63,013 nucleotides of DNA from Verrucomicrobiota bacterium (lineage in GTDB: Bacteria > Verrucomicrobiota > Verrucomicrobiia > Limisphaerales > SIBE01). Made by a program: the position numbers and the translations under genes. The stretch is taken from positions 1-63,013 of the forward strand of contig JACQWK010000316.1 of NCBI GenBank assembly GCA_016209525.1, given 5' to 3'. Shown here one piece after another: positions 1 through 63,013 of the stretch (positions are counted from its first letter, which is position 1; each line of letters opens with the position of its first letter). The notes under the pieces are model-generated. The model saw nothing but the letters and a program-made list of their open reading frames with translations. It searched no databases and was not told the DNA's origin.

Positions 1-118
1 ATTCTCATTATGACCCGTATGTAGTCCCGGCTTTAGCCGGCCAGCGCGAGAAAACCGGCTAAAGCCGGGACTACAAGCGGGTCGCAGGTCGTGCCTGTCA
101 TCAAAATGAGAATTGCTG
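1..118. repeat. MITE-like element A, left end cut by the window
   Basis: A palindromic core (arms 20-40 and 55-75, GTAGTCCCGGCTTTAGCCGG type) lies between ATTCTCATTATGA at base 1 and TCAAAATGAGAATTGCTG at 101-118. The right end matches the ends of the elements at 3133-3276 and 53301-53422. The first five bases of the expected left terminus (CAGCA) would lie just outside the window. Confidence 0.75.
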
Positions 119-156
119 GGCAGCCAAGATGCCTCCCTGACTTTTAGAACAGGTTC

Positions 157-1023
157 TTACTTTCCTTCCAAGCCTTTGAGGTAGGCCAGGATCAAGTCGG
201 GCAAGTCGCTGCTGTAGCCTCCTTCGAGCAGGCTGAAGGCCGGAATCTCCAGCTTTCGAATCGATTGCCCCAGCCAATAAAAATCTTCGGCTTCCAAAGT
301 TTCCTGGGCGATCGGGTCGCGCGCGTAGGCGTCGAAGCCGGCGGAGACCGCGACCAAGTCCGGCTTGAATTTCTTCAAATCGTCCAGCGCTTGCGCCAGG
401 ACCTTCCGATACTCCAAACGGGGCGTTCGCGGCGGCACCGGATAATTGAAGCAGTTGCGACCGACATTCTTGGTGCCGGTCCCCGGATAGCACGGGTGCT
501 GGTGGATTGAGTAGAAAGCCGCGTGCGGATGGTCGAGCAGAATGGCTTCCGTGCCGTTGCCATGATGCACGTCGAAGTCGTACACCGCGATATTCGCCGT
601 TCCCGTCGCGAGCGCTTCGAGAGCGGTGATCGCGACCGTGCTCAAGTAACAGAAACCCATCGCCCGGTCTCTCGTCGCGTGATGGCCGGGCGGACGCAAC
701 AAGCTGAAGGTCTGCTCGCCTTGGCGGGCGGTTTTCAGCGCTTGCAGCCCGCCGCCGATAGACCGGACCGCGTGGTCGAATATTCCTGGGTGCCCAGGCG
801 TGTCGCCGTCGAAGTCGTGGGCGGCCGCCTTAACTCGATCGATGTGTTCTTTGGAATGGGCTCGGACGATCATCTCGGCTTCCACCGGAAGAGGCTCGGA
901 CCAAGTCAGCGCAAGGTCGGTTTGGGCGCGAAGTTTCTCCAGAGTTTTTCGAACGCGCGCCGGCCGTTCCGGGTGACCGGGAGCCGAGTAAGCGGTGCAG
1001 CGCTCGTCGGTTATGATTTTCAC
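157..1023 (-). CDS. Histone deacetylase family (AcuC/AphA-like) amidohydrolase
   Basis: This is a zinc-dependent deacetylase of the arginase/HDAC fold, about 288 residues, cytoplasmic since no signal peptide is seen. Family hallmarks visible in order are HPERP near the N-terminus, the active-site RPPGHHA with its paired histidines, GFCYLS, the metal-binding YDFDVHHGNGT, and VSAGFDAYARDP near the C-terminus. Bacterial members act on acetylated small molecules (acetylpolyamines, acetoin-related compounds) or acetyl-lysine; the substrate cannot be read from sequence. A GTG at 1023 fits family N-termini best because the KIITDERC strand follows at once. An upstream in-frame TTG at 1062 is the alternative. 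The gene stands alone, with repeats on both sides. Confidence 0.9.
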   Translation of the reverse strand: MKIITDERCTAYSAPGHPERPARVRKTLEKLRAQTDLALTWSEPLPVEAEMIVRAHSKEHIDRVKAAAHDFDGDTPGHPGIFDHAVRSIGGGLQALKTARQGEQTFSLLRPPGHHATRDRAMGFCYLSTVAITALEALATGTANIAVYDFDVHHGNGTEAILLDHPHAAFYSIHQHPCYPGTGTKNVGRNCFNYPVPPRTPRLEYRKVLAQALDDLKKFKPDLVAVSAGFDAYARDPIAQETLEAEDFYWLGQSIRKLEIPAFSLLEGGYSSDLPDLILAYLKGLEGK

Positions 1024-1165
1024 GGCGGCAGTTTGAACTGTTTTCGAAGCATTGACAACCAAGCTTCTGGATTTCCTGGGAGGAGTCCAGGCGTCCTCGC
1101 GTTCTTGCTGCCTTTCGGAGCGCGGGTATTAGCTGGACATTGCACACAAGTCGTGAAGGTTTTCT

Positions 1166-1385
1166 CGCGAATCCCAAAGGGATTCCGCAACCGAGCCCAG
1201 GGTTGCGAGGAACGAGCTACCCTGGGAAAACCCGGCAAAAGGGGTCTCAACCCCAACGGGGTTGCGCTAGTAAATCGCAGCCAAGCCGCAACCCCTTCAG
1301 GGTTGAGAGCCTTGTACCTCCCACCCAGGGTAGGCGCGTCGCGCCAACCCTGGGCTGGAGGGCGGAATCCCTTTGGGATTCGCGG
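1166..1385. repeat. Nested three-level palindrome (about 220 bp)
   Basis: Three inverted-repeat pairs are nested: CGCGAATCCCAAAGGGATTC with its inverse near 1365-1384, the AGCCCAGGGTTG / CAACCCTGGGCT pair, and TCTCAACCCC / GGGTTGAGA at the centre. Most arms are themselves small hairpins, so the whole could form a branched cruciform. No coding signal. The rest of 1063-1691 holds no gene; 1560-1625 is AT-rich, with short TTTCGGATT-type reiterations. Confidence 0.85.
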
Positions 1386-1691
1386 ATTTTCCCCTCTCGA
1401 AATCTGTGCAAAATTGAGGGTGTTGGTCCGTTTCAGGGTGCGAAACGGTGGAACGATAATCCCTCAAGTTCGACGGGAAACGAAACATGCCGCGGGAGAA
1501 ACACTCACACTTTGTAAAGTGTGATAATTGTGGTCTTAGCGCCTGGCCGGCGGCACTGAGTTTTAAAATTTCGGAATTTTGGGTTTTGGATTTGTTTCGG
1601 ATTTCGAGATTCCGATTTCGGACTTAGGCTTCAGCTCCCCCTCTCTAAAGCTGAACCGGTTGGTGGAAACCTTGCCGGGTTGCGAGAATTC

Positions 1692-2786
1692 TCACTGAAT
1701 CCTCTTCGCCGGCCGCTGTTCTCCGCCGATGTGGAACACCAACGCGTCGGCCTTCCCGTCCGCACCCGGGTGAAAAACAATCTGAGCATCGACGGACTTG
1801 ATGAAGAACGCGGTCTGCGATTCGGCGAACAACGGAAACGAATTTTCACGTCCCGGTGACTTGAGACGCGCTGTCAATTGCGAATCCACCCTCGAAACCG
1901 TGATGGTCAATCCCTCGTCCACACGGTAAGTCCCGACGTATCGGTCCAGCACGCTTGAGGCGAAAGTGAATTCCTTGCTCCCGGCGTCAGACAGCTCGCG
2001 GATCCAAATGTTCCGGTAACGGACGGGATTGCCGTGGTCTTGGAGGGAGAGCGGGAGTTTGGAGGCGTGCGCCAGGAATGGCTTCCGGCTCATCCATTCC
2101 GTGGGCCCGGACAGGGTCACGTTGTTTTGGACGAGCACACCATTGTGCAAGACGGTCATTCGCGCTGGAGCGAGCAACTCGCCTTTTTCGCCGAAACGCG
2201 GCCGCATGAAGATGATGTCGTAGCTCTGCCATTGGCCGGGCGGACGCGAGGCATTCACGAGCGGCGGATGCTGGCCATAAATCGCGCTCGCTTGTCCGTC
2301 TGCGTAGGTGACGTTCCCGTAAGAATCGAGCACCTGGACCTCGTAAAGACCCATCAAGAACACTCCGCTGTTGCCTCTGCCTTGTCCTTCCCCTTGGGCA
2401 GGCACCGGCGCGGCCCATTCAACGTGCAATTGGCAATCGCCAAAGTTCTGCAACGTGCGGATGTACCCACTGCCTTTCACGCACTCCATGCACGCGTCTC
2501 GAACAATCCACTTCGGCGGGCTGCCATCCAAGCTGCTCCACTGGCTCAAATCTTTGCCATCAAACAGCACGATGGAATCGGAGGGCCCCTTCCCCGGCTG
2601 CTCCGATGTGCTTGGAGTGCCCGGTTGGACGACGGGTGGACGAGGGCGGCGGAAGTCATGGGTTTTCCAGGAGGCGCCGGGCTGCGCCAGACTGCTGAAC
2701 TGGGCGCTCAGCAGCCACGCGGCGGCCACGAACTTGGACGCGAAAGTGACAACCGAGGGCAGGCTGCGAGGCTTCGGCGTGTGCAT
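1692..2786 (-). CDS. Secreted DUF1080 protein with a C-terminal DUF3471-like domain
   Basis: About 364 residues. A hydrophobic export segment near residues 10-35 is followed by a proline-rich linker and a DUF1080 (3-keto-disaccharide hydrolase / concanavalin-like) domain starting at SIVLFDGKDLSQWSS and containing GNSGVFLMGLYEVQVLDSYG. The last 90 or so residues (VLDRYVGTYRV onward) resemble the lipocalin-like DUF3471 domain found behind beta-lactamase-type proteins; that part is inference. I chose the ATG at 2786 because the longer frame to 3005 runs through a palindromic repeat (2797-2886) and a simple repeat (2948-3024). DUF1080 proteins of Verrucomicrobia and Planctomycetes are linked to glycan or keto-sugar breakdown outside the cytoplasm. 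Substrate unknown. Confidence 0.85.
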   Translation of the reverse strand: MHTPKPRSLPSVVTFASKFVAAAWLLSAQFSSLAQPGASWKTHDFRRPRPPVVQPGTPSTSEQPGKGPSDSIVLFDGKDLSQWSSLDGSPPKWIVRDACMECVKGSGYIRTLQNFGDCQLHVEWAAPVPAQGEGQGRGNSGVFLMGLYEVQVLDSYGNVTYADGQASAIYGQHPPLVNASRPPGQWQSYDIIFMRPRFGEKGELLAPARMTVLHNGVLVQNNVTLSGPTEWMSRKPFLAHASKLPLSLQDHGNPVRYRNIWIRELSDAGSKEFTFASSVLDRYVGTYRVDEGLTITVSRVDSQLTARLKSPGRENSFPLFAESQTAFFIKSVDAQIVFHPGADGKADALVFHIGGEQRPAKRIQ

Positions 2787-2796
2787 GGCGACGATG

Positions 2797-2886
2797 AACC
2801 CACGCCCGTGCCCCTCCCAAGCAAGGGAGTTACGCACCGTGCAGCCGATAACGGTTCCCCTCCTGGGTGGGGCAGAGGTGGATGGG
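2797..2886. repeat. Inverted repeat, CCCCTCCCAAG type
   Basis: Arms around CCCCTCCCAAG and TCCCCTCCTGGGTGGGG form a long imperfect hairpin. A closer-to-perfect copy of the same family lies at 47128-47221. It sits directly upstream of the DUF1080 gene start. Confidence 0.7.
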
Positions 2887-2947
2887 TGCATCGATATCGT
2901 CCACGAAATCTTGCTCGCGCATTGGGGCCGTGGGCCCACGCGGGTGG

Positions 2948-3024
2948 GCCAATAGCCGATAGCCGATAGCCAATGGAAAATCATAGATCGCAAATCATAA
3001 ATCATAGATCATAAATCATAGATC
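2948..3024. repeat. Short tandem reiterations (GCCGATA and ATCATAAATCATAG units)
   Basis: Imperfect runs of AATAGCCGAT and of ATCATAGATC/ATAAATC occupy this AT-rich stretch between the DUF1080 gene and the element at 3133. No coding potential seen. Confidence 0.7.
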
Positions 3025-3132
3025 CGGCCTGGTTCATGGAGAGGTCGTCGATTTTCGTGTTTGATCTTTTGTGGCTGGAGAGCTACCGGGAATCGACTCC
3101 ATTTCCAAGCGCAAATTGCGCTCCTGCGAAGC

Positions 3133-3276
3133 CAGCAATTATCATTTTGGCCTCGTAGCGCGGCCGTCCCGGCTGCGAGTTCGAATGGCGTCTCGCCTTT
3201 CGAACAGAAACGGGGCGGGACGCCCCTCGAACTCGCAGGCGAGGACGCCTGCGCTACGCTAAAATGAGAATTGCTG
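3133..3276. mobile_element. MITE-like element A, complete, with 9-bp target duplication
   Basis: The element begins CAGCAATTATCATTTTG and ends AAAATGAGAATTGCTG, which are inverted copies of each other. It is flanked on both sides by the exact 9-mer CTGCGAAGC (3124-3132 and 3277-3285). The interior is a second palindrome (GTAGCGCGGCCGTCCC... paired with ...GACGCCTGCGCTAC). It has no open frame, so it would have to be moved by an enzyme encoded elsewhere. Confidence 0.85.
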
Positions 3277-3363
3277 CTGCGAAGCGATTTGGTCTTGCCT
3301 CGGCAGGCGCGAGAAGGTCCTCTATCTCCAGTTCAAATTCATGAGCGCGAAGCCGCGAGGCGT

Positions 3364-4080
3364 ATGAAGCCTATCATTCAGATTTCGTTGGACCTCACGA
3401 GCATTCCCGAAGCCCTCCAAACCGCTTCCATGGCCTTGCGAGCCGGCGTGGATTGGCTCGAGGTCGGCACTCCCCTCGTCATCGCCCAAGGGATGAACGG
3501 CGTCCTCGAACTTCGCCGCGCATACCCGATGACGCCCATCGTCGCCGATCTGAAAACCATGGATGGCGGCTGGCTCGAAGCGGAAGTCATGGCCAAAGCC
3601 GGAGCGACGCTTGTCGTGGTCATGGGGCAAGCCCACCGCGAGACCGTCGAACTGGTCGTCAAAGCCGGGCGCGACTTCGGCATCGAAGTCATGGGTGACA
3701 ACATGGCCATGCCTGACCCGGTCCAAGGCGCCAAACTCCTGGCGGATGCCGGGTGTCATTACGTCATCCACCACATCGGCTACGACTATCGCAACGTGCG
3801 GCGTCAACGGGGGCAATCCGCTCCGAGTCCGCTCGATCGGTTGCGCGAAGTCGTGGAGGCCATCGATGTCCCTGTCCAAGCGGTGGGTGGTCTGACGATT
3901 CAACAGGCGATTGAGACCCCTAAGTATGGCGCGCCGTTGGTCGTGATCGGCGCTCCGCTGGCCATCGATCCCCACTCGTTCCAGACCGCGGCCGGCGATG
4001 TGGAAGGAATGTTGCGCGAGATCTGCGCCAAGGTTCATGCTTACGGCGATGTTCCCGTTGGCAAGGAGCGAAAGAAATGA
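3364..4080 (+). CDS. HPS/OMPDC suprafamily aldolase-decarboxylase (3-hexulose-6-phosphate synthase-like)
   Basis: A TIM-barrel protein of 238 residues. The family signature DxKxxD is intact as ADLKTMDGG on the third strand, preceded by WLEVGTPLV and followed by GDNMAMPD and VQAVGGLT, the last being the phosphate-binding end. Members interconvert ribulose-5-phosphate plus formaldehyde and hexulose-6-phosphate, or decarboxylate 3-keto-sugar-acid phosphates. The exact reaction cannot be assigned here. The ATG at 3364 is preferred since the longer frame enters element A. Two further sugar-type enzymes follow on the same strand (4578, 5805), which favours a sugar catabolic role over pyrimidine synthesis. 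Confidence 0.85.
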   Translation: MKPIIQISLDLTSIPEALQTASMALRAGVDWLEVGTPLVIAQGMNGVLELRRAYPMTPIVADLKTMDGGWLEAEVMAKAGATLVVVMGQAHRETVELVVKAGRDFGIEVMGDNMAMPDPVQGAKLLADAGCHYVIHHIGYDYRNVRRQRGQSAPSPLDRLREVVEAIDVPVQAVGGLTIQQAIETPKYGAPLVVIGAPLAIDPHSFQTAAGDVEGMLREICAKVHAYGDVPVGKERKK

Positions 4081-4577
4081 GCCTTCGGCATTCATCCAGG
4101 ACGAGTGAGAAGTGGGATCAATTGAAGGAATTGGGGGTTGCTAGAGGATTTCCTGCCCTCGTGTCGAATTTGGACTGCTCCAGCGGTTCACAGGCCCGTT
4201 TCCCTTCACCCCGGCCCTCTCCCTTGGGGAGAGGGAGAACGGCGCTCCCATCGCGGGCTGACGAGCGGCGCCCTGTAATTTTCCAGCGCGGGATTCGATG
4301 TTCCCTTTCCGTGAGCTGCCGGATGGTGGCCGACGAAGTGACGAGGCGGACGGTTTCAAATTCGAAATCCGAGATTCAAATCCGCCACCTTGCGCCATTG
4401 GCGGCGGTGCTCGGTCGCGACACGCGCCTGAAGCGCCTCCAGAACGCAGTTAAACCTTGGAGCGCCGGTCTCCGACCCGGCGCGAAACAGCTTGAGTTAA
4501 GAAGCGCGCCGGATCGGAGACCGGCGCTCCACTTCAAGCGCGTCGTCTGCTAGCTCCCTCTTGTTCGCATCATCGAT
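4081..4577. repeat. Gene-free interval with two palindromic repeats
   Basis: No credible gene. It holds a hairpin of the CCCTCTCCCTTGGGGAGAGGG class at about 4203-4236 and an inverted repeat at 4459-4530 with arms GGAGCGCCGGTCTCCGACC and its near-inverse. A related arm pair occurs at 27312-27393. The frame open across 4077-4553 is repeat-derived and looks non-coding. Confidence 0.7.
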
Positions 4578-5618
4578 ATGAAATGCACCATGCCAGGCTT
4601 AGTGAACTACGCGGTGGCTCCGCGCAGCGTCGAGTTGCGCGAAGTGCCCATCCCAAAGATCGGGCCCAAAGACGTCTTGCTCAAAGTCGAAGCCGTCAGC
4701 ATTTGTGGGAGTGATCTCCATCAATGGCTCGGCAGCCTGAGCTGGAAGGTGAATTATCCCTGCATTCTCGGTCATGAATTTGGCGGCTCGATCGTGGAGA
4801 CCGGCCCGGAAGTGAAAGGATTCCGAGAAGGCGACCGCGTCGTCAGCGAAACCGCCGCCGTCATCGACGAGCGATCTCCTTACACACGGCAGGGTCTATA
4901 CAATTTGGACCCGAGCCGGCTGGGCTTTGGCTATGGCGTCGATGGCGCCATGACGCAATTCGTGCAGGTTCCGGAGCGCTGCCTGCATTTTGTCCCGGAC
5001 GGCTTGCCGTTCGAGAAAGCGGCTCTGACCGAACCTTGCTCCGTGGCTTACAATGCCGTTTGTGTCAACGGACGTGTCCGCCCAGGGGATCGTGTTTTGG
5101 TGATCGGGCCGGGACCGATCGGGCTGCTCTGCGCGATGATGGCCAGATTGAGCGGCGCAGGCCACTTGGTTGTCTGCGGATTGCCCGCCGACGCAAAACG
5201 ACTTGCGGTCGCCAGGCAACTTGGAGCGAATGCGGCGCTGGAGAGCGGCGTGCTGGATTATGTCCGAGAGCTTGGCGATGGTCTGGGCGTCGATGTCGTC
5301 ATCGACGCGGCGGGCGTCTCGGCGACGATGCAATTGGCGATGCAAGCGGTCCGTCCCGCCGGGCAGATCATCAAAGTTGGCTGGGGCCCTCAGCCTTTGG
5401 GTTACAATCTCGATCCTTTGGTGCAAAAGGCGGTGACGCTGCAAGGCAGCTTCTCGCACAATTGGCCCGTCTGGGAACGGGTGATCTCCATGATCGCTTC
5501 CGGCCAAATCAATTTGGACCTGGTCATCAATCGGGTTGCGCGGCTGGAAGAGTGGGAAGAATGCTTTGAAAAGATGCACGCTGGGGAGTACGTGAAAGCG
5601 GTCATGAGGCCCAATTAA
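4578..5618 (+). CDS. Medium-chain dehydrogenase (sorbitol/threonine dehydrogenase-like)
   Basis: A 346-residue MDR-superfamily NAD(P)-dependent alcohol/polyol dehydrogenase. CGSDLHQW and GHEFGG supply the catalytic zinc ligands, with a further acidic ligand in the LTEPCSVAYNAV region. The Rossmann fold is marked by VLVIGPGPIGLL (about 175-187). The lobe that normally carries four structural-zinc cysteines is cysteine-free (SETAAVIDERSPYTRQGLYN), so only one zinc is expected. It lies between the HPS-like and isomerase genes and probably oxidises a sugar or polyol in the same route; the substrate is not deducible. No strong ribosome site is seen before the ATG at 4578. Confidence 0.88.
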   Translation: MKCTMPGLVNYAVAPRSVELREVPIPKIGPKDVLLKVEAVSICGSDLHQWLGSLSWKVNYPCILGHEFGGSIVETGPEVKGFREGDRVVSETAAVIDERSPYTRQGLYNLDPSRLGFGYGVDGAMTQFVQVPERCLHFVPDGLPFEKAALTEPCSVAYNAVCVNGRVRPGDRVLVIGPGPIGLLCAMMARLSGAGHLVVCGLPADAKRLAVARQLGANAALESGVLDYVRELGDGLGVDVVIDAAGVSATMQLAMQAVRPAGQIIKVGWGPQPLGYNLDPLVQKAVTLQGSFSHNWPVWERVISMIASGQINLDLVINRVARLEEWEECFEKMHAGEYVKAVMRPN

Positions 5619-5624
5619 TTCGAG

Positions 5625-5775
5625 AAAATGCCCAATGACGAATTTCGAATGACGAAAGAATCCCGAAGTGCCCAATGTCTAACCCGGGCCCTGATCGCCG
5701 GCGAGTTTCGATTCGGCCTTCGTCATTCGTCATTCCTTCGTCATTGGCCGTTCGTCGTTCGTCATTGAAACACGG
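5625..5775. repeat. TTCGTCATT-type reiterated inverted repeat
   Basis: Units such as CCCAATGACGAATTTCG and GACGAAAG on the left are answered by TCGTCATTCGTCATTCC and CGTCATTGGC on the right. The block fills the gap between the MDR dehydrogenase and the isomerase gene. Confidence 0.7.
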
Positions 5776-5804
5776 CCACCGGAAGCGAACAGCCTTATCC
5801 CACC

Positions 5805-6704
5805 ATGCCTCTCGCCGCATTCCCCAAGTGCTTTCTCGAACAACTCTGCGCCACGCGGGAAATGTCGGTCGATCAGTGGATTGACCTGGCGGCCCAGTTC
5901 GACGTGGATGGCCTCGAATTCTACTGGGGGTTCATTCCACCGGAAGCCCCGGCAGAATGGGAGCGGCTGCGGAAGCGCGTGGAACAGCAAAGACGAACCA
6001 TCCCAATGATGTGTTACTCGTCGGACTTCACCCAGCCGGCGCCGGAGCAGCGCAGGGACGAAGTGGAAAAACAAAAGCGCGCCATTCGGGCGACGGCCGG
6101 CCTGGGTGGGAAATATTGCCGCGTGCTTTCTGGCCAGCGCAGGCCAGGCGTGGCCCGCGATCAAGGCTTGCGCTGGGTGCGCGAATGCATCGAGGAACTG
6201 CTGCCATTTGCGGCCGCGCAGGGCGTCGTCCTCGTCATCGAGAATCACTACAAGGATGGGTTCTGGGAGTATCCGGAATTCGCCCAGCGCATGGATGATT
6301 TTCTCGAACTGGCCGGCAGCATTTCCCAGACGCCATGGTTCGGAGTGAATTACGATCCCTCCAACGCGATCATCGCCGGCGACGATCCGATTCAGATGCT
6401 CGAAGCCGTGAAGCATCGGGTGAAAACCATGCATGCCAGCGACCGCTATTTTGAAGGGGGAACACTGGACGACTTGCGGCGAATCGAAGCTCAACCGCAG
6501 ACTGGCTATGCCAGCATTCTCAAACATGGCGTGATTGGCCGCGGTTTGAACGATTACGATCGCATCTTTTCCATCCTCAAAAAAGCGGGCTTCAACGGCT
6601 GGATCTCCATTGAAGACGGTCCCGATCCGGCTACAGGAGTCGCGGACATCGCGGAGTCAGCCAAGTTCCTGCGAAGAAAGATGCGGGAGTTCGGACTGCC
6701 CTAG
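5805..6704 (+). CDS. Sugar phosphate isomerase/epimerase (AP-endonuclease-2-like TIM barrel)
   Basis: 299 residues of the xylose-isomerase-like TIM barrel family. Conserved pieces in order are FDVDGLEFYWGF, ENHYKDGFWEYPEF with the metal-binding glutamate, FGVNYDPSNAIIAGDDP (Asp/Asn ligands), KTMHASDRYF (His ligand) and WISIEDGPDP (final Glu ligand). Such enzymes isomerise or epimerise keto-sugars, inosose or sugar acids; the substrate is unknown. It closes the forward trio with the HPS-like and MDR genes. The intervening repeats make a single transcript uncertain. Start ATG at 5805 is the only sensible choice, since the upstream DNA is repeat. Confidence 0.88.
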   Translation: MPLAAFPKCFLEQLCATREMSVDQWIDLAAQFDVDGLEFYWGFIPPEAPAEWERLRKRVEQQRRTIPMMCYSSDFTQPAPEQRRDEVEKQKRAIRATAGLGGKYCRVLSGQRRPGVARDQGLRWVRECIEELLPFAAAQGVVLVIENHYKDGFWEYPEFAQRMDDFLELAGSISQTPWFGVNYDPSNAIIAGDDPIQMLEAVKHRVKTMHASDRYFEGGTLDDLRRIEAQPQTGYASILKHGVIGRGLNDYDRIFSILKKAGFNGWISIEDGPDPATGVADIAESAKFLRRKMREFGLP

Positions 6705-7027
6705 CCGGAGCCATTCGCCACCGAGAAGGCAGTTCGGCCGCAGAAGAACGCGGTGCGGCGCAGCCGCGGCCAAACAGGGTAGGGCGAGACTCCTGTCGGG
6801 CCCTGGAATCTCTGCCGGCAAGAAAGCCAGGACTCGACGGGGGTCAGGCTGGAAGCCTGCCCTGCTTTGGCGGCGGTTTGGACGGACGCGGTGTGTGTCT
6901 TCATAAGCGCTCTGATTATCAATCTCACGGTCTGCAATTTCATCTGCGAATCAACGCGAATTCCCGCTGATGACGGGCGCGCTGATTCCAATTCGCTATG
7001 CGGACTCAGTTGAAGCGGCAAAGTCCA
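6705..7027. repeat. Gene-free interval with mixed hairpin repeats
   Basis: Contains an inverted repeat around AGGGCGAGACTCCTGTCG / CCAGGACTCGACGGG (6779-6845), related to the clean hairpin at 29670-29745, and GGCTGGAAGCCTGCC-type arms near 6848. No gene seen. Confidence 0.6.
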
Positions 7028-7711
7028 TCAGTCTTCGACCTCCCCATCGCGGCCCAGATCAACGCTCTGGACTCCTTCGATCTGGTTGAGAGCTTTGACG
7101 AATTCGGCGGGGGAAACGTTTGGGCGGAGGCGGACGCGGTATTGAGCTTCCATCGCCGTGCCCTGCTTCACCGTAGCCACCGACCGGATTTCGTGGTGTG
7201 CGAGGTGACGTTCAAACGCGCTCTTGAGCACGCCGTCCAAATCGAGGCCGATCCCAATCCGCACCGTCAGCGAAGCATCCTCTTCCCAGGGCGGCTCCGC
7301 AGGCCGCCGGCGCATCGCAAATGCCGCGGCCGCGACCAAGGCCAGTCCGACGAATGCGACGCGAAGATCCCCGGCGCCGACCGCCATTCCGACCACGACG
7401 GCGAAGATGACGAACGCCGTGTCCTGCGTGTCGCGGACCACAGTGCGGAAACGGACGATGGACAGCGCGCCCACCAAACTGAACGCCCGCGCGACATTGT
7501 CTCCGATCACTCGCGTGACCATCGCGATGAGTATGGCCAGCAGAATGAGCGTGCCCGGAAACGACGGCGAGTCGCCGTTCCGTCCGTGCGTGTTCCGATA
7601 GACCCACGCCACCCCCAAGCCGCACAACCAAGCGACCGCCATGCGAAAGCTCAGTGCGGTCAGCGAAATCTGCTCGCCCTGGCTCCATTCGGACTTCAAC
7701 CAATCCAGCAT
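7028..7711 (-). CDS. DUF4956 integral membrane protein
   Basis: 227 residues with about four membrane segments in the first 135 residues (around AVAWLCGLGVAWVY, TLILLAILIAMV, FVIFAVVVGMAVG, VAFVGLALVAAAAFA). The DUF4956 core RAFSLVGALSIVRFRTVVRDTQDTAF is followed by a cytoplasmic C-terminal domain of about 85 residues. The family is repeatedly found beside VTC-domain and CotH-kinase proteins, and all three occur here within 11 kb. The molecular function is not established; the association suggests a membrane partner in polyphosphate or surface-polymer metabolism. It sits about 320 bp downstream of the VTC gene on the same strand, with a hairpin repeat between them. Confidence 0.88.
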   Translation of the reverse strand: MLDWLKSEWSQGEQISLTALSFRMAVAWLCGLGVAWVYRNTHGRNGDSPSFPGTLILLAILIAMVTRVIGDNVARAFSLVGALSIVRFRTVVRDTQDTAFVIFAVVVGMAVGAGDLRVAFVGLALVAAAAFAMRRRPAEPPWEEDASLTVRIGIGLDLDGVLKSAFERHLAHHEIRSVATVKQGTAMEAQYRVRLRPNVSPAEFVKALNQIEGVQSVDLGRDGEVED

Positions 7712-7875
7712 AGGTCCGAATGCGACACTAGACTCTGCGCGCCTGAAAGGCGATGGCGATTGTTGTCCCGCGTCGAGCTGCCAAGCTTAAATCCTGCGCC
7801 ACATTCCTGCCGCGTTTGGAGCGCTTCCAAGCCCTGTTGGCGCGCATTGGGGCCTTGAACCGTCGGGCACTGGAC

Positions 7876-8009
7876 GTAGCGCAGATTTGGAATCTGCCGT
7901 ATCGCAGAATTGCATTCTGCGGCGCGTCGGCCAAGTCCAAGGCGCCGGAGTTTTCCGCCGCCCTGCCGATTGCAAATCGGCGATACGGCAGATTGAAAAT
8001 CTGCGCCAC
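7876..8009. repeat. Long hairpin repeat, GTAGCGCAGATTTGGAATC type
   Basis: The left arm GTAGCGCAGATTTGGAATCT plus GCCGTATCG is mirrored by CGATACGGCAGATTGAAAAT and CTGCGCCAC on the right. A second copy of the same design is at 36666-36804. It lies between the VTC and DUF4956 genes and may act as a transcript-processing or termination hairpin. Confidence 0.8.
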
Positions 8010-8033
8010 GAACACCTGGTTCATGGAGAGCTT

Positions 8034-8966
8034 TCATGCGAGGTCGGTCGCGCATGCCAACCGCGAACCGAAGCCGCCGACGTCAGGAGGCTCAAATCGT
8101 CGTTCCCGGCCGTTTTCATTTCGCAAGGCGCGGTCCACTTCGGGCGTGATGCTCTGCGCCGGTAGCGCGCGAAGATCAGGAAAGCGACCGAACGCGTCCC
8201 TACCAGGGGCAGGTGTTTCAGGCTCGTGATCAATTGAGGAGTCCTCTCCTCGAGCGTAAGGAAGCCGGCCCAACGCGGCCGCCGCCACGCGATATTTCGA
8301 CACGGGCTGTGGCTGCAGCGCGAATTCTTGAATCAGACACTTGAATAACGCCGGCAACTGGCTGCGAAACTTCAATTCGAGCACGGCCTGATCGGCCAGC
8401 AAGCGCTGCCCGGCGGAAGTGTCATCGAAGGCCACGCCCGAAATCGCCGCCGTTTCGAGGTTTTCATCCAACGTCAGCCGCAACAGGCTCTCGGCAGAGT
8501 TCCGAACCCAAGCCGCGCGCCGATACCGAATCTGGCACATGGGGCGCAATCCTCGGAAAAGCAGACGCCGATGGAACCAATAACCGCCCCAACCGCGATC
8601 CGCGTCATCCTCCCCCAAACGGTCCAACTCTTGGATTGTGGTTGGCGTGCGCCGTTTGCTGACTCGACCGTTTGTCTTGAGCTTCCGCTCAAGAAAGATG
8701 CTTCGATGATGGTCGTATCGGCGGACGCGGTATTTGCTCCGCGCGAAGGAACCCAACCGCCGCAACACGTGAAATTCGGGCGTGTCGAAATAGAGGCTCG
8801 TGATGGAGTAGGCATTGCCCTGGGCCGGGTCGGCATAAGGGTCTGGATTCAAGTGCTCGCAAGCCCAGTGGCCGATCTCCTGGGCGAGCGCCCGCGGCAC
8901 GAGAAATTTGAGTTCGCAGGCGGGTTCACGCCTCCGGTCGGTGATGAGTGACGGCGACACAACCAT
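8034..8966 (-). CDS. VTC-domain protein (polyphosphate polymerase-like)
   Basis: 310 residues from the ATG at 8966. The tunnel-fold VTC domain is visible: CELKFLVP at the N-terminus, YSITSLYFDTPEFHVL, the basic cluster KYRVRRYDHHRSIFLERKLK, and LELKFRSQLPALFKCLIQEF near the end. In yeast Vtc4 this fold polymerises ATP gamma-phosphate into polyphosphate using such basic residues; bacterial members are linked with DUF4956 and CotH but mostly uncharacterised. The last 60 residues (after ALGRLPYARGEDSS) look atypical and may be extended or altered sequence. Probably co-transcribed with the DUF4956 gene. Confidence 0.88.
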   Translation of the reverse strand: MVVSPSLITDRRREPACELKFLVPRALAQEIGHWACEHLNPDPYADPAQGNAYSITSLYFDTPEFHVLRRLGSFARSKYRVRRYDHHRSIFLERKLKTNGRVSKRRTPTTIQELDRLGEDDADRGWGGYWFHRRLLFRGLRPMCQIRYRRAAWVRNSAESLLRLTLDENLETAAISGVAFDDTSAGQRLLADQAVLELKFRSQLPALFKCLIQEFALQPQPVSKYRVAAAALGRLPYARGEDSSIDHEPETPAPGRDAFGRFPDLRALPAQSITPEVDRALRNENGRERRFEPPDVGGFGSRLACATDLA

Positions 8967-9064
8967 GTGATTGCTTTCATCGAGACATGCGCAAGGCGCC
9001 CGCAAAGTCCGCAACGTTTGCTTTTTGGCGGAGACCGAGTCATGGTTTCAGTCACCATAAGAAC

Positions 9065-9981
9065 ATGAAACGTCAAGGCGCGCGTTCTCGGAGAATTAGC
9101 GGCTTACTAATGGCTACTGCGATATTGGGCTCTCTTGACCCTTCCGGTGTGGCCGAAGCCCCGAAGTGTTTCCCTCCTCCGCAGGACCTGATTGGCTGGT
9201 GGCGGGGTGAGGCTGACGCGCTTGATTTTGTGAACGCCCATCACGGCAGTCTGAAGGGAGGCCCCGGCTTTTTCATTGGACGAGTCGGCGCCGCATTTTC
9301 GTTGAACGGCTCCACCGACTTCATCGAGGTGCTGGACCATGATGCGTGGGCGTTTGGCAAGAATGATTTCAGTATCGAATTCTGGGTCAGTTTTCGCGGA
9401 CTCAGTGCGTCCACAGACGTTGCCCGTCCAGCGGCGGTTTTCGTCGCCAGCGACGAAGGTCCAGGCAACGTGAACAAATGGTTCTTTTCTCTCGGCGGCG
9501 GCAGCCTTTGTTTCCTGGTGAACAGTCCATCAGAAAACGTGACGATGTTCCTGGTTCGAGCGCCGTTCGCTCCGACTCTCAATCAATGGTACCACCTGGT
9601 CTTGGTGCGCGGCGGCAACGTTTTTACCGTCTATCGCGACGGGGTGGTGATCGGTACTGAAACTGCCGCGGTGTCTGTGCCCAATGCGAAGGCCCCGTTG
9701 ACGATTGGCCAGGCCGAGGGGGGGGTCTTCCTCAACGCGCGGCCGGCCGCGTCCTTCTGGACCGGCCGCCGTCGCTGAAGATCACTCGCTCGGCCCAAAT
9801 CGTTGTGATCGCTTGGCCCGCTTGGGCACAAGAGTTCAGCCTTCAAGCCTCGACCACCGGTTCGATGCCGCCGAGCAGTTGGACCAATGTCGGCGCCGCA
9901 TTCCAGACCGTCGGCGACGACATCATCGTCACACTGCCGGTTGCGCCGGACAGCAAATTCTTTCGGCTGAACTACCCTTGA
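9065..9981 (+). pseudogene. Secreted LamG-domain protein, frameshifted at a run of eight G
   Basis: From the ATG at 9065 come a signal peptide (GLLMATAILGSLDPSGVAEA) and a LamG/concanavalin-like domain (LIGWWRGEADALDFVNAHHG, FSIEFWVSFRG, NQWYHLVLVRGGN). The frame stops at 9778, soon after an 8-G run at 9718-9725. In another frame the DNA then encodes SLKITRSAQIVVIAWP and QEFSLQAST up to KFFRLNYP and a TGA at 9979-9981, a typical C-terminal tail of such proteins. One extra G would join the two, though part of the LamG end (usually FLNGxIDDVxxYNRAL) is still missing. Likely a surface protein in life; now broken, or mis-sequenced at the homopolymer. Confidence 0.75.
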
Positions 9982-10299
9982 GCGGAAGCGAATGATCCGG
10001 CGGCGAGGGCTTGTCTTCGAGATCATGCCGTAAGTCTTCAATGAGGAAGCGTGATCCCGGAATTTTGCTGACTCTGGCGACGCCGGTATCCGTCTAGATG
10101 GATACCAGATTCCTGGCCCGAGAACTGCTAAAAATGGGTCACGGGAGGTGTGCTGACTGTTTGGTAGAGTGCCGCCCGCCCCGATTGGGGCGGGCTCCTT
10201 TGTTTGAGCCTGGGTTCGCGCGAGGGAGGCTTTGGGTCTATAGACCAAGGTCATGTGGGGCAAGCTTCCCAGCCTCAGGACTTCTGATCCCATTGAATT

Positions 10300-12564
10300 C
10301 TACCGCCGCACGCGGAAGTATCTCATGGCGTCGGACGGCGTGACTTTGTAGGACGGGGAGGCGGCGCCTTGGACTGCGGACCATGGACCCGCAACCGATA
10401 CGGACGATTCCAACGTCCCTTCTGTCCAACTGATCTCAACCTGGGTGCCTGATCGAGCGATCGTCACCTTAGGTCCCTGGCCTCCACCCATCGTGATGGG
10501 GGCCACGGCTGCGTACGTCTGTCCGAACCTCAACTCATCGAAGAGCATTTCCGCGTGGGGCCGGCTGTTGTTCGCTTGCGGGTTGCCCGCAAACGGCCGG
10601 ACCCGGTTGAAGGAATAATCAAACGAGTCGAGCGATTGTGCCGAGGCTGTGGCGAGAGTGGGTTCGGCATCCAGGGCTGGATTGACCCAAAGATAGGCGT
10701 CGTCATTGCCGTCCTTGTGATCGATCCGCACGACGACGAAAGACACTTTGTCAAACGGCGCGGTCGAGCCTTGACGATTGGCCAACGCTCCGTCCGGAAG
10801 GAGCGCCCAAGTGTTTTCGGGAGCGCCGGTGCTGCCGCCAATCGCGAGTTGTTCCGTGCTGCTGGCCAGCGTGGAATTGAACAGCGACACGTTGGCGGCG
10901 CGAGGATAGATGTTGTCCGGTTCGGTCACATTGTTGGTGATCGGCCCGATGCGCTGGCCCAGGAAACTGAACCACGAGGTCGTGCCCGTCGCACCGCGCA
11001 CGCTGGGCAATTCGCGGAATGGCTGCGAAGTGCCGTTCAGGCCAGTGACATAACCTTTGCCACTCGAAGTGAGCAAGGCGTTGCCCTTGGCATCGGTGAA
11101 GGCCAGGCTGCCCGCCTGGATGACCGCGCTTGCGGCGGGCGAGTTGTTGGCTTGCCAAGTGTTGCCCCAACCCGTTCCCCCGGCTTTTCCGGGCAGCTCT
11201 CCGGCCTGGTAATCGAAGCCTTCATAAGCAATCAGCCCACCTGTGGGTTGTCCGCCGCCGCCGGTTTGACCACCGCCGCCGGTGACTGCGACGATCGGGC
11301 CGGGCGGTCTCGGCACCGTTGAATTGTAACCGGACTTGCTGATATAGACATCGTCGAAGAAGACAGCGTTTGCGCTGTTGTTGCCGAGGAAAACGCGGGT
11401 GAGATCCGGCAGCGTCGGAGCGCCACCCGCTCCTGCAGGATCGCCGGCAGGATTCCGATCGCCGGTGTAATCGGCGTGCAATTTCGTGCGCGTCGCATCG
11501 CCTTGTTTCTGGAGCCAGACGGTGAATATGTCGCCCGTGTCGATGGGATTATTTTTGACATCGATCCAAAGGTTGTAGGTCTGCCCTGATTCAAGAGCCG
11601 GCGGCAAAAAGTCCGTGGCGGCGCCGACGCCGTTGCGCGCTCCAACCATCAAATCCCCTTGCTCATTGGAGATGAACGCGGCCGGCCCGACCCCGCCCGC
11701 ATCCGTCGCGTCCCCCACAAACCGCAAGGAGCGATCGGTCAAGCCCGCGAGGCTGCGGACCTCGGTGGCAGGATCGCCCTGCACGTAAAAGCGCGCGAAC
11801 AGAGTGCGCTGCTCCTCTTGTTTCACCGCGAGGTCGGCCAATCCGAGCAAGGCGATCCGGGCCGTGCCCGACATGTTGACCATCCGGTTGCCGTTCACAT
11901 TCACGATCTGCGAATTTCCGCCCAAGTCGCCCCACCACTTGCTGGGGAACGGCCCCAGGTCGTACAGGTCAAAACCTTCCAGCAAAGCCCAGTTGGCCGC
12001 GATGCCGTCGATGGCAGCCACAGTGGCGGAGCTCGTGATCGATTCGTTGCCGCGCCGCACGGTCAAGGTGAAAGTCTTGGTCTCGTTGATGGCGACTTTG
12101 GTATTGCCGACGCCTGAAACGCTGCTTGCAAGAACGTTGCCGACGCCTTGGTCAATCTCGATTTGCGTGGCGTCTTTGCTCACGTCCCACCGCAAGGTGA
12201 TGGAGTCGCCTTTGGCGACGGCCGGCAGATCGGCTTTGAAAGTGGTGACGGCTAGGGGTTGTGTGACCGTCGTCGTCGGTTTGGGCGTGCCCGTTTGGAA
12301 AAGCGCCGTGATCTCTTCCTGCGCGAGCGCGCGGTTCCAGAGAGCCACGTCGTCGATCATGCCGTCAAAGAAGAAGGTTCGGTTCGGACTGCCGGCACTG
12401 CCCCGCCGAATACCGCCGATCGAGGTCGTGTTGGCCGTGAGCGGCCGTCGCGGATCGATGACCACATCGTCGGGCACACCGTCAATGTAAAGCGTGGCCA
12501 GCATGGTGCCCGCTTCGTCCGTCTGCACGAAGACGATGTGGTGCCAGGAGTCGTCATACGCCAT
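10300..12564 (-). CDS. 3' part of an interrupted LamG surface protein
   Basis: 754 residues in the same frame as the gene fragment at 12565-13050, separated only by a TAA (12565-12567). It begins in the middle of a LamG domain (DDSWHHIVFVQTDEAG, FFFDGMIDDVALWNRALAQEEI). An Ig-like domain follows (ITLRWDVSKDATQIEI), then two concanavalin-like/LamG-type regions (FARFYVQGDPATEV, GTGWGNTWQANNSP) separated by a glycine-rich linker (VTGGGGQTGGGGQPTGG), and a C-terminal MRYFRVRR tail. The ATG at 12564 is unlikely to be a true start because it would yield half a LamG domain and no signal peptide. Confidence 0.8.
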   Translation of the reverse strand: MAYDDSWHHIVFVQTDEAGTMLATLYIDGVPDDVVIDPRRPLTANTTSIGGIRRGSAGSPNRTFFFDGMIDDVALWNRALAQEEITALFQTGTPKPTTTVTQPLAVTTFKADLPAVAKGDSITLRWDVSKDATQIEIDQGVGNVLASSVSGVGNTKVAINETKTFTLTVRRGNESITSSATVAAIDGIAANWALLEGFDLYDLGPFPSKWWGDLGGNSQIVNVNGNRMVNMSGTARIALLGLADLAVKQEEQRTLFARFYVQGDPATEVRSLAGLTDRSLRFVGDATDAGGVGPAAFISNEQGDLMVGARNGVGAATDFLPPALESGQTYNLWIDVKNNPIDTGDIFTVWLQKQGDATRTKLHADYTGDRNPAGDPAGAGGAPTLPDLTRVFLGNNSANAVFFDDVYISKSGYNSTVPRPPGPIVAVTGGGGQTGGGGQPTGGLIAYEGFDYQAGELPGKAGGTGWGNTWQANNSPAASAVIQAGSLAFTDAKGNALLTSSGKGYVTGLNGTSQPFRELPSVRGATGTTSWFSFLGQRIGPITNNVTEPDNIYPRAANVSLFNSTLASSTEQLAIGGSTGAPENTWALLPDGALANRQGSTAPFDKVSFVVVRIDHKDGNDDAYLWVNPALDAEPTLATASAQSLDSFDYSFNRVRPFAGNPQANNSRPHAEMLFDELRFGQTYAAVAPITMGGGQGPKVTIARSGTQVEISWTEGTLESSVSVAGPWSAVQGAASPSYKVTPSDAMRYFRVRR

Positions 12565-13050
12565 TTACGTGGAGAACTTATGGCCTCCCTGCTGGTTGGC
12601 GTTATTGCGGATGTAGATGTCCACGGAGCCATCGGCGGCGGTGTTATGGGTGCCAAGGTTGAACAACGGCTGGTTGGCGGTGGTGGATGCTTCGGAAAAC
12701 ACGCGCTTGTCTTGTTGATTGGGCGGTCCGTTCACCCAAAGAGACACCGTGAAGTTCGTGTGCTTCGTATAAAGCGATAACAGGTCAGTCGCCAGGTTTT
12801 CGCGCTCTAGCATCGTGGAGCGAGCGGCGGTGAACTTGAACGCCTTGCCCCATTTACCGGTGACGACGTCGGCGGCGGTGAGGTTGATCAAATTCATGTC
12901 GTATCCACGGGCGATGTCGGGAGTTTTCGTCCCTTGGACTTCGTCGAGCGGCCAGTAGGCGACCATGCCATTGCGAAGATCGGCGGCTTGAACCAAGAGC
13001 AGATTCAATGCGAAATAAACAGCGAGGCTCAGATACATCATAGATTTCAT
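12565..13050 (-). CDS. 5' part of the interrupted LamG surface protein
   Basis: 161 residues. A clear signal peptide (MYLSLAVYFALNLLLVQAAD) precedes the front half of a LamG domain (NGMVAYWPLDEVQG, WGKAFKFTAARS, NFTVSLWVNGPP), ending at HKFST before a TAA. The next codon is ATG and the LamG domain then continues in frame through the 10300-12564 segment, so a single base change has split one 916-residue gene. CAA (Gln) to TAA would be the simplest route. The product as it stands would be a secreted half-domain, presumably unstable. Confidence 0.82.
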   Translation of the reverse strand: MKSMMYLSLAVYFALNLLLVQAADLRNGMVAYWPLDEVQGTKTPDIARGYDMNLINLTAADVVTGKWGKAFKFTAARSTMLERENLATDLLSLYTKHTNFTVSLWVNGPPNQQDKRVFSEASTTANQPLFNLGTHNTAADGSVDIYIRNNANQQGGHKFST

Positions 13051-13147
13051 AGGCCTTCAAAATACGGTCGGATTATTGCTTTCTTCAGAAAGGAATCTTT
13101 GATCGCGCTCAAGTGATTTAAGATCGAAAGACCGTTTCTGCTTGGAA

Positions 13148-13250
13148 ACCGTGGGATAGACGACGGGCCGGCGTTTGTAGTCCCGGCTTTAAGCCGGTCG
13201 GGGCCGCCTCAAGGCGGGACTACAACCCTTTTCCGCGTCGTCCATCCCGT
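13148..13250. repeat. Palindromic repeat, GTAGTCCCG core with ACCGTGGGAT termini
   Basis: Outer arms ACCGTGGGATAGACGACGGG and its near-inverse (CGTCGTCCATCCCGT) enclose the GTAGTCCCGGCTTTAAGCCG core. Relatives lie at 18844-18947 and 25458-25568, and the same core sits in the element at 1-118. Confidence 0.8.
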
Positions 13251-13308
13251 AATCTTGTCAGTCTGTATTTGCAATGCTTTGATCGGCCAATCCAGGAACC
13301 GACGGAGA

Positions 13309-13378
13309 GGAGCGCGGGCGGCTCGCCCGCGAGATTCGCAGTCCCTTCCGAAGCGGCGGGCGAGCCGCCCGCGCTCCG
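13309..13378. repeat. GC-rich hairpin (GCGGGCGGCTCGCCCGC arms)
   Basis: GAGCGCGGGCGGCTCGCCCG is answered by GGCGGGCGAGCCGCCCGCGC. It lies upstream of the CotH gene and accounts for the spurious upstream extension of that reading frame. Confidence 0.8.
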
Positions 13379-13473
13379 GCCCGATCGCCGGTTTTTGGAC
13401 CGATGCTGCGGCGAATTGGCTTGGAGAGCTTTCTGTGTTCCCTTTCACTCTGCCGAAGCGGTCTGATTTTCCG

Positions 13474-16400
13474 ATGACAAATCGTCTTGTTTCTCATTGC
13501 TGGCCCGGCTTGCTGGGAATGCTGTGCTGCAACTTGTGCTGTGACAGCGGCCTGATCGCCGCCGAACCCGACGTCATTCCGCCGAGGATCGCGTCAATGG
13601 AACCTCCGCCGGGAACTCTCGAACATTTGACGAACGTGATCATCACGTTCACCGAACCGGTGGCGGGTGTGAGCGCGGCCGATTTGTTTCTCGGGTCGGA
13701 ATCCGCTACCGCCGTTGTGGGTTCGGGGGCCCGTTACAGCTTCGCGTTCCGGCAACCTCCGGCTGGCCCGGCCCAACTTCGGTGGGACGCCGACACGTTG
13801 ATCACGGATTTGGCTTCGCCCGCGAACCGTTTCGATCCTGTTCCTGCCGGAACGTTGGAATACCTGATCGTCGATCGGACGCCGCCGACGGTTGTGGAGG
13901 TCACTCCCGGGCCAGGCTTGACAGTTCGGAACTTCACCCAAGTTGAGATTCGCTTCAGCGAACCAGTCGAAGGAATTGACGCGTCCGACTTGCTGATCAA
14001 CGGCGTTGCCGCGACCAAAGCGACCGGAGAAATGTCCGGCCCTTACCGATTCCAATTCGCCCAGCCGCCGCCGGGCCGCGTGCGCTTTTCGTGGTCGGCG
14101 AACCACGCGATCCACGATCTCGCCGCCCCAGCAAACCCATTTCTCGCCGGGGAAGATTGGTCGCTCGAACTGAATCCCGCGTTCGGCTTGCCGCTGGTGC
14201 GTCTGAACGAATTCCTGTCCTCCAATATCGCTGCAGCCGGATTAAAGGATGAAGATGGAGAATTGCAGGATTGGATCGAGATCTACAACCATGGCCAGTC
14301 CATGGCGAACCTCGAAGGCTGGTCGCTCACGGATGATCGCGAAGATCCGGGCCGCTGGGTTTTTCCGGCCGTATCGATCAGCCCTGGCCAGTTTCTGATG
14401 ATCTTCGCGTCCGGCAAGGATCGCCGACCGGCCGCAGCCGGGGCAAAGCTGCACACCAATTTCAAATTGAACCCAGCCGGGGAACATCTGGCGCTCCTCA
14501 ACCCGGAATCGCCGAGGGTGGCAGTTTCGGAGTTCAGCCCGTCGTACCCGGAACAGCGCAATGATTATTCCTACGGCTACGACTCCGAGGGCCGGCTGCG
14601 TCATTTCCGCACGCTCACGCCGGGCGCGGCGAACGGCACCAGCGCTTTGGAAGGAGTCGTGCCTGCGCCAAACGTGAATATCACGCGGGGTTGGTTTGAC
14701 GCGCCGTTCACGCTGAGCCTCTCGTCGCCGCTGGCCGGCGTCACGCTTCGCTACACGACAGACGGAAGCGAACCGACCGAAACGAACGGACGCGTCTATT
14801 CAGAGCCGTTGCGCCTTGCCAGCACGACGACTTTGCGGGTGGCTGGTTTCAAGCCCAATATGCTTCCGTCCGCGGTGAACACGCACACCTACTTATTCGC
14901 GGACGACATCCTCCGCCAGCCTCAGAATCCGCCAGGCTATCCGGCCACTTGGGGGACTCATGGAACAGGATTCTCCAACCGCATCGTGCCGGCGGATTAC
15001 GAAATGGACCCGGAGATCGTAACCAACAAACTCTACAGCGGGATCATGAAGGATGCGCTCCTCGCTCTGCCAACCATGTCGGTCGTCGTCCGCATCGACG
15101 ACCTGTTCGGCTTGGCGAACGGAATCTACACCCACCCGCTGAACCGAGGAGCGGCCTGGGAACGGCCTTGCTCTTTCGAGTATCTCCCGAACGACGGCTC
15201 GCGTGGATTCCAGGTCAGCGCTGGAGTTCAAATTCAAGGCAACGCGGCTCGCGAACCGCAAAAGCAGCCGAAACATCCGTTCCGAATCGTCTTCAAGGGC
15301 GATTATGGCCCGGCGCGGTTGGAGTTCCGCCTCTTCCCGGACTCGCCGATCACAAGCTTCGACACGCTGGTGCTTCGCGCAGATTTCAATGTTTCCTGGC
15401 TGCATTGGGATCCCAATCAGCGCGCCCGCGGGCAACGAACACGCGATGCCTGGATGAAGGACTCGATGCGCGCCATGGGCGGCCTGGCCAGCCACAACCG
15501 CTATGTTCACCTTTTTATCAACGGGCTCTATTGGGGCATTTACGATCCGACCGAGCGACCCGATGGCGCGTTCGCCGCTTCCTACCTCGGCGGGGAGAAA
15601 GAGGCGTACGATGTCATGAACGAAGGCGCCGTGGTGGACGGCGATATCAGAGCTTACAACAGCATGCTCGCGATCACAGGTCTGACGAATGCCGCAGCGT
15701 TCACCCGCATGCAACAATATTTGGACCTCACGCAGTTCATCGATTACATGCTGCTTCACTTTTACGGCGGCCACCAAGACTGGGGGCAAAACAAGAATTG
15801 GTATGCCGTTCGACCGAAAGACGGGCGCTTGGGATTCTTTTATGTCCCGTGGGATGGCGAGTTGATCTTGGACAGCCCGTCTCAAAATCGAGTTTCCAAT
15901 ACGGACACTCCGTCGGGCCTGCACACCAAGCTCGTCGCCAGCTCCGAATACCGGCTCGCGTTCGCCGATCGCGTCCAGAAACATTTCTTCAACGGGGGAG
16001 CGCTCATTCCAGCAGCCGTGCAGGCGCGGTGGCTGAAGCGGGCGCGCGAGGTCGAACTCGCCATGGTGGCGGAGTCGGCCCGTTGGGGAGATTACCGCCG
16101 GGACGTCCATCCTTACCAAAGCGGACCCTACGTGCTCTTCACTCGAGATAATCAGTGGCGCGCCGAGCAGAATCGACTGTTGTCGCAGTATTTCCCGCAG
16201 CGCACGTCCGTGGTGCTGGCACAACTGCGCGCGGCCGGATTGTATCCGAAAGTCGCCGCGCCCGAATTCAACCAGTTTGGCGGCCGAGTGCAACGTGGCT
16301 TCTCGCTGACCCTGCGCGCGCCGGAGGGATCGGTCTATATCACAACGGATGGCAGCGATCCTCGCACTCCATTCACCGGCACAGCCGCTGCCGCCGCGAC

Positions 16401-18210
16401 CGCGTACTCCGGACCGATCCAGTTGAACCAGAGCGTTCGGATCAAAGCGCGGGCCTTGCACCAAGGCGTTTGGAGCGCGCTGACCGAGGCTGAGTTTGCG
16501 GTGGATGAAATTGGCCTGCCGCTGCGGATCACTGAAATCATGTATCATCCGCTCGGAGGCGACGCCTTCGAGTTTATCGAAATCCAAAATCGAGGAAGCC
16601 TGCCCATCGATGTCACTGGATTCTCCTTCACCGGGATCGAGTTTGTGTTCCCGTTCCGGACGATTTTAAACCCGGCTCAGATCGTTGTGCTCGCCCCCAT
16701 CTTGAGCCCGGCGGCGTTTGCCGCTCGTTATCCAGGGGTGTCGGTGGGCGGATACTTCAATGGCTCTCTGGACAACGGAGGTGAGCGCATCGAGTTGCGC
16801 GATCGTGCGGGGCAGACCATCGCGGCCGTGATTTACGGCGACGACGGCGCGTGGCCGGGCGACGCGGATGGCAAAGGTTCTTCGCTGGAAATGATCGATC
16901 CGAATGGCGATCCGAACGATGCGGCGAACTGGAGCGCAAGCGGCGAACTCAATGGCACGCCGGGCCGCCTCAGTCCGCCATCGCCCGCCAGGCCGGTGCG
17001 CATCAATGAAATTCTGGCGCGCTCCGGAAGTGGCGCGGCCAGAGGAAGCGAAGGCGTCGATTGGATCGAGCTCGCGAATAGCGGCAGTTCAACAGCGGCA
17101 GTGGAAGGGTGGGCTCTCTCAGAATACGGCACGAATACGTTCGTTTTTCCAGCGGGCACTACGATTCCTCCCAACGGTTTTCTCGTGGTTCTGTGCGATG
17201 GACTCACGAACTCGCCTGGACTGCACGCGCCATTCAAGCTGGATCGAGATGGGGAAACAATCGGGCTTTATGACGCGAGCCGAAAGCGTGTGGACGCTGT
17301 CACTTTCGGCCTTCAAGCCCCTGACTTTGCTGTGGGGCGCGGCGGAGCCGCTAATTCTTGGATGCTCTGCACTCCGACGCCAAGCGCTGCCAACGCCCTG
17401 GCCGAACTTGCTCCCCAAACCGGCCTCAAGATCAACGAATGGCTGGCTAATCCGAAGCCAGGCTTCGACGATTGGCTCGAGTTATACAACCCCGATCCTG
17501 TGCGCCCGGCCCCCTTGAATGGTTTGTGGCTGGCGACTGAAAATGCCCTGTTTCAGATTCGAGCGCTCGCTTTCATACCTGCACAGGGATTCATCCGCCT
17601 CGTTGCCGACGAAAAGGCCGGGCCTCAGCATCTCGGATTCAAACTTCCAGCCGGCGGAGGATCCATCGCGCTCCTTGAACCCTCGGGCAACGAGATCAAC
17701 CGCGTAACGTACACGGCGCAAGCGGAAGGCGTCTCCGAAGGCCGCCTTTCCGACGGCGGCGCGGAAATCGGTCCGTTGCGCGCGGGGCCAACGCCGGGAA
17801 GCTCGAATACGCCGGCGCCCATCAGCCGGGATTCCGACGGCGACGGCCTGCCCGATGAGTGGGAAATCGCGAATGGCACCGATCCAGCGCAGGCGGATGC
17901 CGAAGCCGATCCCGACAACGACGGCCTGACCAACCGCCAAGAATTCCTTTCCGGCACTCGCGCGAACGATCCAAACAGCGCCCTCAAAGTGCTGCGCGTG
18001 CTCCAAGCTTCCGGCTCCATCACGCTGGAATTTCTCGCGGTGTCGAACCGCACCTACAGCGTCCAGGGAACGCAAAGTCTGAAGGACGCGGCCTGGACCA
18101 AACTGGCCGACGTGCCGGCGCAACCGGAGAATCGCATCGAACGGGTCACTGACTCGGCACCGATTGCAGGCTCACGCTTCTACCGCCTGACCACGCCCGC
18201 CCAGCCCTAG
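13474..18210 (+). CDS. Giant secreted CotH-kinase protein with lamin-tail and Ig-like domains
   Basis: About 1578 residues from the ATG at 13474, with a signal peptide in the first 30. Domain order: two SbsA-like Ig domains (about 32-135 and 136-235), a lamin-tail domain (LVRLNEFLSSN..DWIEIYN, about 240-320), a chitobiase/hexosaminidase C-terminal-like domain (YTTDGSEPTE, about 396-470), the CotH kinase domain (about 520-805; FINGLYWGIYDPTERPD, GFFYVPWDGELI), another chitobiase-type domain, three more lamin-tail domains (RITEIMYHPLGG; RINEILARSG; KINEWLANPKPG), a calcium-binding TSP3-like stretch (DSDGDGLPDEWE, DPDNDGLTN) and a FYRLTTPAQP tail. CotH proteins are atypical protein kinases first described in spore coats; large bacterial members are cell-surface proteins. 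Upstream in-frame sequence is hairpin repeat and was excluded. Confidence 0.92.
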   Translation: MTNRLVSHCWPGLLGMLCCNLCCDSGLIAAEPDVIPPRIASMEPPPGTLEHLTNVIITFTEPVAGVSAADLFLGSESATAVVGSGARYSFAFRQPPAGPAQLRWDADTLITDLASPANRFDPVPAGTLEYLIVDRTPPTVVEVTPGPGLTVRNFTQVEIRFSEPVEGIDASDLLINGVAATKATGEMSGPYRFQFAQPPPGRVRFSWSANHAIHDLAAPANPFLAGEDWSLELNPAFGLPLVRLNEFLSSNIAAAGLKDEDGELQDWIEIYNHGQSMANLEGWSLTDDREDPGRWVFPAVSISPGQFLMIFASGKDRRPAAAGAKLHTNFKLNPAGEHLALLNPESPRVAVSEFSPSYPEQRNDYSYGYDSEGRLRHFRTLTPGAANGTSALEGVVPAPNVNITRGWFDAPFTLSLSSPLAGVTLRYTTDGSEPTETNGRVYSEPLRLASTTTLRVAGFKPNMLPSAVNTHTYLFADDILRQPQNPPGYPATWGTHGTGFSNRIVPADYEMDPEIVTNKLYSGIMKDALLALPTMSVVVRIDDLFGLANGIYTHPLNRGAAWERPCSFEYLPNDGSRGFQVSAGVQIQGNAAREPQKQPKHPFRIVFKGDYGPARLEFRLFPDSPITSFDTLVLRADFNVSWLHWDPNQRARGQRTRDAWMKDSMRAMGGLASHNRYVHLFINGLYWGIYDPTERPDGAFAASYLGGEKEAYDVMNEGAVVDGDIRAYNSMLAITGLTNAAAFTRMQQYLDLTQFIDYMLLHFYGGHQDWGQNKNWYAVRPKDGRLGFFYVPWDGELILDSPSQNRVSNTDTPSGLHTKLVASSEYRLAFADRVQKHFFNGGALIPAAVQARWLKRAREVELAMVAESARWGDYRRDVHPYQSGPYVLFTRDNQWRAEQNRLLSQYFPQRTSVVLAQLRAAGLYPKVAAPEFNQFGGRVQRGFSLTLRAPEGSVYITTDGSDPRTPFTGTAAAAATAYSGPIQLNQSVRIKARALHQGVWSALTEAEFAVDEIGLPLRITEIMYHPLGGDAFEFIEIQNRGSLPIDVTGFSFTGIEFVFPFRTILNPAQIVVLAPILSPAAFAARYPGVSVGGYFNGSLDNGGERIELRDRAGQTIAAVIYGDDGAWPGDADGKGSSLEMIDPNGDPNDAANWSASGELNGTPGRLSPPSPARPVRINEILARSGSGAARGSEGVDWIELANSGSSTAAVEGWALSEYGTNTFVFPAGTTIPPNGFLVVLCDGLTNSPGLHAPFKLDRDGETIGLYDASRKRVDAVTFGLQAPDFAVGRGGAANSWMLCTPTPSAANALAELAPQTGLKINEWLANPKPGFDDWLELYNPDPVRPAPLNGLWLATENALFQIRALAFIPAQGFIRLVADEKAGPQHLGFKLPAGGGSIALLEPSGNEINRVTYTAQAEGVSEGRLSDGGAEIGPLRAGPTPGSSNTPAPISRDSDGDGLPDEWEIANGTDPAQADAEADPDNDGLTNRQEFLSGTRANDPNSALKVLRVLQASGSITLEFLAVSNRTYSVQGTQSLKDAAWTKLADVPAQPENRIERVTDSAPIAGSRFYRLTTPAQP

Positions 18211-18290
18211 CCGCAAGAATTCAGGGCAACCACACGAAGCACACGAAATTTGTTTCTGTCCGGGCCATCAGCCGTTGCAAAGTTGGACCC

Positions 18291-18748
18291 CTATTCCGCA
18301 ATCACAGATTTGACTCGATAGAACAAGAGTTCGTGGGCGGAACGCTCAATCGTGTCCCTTGCTTCAAAGCCCGTGACGACAGGACCGACATCCACCCATT
18401 CGCCGGAACCGAGACGACGGAGACGTTGAAGTTGATACTTCGCAAACGGACCTTGCCAGCGAATGACTAGCCCATTTGATTCACGGAGAGCGTCGTGATC
18501 TTCGCGCCGTTATCGGCCCGATGCGATTGGACCATGCAGTTGACCGAGTCGTCCTGTCCGATGGCAATCATCTCGCCATTGCTCGAAATCGCAATCGCGC
18601 TCACCGAATGGGCCAGTTCACCTAGGTGCCCCAGAGGTTGTCCCGTTTCAGCATCCCATAGGCTTAGTTCAGCGCCGCCCGAGGCGAGAATCTTGCCGTT
18701 GGGAGAAAAGGCGAGGCTTCCTACAACGAGCAGTCGGCCTACGATCAT
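18291..18748 (-). pseudogene. Remnant of a WD40-repeat protein
   Basis: One frame (18467-18748) encodes two WD40-like blades (SLAFSPNGKILASGG.. LSLWDAETGQPLG; ISSNGEMIAIGQDD) and then stops. A different frame continues as SNGLVIRWQGPFAKYQLQRL and ends LLFYRVKSVIAE before a TAG at 18291, a C-terminal tail typical of secreted proteins of this lineage. No start region or further blades are present. Best read as the shortened, frame-broken 3' end of a larger secreted propeller protein. Confidence 0.7.
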
Positions 18749-18843
18749 GAAAAAAATCTACGCAAGAGTCTCAGGTTGGCAAGCGGAGCGTGCCACTTTC
18801 CGGACGGACGGACATTAGCATCGACAGCACTCGCTGTACGGAG

Positions 18844-18947
18844 GAGACCGTGGGATGGACTACACGGAAAAGGTTTGTAGTCCCGCCTTTAGGCGGCCCG
18901 AAGCGGCTAAAGCCGGGACTACATACGGGTCATAATGAGCACGGCTG
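18844..18947. repeat. Chimeric palindromic repeat with mixed termini
   Basis: The left end GAGACCGTGGGATGGACTAC is that of the 25458 element. The core is GTAGTCCCGCCTTTAGGCGG with its partner. The right end ACATACGGGTCATAATGAG is the inverse of the left end of the element at base 1 (CTCATTATGACCCGTATGT). It looks like a join of two terminal types around one core. Confidence 0.75.
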
Positions 18948-19017
18948 TTGAATAAGCCTTGCACGATGCGACGGCTGGGCGAATAGTCGAGTATTCGGTA
19001 GCTTAAACACAAACCCT

Positions 19018-22000
19018 ATGCCTGCTATCCCGAAATCACCGAAGGCGGGATCGAGAACCTCCAAGACCACCGCTCGCAAATCCGCGCAGAGGCCCGCTCC
19101 AGCGAAGATTCCCAGGCGTTCCAGGCTTTCTGGCCTTGCGGTCACCGCCCCCGCAATCCTCAAAGTTCAACGAAACTTTCCCATCGTCGGCATGGGCGCC
19201 TCGGCGGGCGGACTCGAGACGTTCGAGCATTTCTTTACTCACATGCCCCCGGACAGCGACATGGCCTTTGTGGTCGTGCAGCATTTGGATCCCAGTCGCG
19301 CCAGCATGATGCCGGAGTTGTTACAGCGGTTCACGCGCATGAAAGTGCTTCAAGCGAGGCACCGGATGGCCGTCCAGCGGAATTGTGTTTATCTGATCCC
19401 GCCGAACAAAGATCTCACCATCCTCAACGGCGTCTTGCGGCTGGAGAAGCTCGCAGTCTCGCACGGCTCGCGGCTGCCCATTGACACGTTTTTCCGTTCG
19501 CTCGCGGAGGACCGGCGGGAGCGCGCCATCGGCATTATCCTCTCCGGCACCGGCACTGACGGCACGCTGGGCATCAAAGCGATCAAGGAAGAGTGCGGCA
19601 TGGTCATGGTCCAGGAAATCAAGACCGCCAAATACGACGGCATGCCGGCCAGCGCCATCGACACCGGCCTTGTGGATTACATTCTGCCGCCGGATAAAAT
19701 GCCGGGGCAGCTTGTCCGGTACGCTCAGCGTTCGTTCCCTTGGAGCGCGGTCCGCCCGGTCACGCTGGTGGACAAAGCGCCCGACACGTTGCAGAAAATC
19801 TTCTATGTGCTCCGGACCCAGACGGGCCACGATTTCTCTCTCTACAAACGAAACACCATCTGCCGCCGGATCGAACGGCGGATGAACGTGCACCAGATCG
19901 AGAATGCCGGCGCCTACCTGCGCTTCCTCCAGCAAAACCCCCAGGAAGTGGGCCTGCTCTTCAAAGAGCTGCTCATCGGGGTGACGAATTTCTTCCGCGA
20001 TGCGGAAGCCTTCGCCGCCCTGCGGAGAAAATACCTGCCGAAACTGCTCACGCAAAAACCGAAGGACTACACCGTGCGCGTTTGGGTTCCGGGCTGTTCC
20101 ACCGGCGAAGAAGTCTATTCCATCGCCATCATCCTGCGCGAGTGCCTCGACCGGCTCAAACGCAACGTCGAAGTTCAAATCTTCGGCACCGACATCGACT
20201 CCGACGCGATTGAGACGGCGCGCACGGGCGCCTATCCGTCCAACATTGTCGCCGACGTGACCGCCGAGCGGCTGCGGCGATTCTTCATCAAAGACGGCGA
20301 TGTGTACCGGATGCGGAAGGACATTCGTGAAATGGTGGTTTTCGCCCCGCAAAACATTCTCAAGGACCCGCCCTTCACCAAATTGGACTTGCTCTGCTGC
20401 CGGAACCTCCTGATCTACCTCGATCCCGAACTGCAAAAGCGGGTGTTCCCCTTGTTCCACTACACGCTCAAACCGGGAGGTTTCCTGTTTCTGGGCAGTT
20501 CCGAATCAATCGGCGGCTTCCACGAATATTTCGCCACCACCGACAAGAAATGGAAAATCTACCAGCGGAGGGAGAGTGTGACGGCCGCCCCGGCGGTGGT
20601 CGAGTTTCCGACCACGCCCTTGAACAAGCCGGCAGCCGGAACGCCGCCCCCGCGCAAAGCGAGAGAGGTCCTGGACCGGTCGCTCCCCGAACTCGTCACC
20701 AAATTCCTGATGGAGGATTACTCTCCGGCTTGTGTGCTCGTCAGCGAGAAGGGCGATATTCACTACATCCACGGGCGGACCGGCAAATTCCTTGAGCCGG
20801 CCGCCGGCCGGGCCAACTTGAACATCGTGGAGATGGCCCGCGAAGGTTTGAGATTCGAGCTTTCCGCCGCCCTGCGCAGGGCTCGCAACCAGGACGCGGC
20901 GGTGCAGTATTCCAAACTGCAAGTTAGGACCAACGGCGGCCATCAACTCGTAAGCCTGGTTGTGCGACGCCTGCAAGAGCCCGAAAGCGTGAAAGGGCTG
21001 CTCATGGTGGTGTTCGAAGAAGACGAACCGCCCGTCATCACCGAGGTCGGCAAAGGCAAGAGCGGTCTGTCCACGCGCCACCACCGCCGGCTGGCTGAAT
21101 TGGAGCAGGAACTGAAATACACCAAGGAACATCTCCAGACAACCATTGAGGAACTGGAAACGTCCAACGAAGAACTCAAATCCACCAACGAAGAACTCCA
21201 GTCCACGAACGAAGAATTGCAGAGCACGAACGAAGAACTCGAAACCTCCAAGGAGGAACTCCACTCGCTGAATGAAGAGCTCGTGACGGTCAACACCGAA
21301 CTCCAGAGCAAGATCGACCTGTTGACCCAGGCGCGCGACGACATGAAAAATCTGCTCGATAGCACCAAGATCGCCACGATTTATCTGGATAATAATCTGT
21401 GTGTGAAACGCTTTACTGCCGAGGCCACCAAAGTGATCAATTTGATTCAGACGGACGTCGGCCGGCCCATCAGCCATATCGTCTCCAATTTGCGCTACGA
21501 TTCGCTGGTCGAAGAGGTCGCGCACGTCCTCGATACCCTCGTTTACCGGGAAACCAGAGTGCAGTCCAAGGACGGCCACTGGTACCTCATGCGGATCATG
21601 CCCTATCGGACTCTCGATAACGTGATCGATGGCGTGGTCATCACCTTCGTCGATATTCATCACTTCTTCGAGCAACGGCTGGCGGCGGACGAATCACAAA
21701 AACTCCACCTGGCGGCCGAAGCGTCGCAACGGTTCGCGGCCGGCGTCGTGCAGACCGCACGCGAACCCATGCTGGTCCTGGACGCGGAGCTGCGAGTTCT
21801 GGCGGCCAGCAAGTCGTTTTTTGAGACCTTCCGGCTCGCGCCGGACCAGACGGTCAGGAGATTGCTCCACGAGCTCGGAGGCGGTGCCTGGAACCTCCCG
21901 CGCCTGCGCCAAATGCTGGAAGAAATCGTGCCCCGCGACACCTGCTTCGGTGATTTCGAAGTGGAGCACGATTTTCCTGGGCTCGGGCAGAAGTCGCTCC

Positions 22001-22083
22001 TCCTCAGCGCGCGGAAAATCACCTACGAAGATTTCGGTTATTCGCTGATCCTTCTCGCTTTGGAGGACGTGACCAAGAGCTGA
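19018..22083 (+). CDS. CheB-CheR-PAS hybrid chemotaxis-type protein
   Basis: 1021 residues. After a basic N-terminus comes a CheB methylesterase domain (about 55-240) with its catalytic triad in GASAGG (Ser), QHLDPS (His) and GTGTDGT (Asp). A CheR methyltransferase domain follows (about 260-515; ELLIGVTNFFRD, SAM-binding VWVPGCSTGEEVYSIA, RNLLIYLDP). A glutamate-rich coiled coil with repeated STNEELQ units spans about 690-775, followed by a PAS domain (ATIYLDNNLCVKRF) and a second PAS-like domain (PMLVLDAELRVLAAS). There is no kinase core in this protein; the separate kinase gene begins 33 bp downstream. Such fusions are expected to set receptor methylation or to work as stress-sensing regulators. 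No chemoreceptor gene is in the window. Confidence 0.95.
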   Translation: MPAIPKSPKAGSRTSKTTARKSAQRPAPAKIPRRSRLSGLAVTAPAILKVQRNFPIVGMGASAGGLETFEHFFTHMPPDSDMAFVVVQHLDPSRASMMPELLQRFTRMKVLQARHRMAVQRNCVYLIPPNKDLTILNGVLRLEKLAVSHGSRLPIDTFFRSLAEDRRERAIGIILSGTGTDGTLGIKAIKEECGMVMVQEIKTAKYDGMPASAIDTGLVDYILPPDKMPGQLVRYAQRSFPWSAVRPVTLVDKAPDTLQKIFYVLRTQTGHDFSLYKRNTICRRIERRMNVHQIENAGAYLRFLQQNPQEVGLLFKELLIGVTNFFRDAEAFAALRRKYLPKLLTQKPKDYTVRVWVPGCSTGEEVYSIAIILRECLDRLKRNVEVQIFGTDIDSDAIETARTGAYPSNIVADVTAERLRRFFIKDGDVYRMRKDIREMVVFAPQNILKDPPFTKLDLLCCRNLLIYLDPELQKRVFPLFHYTLKPGGFLFLGSSESIGGFHEYFATTDKKWKIYQRRESVTAAPAVVEFPTTPLNKPAAGTPPPRKAREVLDRSLPELVTKFLMEDYSPACVLVSEKGDIHYIHGRTGKFLEPAAGRANLNIVEMAREGLRFELSAALRRARNQDAAVQYSKLQVRTNGGHQLVSLVVRRLQEPESVKGLLMVVFEEDEPPVITEVGKGKSGLSTRHHRRLAELEQELKYTKEHLQTTIEELETSNEELKSTNEELQSTNEELQSTNEELETSKEELHSLNEELVTVNTELQSKIDLLTQARDDMKNLLDSTKIATIYLDNNLCVKRFTAEATKVINLIQTDVGRPISHIVSNLRYDSLVEEVAHVLDTLVYRETRVQSKDGHWYLMRIMPYRTLDNVIDGVVITFVDIHHFFEQRLAADESQKLHLAAEASQRFAAGVVQTAREPMLVLDAELRVLAASKSFFETFRLAPDQTVRRLLHELGGGAWNLPRLRQMLEEIVPRDTCFGDFEVEHDFPGLGQKSLLLSARKITYEDFGYSLILLALEDVTKS

Positions 22084-22116
22084 GTCGGAAATTACTGTGG
22101 TGTCCCGCCCGGTTCC

Positions 22117-23454
22117 ATGGTATTCTCTTTGCTGGTTGATCCGTTCAGAGCCGCCATGAGCCAAAACCGCAGAATGAAACCCAACGCCCGCCCGGCGCCA
22201 AAATCACGAACGAACTCTGCTCTGCCAGGCCGGAAAATCCGAGCCGAGAGGCTGCGCAGCGCTCGATCGGGCGCCGAAAGCGATCCGATCAAGCTCCTGC
22301 ACGAGCTGCAGGTTCAAAAGGTGGAGTTACTCATGCAGAATGAGGCTCTGCGGCATTCCCAGGACCAACTGGAGCGCGTCCGCGACCGGCTGCTCGAACT
22401 CTACGAATTGGCTCCGGTCGGTTACTTGACCTTGGACCAGTCCAGGATCATCTCCGAAGTCAATCTCACCGGATGCGTCGTCCTCGGCGGCACGAAAAAG
22501 GAACTGCTCGGCCTCCGTTTCGAACGGTTCGTGGCTCCGTCGGACGCTCCCGCTTTTCATCTTTTTTGGCGGCGGCTCGGCGAATCAACGGTTCGCCAAA
22601 GCTGCGACCTGCAATTGATGAGAAGCGGCGGTCTCCCCTTGTTTGTCCGATTGAACGCAGTCGCGATTCCGAGGCATGGCCGGGGCCCGGCCGGCGCGCG
22701 GCTCTGCCTGACGGACGCAGGGAAGCAAAACGGAAACGATCAGACCCTGGCTTCCACCTGCGAGCAGATGCGCAACCTCGTGCATTATCTGCTGCGCCTG
22801 CAAGAAGAAGAACGGAGCCGCATCGCGCGCGAGGTGCACTTCGAATTCAGCCAGGCCCTGGAGGCGCTGAATTCTCTCTTGATGCTGGCCCAGCGGCAAC
22901 TCGCGAGCGGCGCTGCCGGCGGGACCGAGCCCAACGTGGCCGACATCTTCCGCACCATGAGCGAGACCATCCGCGAAGCACGGGCGGCGATGCAAAATTT
23001 TGTTTCGGTGGTGCGGCCGCTGGTCCTGGACGAACTGGGCCTGCTGGCCGCCGTAGAATCACACACCCAGGAGTTGCGCGCGCGCACGGGACTGGAGATC
23101 CACGTGCGCTTTTCCCCGGCCCTGCCGCAGATCAAACCGGAAGTCGCCACCGCCATCTACCGAATCTTTCAAGAAGCGCTGAAGAACGCTGTCCGCCACG
23201 CCCAGCCCACCCGAATCGAGGTCGCTCTTCTGAAAGAGCAGGACGAACTTGTGCTGCAAGTCCGCGACAACGGGCGCGGCATCAGCGATGAGACAGCCCA
23301 CGCGCCCCAGGCCCTCGGGATCCTGGGGATGCGCGAGCGCGCCATGGCGTGCGCGGGAACGTTGCGCATCTCAGGTTCTCCGAGCCAAGGCACTGTGCTC
23401 ACAGCTCGGCTCCCGTTTGATTCGAAATGCAGGGCCCGCCTGCAGGATCAGTGA
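22117..23454 (+). CDS. PAS-containing sensor histidine kinase (NarL/DegS-type)
   Basis: 445 residues, soluble, with no membrane segment. A coiled-coil region (HELQVQKVELLMQNEALRHSQ) leads into a PAS domain (LAPVGYLTLDQSRIISEVN). A HisKA_3-like dimerisation helix carries RIAREVHFEFSQAL, with His in the usual phosphoacceptor position although the motif is normally ELHDELGQ. The HATPase domain has EALKNAVRHA (N box), DNGRGIS (G1) and LGILGMRERA (G2). Kinases of this type pair with LuxR-type regulators, but none is present here. It starts 33 bp after the CheB-CheR gene and is probably co-transcribed. An ATG at 22156 is an alternative start. Confidence 0.9.
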   Translation: MVFSLLVDPFRAAMSQNRRMKPNARPAPKSRTNSALPGRKIRAERLRSARSGAESDPIKLLHELQVQKVELLMQNEALRHSQDQLERVRDRLLELYELAPVGYLTLDQSRIISEVNLTGCVVLGGTKKELLGLRFERFVAPSDAPAFHLFWRRLGESTVRQSCDLQLMRSGGLPLFVRLNAVAIPRHGRGPAGARLCLTDAGKQNGNDQTLASTCEQMRNLVHYLLRLQEEERSRIAREVHFEFSQALEALNSLLMLAQRQLASGAAGGTEPNVADIFRTMSETIREARAAMQNFVSVVRPLVLDELGLLAAVESHTQELRARTGLEIHVRFSPALPQIKPEVATAIYRIFQEALKNAVRHAQPTRIEVALLKEQDELVLQVRDNGRGISDETAHAPQALGILGMRERAMACAGTLRISGSPSQGTVLTARLPFDSKCRARLQDQ

Positions 23455-23529
23455 CGCGCAGTGACGCTCTGTCCGCTTTCGTGCTGAGACGGGGTAAGAC
23501 TGTAACTCTGCGCTGCGGAGAATTTTGTC

Positions 23530-23799
23530 TTGCGCCTCATCCCCACAAAATCGCTTTGTTCTGGACTCATTCACGAACTGCAAGCGCAACAAATCGAGTT
23601 GCTCATGCAAAATGAGAGCCTGCGCAAATCCTCGATGGAATTGGAACAGGCGAACGAAAGGCTCAAGGAGCTCTACGACCTGGCTCCGGTGGGATGCGTG
23701 ACCTTGGGTTCGGACGGGAGCATTTTGGAATGCAACCGGACGGCCTGCGCGTTCTTCGAAGGAAAGTGTTGCCAAACAGGTTCTCTGTGGCAGTTTTAG
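23530..23799 (+). pseudogene. Truncated paralogue of the upstream histidine kinase
   Basis: The encoded LIHELQAQQIELLMQNESLR, then ELYDLAPVGCVTLGSDGSIL, closely follow the coiled coil and PAS start of the kinase at 22117 (LLHELQVQKVELLMQNEALR.. ELYELAPVGYLTLDQS). The match ends abruptly near 23760, midway through the PAS fold, and a stop follows at 23797-23799. No kinase core. Most simply the rest of a tandem duplication followed by deletion. Confidence 0.8.
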
Positions 23800-23812
23800 T
23801 GGCAATATCGCT

Positions 23813-24151
23813 ATGAACAAACCGAAAATCATCGCCTATCTGAAGCCGACCTGCGGTTGGAGCCAAGGGGTTCGGGCCGTTTTGCGGAAGTACGACTTGC
23901 CTTACGAAGACCGCGACATCATCAACGATCCGGCGCAGCGCCAAGAGATGATCGAGAAGAGTGGCCAGATGCTCAGCCCGTGCGTCGAAGTCGATGGCCG
24001 CATGCTCGCCGATGTCAGCGGAGAGGAGGTCGAGGCCTACCTGCTGGCCAACAGCCTCGTCCGCCCGAACGAGCGCCGACCTGAGGCGCCGACCAACGCG
24101 CCTTGCGCGCACGAGGCGCCAGGGCCGGTTTCCCTCCATTTCCATCGTTGA
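23813..24151 (+). CDS. Monothiol glutaredoxin-like protein
   Basis: 112 residues. A thioredoxin-fold glutaredoxin domain fills residues 1-80: KIIAYLKPTCGWSQGVRAVL with a CGWS active site (a single cysteine, serine in place of the second), then LSPCVEVDGRMLADVSGEEVEAYL with the usual cis-proline position preceding Cys. The last 30 residues (PNERRPEAPTNAPCAHEAPG) look like a non-conserved tail. Monothiol glutaredoxins handle glutathione-type exchange or iron-sulfur cluster transfer. The next genes (panC, nadB) are cofactor synthesis genes; the quinolinate synthase partner of NadB needs an iron-sulfur cluster, but a link is inference only. Confidence 0.88.
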   Translation: MNKPKIIAYLKPTCGWSQGVRAVLRKYDLPYEDRDIINDPAQRQEMIEKSGQMLSPCVEVDGRMLADVSGEEVEAYLLANSLVRPNERRPEAPTNAPCAHEAPGPVSLHFHR

Positions 24152-24319
24152 AGGGCCTTCGCGCCTCGATCGGCCGTGAAGAGCCCCTCTTCACGGCTTG
24201 TTGCTTTTAGGGGAACCACCGCGAGCATTTCAATTCTTTCTCTCCATGAGCCTGGTAGCAGCGGAAGTGAGTCCGCTCCATTTGCTGATCAGAGTCTCCT
24301 CACGTCGGCTCCTACGGTA

Positions 24320-24730
24320 ATGCGATCAGTCGCTTCAGTGGCAGCCATGCAGCGCCTGGGACAACGCTGGCGTCGCGAACGAGTGCGAGTCGCGTTGGTG
24401 CCCACCATGGGGTGCCTGCACGAGGGACATCTGAGCCTGATCAAACTCGCGCGAAGGCGGGTCGGTCAGCGCGGCAAAGTGGTGGTGAGCCTCTATGTCA
24501 ATCCCACTCAGTTTGGGCCCGGCGAGGACTTCGCCCGCTATCCGCGCAATCTCGCCCAGGATAAGAAGCTATGCCGCAGTTCGGGCGTTGATGTGCTGTT
24601 CGTCCCGGCCGACCGCGAAATGTATCCGGCGACGGACGGCCAAGCCTTCAGCACTTACGTCGCTGAGCATCGGCTGTCCCAATCCATGGAAGGCGCCTCG
24701 AGACCCACACATTTTCGGGGTGTGACCTAG
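24320..24730 (+). CDS. panC: Pantothenate synthetase, N-terminal part (panC interrupted by TAG)
   Basis: PanC condenses pantoate with beta-alanine using ATP, the last step of vitamin B5 synthesis. This part has VPTMGCLHEGHLSLI (HIGH-like nucleotide motif), VSLYVNPTQFGPGEDFARYP, and ends at THFRGVT just before a TAG (24728-24730). The next codons, ATC GTG GCC AAG CTG, continue the family motif (FRGVTxVVAKLF) in the same frame. The ATG at 24320 gives the normal N-terminus; a longer frame from 24176 adds non-family sequence. A single C-to-T change in CAG would make this stop; an original ACG is also possible but would need two or more changes. Seen here as two pieces of one gene. Confidence 0.9.
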   Translation: MRSVASVAAMQRLGQRWRRERVRVALVPTMGCLHEGHLSLIKLARRRVGQRGKVVVSLYVNPTQFGPGEDFARYPRNLAQDKKLCRSSGVDVLFVPADREMYPATDGQAFSTYVAEHRLSQSMEGASRPTHFRGVT

Positions 24731-24733
24731 ATC

Positions 24734-25189
24734 GTGGCCAAGCTGTTCAACATCGTGGGTCCGGATCTCGCCGTCTTTGGCGAAAAGGATTATCAGCAGG
24801 CGGCCGTGGTGCGCCGAATGGTTCGAGATTTGAATTTCCCAGTGACCCTCGTGCTGGCTCCCACGGTCCGGGAATCGGATGGTTTGGCCCTCAGCTCCCG
24901 CAACCAGTACCTTTCTCCCGCGGAGAGATCCCAGGCGACCGTCCTTTGGAGAGCGATTCAACGGGCCCGAGAATCCGTGAGGGCTTTTCGGGACGGAATC
25001 CCATCCTCCCGTTTGCGCGCAGAACTCGTCCGTCTGATCGGACGCGAACCCGCCGCGCGCGTGGACTACGTGGCCTTCTTCGAACCGCACGGCCTGGAGC
25101 CCGTCAAGCGAGTGCGGCGCGGACACCATCTCGCGCTCGCCGTGTTCATTGGCAAGACTCGATTGATCGACAACGGCAGACTCGATTAA
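24734..25189 (+). CDS. panC: Pantothenate synthetase, C-terminal part (after the TAG)
   Basis: 151 residues in frame with the upstream part: AKLFNIVGPDLAVFGEKDYQQ, VRRMVRDLNFPV, LAPTVRESDGLALSSRNQYL (the KMSKS-like region and pantoate site) and the C-terminal dimer domain ending LAVFIGKTRLIDN. All expected catalytic segments are intact, which argues for a very recent lesion, a sequencing error or readthrough, not old decay. The GTG at 24734 could in theory start a separate polypeptide but has no ribosome site, since it lies inside the old reading frame. Confidence 0.88.
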   Translation: MAKLFNIVGPDLAVFGEKDYQQAAVVRRMVRDLNFPVTLVLAPTVRESDGLALSSRNQYLSPAERSQATVLWRAIQRARESVRAFRDGIPSSRLRAELVRLIGREPAARVDYVAFFEPHGLEPVKRVRRGHHLALAVFIGKTRLIDNGRLD

Positions 25190-25215
25190 ACCGTTCTCAA
25201 GTAACTCGACAAGAA

Positions 25216-25435
25216 GCATGCCCCTCACCCCATCCCTCTCCCCATCGGGCACGTGTTTAGCGTGGAGCGCGGCCATCTTGGCCGCAGCGGGTTCGCACGC
25301 CGCGAACGAGCGAGAGATTCGGAGCGGGCCGCACCATGGCGGCTGCTGCGGCCTGGAAGGGCGCGCTCCGCTAAACACACACCCCATCGGATGGGGAGTG
25401 AGTGTCCGTAGGGCGGGCGAGGGGTACCTCGCCAC
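25216..25435. repeat. Host repeat (CCCCTCACCCCATCC type) carrying an inserted element
   Basis: The outer sequence (CCCCTCACCCCATCC... ATCGGATGGGGAGTGAGTGT) matches an uninterrupted copy at about 38366-38415. The insert at 25249-25381 is described separately. Confidence 0.75.
25249..25381. mobile_element. MITE-like element B inserted in a repeat, 9-bp target duplication
   Basis: 133 bp running from GCACGTGTTTAGCGTGGAGC to GCGCTCCGCTAAACACACA, with inverted ends around GTGTTTAGCG. It is flanked by the exact 9-mer CCCCATCGG at 25240-25248 and 25382-25390. Inner arms GCGGCCATCTTGGCCGCAGC and GCTGCTGCGGCC form a further hairpin. No reading frame inside. Confidence 0.8.
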
Positions 25436-25457
25436 TTCTGAACCGGTGAATACAGAG

Positions 25458-25568
25458 GAGACCGTGGGATGGACTACACGCGGAAGGTTTGTCGTCCCGC
25501 CTTTAGGCGGCTCGAACCGGCTAAAGCCGGAACTACAAACGCCGACCTGTCGTTCATCCAACGGTCTC
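25458..25568. repeat. Palindromic repeat, GAGACCGTGGGATG termini and GTCCCGCCTTTAGGCGG core
   Basis: Outer arms GAGACCGTGGGATGGAC and TTCATCCAACGGTCTC enclose a core with CGTCCCGCCTTTAGGCGG and CCGGCTAAAGCCGGAACTAC. It ends 20 bp before the nadB start codon. Confidence 0.8.
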
Positions 25569-25588
25569 GTCAATAACTCCTTCATCCT

Positions 25589-27205
25589 ATGAAGATTCAA
25601 CAGCAGCAGTGCGACTTTCTGATTCTCGGCAGCGGGATTGCCGGGCTGACCTTCGCCCTGAAGGTAGCGGCCCACGGGCGCGTATGCATTGTTACGAAAA
25701 AGCACCGCGCGGAGTCGAATACCAACTATGCCCAGGGCGGCATCGCGGCCGTCACGTCCAAGGAGGATTCCTTCGAAATGCACGTCAAAGACACCTTGGA
25801 GGCGGGCGCCGGTCTGTGCAATGAGGACGTCGTGCGCACCATTATCCAAGAAGGGCCGGCCCGCATCGCCGATTTGATCGCGCTCGGGATGAAGTTTACG
25901 GAGCGAGAAGTGCCACGGTCGCGCGGCGCCAAAGAGCTGGATCTCGGAAGAGAAGGCGGCCATTCCAAACGGCGCATTCTGCACGCCAAAGACGTCACGG
26001 GGCGCGAGGTCGAGCGGGCGTTGCTCGCCGCGGCTGCCACCCAGCCCAACATCGAAATCTCCGAAGACCATTTCGGGATCGACCTCATCACCAGCCACAA
26101 ATTGAAATTAGGAGGCCCCAACCGCTGTCTGGGCGCCTATGTGTTCGACAAGAAGAACCAACGCGTGCTGACATTCTGCGCGCGGAACACGCTCCTGGCC
26201 ACCGGCGGTTGCGGAAAGGTGTACCTTTACACCACGAACCCGGATATCGCGACCGGCGATGGAGTCGCCATGGCCTACCGGGCGGGGGCGGCCGTGGCGA
26301 ATATGGAATTCGTGCAATTCCATCCCACCTGCCTCTACCATCCGAAAGCCAAGTCCTTTCTCATCAGCGAGGCGGTGCGGGGCGAAGGGGCCGTCCTCAA
26401 AACGATCGAGGGCGCCGAGTTTATGGACAGTTACCATCCGCTCAAGTCGCTCGCGCCTCGCGACGTGGTCGCTCGGGCCATCGACAGTGAAATGAAACGC
26501 AGCGGGGCCGATCACGTTCTCCTCGACATCACTCACCGGCCGGCGCGGTTTACCATGGAGCGGTTCCCGAACATCTACGCCACCTGCCTGCAATACGGAA
26601 TCGACATCACCAAGGAGCCGATCCCCGTTGTCCCGGCCGCGCACTACCAGTGTGGCGGCGTTCTGACCACTGTGGACGGCGAGACGGAGATTGCAGGCCT
26701 CTACGCCGTCGGCGAGGTCGCATGCACCGGGTTGCACGGCGCCAACCGATTGGCCAGCAACTCGCTTCTGGAAGCCTTGGTGTGCGCGCATCGCGCAGCC
26801 CACAGAGTGATCGACCATCCCTTGCCGCCGCTGAAAGGTGAGATCGCCGAATGGCAGTCCGGAAATGCGACCAACGCCGATGAATTGGTGGTTGTTTCCC
26901 ACAATTGGGATGAGATTCGGCGGCTGATGTGGGATTACGTCGGGATTGTCCGAACCAACAAACGTCTCCAACGCGCCCGCAAGCGGATCGAGAATTTGCA
27001 GGCGGAAATTCAAGATTATTACTGGGATTTTGTCGTCACCGGCGACCTGCTGGAATTGCGCAACATCGCCACGGTGGCGGAATTGATCGTGCTCAGCGCC
27101 CTCCAACGCCCTGAGAGCCGGGGCCTGCACTACAATCTCGATTTTTCCAGTCCTGCTCCGGAATGGGCGCAGCGCGATACGATCCTGCGAAAGCAGTTGA
27201 GTTGA
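25589..27205 (+). CDS. nadB: L-aspartate oxidase
   Basis: 538 residues. It oxidises L-aspartate to iminoaspartate with FAD, the first step of NAD synthesis from aspartate. Visible landmarks are the FAD dinucleotide fold FLILGSGIAGLTFAL at the N-terminus, SNTNYAQGGIAAV, EGGHSKRRILHAKDVTGREVE, LLATGGCGKVYLYTTNPDIATGDGVAMAYRAG, MEFVQFHPT, and YQCGGVLTTVDGETEIAGLYAVGEVACTGLHG.. NRLASNSLLEALVCAHRAA, followed by a C-terminal helical domain. This is full length with all motifs, so it should be active. nadA and nadC are not in the window. It follows panC on the same strand after about 400 bp of repeats. Confidence 0.95.
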   Translation: MKIQQQQCDFLILGSGIAGLTFALKVAAHGRVCIVTKKHRAESNTNYAQGGIAAVTSKEDSFEMHVKDTLEAGAGLCNEDVVRTIIQEGPARIADLIALGMKFTEREVPRSRGAKELDLGREGGHSKRRILHAKDVTGREVERALLAAAATQPNIEISEDHFGIDLITSHKLKLGGPNRCLGAYVFDKKNQRVLTFCARNTLLATGGCGKVYLYTTNPDIATGDGVAMAYRAGAAVANMEFVQFHPTCLYHPKAKSFLISEAVRGEGAVLKTIEGAEFMDSYHPLKSLAPRDVVARAIDSEMKRSGADHVLLDITHRPARFTMERFPNIYATCLQYGIDITKEPIPVVPAAHYQCGGVLTTVDGETEIAGLYAVGEVACTGLHGANRLASNSLLEALVCAHRAAHRVIDHPLPPLKGEIAEWQSGNATNADELVVVSHNWDEIRRLMWDYVGIVRTNKRLQRARKRIENLQAEIQDYYWDFVVTGDLLELRNIATVAELIVLSALQRPESRGLHYNLDFSSPAPEWAQRDTILRKQLS

Positions 27206-27206
27206 G

Positions 27207-29639
27207 ATGTTGAACCGCCCGCTCACGGTCCTGCTTCACTCGATGATGCACCGAATCCTCTCCATGAGCGTCGAGGTGGGGCGAGACTCTTGTCGAGCCC
27301 TGACTTCCTCTCCGGAGTTCGGAACGCCGATCTCCGATCCGGCGAGGTTTGCTGCGCCATGTCATTCACGCCGGGTCGGAGACCGGCGCTCCGTTTTGAG
27401 CCCCTCGAGCCGGTTCTCAAGACGAGGAAGCTATTTCACAATCATCTCTATCCTGGCGCTGCTCCCGCCCGCGCTCAATGCCGAGAGCCCTGCGGTCATT
27501 GAAACGATGACCATCCACGACAGCGGGTACCGCCGCACCTTCGAGATTGCCCGGGACGAACTGGCCGTTTTTTCCTCCAGCGGGACAGCTCAGGTCACGA
27601 CGATCCCTTATTGGCTGCAAGCTGCGGAAATTCATCAAAAAGCGGTACATCTCCAGGAGGCAACCGGAAGCCAAGTCGAGTTGGTCCTCTACGAAAAGGA
27701 TCGCGAGCGCAGCAGTTCGTCGCGCCGCATCCTCACCAGAAAAATTGTGGTCCATGTGGCGCAGGGAAAAAAAATATCGACCATCGCAGAAAGGGTGGGC
27801 GCGGTGTCGGTCGAGGCTCTTGCCTACGCGCCACAACATTTCATCCTCCGGACTGATCGAGCCGGAGAGGCGCTGCGCATGGCCGAAGCTTTGAGGCATA
27901 TCCCCGGCGTGATTTCCGCCGATCCACTCTTGGGTCGTGAATTGCGAAGAAAAGCCGTTCCGAACGACCCGCTTTTCCCCAACCAATGGTTTCTGCTCAA
28001 CCGAGGACAATCCGGCGGTAAGACCGGCTTTGATCTGGGCGTGACGAACGTCTGGGACAGGTACCGCGGCCGAGGCGTCACCATTGCGATTGTGGATGAC
28101 GGGCTTCAGTTGACACACCCGGACTTGGCGCAAAATGTTCAAACGAAGCTTCACTACGACTACCGTGACGGCGACGGCGATCCCAATCCGGCTGGGGCTG
28201 AGGATTTTCATGGAACGGCCGTCGCCGGAATTGCCGCCGCGCGCGGAGACAACTCCGTTGGAGTGGCCGGGATCGCATTCGAGGCGACGCTGGTGGGCCT
28301 CCGGTTAGTCGGAGGCAATGTGCACACCGATGCGATGAGCGCGGCGGCGCTGACGCACAGCAACCAGGTAGTGCAGGTCAGCAACAACAGTTGGGGAGCA
28401 GAAGACACGGGGAAGACGTTGGATGCGCCAGGCCCGCTGATGCAGATGGCGCGAGAAAACGCCGTGCGAAACGGACGGGGGGGCAAAGGGACAGTGTTTG
28501 TCTGGCCCGCGGGCAATGGAGGAGAAGTGCAAGACGACGCCAATTACGATGGCTACGTCAGCTCGAGGCACGTCATTACCGTGGGAGCGGTCACGGACGA
28601 AGGCAGGCGAGCCGCCTACAGCGAGCCGGGGGCTTCTCTGGCTGTTTCCGCGCCCTCGGACATTTCCGCAACTTCCACTCGTCCGGGCATTGTCACGACC
28701 GATCTCGTCGGAGAAGACGGCCTGAATTTCACCGACGCAAGCGGAGACCTTCAGGACATTAACTACACTCAGTATTTCGGAGGCACCTCGGCGGCGGCGG
28801 CGATGGTTTCCGGCGTCGCCGGACTGTTGCTGGAGGCGAACCCAAACCTCGGCTGGCGTGATGTGAAGGAAATCCTGATTCGATCCGCGACGTTGATTGA
28901 TCCCACGGATCCCGACTGGGCGACGAACGGAGCAGGCTTTCGCTTCAACCACCGATACGGCGCAGGGCTGGTCAATGCTTTCGCCGCAGTCAAACTCGCG
29001 ACGAATTGGGTGAATCTCGGACCTCAAACCAGCTTGTCCAAAGCGGCGGCCAATCTTCCTGTCTCGATTCCGGACAATGACTTCCTCGGCACGGCCGTCT
29101 CGTTTGATCTTCGCAAGTCCCCGGCCTTAAGAGTCGAACATGCCGAGGTCACGGTCGCCGTCGCTCATCCCCGTCGCGGCGATTTGGCCATCACTCTCGT
29201 TTCTCCCCATGGGATGCGGAGCCGGCTGGCGGAGCGGCACCCGGATTTCAGTCCGGACTACCCAAATTGGACATTTACCTCGGTCTTCCATTGGGGCGAG
29301 ATGTCACAGGGAGTCTGGAAGGTTCAAGTCGCTGATCTGAACTCTGACAAGGCTGGCACGATCCAATTCGTGCGCCTGGAGCTCTTTGGCACGGAATCTC
29401 CGCGCGAAACAAGGCCATGGCTGAGCGCGTCCCGCCTCGGGGAGACCCAAGTCAGACTTCGGCTGACGGCAGAACCAGGCTACCGGTACGAAATCCAATC
29501 ATCGGCCAATTTTGTTGATTGGATCGGGATTTTAACAACCAACCTTATCACGAACGGGACCGTGGAGCTGGATGAAGATATTGCTGGGAATTTCCAGCCT
29601 CGTTACTTTCGCGCGCTTCGGCAGCCCTCATCACCGTGA
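27207..29639 (+). CDS. Secreted kexin-like subtilase (S8 peptidase with P domain)
   Basis: Up to 810 residues. Catalytic triad: AIVDDGLQLTHPDL (Asp, about residue 296), DFHGTAVAGIAA (His, about 334) and FGGTSAAAAMVSGVAGLL (Ser, about 527). A P/proprotein-convertase domain follows (about 605-735; DLAITLVSPHGMRSRL, GVWKVQVADLNSDKAGT) and the tail ends QPRYFRALRQPSSP. A propeptide-like region lies between about residues 90 and 250. The export signal is GSYFTIISILALLPPALNAE near residues 74-93. The first 60 residues are encoded by a palindromic repeat (27276-27393), so the true start is doubtful. ATG at 27207, directly behind nadB, and TTG at 27396, just before the signal peptide, are both possible. 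Confidence 0.9.
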   Translation: MLNRPLTVLLHSMMHRILSMSVEVGRDSCRALTSSPEFGTPISDPARFAAPCHSRRVGDRRSVLSPSSRFSRRGSYFTIISILALLPPALNAESPAVIETMTIHDSGYRRTFEIARDELAVFSSSGTAQVTTIPYWLQAAEIHQKAVHLQEATGSQVELVLYEKDRERSSSSRRILTRKIVVHVAQGKKISTIAERVGAVSVEALAYAPQHFILRTDRAGEALRMAEALRHIPGVISADPLLGRELRRKAVPNDPLFPNQWFLLNRGQSGGKTGFDLGVTNVWDRYRGRGVTIAIVDDGLQLTHPDLAQNVQTKLHYDYRDGDGDPNPAGAEDFHGTAVAGIAAARGDNSVGVAGIAFEATLVGLRLVGGNVHTDAMSAAALTHSNQVVQVSNNSWGAEDTGKTLDAPGPLMQMARENAVRNGRGGKGTVFVWPAGNGGEVQDDANYDGYVSSRHVITVGAVTDEGRRAAYSEPGASLAVSAPSDISATSTRPGIVTTDLVGEDGLNFTDASGDLQDINYTQYFGGTSAAAAMVSGVAGLLLEANPNLGWRDVKEILIRSATLIDPTDPDWATNGAGFRFNHRYGAGLVNAFAAVKLATNWVNLGPQTSLSKAAANLPVSIPDNDFLGTAVSFDLRKSPALRVEHAEVTVAVAHPRRGDLAITLVSPHGMRSRLAERHPDFSPDYPNWTFTSVFHWGEMSQGVWKVQVADLNSDKAGTIQFVRLELFGTESPRETRPWLSASRLGETQVRLRLTAEPGYRYEIQSSANFVDWIGILTTNLITNGTVELDEDIAGNFQPRYFRALRQPSSP
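27276..27393. repeat. Composite palindromic repeat inside the subtilase 5' region
   Basis: GTGGGGCGAGACTCTTGTCG (shared with 29670-29745) is followed by arms GGAACGCCGATCTCCGATCC and GGGTCGGAGACCGGCGCTCC (shared with 4459-4530). It is read through by the long subtilase frame. Confidence 0.75.
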
Positions 29640-29669
29640 AAGAGGCGCATTTCCCATCAACCACAAAAG

Positions 29670-29745
29670 GTGGGGCGAGACTCCCATCGAGCCCTGGAAT
29701 CGTTGCTGGCAGGAGAGTCAGGGCTCGACACGAGTCTCGCCCCAC
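29670..29745. repeat. Hairpin repeat, GTGGGGCGAGACTC type
   Basis: A clean inverted repeat: GTGGGGCGAGACTCCCATCG plus AGCCCTGGA on the left, CAGGGCTCGACACGAGTCTC plus GCCCCAC on the right. It lies 30 bp after the subtilase stop codon and could serve as its transcript terminus. Confidence 0.85.
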
Positions 29746-29854
29746 CCGTTGGAAGGGATCATGGTCCCGATGCGCACCAGAACCGCCGGGAAGCTTTCCT
29801 TGGCCCAGGCTGTAACAAATCTCGTTCAGGTTCCTCCACTAAACCCCTAATGGA

Positions 29855-29901
29855 AAATCAGGGTGCTCCCCGATTTACACTTTTTCGCTCGTCGCTATAG
29901 T
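29855..29901 (+). promoter_or_regulatory. Promoter of sRNA copy 1, with a dyad overlapping the -35
   Basis: The -35 TTTACA (29874-29879), a 16-bp spacer and the -10 TATAGT (29896-29901) form a good sigma-70-type promoter. A dyad, AAATCAGGG (29855-29863) / CCCCGATTT (29868-29876), with one mismatch, runs into the -35 and is a candidate operator. The same arrangement precedes copy 2. Confidence 0.7.
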
Positions 29902-29908
29902 AGGACTC

Positions 29909-29963
29909 GAAACTTCTCTTCAACGCTGTGGCCCGCTCTTAGGAGGTAGCGGGCGTTTTTTTT
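29909..29963 (+). ncRNA. Putative small RNA, copy 1, about 55 nt with intrinsic terminator
   Basis: Starting at GAAACTTCTC, about 8 bases after the -10, the DNA is nearly identical to 30214-30269. It holds a short 5' segment (AACTTCTCTTCAACGCTGTG), a stem GCCCGCT / AGCGGGC enclosing TTAGGAGGT, and eight T residues (29956-29963), a strong rho-independent terminator. The loop carries a perfect Shine-Dalgarno core, AGGAGG. There is no start codon within it, so a peptide is unlikely. Function unknown. Confidence 0.65.
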
Positions 29964-30036
29964 GTACCGTGCGGAACCTCAACAAGGCACAGACATGTCG
30001 ATGCCGTGCAGGATAGGCGAGCCGGGGGAATGATTT

Positions 30037-30096
30037 GGTGGAGTGTTGGAGTGATGGCGTGTTGAGAAATCCATTACTCCATCACTCCATTGCTCC
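30037..30096. repeat. Hairpin of GGAGTGATGG reiterations
   Basis: GGTGGAGTGTTGGAGTGATGG is answered by CCATTACTCCATCACTCC and CATTGCTCC. It lies between the two small-RNA copies and is a common repeat style elsewhere in this window. Confidence 0.7.
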
Positions 30097-30161
30097 GTTT
30101 CGGATCAGGGATTCGGAATCCGTTACTTTCGGAATCAACCCGTCAACCTGCCCCTCCAAAA

Positions 30162-30207
30162 AAATCAGGGTTCCCCTGATTTACAGATTGCCTTTTGCTG
30201 CTAAATT
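30162..30207 (+). promoter_or_regulatory. Promoter of sRNA copy 2, with a perfect dyad overlapping the -35
   Basis: The -35 TTTACA (30180-30185), a 16-bp spacer and the -10 TAAATT (30202-30207). A perfect 9-bp dyad, AAATCAGGG (30162-30170) / CCCTGATTT (30174-30182), overlaps the -35. The spacer sequence itself is not conserved with copy 1, while the -35, the dyad and the transcript are. Confidence 0.7.
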
Positions 30208-30213
30208 GACGAT

Positions 30214-30269
30214 GAAACTTCTCTTCAACGCTGTGGCCCGCTCCTTAGGAGGTAGCGGGCGTTTTTTTT
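30214..30269 (+). ncRNA. Putative small RNA, copy 2, about 56 nt with intrinsic terminator
   Basis: It starts GAAACTTCTC seven bases after the -10. It matches copy 1 except for one extra C in the loop side (GCTCCTTAGGAGG), which lets CCU pair with AGG and may mask the Shine-Dalgarno-like sequence. The terminator stem GCCCGCT / AGCGGGC is followed by eight T (30262-30269). Function unknown. Confidence 0.65.
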
Positions 30270-30316
30270 GTGCTTAACCGCAGCCGGCATTCGAGCCATC
30301 GATTGAACCGGGAAAG

Positions 30317-30838
30317 TTACCCCTTGCGCCTTTCAAGCTCAGATTGCGCCAATCGGGCTAAGGCTTCGCCAGCAACCCGAAACACGGTCCACTCTTTGAG
30401 GCCAATCGCTCCCAGCTTCTCGTAGAACTCGATGGCGGGCTGGTTCCAATTCAGTGCCGCCCATTCGAAACGCCCGCAGTGCCGTTCTACCGCAATCCTG
30501 GCCAGGTGCAGCATGAGCGCCTGGCCAATGCCCTGCCGGCGAAATGCAGGCTTCACGTAGAGGTCCTCCAAGTAGAGGCCCGATCGGCCTTTGAAGGTGG
30601 AAAAGTTATGGAAGAAAACCGCGAAGGCCACAGATTGTCCATGCAGACAGCCAAAGATTACTTCCGCCGATGCCCGGCTGCCAAACAGGGACTCGCGGAG
30701 GATCGATTCCGTCGCTTCGACTTCGTGCGCGAGTCGCTCAAATTCCGCCAATTCTCGGATAAACGATAGGATCAACGGAAGATCCTCCTCGGTGGCGGTC
30801 CGGATCGTAAGCTCGGTATTTGGCGGTCTGCCTTTCAT
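30317..30838 (-). CDS. GNAT-family N-acetyltransferase (diamine acetyltransferase-like)
   Basis: 173 residues from the ATG at 30838. The GNAT fold is clear: LTIRTATEEDLPLILSFIRELA at the start, GLYLEDLYVKPAFRRQGIGQALM with the acetyl-CoA loop (RRQGIG), and NWNQPAIEFYEKLGAIGLKEW near the end. The LYLEDLYV and FYEKLGA wording is that of the spermidine/spermine acetyltransferase branch, so a polyamine or a related amine is the likely acceptor; this is family inference. The longer frame upstream of 30838 is repeat-derived and was left out. Confidence 0.9.
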   Translation of the reverse strand: MKGRPPNTELTIRTATEEDLPLILSFIRELAEFERLAHEVEATESILRESLFGSRASAEVIFGCLHGQSVAFAVFFHNFSTFKGRSGLYLEDLYVKPAFRRQGIGQALMLHLARIAVERHCGRFEWAALNWNQPAIEFYEKLGAIGLKEWTVFRVAGEALARLAQSELERRKG

Positions 30839-30873
30839 ACTCGCACTCTGAGCGGTGGCTATTTGGATGAGAC

Positions 30874-31044
30874 GGGGAGCGCACGCGCCCTCGCGTGCCG
30901 TGGTCGGCCTGTCTGCCGAACAGGCAGGCGCCTTCGCCAACCAGACGAGCGTGTTCGAACGATTCACCGCTCCGTGACTCATGCACGTGCCCATTCCGAC
31001 CGGCGGGGTGCCGGTCGGAACACGCGAGGGCGCGTGTGCTCCCC
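30874..31044. repeat. Long inverted repeat, GGGGAGCGCACGCGCCCTCG arms
   Basis: Left arm GGGGAGCGCACGCGCCCTCG plus CGTG and right arm CACGCGAGGGCGCGTGTGCT plus CCCC, with inner CATTCCGACCGGC / GCCGGTCGGAAC arms. A partial relative is at about 36511-36544. Confidence 0.8.
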
Positions 31045-31108
31045 AATTCCCGCTGCACCTTACGGTTCAGGGACATGTTTGACCGTGTCCCTGCCGGGTC
31101 CGTTTTCT

Positions 31109-32146
31109 TCATTTCGCCAGCCGCTTCTTTAAGGCGAGGATGGCCTTCACCAGCGGTTCAGGCCCGTGCCGCAAAACGTCGCACACCGGCACGCCAAGCT
31201 CCGCGTTGACCTTCTCGCACTCGCTCCGGACGTCTTCGTCGGAGAATTTGCGGCCATTGACCGCGATTCCAATGACCTGGCAAGGGTGCATAAGATTGGC
31301 CATCGTTTCGTAAACTTGCTTCAGAACGGCGAGCGAAGGGAGTTTGAACTGGTTCATTCCACCCACACCCTCACGCCCCATCTCGTAACAGAGAATCAAA
31401 CCGTCCGGCACGCAACCGTGAAGCAACCCCAGCGTGACGCCGGAATATCTCGGATGCACCAGGCTCCCTTGGCCTTCAATGAGGAGAATCTGGTGATGCT
31501 GGTTTGCTAACACGAGTTTCTCGGCGGCGCCATTGACGAAGTCACCGACCACGGCGTCGATCGGACAACCATCGCCTTCGATCATGATGCCGGTTTGGCC
31601 GGTGGCGACGAACTTTGCGTCGTAGCCCGCCTGCTTCAAAGCCAGGCTCAGCTCAAGGCTCACGACCATTTTGCCGACGTTGCAGTCGTGGCCCACCGTG
31701 TGAATGCGCAGGCACTCCTCCCGGAGTCCCTTCCGATGCGCGACGTCGCGTTCCTCGTTCTTTCGAACATCGACCAGCCTGGCTCCCTGCACTCGGGCCG
31801 CGGCGGCGATTTCCGGGTCGTCGGAGAGGAACTCGTGCAACCCCGACACAACGGTCATTTTGCGCCCGATGGCCTCCAAAACAGTTTCCTTCATGGCGGG
31901 CGGCAGTTTTCCTCCCGTCGGAGCCAGGCCAATGACCACGGTGTTGGCTTCAGGCACCTCACGTAACTCGCGGATGACCGGGATGTTCCCGCCCAGTCCG
32001 AACAAATCTTGGCTGGTCATTCCGGCGTGGATTTCGTCAAGAATCGCCACGACCTCCTCCGGCTTGTAGCGAAGTAAATTGACGGCAGTCTTGGCCGGGC
32101 CGGGATTCGAAACCCCGCCGGTGAGAAGGACCATTTTTCGTGTCAT
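31109..32146 (-). CDS. DUF1611 family P-loop protein (DgcN-like)
   Basis: 345 residues. An N-terminal Rossmann-like domain (KMVLLTGGVSNPGPAKTA, VIGLAPTGGKLP) and a C-terminal P-loop NTPase-like domain with VGHDCNVGKMVVSLEL as the variant Walker A, then VATGQTGIMIEGDGCPIDAVVGDFVNGAAE and LLIEGQGSLVHPRYSGVTLGLLHG. The family includes DgcN, a D-glutamate N-acetyltransferase of D-amino-acid breakdown that usually has an epimerase partner (DgcA); none is visible here. It is divergently arranged with an amino-acid permease gene 82 bp away, which supports a role in amino-acid use. Confidence 0.88.
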   Translation of the reverse strand: MTRKMVLLTGGVSNPGPAKTAVNLLRYKPEEVVAILDEIHAGMTSQDLFGLGGNIPVIRELREVPEANTVVIGLAPTGGKLPPAMKETVLEAIGRKMTVVSGLHEFLSDDPEIAAAARVQGARLVDVRKNEERDVAHRKGLREECLRIHTVGHDCNVGKMVVSLELSLALKQAGYDAKFVATGQTGIMIEGDGCPIDAVVGDFVNGAAEKLVLANQHHQILLIEGQGSLVHPRYSGVTLGLLHGCVPDGLILCYEMGREGVGGMNQFKLPSLAVLKQVYETMANLMHPCQVIGIAVNGRKFSDEDVRSECEKVNAELGVPVCDVLRHGPEPLVKAILALKKRLAK

Positions 32147-32228
32147 GCTCGAAAGTTCAAAAACAATTCGAACAGCTTGCTGTTAAATTCGGACTGAGCA
32201 TCCGAAGTTAAGGGCATTCGACAGGAGC

Positions 32229-33773
32229 TTGCAACGATCCATTCACGCGGATAGCGTCTGCGGGCAAGTGCCAACTCCTTCGATCAATAGCGCACGCGCA
32301 GAACCCGCCGTTTCGAACGGGGGTGCAGGCTTGATCCCGACACTCACCTTGTTCACCACGATCATGCTGGTCGTGGGCGGGGTCATCGGCTCCGGAATCT
32401 TCCGCAAACCGGGCGTGATGGCGGGGCAATTGGGTTCGCCGGAACTCCTTCTGGGCGTCTGGCTGCTGGCCGGGATCATCACCCTCATGGGCGCGTTGAC
32501 CAACGCCGAGATCGCCGGAATGATCCCAGAGACAGGTGGTCAATATGTCTATTTTGACCGCATCTACGGGCCGTTCGCAGGCTTTCTCTATGGCTGGTCC
32601 ATCTTTTCCGTCATGCAAACCGGTTCGATTGCCGCGCTGGCTTATGTGTTTGCCGAGTACGCCGCAGCATTCTTTAGACTGCCCGACGTGACCGGCCCGG
32701 CGGCCTCGTTTTCGGTCTATCTGCCGTTCATTGGCCATGTCACTCCGCTCAAGGAGTCCGGCATCAAGGCCGTGGCCGCGGCCGTGATCATTGTGCTGAC
32801 CGCGGTCAATTACATCGGCACCAAGTTCGGCGGCTGGGTGCAGAACATTTTCACGTTCGCGAAGTTGGGCGGCATGTTCCTGCTCGTTCTCGCGGCCTTT
32901 TTTCTGCCGAACGGCGGCACCGTCTTGAATCTGCAGGCGGACAGTCCAGTCATTCAACCGCATGGACTGGCGTTGTGGGCCGCGCTTGCGGCCGGGCTGC
33001 AAGGAGCGTTTTGGGCCTATGACGGATGGAACAAAATCACTTTCGTTTCCGGCGAAGTGCTCGATCCGCAGCGAAACGTTCCTCGAAGCCTCTTCATCGG
33101 GATGTCCGCGGTGATGGCGGTTTACTTGCTCATGAATGCCGCCTACACTTTCGTCCTGCCCATCGACGCGATGGCGAGTTCGAAGCTGGTCGCGGCGGAC
33201 GTCGCCGAGAAATGTTTTCCGGGTGGAGGCAAATGGATCGCGCTCGTGGTCATGGTTTCAACGTTTGGCGCCGCCAACTCGTCGATTCTTTCCAGCGCGC
33301 GCGTTTATTTCTCCATGGCCCGGCGCAAGGTATTTCCCGGCTTTCTCGGCGTCGCTCATCCCAAATTTCACACGCCGGGTGCGGCGCTGATCCTGCAAGC
33401 GGGCTGGAGCCTCTTGCTCCTCTCGAGCGGGACCTTCGACACCTTGACCGACACGCTGATCTTCGTGAGCTGGATTTTTTACGGCGCGAGCGCCTACGGG
33501 GTGATTGCGCTTCGGCGCCGGGAACCTGAAACGCCGCGTCCTTACAAGGTGCCGGGCTATCCCGCGCTGCCCTGGATTTTCGTCCTGTTCTCGGTCGTGT
33601 TTCTGGTGCTCACGATCTACGGAGACATCACGAATTACCGCAATGCGGTTGCCGCCGGAAAACCCGCGATGGTTAATTCGGCCTTTGGCATCTTCCTCGT
33701 CTTGCTCGGAACGCCGATTTACCTGTGCTATAAGCTCAAGCGGAGCGCTTTTCCGAACTCTCGGCGGCAGTAG
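32229..33773 (+). CDS. APC-family amino acid permease
   Basis: 514 residues with about 12 membrane helices. The first helix contains the substrate-binding glycine motif VVGGVIGSGIFRKPG, and ALTNAEIAGMIPETGGQYVYF is typical of the LAT/APA branch. FWAYDGWNKITFVSGEVLDPQRNVPRSL is the diagnostic sixth-helix region. It imports or exchanges amino acids; the specificity is unknown. The first codon is a TTG at 32229 placed too close to an AGGAG, so a later start (GTG near 32271) is possible; residues before about 35 are not conserved. Confidence 0.9.
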   Translation: MQRSIHADSVCGQVPTPSINSARAEPAVSNGGAGLIPTLTLFTTIMLVVGGVIGSGIFRKPGVMAGQLGSPELLLGVWLLAGIITLMGALTNAEIAGMIPETGGQYVYFDRIYGPFAGFLYGWSIFSVMQTGSIAALAYVFAEYAAAFFRLPDVTGPAASFSVYLPFIGHVTPLKESGIKAVAAAVIIVLTAVNYIGTKFGGWVQNIFTFAKLGGMFLLVLAAFFLPNGGTVLNLQADSPVIQPHGLALWAALAAGLQGAFWAYDGWNKITFVSGEVLDPQRNVPRSLFIGMSAVMAVYLLMNAAYTFVLPIDAMASSKLVAADVAEKCFPGGGKWIALVVMVSTFGAANSSILSSARVYFSMARRKVFPGFLGVAHPKFHTPGAALILQAGWSLLLLSSGTFDTLTDTLIFVSWIFYGASAYGVIALRRREPETPRPYKVPGYPALPWIFVLFSVVFLVLTIYGDITNYRNAVAAGKPAMVNSAFGIFLVLLGTPIYLCYKLKRSAFPNSRRQ

Positions 33774-33958
33774 CGGCCGGAGTTCTGCCCAACGTAAAGC
33801 CGTCGTGCCGCGCCCGTCGAAACAGAGGGGAATCAACCTCCAAGAGCTGGGAGCTTAAACAGGAGATCACCGAGGAAGAAGAAATTCCAGCGACGGTCTG
33901 ATGAAACAGGTTTGATTTTCTTCAGAAAAGCCGGGAACATCGGCTTCGAAGCAACCGT

Positions 33959-35140
33959 ATGAACAACACCACCAAGTACCTCCTGGCCGCACTCTGTGCG
34001 CTTTCTGCTCCGCCTTCCCTCGCGGCTGAAGCCAAATCAAACGCGCTCAATCCTAAGGAAGCGTCCGAAGGCTGGATTCTCCTCTTCGACGGCGAGACGC
34101 AGTTTGGTTGGTCTCCGCGCGGCGAAGCTAAATGGACCGTCGCCGACGGCGTCATCAGCGCCGTCAAGGGCAGCGGGATTGGTTTTCTTAGCACCACGAC
34201 CGAGTTCGCCAATTACGCGCTCAAAGCGGAGTTCTGGGTCGATGACTCCGCCAACAGCGGCGTCTTCCTGCGCTGCCCCACCTCCGGTCCAATCTCCGGC
34301 TTCACCGCCTACGAAGTCAACATCTACGACAAACACGAGCAATGGCCGACCGGCAGCATCAACGAAGTCGGGCGCGCGACGAAGAAACTCCAGACCGTCG
34401 GCCGCTGGAATAGTTATGAAATCACGGCGGACGGCGATAACCTCGCGATCCGCCTGAATGGCGAAGAGACGCTTTCCGTGAAGGATTCGAAGCATGCGCG
34501 CGGGACCGTCGCGCTTCAGTATAACGGCCAAGGCGACGTCCGCTTTCGCAACATCAAGCTGAAGCCGCTCGGCTTGAAAAGCATCTTCAACGGAAAAGAT
34601 CTCTCCGGCTGGAAGGAAATCCCCGGCCGCAAGTCGGTTTACTCGGTCACGCCCGAAGGCTGGCTCAACGTCAGAAATGGAAACGGCGATCTGCAGACCG
34701 AGGCGGCTTACGGCGATTTCGTTTTCCAACTCGGGATCATTTCCAATGGCAAACACCTCAACAGCGGCGTCTTTTTCCGGGCCATCGCGGGCCAATTTTG
34801 GAGCGGCTACGAAAGCCAAATTCGCAACCAATGGACGGGCGACGATCGTTCCAAACCCGTGGACTACGGGACCGGCGGCATTTACAACCGCCAGCCGGCC
34901 CGCCGCGTCGTTTCCACAGACGGCGAATGGTTCACCAAGACCATCGTAGCGCACGGTCCGCACATGGCGGTCTGGATTAACGGAATTCAAGCCAGTGACT
35001 TCACGGACACGCGGCCACCGAACGAAAACGCCCGGCAAGGTTACCGGGCAAAAGCCGGAGTGCTAAGCCTCCAAGGCCACGATCCGACGACCGACCTTTC
35101 TTTCCGCAATATTCGCATCGCCGAATTGCCGACGAAATAA
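33959..35140 (+). CDS. Secreted protein with two DUF1080 domains
   Basis: 393 residues with a signal peptide (YLLAALCALSAPPSLAAEA). The first DUF1080 domain starts at GWILLFDGETQFGW and includes ANSGVFLRCPTSG and VGRWNSYEITADGDN; the second starts at LKSIFNGKDLSGWKEIPG and includes NSGVFFRAIAGQFWSGYESQI. The family adopts a concanavalin-like fold and includes 3-keto-glucoside hydrolases. The next gene, 29 bp on, is an exported Gfo/Idh/MocA oxidoreductase and then another double DUF1080 gene. A 3-keto-sugar route, oxidation followed by cleavage outside the cytoplasm, fits this set and is inference. Confidence 0.9.
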   Translation: MNNTTKYLLAALCALSAPPSLAAEAKSNALNPKEASEGWILLFDGETQFGWSPRGEAKWTVADGVISAVKGSGIGFLSTTTEFANYALKAEFWVDDSANSGVFLRCPTSGPISGFTAYEVNIYDKHEQWPTGSINEVGRATKKLQTVGRWNSYEITADGDNLAIRLNGEETLSVKDSKHARGTVALQYNGQGDVRFRNIKLKPLGLKSIFNGKDLSGWKEIPGRKSVYSVTPEGWLNVRNGNGDLQTEAAYGDFVFQLGIISNGKHLNSGVFFRAIAGQFWSGYESQIRNQWTGDDRSKPVDYGTGGIYNRQPARRVVSTDGEWFTKTIVAHGPHMAVWINGIQASDFTDTRPPNENARQGYRAKAGVLSLQGHDPTTDLSFRNIRIAELPTK

Positions 35141-35169
35141 TCGAAAACACTCAACCGTCATCGTTTCTT

Positions 35170-36489
35170 ATGAATACTTACCCGATCACTCGCCGCCAGT
35201 TCGTGAAAAAGTCCGCGCTGGCCACCAGCGCACTGACGCTTCCCTTCATCGCGACTCGAAATGTGCTCGGCGCGAATGAAAAATTAAACATTGCCGGGAT
35301 CGGCGTCGGCGGAAAAGGCGCGAGCGACATTGGCAACGTCGATCACGAAAACATCGTCGCGCTTTGCGACGTGGACGAAGCCAACGCATCCGCCACGTTC
35401 AAGAAATACCCGCACGCCAAACGCTTCAAAGATTTCCGCGTCATGCTGGAGAAGGAAGGCAAAGGGATCGATGCCGTAACTGTCTCAACGCCGGATCACA
35501 TGCACGCGCCGGCCTCCCTGCTGGCGATGAAAATGGGCAAACATGTTTATTGCCAGAAGCCGCTCACGCGCACCGTGTCCGAGGCGCGGCAAATGGCGGA
35601 AGCAGCCCGACGGCACAAGGTCGCCACGCAAATGGGGAACCAAGGCCACTGCAACCCTGAAACACGCCGGCTCGTCGAGCTGATACAAGCCGGCGCTCTT
35701 GGCCAAGTGAGCGAAGTCCACGTATGGACGGATCGACCGATCTGGCCACAAGGTATCGACCGGCCCAAAGAGCAGCCGCCAGTTCCCGCGACCTTGGACT
35801 GGGAGCTCTGGCTCGGCGTCGCGCCATGGCGGCCCTACCACAAAGCGTACGTCCCGTTCAGTTGGCGCGGTTTCTGGGATTTTGGCACGGGCGCGCTTGG
35901 CGACATGGCTTGCCACAATATGGATCTGCCATTCTTCTCCCTCGGCCTCCGTGATCCCTCGAGCGTCGAAGCGCGTTCGTCCGCGGTCAACAATGAGACC
36001 GCGCCAAGCTGGTCAATCATCACCTATGAATTCTCGGCGCGAGGCGGCAGTTCGCCTGTGAAGCTCATCTGGTATGACGGCGGCAAAAAACCTTCACGTG
36101 ATCTGGTCAAAGGCCGAGAGCTCCCCGGCAATGGCGTGGTCATGATCGGAGACAAAGACACGCTCTACGTTCCGAGCTACTGGGGAGGGGGTTCGTTCCT
36201 GTCCGGAGCCAAGATGGACGACTTCAAGAGCATTCCGCAGACTCTGCCGCGCTTGCCAGAGTTCGAGAAAAACCATCACCAGGAATGGCTCAACGCGTGC
36301 AAAGGCGGCTCCAAGGCTCTTTCAAACTTCGACTACTCCGGTCCCATGGCCGAAGCCGTCCTGTTGGGCAACGTGGCGTTGCGCGCGGGTAGGAAGCTCG
36401 AATGGAGCGCCAAGGAACTCAAAGTGACGAACGTTCTGGAAGCGAATCAGTACGTAAGAGCCCAATATCGCAATGGTTGGGAAACCTGA
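35170..36489 (+). CDS. TAT-exported Gfo/Idh/MocA oxidoreductase
   Basis: 439 residues. The N-terminus TRRQFVKKSALATSALTLPF is a twin-arginine signal; export folded with bound NAD(P) is expected. A Rossmann fold follows (LNIAGIGVGGKGASDI, IVALCDVDE), with the conserved DAVTVSTPDHMHAPASLLAMKMGKHVYCQKPLTRTVSEAR region (the EKP motif reads QKP here). The C-terminal domain has GALGDMACHNMDLPF, with its DxxxH pair, and the Verrucomicrobia/Planctomycetes-type C-terminus. Typical substrates are sugars or glycosides oxidised at C3. Position between two DUF1080 genes supports a shared pathway. Confidence 0.92.
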   Translation: MNTYPITRRQFVKKSALATSALTLPFIATRNVLGANEKLNIAGIGVGGKGASDIGNVDHENIVALCDVDEANASATFKKYPHAKRFKDFRVMLEKEGKGIDAVTVSTPDHMHAPASLLAMKMGKHVYCQKPLTRTVSEARQMAEAARRHKVATQMGNQGHCNPETRRLVELIQAGALGQVSEVHVWTDRPIWPQGIDRPKEQPPVPATLDWELWLGVAPWRPYHKAYVPFSWRGFWDFGTGALGDMACHNMDLPFFSLGLRDPSSVEARSSAVNNETAPSWSIITYEFSARGGSSPVKLIWYDGGKKPSRDLVKGRELPGNGVVMIGDKDTLYVPSYWGGGSFLSGAKMDDFKSIPQTLPRLPEFEKNHHQEWLNACKGGSKALSNFDYSGPMAEAVLLGNVALRAGRKLEWSAKELKVTNVLEANQYVRAQYRNGWET

Positions 36490-36665
36490 GACTTAACATG
36501 AACTCCAAATTGGGGAGCACACGCACGCTCGCGTGCTCCGACCCGCGCCACGGCAGACGGAAGGTGGACGCCATGAAAGACGGCTTACGTTCGGAGAAAC
36601 CTATGACGACAAGAATCAACCGGATCGACGTGGAGAGTGGCATCCTGACCCGGGAATTTCACAAA

Positions 36666-36804
36666 CTCGTAGCGCAGATTTTGAATCTGCCGTATCGCAG
36701 GCTTGCAGCCTGCGCCGGCTCGACATCTCCGAACAGGCCCTTGCGTTCGACGCCCGGCCGACTGCAAGTCGGCGATACGGCAGACTGCAAGTTTGCGCTA
36801 CGAG
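36666..36804. repeat. Long hairpin repeat, CTCGTAGCGCAGATTTTGAA type
   Basis: Left arm CTCGTAGCGCAGATTTTGAA plus TCTGCCGTATCG and right arm CGATACGGCAGACTGCAAGT plus TTGCGCTACGAG. It is the second copy of the 7876-8009 design. It accounts for most of the artificial upstream extension of the following DUF1080 frame. Confidence 0.85.
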
Positions 36805-36866
36805 GACTTGGAGCCACAATTGCTCAAATAGCGCGTGAAATATCCTGGCTCAAAGCGGGCCGGAAC

Positions 36867-38270
36867 ATGGGTGGCAGATTTCCTGCCTGCGGATTCGGGC
36901 AGCGTCTTGCCGACCGCGCGCCAGGGCAAGTACGCCCCGCCGACGATCAGAAAAGATGTCTTCCCCACGTGATTGGACTGGCTCTCGGCTTCGCCTTGGT
37001 TGCGGCTTCGCAAAGTGCGGAATCTGATTTCAGGCCGCTGTTCAGCGGACGTGACCTGGCGGGTTGGGCCAACGTGAACTGCGCGCCGAACACATTCACA
37101 GTCCGCGAGGGAATGATCGTTTCGACCGGCATTCCCACCGGAGTTTTGCGCACGGACCGCCAGTACGAAAACTTTGAGCTGGAGCTGGAGTGGCGGCACA
37201 TGCAGCAAGGCGGCAACGCGGGACTGTTCGTTTGGAGCGCGCCTACCACAGCGCCCGGTGTCCCTTTCACCAAGTCCATCGAAGTTCAAATTCTGGACGG
37301 CCGGAATTCGGACACTTACACGAGTCATGGAGATGTTTTCGCCATTCACGGCGCAAGCTTCAAACCGGACCGCCCCCATCCCCAAGGCTGGATGCGTTGT
37401 TTGCCCAGCGAACAGCGGGCCAATCCTGCGGGCGAATGGAATCACTACCGCGTCGTCTGCAACAACGGCGACATCAAACTCGCCGTCAACGGCAAGATCG
37501 TTTCCGGCGGTTTCGACACCAAGCCGCGCAAGGGTTACATCTGTCTGGAAGCCGAAGGGTCCGAATGCCATTTCCGCAATATCCGCATCCGTGAATTGCC
37601 GTCCTCAAATCCGAGTCCGGAAGAAGTCGCGCCGCTCGACGCGGGCTTCAAATCGCTCTACACCGGCATTGATCTTGCGGGTTGGAGGCAAGAGCCCGGA
37701 CACACCGGGCATTGGCAGCCGAAGGATTGGATTCTGGACTACGACGGCAAGAGCGCGGCGCCGGACCCGAATCTGTGGTCCCAGAAGGAATACGGAGACT
37801 TTGTGCTTATCTGTGACTGGAGATTCCGAGATAAGGGTGCCAAAACGAACCGGCCCGTGATCCTGCCGAATGGGGATCAAGCTCGCGATGAGCAAGGCAA
37901 CCCGAAAGCAATTGAAGTGCTGGACGCGGGCGACAGCGGCATTTATTTGCGTGGGAACAGCAAGAGCCAAGTCAATATTTGGTGCTGGCCCATCGGTTCC
38001 GCAGAGGTGTATGGCTACCGCACCGATTCGAACATGCCGCCGGACGTCCGCTCGGCAGTGACCCCGAAGATGAAGGCCGACAAACCCATCGGCCAATGGA
38101 ATCGCTTTGAGATTACGATGAAAGGGGACCGGTTGACCGTCGTTCTCAATGAAAAAACCGTGATTGAAAACGCCCGGCTGCCGGGAGTCCCCAAGCGCGG
38201 TCCCATCGCCTTGCAGCATCACGGCGATCCTGTGCAATTCGCCAATCTCTACATCAAGGAACTTAACTGA
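36867..38270 (+). CDS. Secreted protein with two DUF1080 domains (second copy)
   Basis: The first DUF1080 domain starts at FRPLFSGRDLAGWANVN and includes GNAGLFVWSAPTT and SIEVQILDGRNSDTYTSHGDVF; the second starts at FKSLYTGIDLAGWRQEPG and includes DAGDSGIYLRGNSKSQVNIW, and the end is QFANLYIKELN. The signal segment is VIGLALGFALVAASQSAES. ATG 36867 adds 34 unconserved residues before it; the GTG at 36969 opens the signal segment itself but would leave it without a basic start, so the start is open. It follows the Gfo gene by 380 bp of repeat. Same presumed glycan or keto-sugar function as the 33959 gene. Confidence 0.87.
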   Translation: MGGRFPACGFGQRLADRAPGQVRPADDQKRCLPHVIGLALGFALVAASQSAESDFRPLFSGRDLAGWANVNCAPNTFTVREGMIVSTGIPTGVLRTDRQYENFELELEWRHMQQGGNAGLFVWSAPTTAPGVPFTKSIEVQILDGRNSDTYTSHGDVFAIHGASFKPDRPHPQGWMRCLPSEQRANPAGEWNHYRVVCNNGDIKLAVNGKIVSGGFDTKPRKGYICLEAEGSECHFRNIRIRELPSSNPSPEEVAPLDAGFKSLYTGIDLAGWRQEPGHTGHWQPKDWILDYDGKSAAPDPNLWSQKEYGDFVLICDWRFRDKGAKTNRPVILPNGDQARDEQGNPKAIEVLDAGDSGIYLRGNSKSQVNIWCWPIGSAEVYGYRTDSNMPPDVRSAVTPKMKADKPIGQWNRFEITMKGDRLTVVLNEKTVIENARLPGVPKRGPIALQHHGDPVQFANLYIKELN

Positions 38271-38299
38271 GAGAGTGTTTCAAGCGCCGGTTCCTCGGC

Positions 38300-38505
38300 G
38301 TAGGGCAGGCTTCCAGCCTGCTTCGGTGTTTTTGAACAGTTCAAAAGAAACTCGCCACGAAACATGCCCTTCACCCCATCCGATGGGGATAGAGTGTCCG
38401 TGGGCGGGTGAGGAGTGTCTATCAACCTCTGAATTCATTCAGAATTCTGAAGTCATGAACAGGGATTCGCAACAGCATCCTGGACAGGCAAGATGCCTGC
38501 CCTAC
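38300..38505. repeat. Composite inverted repeat with a CACCCCATCCGATGGGG centre
   Basis: Outer arms GTAGGGCAGGCTTCCAGCCT and GGCAAGATGCCTGCCCTAC surround CTTCACCCCATCCGATGGGG ATAGAGTGTCCG, the uninterrupted form of the repeat that carries an insert at 25249. The ATG at 38493 of the next gene lies inside the right arm. Confidence 0.8.
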
Positions 38506-40163
38506 TCTGGAAACACGATTTGAACGAAAAGGGATTCAAGATCGCGGTCGTCGTCGAAGAATTGATCGTAGCCGGGGTTTCGCTCTGCACGGTTGATCTG
38601 GCTCAGGCTCTCGCCAAGATCGGGTACGACGTGACGTTGTTCGTCTTGAGAAAGCCGGATTACGAGGTGAGCCGCCAAGAGAGACTGTCGGTTGTGTCTT
38701 TCGACACGCCCGTTCCACTAGTTCAACTTTCCAAGCTGCTGGCCGATTTCGACGCCATCATTGTGAGCAACGGCGTCGCGTTGCCCTTCGGCTTTGAAGC
38801 CGCCAGGCACACCGCCAAGGCCCTCATCGTGGAATGGCTCCATGGCGAAGTCCGAGCGCGCCAATGTCCCGCGGTCGATTTCACGGTGGCCGTTTCTGAG
38901 CCGATCTTCAGAAATATGCAGGCCGCGGAACATGACCTCTTCATTCCCAACGGGGTCAATCTTTCGAAATTTTATCCCGCCCAGCGGCAGAGCCGTCCTC
39001 GCGTCCGGCTGATTCAAATCGCACGAGAATGGAAGACGATGGGCCCCGATCTGGGTGAGCTTGGACCGGAGCTTGTCCGCGAAGGATTGCCGGTCGAAGC
39101 CCACATCGTCGGCAGAAATGGTCCTTCATCAGAGCACGTGACTTTTCACGGCGTCCGCTCGGACGTTGCGCCGGTCCTCCGAGAGGCCGACATCCTTCTT
39201 CACCTGCCGGAGATGGAGACGTTCGGATTGCCGGCGATTGAAGCCATGGCCAGCGGCGTCATCCCTATCGTGTCGAATGTGGGTGGCCTGCCCAGTTCCG
39301 TGGTTCATGGGGTCACTGGATACGTGGTCGGCTTTGGCGAGAAGTTGGCGGTGCGGCAGCTCATCACCGAGCTCGTCCGAAAGATCAACGAGAATCATCC
39401 GGACATTGGCCGCATAAAAGCGAACGGGCTCCGAAGGGTCAGGCAGCACTTCGACATCATCGGAACCGCTCGCCGGATTGGGCAGCGCATTCAGGAATTG
39501 GCGCTGCGCCTCCCCAGAAAACATCGCTCGACCGCCTATCCGTTTTCATTCATCGGACCGGTTCTCTACTACATTCTGGGCCGAGAGGATCAATATCTGA
39601 CGGCAATGTCCGACATGCTCAACGCGCCGGATCTCACTGAAGCGCTGGGGAACTGGAAAATCTTCCGCAGCGCCCTTGGCCACGAGTGGAAGGATGTCTC
39701 GCCAAATACTTGGAAGTTGCTGGACGCCGTGTATGCAACGGTGACGAAGGACGCTTCCGAGGCTGCCTTCCAACGAAAGGCTGTCTGTTCCTTTTGGCTT
39801 TCCTTCTTGGCGCTGGTGCTCGAGCGTTATGAGTTGCTCTGCGACTTCCTCTGCGCCGGCGACGCTCGAAAAGAAGCCCTCGGAGGCGCGCTGCCCCGGC
39901 GCGCACTGGCAACAATCAGCTTCAGCCTGGCCGTTTCTCTTCTGGACGTTCTCGGCGTGGAGATCGACTCCAAGCTTCTCGAAGCCAAGGAGCATATCCA
40001 AAAATGCTATTACTTGAACGAATTCGACCGCATCGCGGCTTGGGAACTCGGCGAGGATTTGCTCGAAAACGTTTTTCGCGCAGCCAATCATCCGGAGTTG
40101 CTTCGGTCACTCAGGGCCATGGAGGCAAACAGAGCTCAGCCGCGGAGCCGCGGCAGAGCATAG
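38493..40163 (+). CDS. Glycosyltransferase family 4-type protein with an extra C-terminal domain
   Basis: 556 residues by the ATG at 38493, but that ATG is part of a repeat arm; the TTG at 38520 (NEKGFKIAVVVEEL) is a likely alternative. A GT-B fold: the N-domain IAVVVEELIVAGVSLCTVDLA replaces the usual glycine-rich loop, and the C-domain has the donor-binding EMETFGLPAIEAMASGVIPIVSN (E-x7-E) plus GVTGYVV. After about residue 340 there is an additional helical region of about 200 residues (YYILGREDQYLTAMSDML onward) that I do not recognise. It transfers an unknown sugar, probably for surface polysaccharide. It stands alone, with no other polymer genes beside it. Confidence 0.88.
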   Translation: MPALLWKHDLNEKGFKIAVVVEELIVAGVSLCTVDLAQALAKIGYDVTLFVLRKPDYEVSRQERLSVVSFDTPVPLVQLSKLLADFDAIIVSNGVALPFGFEAARHTAKALIVEWLHGEVRARQCPAVDFTVAVSEPIFRNMQAAEHDLFIPNGVNLSKFYPAQRQSRPRVRLIQIAREWKTMGPDLGELGPELVREGLPVEAHIVGRNGPSSEHVTFHGVRSDVAPVLREADILLHLPEMETFGLPAIEAMASGVIPIVSNVGGLPSSVVHGVTGYVVGFGEKLAVRQLITELVRKINENHPDIGRIKANGLRRVRQHFDIIGTARRIGQRIQELALRLPRKHRSTAYPFSFIGPVLYYILGREDQYLTAMSDMLNAPDLTEALGNWKIFRSALGHEWKDVSPNTWKLLDAVYATVTKDASEAAFQRKAVCSFWLSFLALVLERYELLCDFLCAGDARKEALGGALPRRALATISFSLAVSLLDVLGVEIDSKLLEAKEHIQKCYYLNEFDRIAAWELGEDLLENVFRAANHPELLRSLRAMEANRAQPRSRGRA

Positions 40164-40248
40164 CCCACGGCGTGAGCTGTGGGATCGCCATGTCCCCACG
40201 TTCGACAGCCCCGGACGGAGCGACAGAAGTTCGACAGTCGGCAGACTT

Positions 40249-40770
40249 CTATTCACCGGCGGGCTTTTCCACAAACTCGACCTCATCCTGGCAGCACATG
40301 CACGGGCCGGGGATCACCGTCTTGATCGCGCAGACCGTGCAGTAGTAGTAGAGATCGTAAACTTGGCCGTCACGCACCGACCCGACAGGAATGGCGTCCA
40401 GAATGTGGGTTTTGGGCAGAAGCCGCCCTCGCACGATCAATTCCCTTTCGTGGAGCCGCTTGTCGGCGAAAAACGCCTCAGAGGTCCGGGTGCGGAGCAA
40501 CGTGTAATAGATTCCTTCGTTCGTTCTAAATCCGTAGAGATGTTCGTGGCTGGCTGGCAAAGAGGTTCGATAGAGCCGATGCATTTCTTCAGCCAGGCAG
40601 ACGATTCTTCCGCGAAATTGAATTTCGTGGGTCTCCGCCGTTCCGTTGACCTCCGGCCCTTCGCTTTGCTGGCCTTGGTCGCCAGCGGCTGCGCCGGACG
40701 CCACCAATCCGAAGCTCAGGCCCACTGCAACGCCAGCAAACCAAAGTCTTTTGCCTGAGCCAGATCTTAG
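40249..40770 (-). CDS. Secreted cysteine-rich hypothetical protein, start uncertain
   Basis: About 170 residues with a signal peptide (RLWFAGVAVGLSFGLVASGAAA). The mature part contains IQFRGRIVCLAEEMHRLY, GFRTNEGIYYTLLRT and a C-terminal cysteine cluster, YYYCTVCAIKTVIPGPCMCC, able to bind a metal. The reading frame is open far upstream, but from 40769 on it is a palindromic repeat, and no good ATG, GTG or TTG lies between the repeat and the signal peptide. The repeat may have replaced the original start. I do not recognise a characterised family. Confidence 0.65.
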   Translation of the reverse strand, partial: LRSGSGKRLWFAGVAVGLSFGLVASGAAAGDQGQQSEGPEVNGTAETHEIQFRGRIVCLAEEMHRLYRTSLPASHEHLYGFRTNEGIYYTLLRTRTSEAFFADKRLHERELIVRGRLLPKTHILDAIPVGSVRDGQVYDLYYYCTVCAIKTVIPGPCMCCQDEVEFVEKPAGE

Positions 40771-40914
40771 AGGTAGGGACGGCGCGCCTGCGCTGTCCCC
40801 GCCGCGTGCGGCGGGGGAGCAGCGCGACGCGGCACTGTAAGAATCACCCCTTCTGTGCACAAGAGTTCCGTGCCTGCACGGCGCGGGGACGCCGCGGCGC
40901 GGCATCCCTACCTC
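40769..40914. repeat. Long inverted repeat, GAGGTAGGGACGGCG type
   Basis: Ends AGAGGTAGGGACGGCGCGCC and GGCGCGGCATCCCTACCTC pair, with inner GC-rich arms (CCGCCGCGTGCGGCGG; CCGTGCCTGCACGG). Relatives are at 44827-44969 and in the core of the element at 54808-54969. Confidence 0.8.
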
Positions 40915-41032
40915 GTTTGGTCTGTAATTTGCGGAGTCGAAAAGCGGCACGCATACTTTCGTCACGCCCCGTTTCCAAAGCGCCAGAACATTCTTCATCT
41001 TCGCAGAATTTTGGTTCAAAAACCTATTCCGC

Positions 41033-41665
41033 TCAACTGAAAACGCGAGAGGAAGCAGCCAACGCCAACGCCCGCTCGTAATCCGACGGATGGTCGATAT
41101 CAACCTCGAGACCTGGGTCGTTGATTTCGCAAAATGCCCGATCCACAGACATCGCTTGGAGAAATCTGCTGAGGTCCTGCTCCCCAGTCGTCCCAAGTCG
41201 GCCAAATGCCTTCGCCGGGAGCACGACAGGATGCTTGCGATGTTCTTGCCAGAGGGGTTGGCAAATCTTTTCCGGGTGGGCTCTGGCGAACTCCAACAAG
41301 GCGCGCAAAGTCTCCGCTTTCAAATGCGGCTGATCCCCCAGCGTAATCGCCCAGTGGCTGAGTTCCGTCCGCCAGCCGGACCATCTCGCGGCGCATTGGA
41401 TCGAACTGAACATGCCCCGGGTGGGGTCCGGATTGAACACGCGGGCTTCCTGAGGAAACTGCAAGCCATCCAGTTCCGCGCTCAGCGCCGTGTCTCCTTG
41501 GGCGCAGACGACCACGACTTGTTCCGCGCTCTGGCGTTTCCATTGGGCGATGAGGTGGCCGACCACAGTCGTTGCGCCCCAGGGAAGCAGTAGTTTTGGC
41601 CGGCCCATCCGTGATGAAGCGCCGGCGGCCAAAATGACCACGCCGAGTCGAAAGTCCGCGCTCAC
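41033..41665 (-). CDS. Molybdopterin cytidylyltransferase-like NTP transferase (MocA-type)
   Basis: 210 residues. A nucleotidyltransferase fold of the MobA/MocA class: the N-terminal GVVILAAGASSRMGRPKLLLPW loop binds CTP or GTP, HWAITLGDQPHLKAETL supplies the metal-binding Asp, and HPVVLPAKAFGRL and DIDHPSDYERAL complete the family pattern. MocA adds CMP to the molybdenum cofactor for xanthine-dehydrogenase-type hydroxylases. The neighbouring XdhC gene on the same strand (about 165 bp upstream) strongly supports that role. No hydroxylase subunits are in the window. Confidence 0.88.
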   Translation of the reverse strand: MSADFRLGVVILAAGASSRMGRPKLLLPWGATTVVGHLIAQWKRQSAEQVVVVCAQGDTALSAELDGLQFPQEARVFNPDPTRGMFSSIQCAARWSGWRTELSHWAITLGDQPHLKAETLRALLEFARAHPEKICQPLWQEHRKHPVVLPAKAFGRLGTTGEQDLSRFLQAMSVDRAFCEINDPGLEVDIDHPSDYERALALAASSRVFS

Positions 41666-41730
41666 TTGCCGGCTGTAACTCTAATGGCTGTGGGATGGAC
41701 GCTTTTGCTCGGCGATCGGACCTCGCGTCC

Positions 41731-41777
41731 CCCCTCACCCTGGACGTCTCCCTCAGGTAGAGGGCCGGGGTGAGGGG
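41731..41777. repeat. Short inverted repeat CCCCTCACCC / GGGGTGAGGGG
   Basis: It lies between the XdhC and MocA-like genes and belongs to the CTCACCCCGGCCCTCTCCC repeat group. Confidence 0.7.
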
Positions 41778-41830
41778 AAAGGAAGGACAGTGTGTCCGGC
41801 TGGTTCCACATTGCGGCTTGGACGCAGTTG

Positions 41831-42826
41831 CTACGGGACATGCGCAGCCCTTTCTTGGATGTATTGGGCCATGATGCTGACGGCGATTTCGGGCACGCTC
41901 TGAGCTTCGATTTCGACACCGACCGGGCAGGCCACGCGCGCGAGTTGTTCTTCCGTGGCGATCCCTTGCTCCACGAATTCGCTGAAGATCAGCCGCCGTT
42001 TCCGGCTGCTGCCAATCATGCCCAAAAAGGCGAAAGGCCGATGAATCCAGTTCCGCAGCACCAGCGCGTCGTGTTGGTGGCCGCGTGTGACAACCAGTCC
42101 GAAGGCCGGTTGCTTCGGCATGGGCTCAGCCAACAGCTTATCCCAATAATCCACACGGAAGCGCGTCGCTTCGGGGAAATACTGCGCGCTGGCCAGAGTA
42201 GGACGGTCGTCGAAAACCGTGACGGTGAAATCCAGTTGCAGCGCCAAGGGCGCCACGGCTTGCGCCACATGGCCGGAGCCGGCGATCCACAGCGCGCAAG
42301 GAGGCGAGACGGTTTCCTGGTAGAGCCATCCTTGGTCCTCGGGGTTGTCCACCCATGCAATCGTAAAATCCTTTTTGACTCCCCAGGTGAGCGGTTCTTG
42401 ACAGGCGGCCAATCCGGTCCAAATCTCCGCCGCCTTCTGCGCCTGGGGCAGGATTAACCCCGACACCTTGCCGCCACAAATCAGGCCGTCGTCCCAGCCG
42501 AAATCGTGATCCAGAACCAACTCGAACGTAGCCGGTGTCTGCGCCGCCAAAGCTCGACGGGCGCGATCTTGAATTTCCGCCTCCAGACATCCGCCGCCCA
42601 AGGTGCCCTTGATGCGTCCGTCGGCGAAGAACAGCGCTTTGGCTCCCCTTTTTTGCGGGCTCGATCCCTTGATGCGGGAGATAATCCCCAAAGCAAACGC
42701 CTGGCCTTCCGCCAACGCCGCGGGCAAACAATCATAGAACCGAGGCATAAACTGCGTGAAGTCTATCGGGCAAGAATCTTGCGACAAGTTCAAAGCGTCC
42801 ATTCTACTGACAACCTGTGTATCCAT
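41831..42826 (-). CDS. XdhC/CoxI-family molybdenum hydroxylase maturation factor
   Basis: 331 residues. The N-terminal XdhC domain has ALGIISRIKGSSPQKRGAKALFF and RIKGTLGGGCLEAEI, with the conserved cysteine; a second conserved stretch is DDGLICGGKVSGLI. The C-terminal Rossmann domain shows LWIAGSGHVAQAVAPLA, VFDDRPTLASAQYFPEA and AFLGMIGSSRKRR. XdhC binds molybdenum cofactor and helps insert its sulfurated form into xanthine-dehydrogenase-like enzymes. It pairs with the cytidylyltransferase downstream. The start may be at MPRFYDCL (27 residues in) instead of the first ATG. Confidence 0.92.
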   Translation of the reverse strand: MDTQVVSRMDALNLSQDSCPIDFTQFMPRFYDCLPAALAEGQAFALGIISRIKGSSPQKRGAKALFFADGRIKGTLGGGCLEAEIQDRARRALAAQTPATFELVLDHDFGWDDGLICGGKVSGLILPQAQKAAEIWTGLAACQEPLTWGVKKDFTIAWVDNPEDQGWLYQETVSPPCALWIAGSGHVAQAVAPLALQLDFTVTVFDDRPTLASAQYFPEATRFRVDYWDKLLAEPMPKQPAFGLVVTRGHQHDALVLRNWIHRPFAFLGMIGSSRKRRLIFSEFVEQGIATEEQLARVACPVGVEIEAQSVPEIAVSIMAQYIQERAAHVP

Positions 42827-43129
42827 GAGTTGTCGGTTTCATTCGGAGCACCGGCTTCAGCTCCAACGTGCGAAGAACCATTCCCTCTCCCGCTGGGAGA
42901 GGGAGGAACGCCACCAACGAGGCGGCGCGAGTTGCGACGATTTCGGGCGATCCTGAAAGATTGGTACTCTTTCTATACCCAGCACGGGTGGGACCTTGAT
43001 CGGGAAAGGCCCAGGGATCATTCTCTTGGATGGGGTATTCTCCTACCCGTATTTGACTTGTTCGCACGGGAAGGAGGACTATCCTCCGAAACGCAGTGTA
43101 TTAGTAAAATCTTCACTAGTTCTATCACT

Positions 43130-44803
43130 ATGACAACGAATGCTCGTTCCAAGATGGTTTGCTTTGGGTTTGCGTTGGGATTCGCTTTCCTCGCCGCATC
43201 GGCTTCGGCCGATGTGGTCGGCTATTTTAAGTTCGATAATTTCCCAGGAGACAACGCCTATTTCACAGACGATACGGGGAAGGGGTTGCGAGGGCTTTTG
43301 GGCTATCCATTCACCACGCCTCGCAGCGTGCCGGGACCGTCTGGAAAAGCCGGCGATTTCGCCTTGTCGCTGGACGGGAAAGGCGGACTGACCGTCGATG
43401 ATTCCACTGCGAAGATTCTCAACATTCTCAAACCTCCGCTGACCCTGGAATGCTGGGTGCGCGCCACGAACTTCCAAGGCGGCCATCGCGGGCTGATCAG
43501 CTATGGAGTTCCTGGAGGATCGAGCCGGGCCTCGCGCGGTCCCGGAGGTTACAAGCTGGGGATCGATCCAAATGGAAACATCCTCTTCACCTTGTTCGGA
43601 GTCGTCGATGTCTTCAGCGGTGTGCCGTATCCCTTCGACAGCGCATGGCATCATATCGCGGCCACCTACTCGCTGGAGGATGGGGGCGTCCGCTATTACC
43701 TCGATGGCCAGGAAGCAACCTTCATCGCGGAAACCAGAGCCATCGCTCCTCCAGGGGTCCGTCAGCTCGACCTCGGCGTGCAATACACTGGCATAGGACG
43801 TTGGGAGGGCGACATTGATCGGGCGCGCGTTTCCACCGCTGCCCTAAAGCCGAATGAGCTGGATTCTGACGCCAGCACGGTGAAGCCGGTGCGAAACGAC
43901 ACGGCGATTTTCTTCGACTTCGACAAGGGCAATGCCCCTTATCAAGGCCAGGGATTCCAACCGGCGGGTGTGGCGGTGTCCACAGCCGATTGGGTGATTG
44001 AGCATCCGCCGCACGAAAGCGACGGTGATCCCGGCAAAGTCAATGATACACCCTCGGGCGCGTCGGCTGATCGCTCGCTCCAATTTGGCGGAAGCGATAT
44101 GGCGGCCGTGTGGGACCCGAACGGCGCGTTGAATCTCGATGGGGATTGGACCTTGGAAGCTTGGGTGAGAATCAATCCCAACCTGGACGGCGACCGCGAT
44201 GTGATTTTCTATTATGGCCACCCAGGGCGCGGCTACTCCCTTTCCGTGAATTATGCCGCGGGGAACAAGTTGCAGGTGACAACTCTGGGAATTGCCGACA
44301 TGCCTTCGGATACCGCCGTGGTCGAGGTCGATGTTTGGCAACATCTGGCGGTGGCTCACAAGAAGGGGCAGTCCATCACTTACTTCATCAACGGCAAAGA
44401 GGCAGGAACCCGAGCGTACACGGGCGGAACCCGGCTCGCCGAAACCAGCAAGGTTTTATACATCGGCGCCGAGTGGAATGGAGGCTTGCCTTTCACCGGC
44501 TTGATCGATCGCGTTCGAATCAGCAACTCCGCATTGACGGTGACCGAATTGGATTCCGATCCCGTGAAGCCTGCACCGGTTCCCGCGCCAGCCTTGAAGT
44601 TGGCCATCGGACGGTCGCAGTCCAACGTGATTCTCTCTTGGCCGGAAGCTAACTCGAGCGGCTACATTTTGGAATTCAGCGACATTATTCCCCCGACCAA
44701 CTGGTCGCCCGAAACCACAACGGCGGTCGTTGCCTCAGGCCAAAAAACCGTCACGGTTCCGGTTTTGGGATCGGCTCGATTCTATCGCTTGAAGCGGCCT
44801 TAA
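43130..44803 (+). CDS. Secreted protein with two LamG domains
   Basis: 557 residues from the ATG at 43130, with signal peptide FGFALGFAFLAASASADV. LamG domain 1 runs from VVGYFKFDNFPGDNAYF through LTLECWVRATNFQGG and AWHHIAATYSLEDGG to GDIDRARVSTAALKPNEL. LamG domain 2 contains WTLEAWVRINPNLDGDRDV, VWQHLAVAHKKGQSI and GLIDRVRISNSALTVTEL. The C-terminal tail (VILSWPEANSSGYILEFS to SARFYRLKRP) is the same class as in the other secreted proteins here. It is a likely surface carbohydrate or adhesion protein. The frame is open upstream to 42506, but that part overlaps XdhC on the other strand and is not coding. Confidence 0.9.
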   Translation: MTTNARSKMVCFGFALGFAFLAASASADVVGYFKFDNFPGDNAYFTDDTGKGLRGLLGYPFTTPRSVPGPSGKAGDFALSLDGKGGLTVDDSTAKILNILKPPLTLECWVRATNFQGGHRGLISYGVPGGSSRASRGPGGYKLGIDPNGNILFTLFGVVDVFSGVPYPFDSAWHHIAATYSLEDGGVRYYLDGQEATFIAETRAIAPPGVRQLDLGVQYTGIGRWEGDIDRARVSTAALKPNELDSDASTVKPVRNDTAIFFDFDKGNAPYQGQGFQPAGVAVSTADWVIEHPPHESDGDPGKVNDTPSGASADRSLQFGGSDMAAVWDPNGALNLDGDWTLEAWVRINPNLDGDRDVIFYYGHPGRGYSLSVNYAAGNKLQVTTLGIADMPSDTAVVEVDVWQHLAVAHKKGQSITYFINGKEAGTRAYTGGTRLAETSKVLYIGAEWNGGLPFTGLIDRVRISNSALTVTELDSDPVKPAPVPAPALKLAIGRSQSNVILSWPEANSSGYILEFSDIIPPTNWSPETTTAVVASGQKTVTVPVLGSARFYRLKRP

Positions 44804-45220
44804 GTTGCCTCATTCGCAAACGAAAAGGGGCAGGGACGCCGCGCTGCGGCGTCCCCGCGCCGTGCAGGCGCGGAGCTCTTTTGAGGGGTGCTGTGACGTT
44901 TTCGCGATCGCCACACACTATTCCGCCGCTGTGCGCGGCGGTGACGGCGCTGGCGCGCCATCCCTACCACGAAAAACATTCACGGCGCTGGCCTCTGCGG
45001 CGGGCGCGACACCCGGCGCAACGGCTTCGGTAACTCGAGAGTACTCTTTGAAGTGGATTCAGCCGCTATTTCGCTTGTTCCGACCGGCTCGAAGGACTAT
45101 CCTCCGCAACGATGTGAAGATGGAAATCGCTGCCAGTTTTATGGGCAATGAAGTGCGCGTTGGGCCCACGCCGTCTTTGGCGGAAATCCAGGCGGCAGAA
45201 AGACCGTAGGAGATTCAACC
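44804..45220. repeat. Gene-poor interval with inverted repeat 44827-44969
   Basis: GGGCAGGGACGCCGCGCTGC and GCGCGCCATCCCTACCAC are the outer arms, of the GGTAGGGACGGCG family. The remaining 250 bp have an open frame (to 45209) without recognisable homology. The string AAGGACTATCCTCCG near 45092 recurs, with one base changed, upstream of the LamG gene at 43076-43090. Confidence 0.6.
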
Positions 45221-46141
45221 ATGAAGACCCGAAATATTCCGCAATCCCAGGATGCACAGGATCGCCACCTGGGTCTCAAATGGCCGGCATTCACTTTGAT
45301 CGAGCTGCTGGTTGTCATCGCGATCATTGCGATCCTCGCCAGCCTTCTTTTGCCGGCGCTCACGCGCGCCAAGGACCGCTCCCAATTGACGCTTGACCTG
45401 AACAACGTGAAGCAAATCTTGGTGGCGAGCCATCTCTACGCGACCGACAACGATGATTACCTCGCGCATCCAACGTGGGGCGGAGATCTCAGTGGTCCCG
45501 ACGGATGGGTCTATGCCACGAGCAATGGCGGGCGCATTCCCGGCGGCCCCGGTGCCCCAGGCTCGGCTGCCGGCAGGGATGTCGATTCAGTCCAGTTCAG
45601 CAATCAAGTGGCCTTTTTCAAAATCAGCCAGCTTGGCCCGTTCCTGACCAGCCACCAAATCTGTTGGTGTCCGAAGGACGTGGCGACGCGCAACACCGGC
45701 AAACTCAAAACACTTTGGCTGGCGAGGCCGGTCAAGCTGACGTCCTACTGTTGGAACGGCACGATTGGCGGTTACAACAATATTAGCAGGCCTTCCCTGA
45801 ATCCGAACGGAAAAACCTACAAACTGAGCAGCTTTCTCGGGACGGACTGGCAGTTGTGGGAACAGAATGAATTGGACGCATTCAACTTCAATGACGCGGG
45901 CAACGTCCCCCCGCCGGGCAATCCCGGCAACGGCGTGTCCATTCGCCACGCAGGCGTCGCGGCATGGTGGAACATTTCGAACCCCAACGCGCAAAGCAGC
46001 ATCTCCGGTCTCCCGGGTGGATCCGTGATTGGAATGTTCGGTGGCAGCGCTCAATACCTGAAATGGAAGCGAACTTGGGAAGTCATTAACAAAGTCGCGT
46101 ATCCGAACGAGCTGTACAACGGGCCGATCTATCAGCGGTAG
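45221..46141 (+). CDS. Pseudopilin-like protein with N-terminal methylation motif
   Basis: 306 residues. After a 24-residue leader with basic residues, the type IV pilin/type II secretion N-terminal motif [25 protein letters not shown] forms the cleavage site and hydrophobic helix, followed by [34 protein letters not shown]. The C-terminal [11 protein letters not shown] and [17 protein letters not shown] match the large Verrucomicrobia/Planctomycetes family of exported pseudopilin-like proteins. A GTAGGAG ribosome site eight bases before the ATG fixes the start. These occur in dozens per genome; their function is mostly unknown. Confidence 0.92.
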
Positions 46142-46170
46142 CAGCGGATGCCGCACCGAGAGGGTCGAGA

Positions 46171-46246
46171 GTAGTGCAGGCATCTTGCCTGCTTGCGGGT
46201 GTCGAAAGAAACCGGCCCAAAAAGGCAGGCTGGAAGCCTCCCCTAC
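46171..46246. repeat. Inverted repeat, GCAGGCATCTTGCCTGC type
   Basis: GTGCAGGCATCTTGCCTGCT and AGGCAGGCTGGAAGCCTCCC with CTAC at the end; the same arms border the composite at 38300-38505. Confidence 0.7.
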
Positions 46247-46324
46247 GTTGAGAACCCGCCGTCCACAGTTTGTGAGCCTCCTTACGTCGGCTGCTACCAT
46301 GCTTGCGATCTCCCTGCCGTTCGG

Positions 46325-47089
46325 CTACCACCACTTGAAGTTAGGATCGGGCTTCGGTCCCGTGTAGTTCCACTGGTAGGCTTCCTGAGGAAACTGGAAG
46401 AAATCCGTATGGGCGTCGCCAAATAGCACGTTGAAACGATACTGCCCCTTCACGTTGTGCCATTGGCTCCACAAATCCTTCTTGTCCCGGTCCGCCCACC
46501 AAGGCCAGTCGCCTGAGACAAGCTTGTTCGATGGGCTCTTGGCGATTTCGCTCGCTTTCATGGAAGTCGCTTGAGCCGTGCCCTTGGCGGCCTTGGAGTC
46601 GGCTGTGACGTGCTGGATTCGGAGTGTCTCGACTGCCCAAACTGTCAGGTAGCTATTGCCATAGGCTTCGTAACAACTGCTCTGGCGACCGGTGGGAAAG
46701 GCGGTCCTGAATTCCGAAGTGAACATGCTCTTCCAAAGCGAGTCGCCTTTATCCGAGGGACAACGCCACGCTTCGATGGCCGGCACATAAACGTTCAGAG
46801 GACGTCTTGATCCTGGGACACGGCCACCCGCGAGGGTCATGGCTCCGGTCGTGCCACCCAAAGTCGCCCACTCTTCGTAGGCCGGATAAAGGTCCTGGTG
46901 ATCGTCGGCGTACATGGCGAAACCCAGAGCGAGCTGTCGAAGATTGCTGTTGCATCGGATGGTTCGGCCTTTCTCCTTTGCCCGTCCGAGCGCGGGGAGC
47001 AGCATGCCGGCAAGGATAGCGATGATCGCGATCACCACGAGCAATTCGATCAAAGTGAAAGCCGGGCCGGATCGAGTTGGTCGTCTCAT
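46325..47089 (-). CDS. Pseudopilin-like protein with N-terminal methylation motif
   Basis: 254 residues from the ATG at 47089 (the frame to 47140 adds unconserved residues). The leader [20 protein letters not shown] leads into the pilin helix ([20 protein letters not shown]) and the family continuation [21 protein letters not shown]. The later part has [16 protein letters not shown] and [16 protein letters not shown], equivalent to the H-x9-DG-type ending. It is processed by a prepilin peptidase encoded elsewhere. It converges with the pseudopilin gene at 45221 and shares its design but little sequence outside the helix. Confidence 0.92.
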
Positions 47090-47127
47090 ATGGAGCAGCT
47101 CAAGGCTTAGCCGATACCTCTTGCCCG

Positions 47128-47221
47128 CCGACCCACCCACCCCGTACCCCTCCCAGGAGGGGAGCTGTGCTACGTGCCACAGTTCGCCGTTCCCCTCCTG
47201 GGAGGGGCAGGGGTGGGTCGG
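47128..47221. repeat. Inverted repeat, CCGACCCACCC / GGGTGGGTCGG
   Basis: Arms CCGACCCACCCACCCCGTAC and CAGGGGTGGGTCGG with inner CCCCTCCCAGGAGGGG and CCCCTCCTGGGAGGGG hairpins. Full copy of the family seen degraded at 2797-2886; the centre is CTACGTGCCACAG. Confidence 0.85.
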
Positions 47222-47333
47222 TTTACGAGCAGGAGCATTTCATGACGAATCAGTCATTGACCGTTTCTTGTCGCGGCCGGCTCCGGAATAGCCTGTTCGG
47301 AGCGCCCCGTGACTACGGCCTGAATCGCGACCG

Positions 47334-48539
47334 TCACTTCGGTGCTTCATTGAAATAGATTTTCAGATTCTTGGTCGCGCGACCGGCGGCGACGATATCC
47401 AATCGATTGTCGCCGTTCAAATCCGCAAGCGTCAGATCTTCGCAGGCCATGGTGTTGTCGTCGATCAAAGTCTGTTTCCATTCTTTGCCCTCGGCATCCA
47501 GCGGGCTGAACATTTTGATGCCGACTTTGACTCCCGGCCTGTTCATCGCGCGCCAACCAACCACAATCTGGTCGCGTCCGATTCCAAGCAAATCTCCGCA
47601 AGCCAGCGCGTGGCCATCCACGATTGTTTCGTCGAGAACGCGGCGAGCCCAAAGGGAGTTGGCTTGACCGGCGGGTGACGGGCGGTAGAGCACCAGTTGA
47701 TTGCCGTGCATCGGTTCGACGGTGGCGAGGAAGTCGTTCGGCCGGGCGAGCCTTCCCGCGCGGACTTCACCCGCGCCGCCGCCCGCATCGGAACCGAGCT
47801 GAGTCAGCTTCAGCGCGTTATCCTCTCTGGACCAATTCGACAGAAACAGGCCTTCTTTCCCGCCGATCAAGAATTCCATGGCTTCATCGTCGTCCCATTG
47901 AACGGGGTCGAAGTTGTGCGTCTTGTGAAGCGATTCATCGATGGTCGTAACTTCCCACGGATCCCGCGGATTGTCGGGTCGGATGTACCGTTGAATCTTG
48001 ACGCCCGCGCCTTCGCCTTTGCCAGGATCATTGCCGCGTCCGTGCAAAGGCGCCACCACCAACGTCACGCGCCCCATCCAATCCTTGGCCCATCGCATCC
48101 GGTGCACCGTGGGTTCATGCGGGAGCTTGACCGGTTCCCACTTCTGAGTGCGATCGGCCGGCGGAATCAAATAGAAAACGGCGCCGCTGTTGCGCGTGTC
48201 GCCCGGATTCCATTCCGCTCCGACCGCGACTTCGGCCTTGCCGTCGCCGTCGGCATCCGCCGCCGCGATGCAGACGTGGTCTCTCGCCGTCAACTTCTCG
48301 GCGATGACATGTTTCTGCCAACTGGGGTTCTGATACCAAACGATCAGATTCTTGTCCGCCAAGAGGATGTCAGGCTTCTTGTCACCATCGACGTCGGCAA
48401 TCGCGAGACCGTAGCCGATTTGGACTTTGGTATCGATCTCCACCGCCCGGAAATTCGGGATTCCGGGCTCAGGCGCGGCTGCGCATTGCAGAGTCGAAAG
48501 AAGGCCAAGGAAAGAATAGCGGACTGCGTTCGAGATCAT
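47334..48539 (-). CDS. Secreted FG-GAP/VCBS-repeat propeller protein
   Basis: 401 residues with a signal peptide (SFLGLLSTLQCAAAPEP). Calcium-binding FG-GAP-type repeats occur as GLAIADVDGDKKPDILLADK, CIAAADADGDGKAEVAVGAE and LTLADLNGDNRLDIVAAGRA. The middle includes DPVQWDDDEAMEFLIGGKEG and GDLLGIGRDQIVVGW, giving a seven-bladed beta-propeller overall. The wording is typical of a Verrucomicrobia/Planctomycetes family of exported proteins of unknown ligand. It stands alone, and no clear ribosome site precedes the ATG. Confidence 0.9.
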   Translation of the reverse strand: MISNAVRYSFLGLLSTLQCAAAPEPGIPNFRAVEIDTKVQIGYGLAIADVDGDKKPDILLADKNLIVWYQNPSWQKHVIAEKLTARDHVCIAAADADGDGKAEVAVGAEWNPGDTRNSGAVFYLIPPADRTQKWEPVKLPHEPTVHRMRWAKDWMGRVTLVVAPLHGRGNDPGKGEGAGVKIQRYIRPDNPRDPWEVTTIDESLHKTHNFDPVQWDDDEAMEFLIGGKEGLFLSNWSREDNALKLTQLGSDAGGGAGEVRAGRLARPNDFLATVEPMHGNQLVLYRPSPAGQANSLWARRVLDETIVDGHALACGDLLGIGRDQIVVGWRAMNRPGVKVGIKMFSPLDAEGKEWKQTLIDDNTMACEDLTLADLNGDNRLDIVAAGRATKNLKIYFNEAPK

Positions 48540-48659
48540 AGGATGGAGGAGTTGTCGTTCTGGGTTCGAACGCTAGCGGCGAATGCGCATCGACTCAACA
48601 CCTTTCCTTGAAACTTTTTTGGAGTCTCGTGCGTTTAAGCTTACAGAACCGATGCAAAG

Positions 48660-49022
48660 ATGAACGCACCAAGCTTGAAATTGAAAATCGCCGCGACAGA
48701 CCAAAGAGATTCGTGGGAGCAGCAAATTCCAATTCGGCATGGCAGCGCAGCCCGCGGCGCTGCTCCGCAGCCTTTGCCGATCTCCCGCCGATTGACCGAA
48801 GAGCCAGCGGAGTCTCGGTGCCCCCATTGTGACTCGATCATCTACAGCCGCCGCCACAAGCTGTGCGGGCTTTGCGGCCAAGCGCTGCCTGAGGAACTTC
48901 GATTTAGCGCTTCGGAGGTGGAGCGGCTGGAAAACATTCTCAGAACAGAACAGCAGCGGCACCGGGTTTGGATGAAGCGAAACGCGCTATCCGTATTCGC
49001 CGGCGGAATCGTCGCTTCGTGA
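48660..49022 (+). CDS. Small zinc-ribbon protein
   Basis: 120 residues. Two CxxC pairs (SRCPHCDSIIYSRRHKLCGL and the following CGQALP) form a probable zinc ribbon in the middle, then a helical stretch (ELRFSASEVERLENILRTEQ). No signal peptide. The first 45 residues are not recognisable. Short proteins with this CPxC-x-CGLCG pattern occur in related bacteria, but no function is known to me. Stop at 49020-49022; the convergent delta-60 gene ends at 49024, so the two share a 3' boundary. Confidence 0.7.
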   Translation: MNAPSLKLKIAATDQRDSWEQQIPIRHGSAARGAAPQPLPISRRLTEEPAESRCPHCDSIIYSRRHKLCGLCGQALPEELRFSASEVERLENILRTEQQRHRVWMKRNALSVFAGGIVAS

Positions 49023-49023
49023 G

Positions 49024-49701
49024 CTACTCTGGTTCACTGGATTCCCATCGCAGGCGATAGAACCTTTGGGTGCTTCTGCGGTCAGCGTCCGTCAACGTAA
49101 TCGGCGCGCCCGTTCCAGCAATCTCCCGCACCCGCCGCCAAGCCGGTTCGGATAACGACTCCGTAAACTCCAAAAAGTAGCGCCGTCCCCTCTCCGTCGT
49201 CGGAATGCTGACTTGGAAATCGCCCCCGATCAGACTGGGGCGGTGAAGCAACAAGTCAGAAGCGCCTTGCAGTCGAACGAAGCTGGGTTGCGAGTAGTCC
49301 GCTTCCACCAATGCAAGCCTTCCGCCCGCCAAAATCTTGCCATCTTCCTGCACGGCGATGGTTCGGACAGCCCCGAAGCCTTCGGTCGAGTAAATGGCGC
49401 TGTGAGCGAATGAGGTATCGATGGCACCGCCCTTTTGCAGGCGGGCAATTCGGGAACTGCCCGGCAAATCGCTGTAGGTCGTAAAAGCGCCGCCGACGAG
49501 AATCTTGCCGTCATCGAGGATTTTCATGACGTGCACCAGGCCATCGACACCGCCGCCCGGATCAAACGAGAGATCGAGGGCTCCACGTTGAGCTTGAAGA
49601 GGCGCCAAACTCGCCAGCAATACAAGCAAGCCTGGCGCGCCTGGCGAAAAGGGAGGCCAGCCCGTAGCTGAACTTGCTCGGGAGAAACAGTGGTGATTCA
49701 T
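49024..49701 (-). CDS. Short secreted delta-60-repeat protein
   Basis: 225 residues from the ATG at 49701, with a hydrophobic signal (GAPGLLVLLASLAPLQAQRG). Two delta-60 propeller repeats are visible: SFDPGGGVDGLVHVMKILDDGKILVGGAFTTY and FGAVRTIAVQEDGKILAGGRL. They are followed by the secreted-protein tail (RRYFLEFTESL, RFYRLRWESSEPE). Such proteins normally hold ten or more repeats, so this one probably lost its middle or is a minimal form. Upstream frame to 50082 is unconserved. Confidence 0.78.
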   Translation of the reverse strand: MNHHCFSRASSATGWPPFSPGAPGLLVLLASLAPLQAQRGALDLSFDPGGGVDGLVHVMKILDDGKILVGGAFTTYSDLPGSSRIARLQKGGAIDTSFAHSAIYSTEGFGAVRTIAVQEDGKILAGGRLALVEADYSQPSFVRLQGASDLLLHRPSLIGGDFQVSIPTTERGRRYFLEFTESLSEPAWRRVREIAGTGAPITLTDADRRSTQRFYRLRWESSEPE

Positions 49702-50151
49702 GGCGCTTGCATTCGCCGGAAAGTTCCACCACGAGGTTCTGAAAAGCAACGGTGTCTCCCGTTGCACACCTGGCGGCCTCACCATTGACGACTGGCAGAT
49801 CGAACACGTGAGCTGGTGCTGGACCCCGTGCATCCGGCATGTGTCCGTGCCATTCGGACGCGGGCTTTGGTCCGCTTCAGGATTTGAAACGCCACAACGT
49901 GTGAATTGTCCAGCGTCGCTCGGCGTGTCCACGCGGAAGCGGCGTCGCCGCCGCGCTCCGTCACTGACCCGTTGTGAATGCACCATGGCGAACCGAACAA
50001 AAGCGGCTGAGGAGGACGAACCAATCGTTGATGGCGAAGGGTCGATCCCAACGCCGAAAAAGAAAGCGGGCCTTGGCGACACACGGGTTCAAAATGCCAA
50101 AGCCCGCTCGTGCTCAAGAGCGCGGACCGATGCCCGCCTCTTGGAAGCCGG
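49702..50151. other. Gene-free interval
   Basis: About 450 bp between the delta-60 gene and the 3' end of the large carbohydrate-binding protein gene. Open frames in it are unconserved. I see no repeat, promoter or RNA gene that I can support. Confidence 0.5.
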
Positions 50152-52938
50152 TTATTGTTTCAAGCGATAGAACTTGCGGTTCCCGGAAATCGCAATGGCT
50201 TTTCCGCTTGCGGCGCCTGCGACATCGGCCCAAGGCCCCGCCACGTCATCCGCGGCCTGCAAGGTTGCAGCTCCAGACCATTCAATCGTGATGTTTTTGC
50301 CGTCGGATTTGATGCTGCCGACCTTAGGCGCTTGTGTCGGGGGCGGAGCCGTGACGGGCACGAAGGCGAAGTAATCCTGATCCGAATTCGAACCCGGCAG
50401 AATCGTCGTGCGGAGCGTTACATTGCCTCCGAGGTTTACCGTGACTGGCTTGCCGTCGATGTCCGTCATCGGGAAGATTTCGAGCACATCCCATCCTGCG
50501 GTGGCGCGTTTCGGAGTGAAATAACCGAGGACCTTTTTCGCCTGCTGGGCATCGGCCTGCCCTTGGCCGGAAACGATCTGATCGACCTGGATATTAATCG
50601 CCGCGCCGCCCGAAGAGAGGTGGCCATAGACCGCATAATCTTTCGCCGGCGCCGGGAAGTCACGGGTGTAGTTATACCATTCACCGCCGTCATTCCAGCC
50701 AAGCGTCCACCAGGTTGTGACCTGGAACAAACCGCGCTCATTGCCGGCCGTTCCGTCTTGCTTTCCGGCGGAAATCATGGTGTCAGGACGATAAGCCTGG
50801 CCATCGGGACCGCTGGTTAGGTGCCAGTCAAAATCCTGGTCCTCCGCAGTGCCGAGGCCCGCGTAAGCACCGCCCGCGTACGAGCCATTCATCCCGATTG
50901 CCTTCGGATCCTTCACGTATTTGCCGTGGCCGTAGTCAACGTCCTCCGCTTCGATAAACAGGGTTCCGGCAACAAAGAGCTTTTCGCTGTATCGAACATT
51001 GAAATCCCAACTCACAGTCCGGGAGACGGGCGGCGAACTATCATCGACATACGTGAGCGTGGCCGTGTGTTTGGAACCCACGGCAAAGGCCGTCGCCGGT
51101 TTGAAGCCAATGGTGGTCTTATCGGCGGTTTTGGTTGCGGTCGCGCTCAACGCCACACCGTCCAAGGACAGCTTGACGGTGTTCGCCACCACTTTGGTCC
51201 TGCCATCAATAATGGTGGCGCTGATCGAAGCATCTTCCGCGACATTCTGGCCGTTCACGGCCGGAGTGATCGACGCAACATAGGCCGGAGTGGGGCCGGA
51301 CACGGGGCGATAGGCTCTGATCGAAACCGTGTCGTCCGGGTTGTTGATCAGGTGTCGGGTGTTGTCAGTCCTCAGCATGTACCACTCGACAGCCGCGTCG
51401 CCGCTGCCTTCCTCATAAATCAGGCGGAACGGGTAGGTGCCCGCCTTTTCCACCACAAAAGGGAAGTCGCTGTTGGCGACACCGCGGCCGCCGTCGAACT
51501 GGCCAAGAATCAGGTTGAACTGGTCGCGCGGATCGCCCGAAAACATGGTCACGCGGAATCCATCATCGCTGTTGACTCCCATCGTGAGCGCGCCAGCGGG
51601 CAAGTCCAGGTAGGCGATGGCTTCGATCGAGTAACTGTCATCGTTGGTGCCGTCGTTGGCCAAGCCCGGTGTGTTCTGAGTGTCGCTGTTGGTGAAATTG
51701 CCCTGGCCCCCCGTATTCCAATAGTTGATCGGCCCGGTCTCATCGAAGTAAGAATTCCCGTATTGTTTATCCGTAAAACTGGAGACATCCGCTTCGTTGC
51801 CGCCGCGAAGGCCGGCCAGTTGCTCCTCCGTCCAGGCCAGAGTGTTGGTCTGGCCGGGGGATTTCCAGGTGCGAACCAAGAAACCAGCCCTGCTCCTGTC
51901 GGCTGTGACAGCGGCTGTCGCCGGAAGGAGGGTGTAATTCGCCGCGGTGAACGACCAGGTCTGCGTAAATTTGGCTCCCGCGCTGTCACTGTAACTAACC
52001 GTCGCGGAATGTGTGGTGTTGGGTTTGAAAATAGAGGCCGGCTGATATTTGGCCGTCGTCGTACCGGCGTCGGAAGTCACAACCGGGGTCACGGTCGCGC
52101 CATCCAATTGAAGCACGATCGAATTCGCCGCCAATTTGGTGGTGCCATCGGCAAAGACGACTTGGACCGACGCATCAAACCTCGCATTTTTCACGTCCGC
52201 GGAAGGCACGAGCGCCGTGATGGCGAGCGGCTTGGCCTCGACGACAACCGTTGGCGATTCCGGCGGACCGGGATCCGTCGGAAGGGGAAGGCTTGTGCGC
52301 TGCAGAATGAAGGCATCGATCGCGGTGCCGTCTTCGCGTTGACTGATTCGGATGGTGTAAATGCCGGCTTTACTGATGTTATAGAGCGCAGGCTCCTCAC
52401 TGCCATCGCCGCTGTTAGACTCAGGCCTGGCATAACCATTCCACCCGATCACCGAATTGCCGTCGGCGTTATTGTTGCGAAGCAATGAAAAATCGGAGGT
52501 CGCGGGATCTGGGCTATAGCGGTACCAGGCCGGCGAAGAAATCTCAACGATCTGGACGTAATAGGAATCCGCGCTTCCGTCCCACCCCACGCCGCGCATG
52601 AACAGTTGATATTCGCCGGTTGTGTTAATCTGGACCTTGTAATCGACCGTGGCCCCTGTTCCGACGACACTCGCGTCCGCATTCCTGTTTTCTCCAGCGT
52701 CCGGCAAGACCTGAATAAACTTGTCTCCGCGCATATTGGAGAACGTTTGCGAGCCGGGATCTTCGTCAGGCACAATGAGATATTTCTTGACTGGGCCATC
52801 AACGCGCCGGTCGAAATGCTCGGCCTCGACTACGACGCGACCGTTGACTTCATTATAAATCGCCCCTTGACTGCTCCACGCACACACGCCAAGCGCAAAC
52901 ACAGGGCTCAGTAAGGATTGGAATGTTCTGCTATGCAT
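50152..52938 (-). CDS. Large secreted protein with CBM6-like and PA14-like regions
   Basis: 928 residues from the ATG at 52938, signal peptide FQSLLSPVFALGVCAWSSQG. The CBM6-like entry VNGRVVVEAEHFDRRVDG (about 35-180), two SbsA/Ig-like segments (LAITALVPSADVKNARFDAS; VASITPAVNGQNVAEDAS), a PA14-like portion (about 440-540; LTMGVNSDDGFRVTMFSGD, TYPFRLIYEEGSGDAAVEWY), and a second CBM-like region (LFIEAEDVDYGHGKYV). The tail is AISGNRKFYRLKQ. It looks like a cell-surface carbohydrate-binding protein without a catalytic domain. The frame continues upstream through element A at 53301, which is not part of this gene. Confidence 0.88.
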   Translation of the reverse strand: MHSRTFQSLLSPVFALGVCAWSSQGAIYNEVNGRVVVEAEHFDRRVDGPVKKYLIVPDEDPGSQTFSNMRGDKFIQVLPDAGENRNADASVVGTGATVDYKVQINTTGEYQLFMRGVGWDGSADSYYVQIVEISSPAWYRYSPDPATSDFSLLRNNNADGNSVIGWNGYARPESNSGDGSEEPALYNISKAGIYTIRISQREDGTAIDAFILQRTSLPLPTDPGPPESPTVVVEAKPLAITALVPSADVKNARFDASVQVVFADGTTKLAANSIVLQLDGATVTPVVTSDAGTTTAKYQPASIFKPNTTHSATVSYSDSAGAKFTQTWSFTAANYTLLPATAAVTADRSRAGFLVRTWKSPGQTNTLAWTEEQLAGLRGGNEADVSSFTDKQYGNSYFDETGPINYWNTGGQGNFTNSDTQNTPGLANDGTNDDSYSIEAIAYLDLPAGALTMGVNSDDGFRVTMFSGDPRDQFNLILGQFDGGRGVANSDFPFVVEKAGTYPFRLIYEEGSGDAAVEWYMLRTDNTRHLINNPDDTVSIRAYRPVSGPTPAYVASITPAVNGQNVAEDASISATIIDGRTKVVANTVKLSLDGVALSATATKTADKTTIGFKPATAFAVGSKHTATLTYVDDSSPPVSRTVSWDFNVRYSEKLFVAGTLFIEAEDVDYGHGKYVKDPKAIGMNGSYAGGAYAGLGTAEDQDFDWHLTSGPDGQAYRPDTMISAGKQDGTAGNERGLFQVTTWWTLGWNDGGEWYNYTRDFPAPAKDYAVYGHLSSGGAAINIQVDQIVSGQGQADAQQAKKVLGYFTPKRATAGWDVLEIFPMTDIDGKPVTVNLGGNVTLRTTILPGSNSDQDYFAFVPVTAPPPTQAPKVGSIKSDGKNITIEWSGAATLQAADDVAGPWADVAGAASGKAIAISGNRKFYRLKQ

Positions 52939-53300
52939 AGGGTCGGTATTTTGTGTTGAGCTCGATTGATCAGCAGCCAAGTTCGCAGATTCAGCCTCCG
53001 GGAACTCCCCGCCGCCGAACCTGAGTCGTTGCGGATTGGATCGAGTGTTCAGTTGTTTGGATGTTCTGGGAACGCATTCCAGAGGACCAAATCTTCCATC
53101 GGCGTGCAATTGAATTGCTTGAACCCAAAACTGGTGACAGCGGACCCAGCTTGGTTGCGACGCTTGTCGTTCCGTGGACTTCGTTGAAAGCGGATTCCGT
53201 AGCGGTCGATGGCGGAAGTCATTGATGCACATGCCTGGAGATTCATTCTGGCAGGCGTTTGAGCTCTGCGAGAGCGTCGAGAATTGTCCCTCGGCTTCGA

Positions 53301-53422
53301 CAGCAATTCGCATTTTGGCAACGGGCGCGGTTCGTGACCGTAACGCGGACACTCCTGTCCGCACATCTTCGGAGGTTTTGCGGACAGGAGTGTCCGCGTT
53401 ACGGTCAAAATGAGAATTGCTG
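53301..53422. mobile_element. MITE-like element A, complete, with 9-bp target duplication
   Basis: CAGCAATTCGCATTTTGG to AAAATGAGAATTGCTG, 122 bp, flanked by the exact 9-mer CGGCTTCGA at 53292-53300 and 53423-53431. The core is a near-perfect hairpin, GACCGTAACGCGGACACTCC with TGTCCGC, the partner arm, and a loop ACATCTTCGGAGGTTTT. It lies between the PA14-type gene and the PQQ gene, and its outer end is within 60 bp of the PQQ start codon. Confidence 0.88.
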
Positions 53423-53477
53423 CGGCTTCGAGTCTTGGTGTTTACACGTCCCCCTAAATTCGCGTAAAACCTCCGCC

Positions 53478-54743
53478 ATGCGCCTTCGCTCATTTGTTCT
53501 CGCTGTAGTCTCGCTCGTGTCGTGTACCCAATTCGCATCGGCTGAAGACTGGCCGGAGTTCCGCGGCCCGACCGGCCAAGGACACTCCACCGCCACTGGG
53601 CTCCCCGTCGAATGGTCTTCGACACAAAATGTGGCCTGGAAGCAGGCCATTAACGGAACCGGTTGGTCGTCACCGGTGGTCTCCGACGGACGCATCTACC
53701 TGACGAGCGCAGTTCGGTCCCAGACCGGTCCGCAACTCTCACTTCGGGCTCTGGGTCTGGACGCAGCCACTGGAAGGGTTCTCTGGGATTCGGAAGTGTT
53801 CGCCTCGGACGCTTTCATTCAGATCCACAGCAAAAACAGCCAAGCCAGCCCCACCCCGGTCGTCGAACGCGGGAGGCTTTACGTCCACTTTGGGCATCAC
53901 GGCACCGCGTGCCTGAATTTGGACGGCCAAGTCCTTTGGCGAAACCCCGACCTCAAATATCCGCCTGTCCATGGCAATGGAGGATCTCCGGTCATCGCCG
54001 ACAACGCCCTGATTTTTAATTGCGACGGAGGGAGTGATCCCTTCGTCGTCGCGCTAAACAAGACGAACGGGAAGGTGCTTTGGAAAGTCGATCGCACGAC
54101 AGATGCCGCCAAGACTTTTTCCTTCAGCACTCCCCTGATGATTACGCTCAACGGACAAAAGCAGCTCATCAGTCCCGGCAGCAATCGGGTTTGCGCTTAC
54201 GATCCGAAGGACGGCCGGGAAATCTGGCGCGTGCGTTACGACGGTTATTCCGTGATCCCGCGACCCGTCTTTGGGCACGGCCTCGTTTTCATCGGCACGG
54301 GCTTCGATCGTCCGACCGTGATGGCGATTCGTCCCGACGGCCAAGGCGACGTCACAGAGACGCACGTGTCGTGGACCTTGAGCCGCGGCGCGCCAAACAC
54401 GCCTTCTCTGCTTCTGGTGGGCCGGGAATTATACATGGTGTCCGACGCCGGCATTGCGAGCTGCGTGGACGCGCTCACCGGGCGGATGCACTGGCAGGAG
54501 CGCATCGGCGGCAATTGCTCGGCTTCCCCGATCTACGCCGATGGAAAAATCTACCTTCAAAACGAACCAGGGCTCGGGGTTGTCCTCGAGGCCGGGAAGG
54601 AGTTCAGGAAACTCGCGAGCAACGCCCTGGAAGAGCGCACTCTGGCCTCATACGCCGTGAGTGACGGCGCTCTATTCATACGCACGGAAAAGCACCTCTA
54701 TCGCATCCAAGCGGAGACGGCTCGAAGCCAAGCGTCCCCGTGA
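53478..54743 (+). CDS. Exported PQQ-type beta-propeller protein
   Basis: 421 residues with a signal peptide (SFVLAVVSLVSCTQFASAED). Propeller motifs begin at WPEFRGPTGQGHSTATGLP, a phrase found in a large Planctomycetes/Verrucomicrobia family, and repeat with variations (GWSSPVVSDGRIYLTSAV; RLYVHFGHHGTACLNLDGQVLW; NKTNGKVLWKVDRTTD; DPKDGREIWRVRYDG; DALTGRMHWQERIGG). The family resembles quinoprotein alcohol dehydrogenases but usually lacks PQQ-binding residues, so an assembly or binding role is as likely as an enzyme. ATG at 53478 chosen; the upstream frame is element A. Confidence 0.9.
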   Translation: MRLRSFVLAVVSLVSCTQFASAEDWPEFRGPTGQGHSTATGLPVEWSSTQNVAWKQAINGTGWSSPVVSDGRIYLTSAVRSQTGPQLSLRALGLDAATGRVLWDSEVFASDAFIQIHSKNSQASPTPVVERGRLYVHFGHHGTACLNLDGQVLWRNPDLKYPPVHGNGGSPVIADNALIFNCDGGSDPFVVALNKTNGKVLWKVDRTTDAAKTFSFSTPLMITLNGQKQLISPGSNRVCAYDPKDGREIWRVRYDGYSVIPRPVFGHGLVFIGTGFDRPTVMAIRPDGQGDVTETHVSWTLSRGAPNTPSLLLVGRELYMVSDAGIASCVDALTGRMHWQERIGGNCSASPIYADGKIYLQNEPGLGVVLEAGKEFRKLASNALEERTLASYAVSDGALFIRTEKHLYRIQAETARSQASP

Positions 54744-54807
54744 CCTGTGCCTGACACGCTTCTTTCCAGCCCAATCTTTGGCGATGCCCTGCTTCCCTCT
54801 CCCTTGA

Positions 54808-54969
54808 TATGTGTATAGCGAGGTAGGGATGGCGCGCCGCGCCGTCCGCGCCGCGTGCAGCAGCGCAATAATTTGGCCCCGAAAGGACGCGTGCTCCACT
54901 CCCCTTCCGCCCGCTACTGAGCGGGCGGGGACATCGCTGCGTGATGTCCCTACCACGCTAAACACGTAC
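54808..54969. mobile_element. MITE-like element B with 9-bp near-identical target duplication
   Basis: Ends TATGTGTATAGCGAGGTAGG and CCTACCACGCTAAACACGTAC are inverted copies. The flanks CTCCCTTGA (54799-54807) and CTCCCTCGA (54970-54978) differ at one base. The host site is again a CCTCTCCC-type hairpin repeat. The core is related to the GGTAGGGACGGCG repeats at 40769 and 44827. Confidence 0.75.
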
Positions 54970-55045
54970 CTCCCTCGAGGGAGAGGAGCAGTGTGAGAGT
55001 GAAGACGCCCGGCAATCCTGAGCCATTGGGACTGGCCAACGATCC

Positions 55046-55080
55046 TCCCTCACCCCGGCCTTCTCCCGCTGGGAGAGGGG
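55046..55080. repeat. Short hairpin CCTTCTCCCGCTGGGAGAGG
   Basis: CCTCACCCCGGCCTTCTCCC and GGGAGAGGGGG arms, downstream of the TPR gene. Same group as 4203-4236 and 42881-42907, and a plausible bidirectional transcript end. Confidence 0.6.
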
Positions 55081-55101
55081 GAAACGTGCTCAACGCCGGA
55101 T

Positions 55102-55878
55102 TCAGGCTCGTTCTTGGACCGGCACCGCCTTCAGCAGCCGCCTGGCGCGTTTGATCCAGACCCGGTCGCGCTTGCGTTGGAAGTCGGGCGCGTTCGCATC
55201 ATCCGCCACGACTTCTCTGAGTTCAGCGCGGGCCGAGTCCGATTCCCCTTTCGCAAAATAGAGCTCCGAAAGTTGGACGCGGGCGCGCGAGTAAGAATGG
55301 GATTCAAGCACCTGCTTCCAGATTTTGATCGCCGCGTCCTTTTCCTCGAGAGCCATCAAAGTCTCGGCCAAGGCCATCAAAGAATGGCCGTAGTCGTGGT
55401 TGGGCTCCTCGGAACAGACTTTTTCCAGCAGCGGGCGCGCTTCTTTTGGCCGGTTCAATCGGAGGAGGCATTGGCCGAGATGGCTTCGAATATCCTTGTC
55501 CTCGGAGTCGCGCTCCAAAGCCTTCTGATAGCACGCCAAGGCTTTGTCCAGGCGTCCTTGTTGATAACAGATGTCGCCAAGCTCGAGATGGTGATGCGCC
55601 TTGTCCAAGTGATGAATGTGCGCCTCCAACTCCTTGATGCGTCGTCGATCGCGAGCACCGGGCAATTCGAATCCCAGCGTCGCTCCGGCCGGCGCGTTTC
55701 GATAGACGAGGAAGAAATAAAGCGGCGCGTTAAGGAACGGGAAAAGGAGGATAAATATCACCCACAGCCACTCGTCGCGACGGACGGCGTCCACGACCAT
55801 CCAGAGGACGAATGCGCCAAAGAGCAGTCCGAGTGGACTCATCGTCCAGAAATCCAGACTGAAAGGAAAGGCGATCAC
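55102..55878 (-). CDS. Membrane-anchored TPR protein
   Basis: 258 residues. Two membrane helices come first (MSPLGLLFGAFVLWMVVDAV; WVIFILLFPFLNAPLYFFLV), similar to the PLDc_N-type segment. A charged linker (RDRRRIKELEAHIHHLDKAH) leads into tetratricopeptide repeats (about 95-235; GDICYQQGRLDKALACYQKAL, IRSHLGQCLLRLNRPKEA, SLMALAETLMALEEKDAAI, VQLSELYFAKGESDSA). It is probably a scaffold facing the cytoplasm. Partner unknown and neighbours unrelated. Confidence 0.88.
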   Translation of the reverse strand: MIAFPFSLDFWTMSPLGLLFGAFVLWMVVDAVRRDEWLWVIFILLFPFLNAPLYFFLVYRNAPAGATLGFELPGARDRRRIKELEAHIHHLDKAHHHLELGDICYQQGRLDKALACYQKALERDSEDKDIRSHLGQCLLRLNRPKEARPLLEKVCSEEPNHDYGHSLMALAETLMALEEKDAAIKIWKQVLESHSYSRARVQLSELYFAKGESDSARAELREVVADDANAPDFQRKRDRVWIKRARRLLKAVPVQERA

Positions 55879-56129
55879 CGGCCAACTTTCTCAAATAATT
55901 CGCTTGACGGTCGAGCAGAATTCCAGTATTCGCACGCGCTCTTTGGTCGGAGGGGGCGATTCCAACGTCCCGCAACCGTGGAAACCCGGCGGGTTCGGGC
56001 TGCGCACACGCCTGGAATCTGTTTTGCTCTGGCTGAAAAAGCCGTGACGACCCGGCGCCTTCCGGCGGCGTGTGTCACGTTTTATGCAACTTGGTAAAAA
56101 TGATTAACCGAAACTGAAAGAGAAACGAC

Positions 56130-56579
56130 ATGAAATCGAAGAAAGAAACCGAACCAAAGTCCGGCGCCAAAAAGGCGGCGCCGGCCACCCTTGGTTCCCC
56201 CGTCCCAAGCGTGCTGCAGATTGCGCCGGCCCAGCCGGCGGTCGCAACCTCTGAACCGATAGCTCCCCGCCCAGCGAAGCCCATCAAGGTGACTCCACCC
56301 ATCGCCAGGCTAAAATCAAAGGCCATCACGAGCGTCCAAGCCAGAATCGACGTCGGCTACGGCAATGCGCTCTACATCCGCGGCCAGGGTGACGGACTGA
56401 GCTGGGACAAAGGCGCGCCTCTGGTCTGCGCGGATTCAGCTTCGTGGGTCTGGTCCACGGAGAAGGCGGACGGGAAGATCGAGTTCAAACTGCTCCTCAA
56501 CGACGAGATTTGGGCGCAGGGAGAAAACCTCGTGGTGACACCGGGGGAAACCATCGAAACCACCCCCACCTTCAACTAA
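56130..56579 (+). CDS. Small protein with AMPK-type/CBM20-like carbohydrate-binding domain
   Basis: 149 residues. A lysine- and alanine-rich N-terminus (residues 1-60, proline-rich linker) precedes a beta-sandwich segment: ARIDVGYGNALYIRGQGDGL, then DKGAPLVCADSASWVWSTEK, then EFKLLLNDEIWAQGENLVV, ending PGETIETTPTFN. The spacing and the two tryptophans match the starch-binding/AMPK glycogen-binding fold. The N-terminus has no signal peptide, so it should be cytoplasmic and may bind glycogen or a nucleotide sugar. The assignment rests on motif reading only. Confidence 0.72.
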   Translation: MKSKKETEPKSGAKKAAPATLGSPVPSVLQIAPAQPAVATSEPIAPRPAKPIKVTPPIARLKSKAITSVQARIDVGYGNALYIRGQGDGLSWDKGAPLVCADSASWVWSTEKADGKIEFKLLLNDEIWAQGENLVVTPGETIETTPTFN

Positions 56580-56612
56580 CGCTTCGAGGGACACTCCCCT
56601 GCAAAATCGGAT

Positions 56613-56672
56613 CAGTAGGGCGCTCGGCTCCAAGCTGCGAAGCCATTCAGCGGCCTGAGGCCGCCGCCCTAC
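56613..56672. repeat. Inverted repeat GTAGGGCGCTCGG / CCGCCGCCCTAC
   Basis: A hairpin with inner AGCGGCCTGAGGCCGC, between the CBM-like gene and the convergent MDR gene. Confidence 0.65.
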
Positions 56673-56682
56673 GATTCGGTCC

Positions 56683-57711
56683 TCACGGATTCACGATCAA
56701 CTTTCCCAGCACTCCGCGATCTCGCAGAGCGCGGAATGCTTCAGGCGTCGCCGCCAACTCGAAGACGCGGTCCACCACAGGCTGCAACTTGCCCCGAGCC
56801 GCCCAATCGAGTGTGGTCGCGAGGTCGTGGCGCGTTCGGCCATAACTGCCAACCAGCCGGTGCTCCTTCACAAAAAAAGGCCAGAGTTTGAGCTCGAGAT
56901 CGCGTCCCGCCGTCGCTCCACAAGTCACAATTGTTCCGCCGCGGGCTAAACAGCCAAACACCCTCTCCAATACCTGCCCGCCGACATTCTCCACCACGAC
57001 ATCGACGCCGCGTTTGCCGGTGATCCTTCGAATTTCCTCCGGCCAGTCCGCGATGGTAGAATCGACCGCGTGCCCGGCTCCCAATTTGAGGGCAAAACTT
57101 CGCTTGGCTGCCGTTGAACCGGTCGCGATGACGCGCGCCCCCAGTCCAAGCGCAATTTGGATTGCCGCGGAACCCACTCCGCCGGCTCCGCCGATGACGA
57201 GCACCCAGTCGCCTCGCTGAATCTGAACGCGGTTCGTCAGCATGTGCATCGCCGTGCTCCCCGCGAGCGTGAGCGCCGCCGCAGTTTCGAAGGAAACCTC
57301 GGCGGGCAACCGGACCAGCGCCCCCGCCGGAACGACGACCCGTTCCGCAAAACCGCCGTTGCGGTCCACTCCCACGAGCTCCCCGCGCAAGCAGAGCGAC
57401 TCTCGGCCTTTCCGGCAGTACTCGCAATTCCCGCAAAAAAGATTGGATTGGATCGCCACTCGTTCTCCCGATTTCCAATCCTCTGTGTTCGCCCCGGTCT
57501 GAACGACCTCGCCGGCGATTTCGGATCCCGGCGTGCGCGGCAGGCGCACGGGAATCGGCAAGTCACCCTTCTCCAGCCAGAGGTCGAGGTGATTCAAGCC
57601 GCAAGCCCGCACCCGCACCACGACTTCGCCGGGACCCGCTTCCGGGTCTGGGAGGTCGGCGAACTCGAAGTGCCCCGGTGCTCCGTGTGCGACGAGCTGT
57701 ACGGCTTTCAT
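56683..57711 (-). CDS. Zinc-type alcohol dehydrogenase / quinone oxidoreductase
   Basis: 342 residues of the MDR superfamily. CGLNHLDLWLEKG and PRTPGSEIAGEVVQTG form the catalytic-side motif, and the structural zinc lobe is complete (FCGNCEYCRKGRESLC), unlike the MDR at 4578. The Rossmann fold is marked by DWVLVIGGAGGVGSAAIQIAL, followed by VIATGSTAAK and GVDVVVENVGG. The GLNHLD start and the AGGVG loop suit the quinone-oxidoreductase-like branch acting on enals or alcohols. No operon partner. Confidence 0.92.
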   Translation of the reverse strand: MKAVQLVAHGAPGHFEFADLPDPEAGPGEVVVRVRACGLNHLDLWLEKGDLPIPVRLPRTPGSEIAGEVVQTGANTEDWKSGERVAIQSNLFCGNCEYCRKGRESLCLRGELVGVDRNGGFAERVVVPAGALVRLPAEVSFETAAALTLAGSTAMHMLTNRVQIQRGDWVLVIGGAGGVGSAAIQIALGLGARVIATGSTAAKRSFALKLGAGHAVDSTIADWPEEIRRITGKRGVDVVVENVGGQVLERVFGCLARGGTIVTCGATAGRDLELKLWPFFVKEHRLVGSYGRTRHDLATTLDWAARGKLQPVVDRVFELAATPEAFRALRDRGVLGKLIVNP

Positions 57712-57991
57712 AAATTGTTCCTCGCCGATCGCACCGCGCGGGAGAGGATCTTTGCTGCCCGGCGTGACGGCGCATCAGTCGTTGGCGCGGACCGCGACGA
57801 TCGACTTGAACAGGTCGTCCGGCCATCGTCGAAATCGCTTCTCACACTGAACTCATCGCTCATCTCGTGTCCCCGTTCTGTAGCAGCTCGCCGAGAGCGA
57901 TGCAACTCGGTGCATCGGCAAGTGGCAAGCGATTCGTCTCTACAAACTGGCGATTATCGGGAACAAGAAACACGTGTTCCCGCCCCCAACG
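57712..57991. other. Degraded interval behind the hsdR fragment
   Basis: No intact gene. On the minus strand there are short frames such as EHVFLVPDNRQFVETNRLPL followed by ADAPSCIALGELLQNGDTR, and, in another frame, RWPDDLFKSIVAVRAND, which look like coding remains but match no family I can name. Confidence 0.4.
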
Positions 57992-58443
57992 TCACTGCTC
58001 CAGGAACAAACACAACCACCGCGAATACCTCAACCGTGATACCGTGAATTGATTTACCACCAGCCAGTCGTTGGCTTCCGGGTCATCGAAATCAATCAAC
58101 CGGACAATCTCCGCACCGATGCTGTCGTCTTTGCGCTGGCATTCGACTGGGATGCCATCCACCAGCATCCGGTGAAATGCGCCATTGTTGCGATGAACGA
58201 AGGGTCCCGAGGCACGGTGACTTTGCGGAACGCTTCATCCAAGGCGTCCTGCGGCAAAGTGGAGTTCAGCTTCCGTCACGCCGCCCGGAATCGTTCCGCC
58301 AGAACCGTCTCGCCGAAACCCATTCGCTCCGCCGCAAGTTCGCCCGGGGCAATCCCCGGCCCGTGCAATATCGAATAGCCAAGCTCTGGCAGCCACGACA
58401 GCGCAGCGTCCTCTACGGTGGATTCGGCAAAGCGCTCAGGCAT
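57992..58443 (-). pseudogene. hsdR remnant (type I restriction endonuclease N-terminus)
   Basis: From an ATG at 58443, 15 bp after the DUF1828 stop, the frame encodes PERFAESTVEDAALSWLPEL and GYSILHGPGIAPGELAAERM, the classic HsdR N-terminus, then a TGA after AERFRAA. RKLNSTLPQDALDEAFRKV follows in frame; then a frameshift near 58205 moves the match to GAFHRMLVDGIPVECQRKDD and PEANDWLVVNQFTV, the nuclease-domain entrance. Homology ends at about 58040, so the motor domains and most of the nuclease domain are absent. Restriction activity cannot exist from this locus alone. Confidence 0.85.
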
Positions 58444-58458
58444 CAGGTCGATTGAGCC

Positions 58459-59223
58459 TTAAGCGGCCAGTTCCTCTCGGACGGTTTCTCGTTCGCTCCA
58501 CAACACCGGGCGAACTTCGTAATTTCGCATCGCATCCAGTACTGCGGCCGAAGGCACAAGTTCGGAGTCATTGAGAAAAGCAAATGCCCGCGAATCCGGC
58601 GGTCGCACTTCTTTCGTGTCAATCCAGGAGAACGCAACCACTTGGGCGGTGTCTCGGCTTGGTCTGTTGATGGTTTGCAGGATTCGCTCCGGCGCACGCC
58701 GCGACTTTGGGATAACGAAATCAAAGAGATGATCGTAGCCCGACTTGCCGGTGAACTTCACTTTCTGCGTATAGCGAATCTCATGTAAATCCAGCCATGC
58801 GGTTACATCTTCGAGAAACAAGCTGGCGACCATCGGAACGGAGAGATAAAAAAGGTCGTTCACGGCCAGCATCGCCTGCACAAAGCTGTGCTTCCGCAGA
58901 TTGAAATTCTCAGGCGTCGCGTGGACCACGAGCGCTTCCCGCTCTATCTGAACGCCAAATCCATTCAGCGTCATCTTCAGAAGGTCTTGGCGTTTCGGCG
59001 TGTCGAGCTTGCAGCCAGACCGTTTCAAGTCGTCAATCGTGTATCCATCATCGGTCAGGATGTAGCCGTTCTTGTTCCGCCTCACGTAAAACTGAATATA
59101 GTCGTTATGGCGGTCCAGATAAGGCGTCGTGACCTCGACGTGGTCGCTGACCTCTCGCAGGGTGGTTTTTCCCTTCAGCCACGCCAAGTAGCGGTCCATC
59201 AGATTGCGGACTTCATCAATCAT
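58459..59223 (-). CDS. DUF1828-DUF1829 protein within the type I RM operon
   Basis: 254 residues from the ATG at 59223, which overlaps the restored stop of the preceding frame as ATGA. The N-terminal half ([57 protein letters not shown]) matches DUF1828. The C-terminal half ([54 protein letters not shown]) matches DUF1829. Function unknown. Its position between hsdS and hsdR, coupled to DUF6978, suggests an accessory of the restriction system or a separate defence or toxin module carried with it; this is inference. Confidence 0.85.
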
Positions 59224-59668
59224 GACCAAAGCCCTCGACGAATGTTCGGCGGCCTCGTGATGCTGCAATACTGCATGAATTGCTCAAGCGTCAGCCAAAG
59301 TCGCCCAAGTTCGTGAATCTGTCCGCTGGAACGGGCACGGCCCATTTGTCTCCAAAGCCTTCCCGATAAACGTGAAGGTGCGGACAGGGCATTTCCACGC
59401 CGTCGGGATTACGATGCATCGGCCCGCCGAAGTCCAGCCGAACCAACACGACAACCTGTCGCGCCCGGTTCTGATACGTGCCCTTCATTAAGTCAATTCG
59501 ACCGCGACTGACGTCCAGCACGAAACTCTCGCGCTTGTCCGACGAAACCAGCGGAACGGCGATTGAGCCTCCGAGGGCAGGATAGTCATACTCCTGCTCG
59601 TCCACGCGATGCTTTTCCATCGCGATTAGCGCCTCGGCTTCCGCTTGCGTTAGATTGACTTCAGGCAT
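59220..59668 (-). pseudogene. DUF6978 gene, one-base frameshift near the 3' end
   Basis: The intact part (59291-59668, 125 residues) reads [20 protein letters not shown], then [40 protein letters not shown] and FTNLGDFG before a TGA. Shifting one base at GACTTTGGCTG continues the family ending, [20 protein letters not shown], to a TGA at 59220-59222 that overlaps the DUF1828 start. Its start ATG at 59668 overlaps the end of hsdS by eight bases. DUF6978 and DUF1828 genes commonly travel as a pair. Function unknown. Confidence 0.82.
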
Positions 59669-60560
59669 GGGCGACTTCTTTAACAGACTGGACTGCCGAT
59701 TGCACGCGCAACTCGCCCGACAGCAGCTTCGGCAGCAGCGCGTCCCGCAACGCGGCGAGGGTGCGGGATTCGTCGTCGTGAGCTTTCATCTGTGCAAACA
59801 CCGTGCGGGCGAAGTGGCCAAATCGTTCCGCAAGTTCTGTGGGCGGAACGGCGATGATGAAATGGTTCAGGCAATCGGCAGGAACTCTCTGGCGTCCGCT
59901 CGTGCCGGTCATGTTCGAAATGGCGAACGCGCGGAATTCGTCAGTGCGGGCAAGAAAGTAGGCGAACTCTGTCGGCAGCCGCTGCTTCGGGCGAAGCACG
60001 AAGTATTCGGTCGAACCCCAGCCGACTTTGCCGTCGCCGAGAAAATCCACGAAGCACGACTTTCCGTTTTCCAAGCAGGGCGTGATGCGCGCGACGAGGG
60101 TGTCGCCATCCAGGAAGCCCATGCCTGAGCCGAACTCGCGATCATAAACTTCAAGCGCGCGAGCCAAGCGCGTCGGCATGTTCGCCATGTCGAGGTATGG
60201 TGCGACCTCGCCTTTGCGAAGCGAGCGCGGCGGATTCACCTCGATGGCTTCTGGCAGCCGCATTTCACGCCAGCCTTTGGGGAGGGCGGATTGGGTGGCG
60301 TCCACGAACCAGGATTTGAACAGGCTCTGGGCCAGCGCCTCCAGCGTCTCATTCATCCGCCGGTGCAACTCAATCTTGTCGTCCAGCTTCCCCAACACCG
60401 AGGTGATGGCGCGCTGTTCGGGGAGGGGGGGAAGCGGAATCACGAACGACTCAATATGTCCCTTAGTGATCGCTCGGCGAGACCCGCCAGCATTGAACGA
60501 TTCGATGTAGTCTTTGACTTGAGGGTGCGTCAGGTAACTGAGAAGAAAACCGGGTCGCAC
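59661..60560 (-). CDS. hsdS: Type I RM specificity subunit, C-terminal part (after a frameshift)
   Basis: 299 residues continuing the first half in another frame. It shows the end of target-recognition domain 1 ([20 protein letters not shown]), the central conserved helix ([25 protein letters not shown]), target-recognition domain 2 ([40 protein letters not shown]) and the C-terminal conserved helix ([16 protein letters not shown]). HsdS sets the DNA site read by the methyltransferase and nuclease. The apparent start is a GTG inside the old frame and is unlikely to be used. Confidence 0.9.
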
Positions 60561-60937
60561 TTATCCCGTCGCGGTCGAATGAGCATGACATGTTGGTTCA
60601 CGCAGGCCGGAAGCACGCGCTCCGGAACAAGTGTGGAACGGGCAAACGTAATGCCATCGCCGGTGATGTTGAGCAAAGCATCGCCAACTTGAACTTCAGC
60701 GCCTGCAAGTTCGGCCGCTTGTTCGTCTGTAATAAACGCGAGGCCAGTCTCGTCGAAACGGCGGTCGAAAACATTCTGGCTGCGAATCAGTGCAAATCTT
60801 TCGCGGCTCGGAAGGTAGCTGCTCTCGCCGCCTCTCGGAGTTGCGCCGGATTTCACCTTGCTGGCGACTTCCTCCAGGTGAACCAAGCTCCAGCCTGCTG
60901 GAACTTTGCCCAAGGGCGATGTGTGGCGGTGGCTCAC
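60530..60937 (-). CDS. hsdS: Type I RM specificity subunit, N-terminal part (before a frameshift)
   Basis: 135 residues covering most of target-recognition domain 1: GKVPAGWSLVHLEEVASKVK, SGATPRGGESSYLPS, RSQNVFDRRFDETGLAFITD, VQVGDALLNITGDGITFARS, and [19 protein letters not shown]. After that the frame ends at a TGA while the family sequence (FLLSYLTHP) continues in another frame, so one base was lost near 60545-60552 (GACCCGGTTTTCTTC). The GTG at 60937 follows an AGGAGG site at six bases, a strong and clear start. Confidence 0.9.
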   Translation of the reverse strand: MSHRHTSPLGKVPAGWSLVHLEEVASKVKSGATPRGGESSYLPSRERFALIRSQNVFDRRFDETGLAFITDEQAAELAGAEVQVGDALLNITGDGITFARSTLVPERVLPACVNQHVMLIRPRRDKCDPVFFSVT

Positions 60938-61054
60938 GGCTTGCCTCCTTTCCCGCGCGGGGGCGCGTGATGGGCGTGCCTTGGCAATAGCTCCTGCGAC
61001 CGATGGGACAGCGGCGACAGAGCGGGCGCGGGCATTGAGGGAGTGGAAGGAGCG

Positions 61055-61714
61055 TCAGCCATCATGCGGGCCTCCTCGGGATTGTTTGGCGCGGGCGGCC
61101 AATCGCGCGCGGGTCATGCGTTCGCGCAGGCCGCCATCCCTCAGGAAATCCTGTTCCAGTCGGCGGAGTTGCTGGTCGAGCAGGTAGTTGGCCTGGTGAA
61201 TCAGGCAGATCAGAATGTTGGCCACCACTTCCGCCGGGCGGGTTTCAATGAACTCACGAAAGTCCTCGTAAAAGAGGTTGTCTTTCTTTCCGAGCTTGCG
61301 CACGTAGAGGGCTTCCTTGGCGTTCTTGTCCCAGAGGCGGAGGCCGTGCTGGCGCAGGTAGTCCTTATAGTCACCCAGCAACTCCTCCAGGCTGGCGCGG
61401 GCCACATTGGTCAGCGTGAGTTCGGCTTCCTTGGACGTGCCGGAAATGCGGCTGCCTTCGGCGATGTTCTTGTTGCCACTGCGCGCGGCCTGCACCATTT
61501 GGTCGTGGGTGCGGGATCGTTTGTCAATGAAGCGGTCGCAGAAGCGCACGGTGGCGTCGTAGATGATCTGGGTCTTGGGGTAGGAGAAGAGTTTTTGGTA
61601 TCCGCCATGCGGGGGAATGAAGCCTTCCTCATGGGACAGATGGGACTGAGGCAACGGATGGCTGGCATCGGTCGCCTTCGTTACATCGGTCGCATTTCTC
61701 TTTCGCTCAGGCAT
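61055..61714 (-). CDS. Four-helix-bundle suffix-domain protein of the type I RM operon
   Basis: 219 residues. It belongs to the family related to proteins encoded in 23S rRNA intervening sequences: [60 protein letters not shown] and [19 protein letters not shown]. After that come [20 protein letters not shown] and a C-terminal suffix of [20 protein letters not shown] type. Members frequently sit between hsdM and hsdS. No enzyme function is known; a structural role in the complex is inference. Its ATG at 61714 overlaps the hsdM stop by eight bases, so translation is coupled. Confidence 0.9.
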
Positions 61715-63013
61715 GGCTCAAGGGCTTCAGGTTCTGACGAATCGCCTTCTCCAGCTTTGCTGACTCCGCGAATTGTTCTTCCAGCTTCGCGGTCAGGCGC
61801 TTCATCTTTTGCTCGAACGGTTCGCCATCATCTTCGGCTTCTTCCGCGCCGACGTAGCGGCCCGGCGTCAGAACAAAGCCGTGGGCGCGGATTTCATCAA
61901 GCTTGGCGGATTTGCAGAAACCGGCGATGTCGGAGTAGTTGAGAGTTGATGGTTGAAGGTTGATAGCTTTGTCGCCCCGCCAAGCGTGATACGTGCCGGC
62001 GATTTTCTGGATGTCGTCGCCGGTCAGTTCGCGGTGGACGCGGTCAATCATTCGACTGAGTTTGCGCGCATCAAGGAACAACGTATCACCGCGCCGGTCT
62101 CGGTAGGGCGCGTCACTCCGTGCGCGCCGGTCTGCGGCGGGCAGAGAACTGCCCGCCCGACCAGTTGTGCTTCGCGTCAAGAACCACAAGCACACCGGAA
62201 TCTGCGTCGAGTAAAAGAGTTGCCCCGGCAACGCGACCATGCAGTCCACGAGGTCGGCTTCGCTGATGGCCTGGCGGATTTCTCCTTCGCCGGATTGGTT
62301 GGAGGACATGCTGCCGTTGGCGAGAACGAACCCGGCCACGCCCGCGGGCGCGTGGTGATGGATGAAGTGCTGCACCCACGCGAAGTTGGCGTTGCCCACC
62401 GGCGGCGCGCCGAACTTCCAGCGGAGGTCGTCGCGCAGGCGGTCGCCGCTCCAGTCGCTCATGTTGAAGGGCGGATTGGCCAGGATGTAATCGGCCTTGA
62501 GATTTTTGTGCAGGTCGCGATGGAAGCTGTCGGCGGGTTCATCGCCGAGGTCGCCTTCGATGCCGCGAATGGCGAGGTTCATTTTGGCCAGCCGCCAGGT
62601 CGTGGGATTACTTTCCTGCCCGAAGATGCTGAGGTCGCCTTTGGCTTTGCCGCCATTGCCGTTGCCCGTGGCGTGAGCCTTCACGAACTCGACGCTTTGC
62701 ACGAACATGCCGCCCGAACCGCAACAGGGGTCGAAGACGCGGCCTTTCCACGGCGCGAGCATTTCGACGAGGAGTTGCACGACGCAGCGGAGTGTGTAGA
62801 ACTGGCCGCCTTTCTTGCCCTCGGCGCTGGCGAACTGGGCCAGAAAGTACTCGTAAACGCGGCCGAGTATGTCTTTGGCACGATCTGCAGGGCTGCCGAG
62901 CCCGATGTCGCTCACTAGATTGATGAGCTGGCCGAGGCGCTGCTTGTCCAGGCCGAGCCGGGCGAAGTCCTTCGGCAGCACATTCTTGAGGGAAGGGTTG
63001 TCCCGCTCGATCG
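61707..63013 (-). CDS. hsdM: Type I RM methyltransferase subunit, N-terminus beyond the window
   Basis: About 435 residues are visible; the frame stays open to the window end ([19 protein letters not shown]), so the N-terminal helical domain starts outside. Motifs: [34 protein letters not shown] (SAM-binding), [14 protein letters not shown] with the NPPF catalytic motif for N6-adenine methylation, [20 protein letters not shown], and the C-terminal [20 protein letters not shown]. Two stretches appear to be repeat-derived inserts (62102-62163 and 61937-61967) yet keep the frame. First gene of the operon on the minus strand. Confidence 0.95.
62102..62163. repeat. Repeat segment read in frame inside hsdM
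   Basis: GGTAGGGCGCGTCACTCCGT and the hairpin GGCGGGCAGAGAACTGCCCG encode [20 protein letters not shown], between the conserved CLWFLTR and RDRRGDTLF blocks where family members have a short linker. Confidence 0.65.

Follow-up and report, generated by a model that had tools for sequence, protein, structure and literature searches.

The window (the whole stretch of 63,013 nucleotides analysed here) contains two neighbouring units that belong to a multicopy family restricted, convincingly, to the window's own family within its order (8/8 genomes of the family vs 0/312 others). We consider that these units are probably the genes of a short small-RNA family, which occupies five places in its own genome and is likely to act in trans by base pairing. 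This reading is preferred because the unit resembles sibling small RNAs: it is short, multicopy and non-coding, and it combines promoter-like sites and a terminator-like hairpin with a constant core that is mostly exposed.

The tandem units in the window

The unit at positions 29854-29965 recurs at 30159-30271, at a spacing of 305-306 bases, as a succession of dyad, promoter-like hexamers, about 55 near-identical bases and terminator-like hairpin. Both copies carry promoter-like hexamers, the conserved core ACGCUGUG, a T-run and a GC-rich hairpin whose loop contains GGAGG. The features of the region are listed below, where G000 denotes the own genome (10.1 Mb) and G001-G007 the other genomes of the window's family, two of the eight being 60-67% complete.

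27207..29639, forward strand: subtilase gene (Peptidase_S8 + P_proprotein, Pfam), the upstream flank; a similar protein stands beside the RNA genes of both other members of the genus
29857..29874, forward strand: copy 1, imperfect dyad ATCAGGG-TGCT-CCCCGAT, a predicted regulator site centred about 43 nt before the presumed +1 (pattern match; orthologous positions conserved in the alignment)
29874..29901, forward strand: copy 1, predicted promoter-like hexamers TTTACA-16-TATAGT (10/12 in the consensus scan)
29909..29963, forward strand: copy 1, predicted small RNA, GAAACTTCTCTTC...T8, about 55 nt with presumed ends (100% repeat; covariance-model match at 29913-29961, 75.1 bits)
29923..29928, forward strand: copy 1, ACGCTG, invariant in 19/19 intact members and predicted to be unpaired at 0.92 (partition function)
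29931..29954, forward strand: copy 1, terminator-like hairpin GCCCGCT/AGCGGGC with loop GGAGG at 29942-29946, followed by T8 at 29956-29963
30164..30180, forward strand: copy 2, perfect dyad ATCAGGG-TTC-CCCTGAT, centred 42 nt before the presumed +1 (pattern match)
30180..30207, forward strand: copy 2, predicted promoter-like hexamers TTTACA-16-TAAATT, with TG before the second hexamer (9/12 in the consensus scan)
30214..30269, forward strand: copy 2, predicted small RNA, about 56 nt with presumed ends (repeat; covariance-model match at 30218-30267, 78 bits)
30228..30233, forward strand: copy 2, ACGCTG, invariant and predicted to be unpaired at 0.94 (partition function)
30236..30260, forward strand: copy 2, terminator-like hairpin with loop GGAGG at 30248-30252, followed by T8 at 30262-30269
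30317-30994: GNAT gene, between copy 2 and the DUF1611 gene
31109..32146, reverse strand: DUF1611 gene (Pfam), the second gene downstream in the window; also near an RNA gene in G001, G002 and G003

A repeat search in the window found 29909-29938 to be identical to 30214-30243 (direct repeat, 30 nt, 100%) and 29938-29965 to 30244-30271 (28 nt, 100%), while 29854-29869 and 30161-30176 agree at 88%. From the presumed +1 through the T-run the sole difference between the copies is one extra C in copy 2. With copy 2 as query, copy 1 was recovered at E 1e-22 and related genes in other genomes were recovered as well; the repeat relation of the two copies is far beyond chance. The initial annotation, which had described a tandem pair with shared architecture, the extra C of copy 2 and, in each copy, a GCCCGCT/AGCGGGC stem with eight T, is borne out on all three points. 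Two further repeats lie nearby, namely an inverted repeat of 33 nt (85% complementary, 29664-29751) directly behind the subtilase gene and another of 21 nt (81% complementary, 30040-30096) between the two RNA copies.

The same annotation had called the unit an apparently undescribed small RNA, and this too is supported. Among the 4227 families of Rfam 15 none reached its gathering score at either copy, and the literature, among the matches listed, held no description of a Verrucomicrobia RNA like the window units. The sole Rfam match of the window is an Acido-Lenti-1 RNA (RF01687) at 40138-40183 on the reverse strand, which scores 41.3 bits where the gathering score is 37. A peptide reading was considered for the copy 2 frame MKLLFNAVARSLGGSGRFFCA and rejected: copy 1 lacks the ATG of copy 2 and is shifted in frame by the one-base difference, and the units are for this reason taken to be non-coding.

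Distribution, locus groups and conservation

A covariance model (R1), built from 13 sequences and run on 320 genomes of the order, matched 10/320 genomes, comprising all eight of the window's family and 2/312 others. The two matches outside it (L024 and L025, about 30 bits) are taken as chance, being, as judged by eye, a coding-frame stretch and a plain terminator in which neither ACGCTG nor GGAGG occurs. A fuller model (R2), run on the window only, gave nothing beyond the two copies, the next score being 16.4 bits. The 113-nt copy 2 query found four places in the own genome, itself included, and matches in 5/58 genomes, again including the own genome and all of the same family. A strict pattern searched over 84,980 species (one genome each) returned 10 stretches, each of them from a MAG with Verrucomicrobia, Pedosphaera or Akkermansia in its title; nine are attributed to contigs of G001, G003, G004, G005 and G007 already matched, and the tenth, L050, from the accession series of the G005 contig, is a second G005 gene. 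In viral contigs the strict pattern had no match.

The gene total is 20, of which 19 are intact: five in G000, four in G001, three in G002 (one of them split), three in G003, two in G005 and one each in G004, G006 and G007. Several highly similar stand-alone copies per genome, as in sibling small RNAs, are therefore found here, with five in G000, and copies that are not part of a tandem pair are each on a separate contig. The two tandem copies initially described turn out to be part of a dispersed family, the genes of which were sorted by their flanks and sequence into seven locus groups.

Group I comprises the window pair and its orthologues. It lies between the subtilase gene and the DUF1611 gene in G000, G001 and G002, and adjoins DUF1611 in G003 (the window genes being identified by Pfam, the flanking proteins of the relatives, in L005, L006, L007 and L015, by eye); the context in G002 spans two contigs, the joining of which we infer. 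The G002 gene appears to be cut within its loop by an insertion, with a 5-bp duplication CTTAG and inverted ends of about 30 bases, and L015, as its presumed right half, is counted with L006 as one gene on the strength of the same joining of contig ends. The inserted DNA, apparently a mobile element, is seen as two contig ends (L006 1501-1755 and L015 1-173). The tandem pair is present in G001 as well. Between G000 and G001 the dyads agree copy by copy, with TGC(T/G)CCCCGAT in the first copy of either genome and TT(C/T)CCC in the second, so that the tandem arrangement likely predates the G000/G001 split.

Groups II (G001, G002), III (five genomes), IV (G003, G005) and V (G003, G005, G007) each have a conserved upstream sequence of their own, which in groups II and V extends over long stretches, while groups VI and VII are single genes. 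When the five group III RNAs were folded from the presumed +1 region, a predicted 5' stem absorbed the pyrimidine UUUCGUUUC stretch and left CACGCUG free before the terminator; in this group a change of both partners was seen in 0/26 pairs, and when the 5' end was extended, some of the core paired with that end in 3/3 RNAs folded so. In group III (L004, L013, L014, L021) a conserved palindrome-like AGGAA-CCTTCCT also stands directly behind a -10-like TATAAG/TATAGG, where it may serve as an operator or form the RNA's first hairpin.

The conservation profile of group I was taken from an alignment of six rows, with the G002 row truncated, as mean pairwise identity. The 5' part of the RNA stands at 0.97 and the hairpin at 0.80, lowered by the split row; the dyad (0.71), the -35 region (0.70) and the -10 (0.76) follow, and the spacer (0.44), the segment from -10 to start (0.30) and the sequence further upstream (0.39 and 0.22) are far more variable. 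The original observation that spacers drift while the dyad and the transcribed part stay is thus confirmed, and such a pattern would be that of selection on a transcript, for which reason we count it towards the small-RNA reading.

The same profile bears on the possibility that the units are a dispersed terminator or DNA repeat, copied around the genome and without function as RNA. The nearly invariant stem sequence between loci, a T-run that is weak in 3/19 members and the splitting of the G002 copy by a mobile element would all agree with such an element, which we nevertheless hold to be unlikely: the orthologues keep the dyad, the -10 and the 5' part while the spacers drift (rather than a terminator alone behind unrelated genes, the outcome named beforehand as refuting), groups II and V retain their long upstream stretches, the same neighbouring genes recur across genomes, the non-tandem copies sit on separate contigs and none of the viral contigs was matched.

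The control region had been described as an operator-like dyad followed by a conserved -35 TTTACA, a 16-bp spacer and a -10, and this description holds in part. A dyad is present in both copies and is perfect only in copy 2, the form in copy 1 being ATCAGGG-TGCT-CCCCGAT. The hexamers and the 16-bp spacer are likewise present in both, the consensus scan finding two promoter-like pairs against 0.4 expected in shuffles. The -10 is conserved among the orthologues, whereas the -35 is not: TTTACA is confined to the window copies and is replaced by TAGCCA in three rows and by TAGGCA in one. The dyad itself is conserved; centred at about -42, beside a -35 that is poor in the relatives, it would fit an activator site better than an operator. 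Its conservation at homologous loci extends to the group I orthologues and stops there, only one locus group carrying the dyad.

Within the 10.1 Mb of the own genome the strict form of the dyad is matched at the two window copies and nowhere else (a control pattern had 1 match), and across the family it is matched at eight places in 5/8 genomes (a reversed control had 1 match). Three of these eight are at family RNA genes, two in G000 and one in G001, and five are elsewhere, three in G004 and one each in G006 and G003. The dyad as a genome-wide operator was considered and discarded; the strict form is matched by 3/6 group I rows and missed by the other three.

The invariant core, the hairpin loop and the ribosome

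Outside the hairpin the most constant element is ACGCUG, which stands just before it in 19/19 intact members, and not GAAACUUCUC. The hairpin loop carries GGAGG in 17/19 members, the two exceptions having GGAGC and GGGGG, and its length varies by single bases in the alignment of intact members. Behind the stem at least six T are found among 10 bases in 16/19, the T-run being weak in G003_I, G007_V and G005_V. The stem is paired in 99.2% of cells; 5/7 of its pairs never vary, and both partners have changed in a single pair (U-A to C-G, three sequences), a count that 268/500 shuffles reach, so that covariation support is thin. The predicted folds of the two window copies are little more stable than those of shuffled sequences (z -0.29 and -1.51), and a terminator scan limited to loops of 3-8 reported neither hairpin, their loops being too long, and had its sole regional match at 30097-30119. 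For these two reasons the small-RNA case rests on conservation and not on fold energy.

With RNA ends assumed, the partition function gave mean predicted unpaired probabilities over the 19 members of 0.75 (ACGCUG) and 0.69 (loop motif). Exposure of ACGCUG is low (0.32-0.40) in 4/19 members. The loop motif is unpaired at 0.76 or more in 10/19 and at 0.43-0.51 in 6/19, the latter including the window copies, in which GGAGG is about half unpaired (0.51 in copy 1, 0.43 in copy 2). The AGGAGG placed in the loop by the initial annotation is therefore there as sequence, while a fully open loop is not predicted, AGGAGG being partly paired in the fold.

A loop with a Shine-Dalgarno (SD) core raises the question of SD use in the lineage, which was approached with ORFs of at least 150 aa from the window and from 14 loci that were treated as relatives (L045-L058, L045 being a stretch of the own genome), the choice of starts being crude. 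Strong SD words precede 4/35 start candidates vs 2/31 internal ATGs in the window, and 4/79 vs 5/72 in the relatives; the same test applied to 50 kb of E. coli gave 12/38 vs 0/38. Looser SD 4-mers gave 6/35 vs 5/31 in the window, 8/79 vs 2/72 in the relatives and 17/38 vs 2/38 in E. coli. SD use in the lineage thus seems low, although not proven to be nil. The 16S rRNA was not found in the own genome; complete 16S sequences came from G002, G003 and two genomes of the order, and those of G002 and G003 end in the canonical GGATCACCTCCTTTCT, with the anti-SD CCUCC kept. Some Verrucomicrobia are described as SD-scarce with a conserved CCUCC (PMC10783764), and the anti-SD is reported to matter much less in Flavobacterium than in E. 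coli (PMC8710568).

Against this background the loop could, in principle, be a decoy, GGAGG binding the 16S anti-SD in the 30S subunit and thereby modulating initiation, assembly or hibernation. The near-constancy of the motif, the two exceptions to which would still pair with CCUCC partly or by G-U, its exposure in 10/19 members and the retention of CCUCC in G002 and G003, in a lineage whose mRNAs seem hardly to use SD sites, all point in this direction, as does the precedent of SD-scarce Verrucomicrobia cited above. Against it stand the half-paired motif of 6/19 members, the slight enrichment of looser SD 4-mers in the relatives and the invariant ACGCUG, which it does not explain, the complement CAGCGT being absent from the two 16S loci examined. 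We accordingly give this reading a low probability, and an equally low one to its extended form, a decoy-RNA family whose loops would dock on the 30S anti-SD and whose invariant ACGCUG would supply another contact, to an RNA or to the ribosome. The decoy reading gains in interest because the lineage looks SD-scarce with the anti-SD kept in two relatives: if true, the family would regulate the ribosome directly by RNA instead of acting on individual mRNAs, and decoy RNAs would be one reason for the retention of CCUCC in SD-scarce bacteria.

A different use of the loop would be the titration of CsrA by its GGA. CsrB-type RNAs present many GGA motifs in hairpin loops. CsrA is encoded in 6/8 family genomes, being absent only in the two least complete, and the hairpin loop of 18/19 members contains GGA; the RNAs, however, hold one to three GGA each, unlike CsrB-type RNAs, and G006 has lost the loop GGA altogether. 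Moreover, CsrA occurs in 130/313 genomes of the order, far more widely than the RNA, and csrA stands between fliW and flagellin genes (named by eye) in those three of the four stretches examined which extend to both sides of it, a position from which FliW would be the likelier CsrA antagonist. With both the flagellar cluster context and the order-wide spread of CsrA opposed to it, the CsrA link was rejected as a candidate, and a CsrA sponge appears very unlikely. In the G000, G003 and G005 stretches among L045-L048, csrA adjoins genes that were taken by eye for fliW and a pair of flagellins; L047 (G002) ends just behind csrA.

Even less probable, and in our estimation highly unlikely, is a sponge for another small RNA, in which the G-rich loop would capture a C/U-rich small RNA. 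There is a precedent in Firmicutes, where RosA and RsaI bind C-rich small RNAs via G-rich regions (PMC8216469), but the invariant ACGCUG would again be left unexplained.

Proposed action and comparison with known small RNAs

Returning to the sibling small-RNA reading, we envisage that a regulator bound at about -42 would switch on the copies of the dyad group, and that RNA polymerase would halt at the hairpin, yielding RNAs of about 55 nt in this group or of about 95-100 nt in the group whose RNAs have an additional 5' stem. Pairing with target RNAs would begin at the exposed ACGCUG, the likely seed, and the GGAGG loop would be a likely second contact, made to C/U-rich RNA. A common set of targets may thereby be altered in translation or stability, with neither Hfq nor ProQ involved, and the different upstream sequences of the copies could allow different signals to drive the same RNA core. 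The masking of an SD site is probably not the mode of action, because mRNAs here seem rarely to carry such sites.

Neither chaperone was detected in the eight family genomes, two of which are 60-67% complete: Hfq was found in 0/8 (its control being positive in 5/14) and ProQ in 0/8 (control positive in 1/14). As to targets, the 19-nt complement with up to three mismatches matched 30 places in the eight genomes, ten of which are genes of the RNA family; a reversed-pattern control gave 16 places as against the remaining 20, and on inspection none of these 20 was a convincing start region. Long antisense targets were consequently set aside, with 20 places vs 16 in the control and none at a clear start site.

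Few small RNAs have been catalogued for the PVC group, one table giving 8 (PMC9029176). A lineage-wide multicopy family with an invariant core is thus a defined object for the study of RNA regulation in Verrucomicrobia lacking detected Hfq or ProQ, and a kept SD core in a low-SD lineage makes the question of CCUCC retention testable with one short RNA.

Among described systems, the csRNAs of the CiaR regulon in Streptococcus likewise form several similar stand-alone copies per genome, two of those in S. pneumoniae being in tandem and the others distal (PMC4211561); they belong to another phylum and share one known regulator, whereas here the dyad is found in one locus group only. PrrF1 and PrrF2 of Pseudomonas aeruginosa are tandem siblings that were found by a regulator site together with a terminator and are in tandem in part of the lineage (PMC4211561). 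PrrF is Fur-controlled and iron-related, while the window RNAs have only a predicted regulator site. In the multicopy LhrC1-5 of Listeria the terminator loop and, more weakly, a single-stranded stretch can contact the target (PMC4132741), but the LhrC sites are CU-rich and block an SD, whereas here the loop is the SD-like side and the mRNAs seem rarely to bear SD sites. RosA and RsaI of Firmicutes offer the example of a stand-alone small RNA with G-rich contact regions (PMC8216469); RosA differs in having two such regions, with RoxS and FsrA as partners, in place of several short copies with one GGAGG loop. The CsrB/RsmZ-type RNAs share the loop GGA and the presence of CsrA in the lineage, and are set apart by the one to three GGA of the window RNAs and by the far wider occurrence of CsrA. 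By analogy, the csRNAs, PrrF, LhrC and RosA/RsaI would be nearest in working style, and the window RNAs, matched by no family described in Rfam, are likely to represent a new family of the sibling-small-RNA type.
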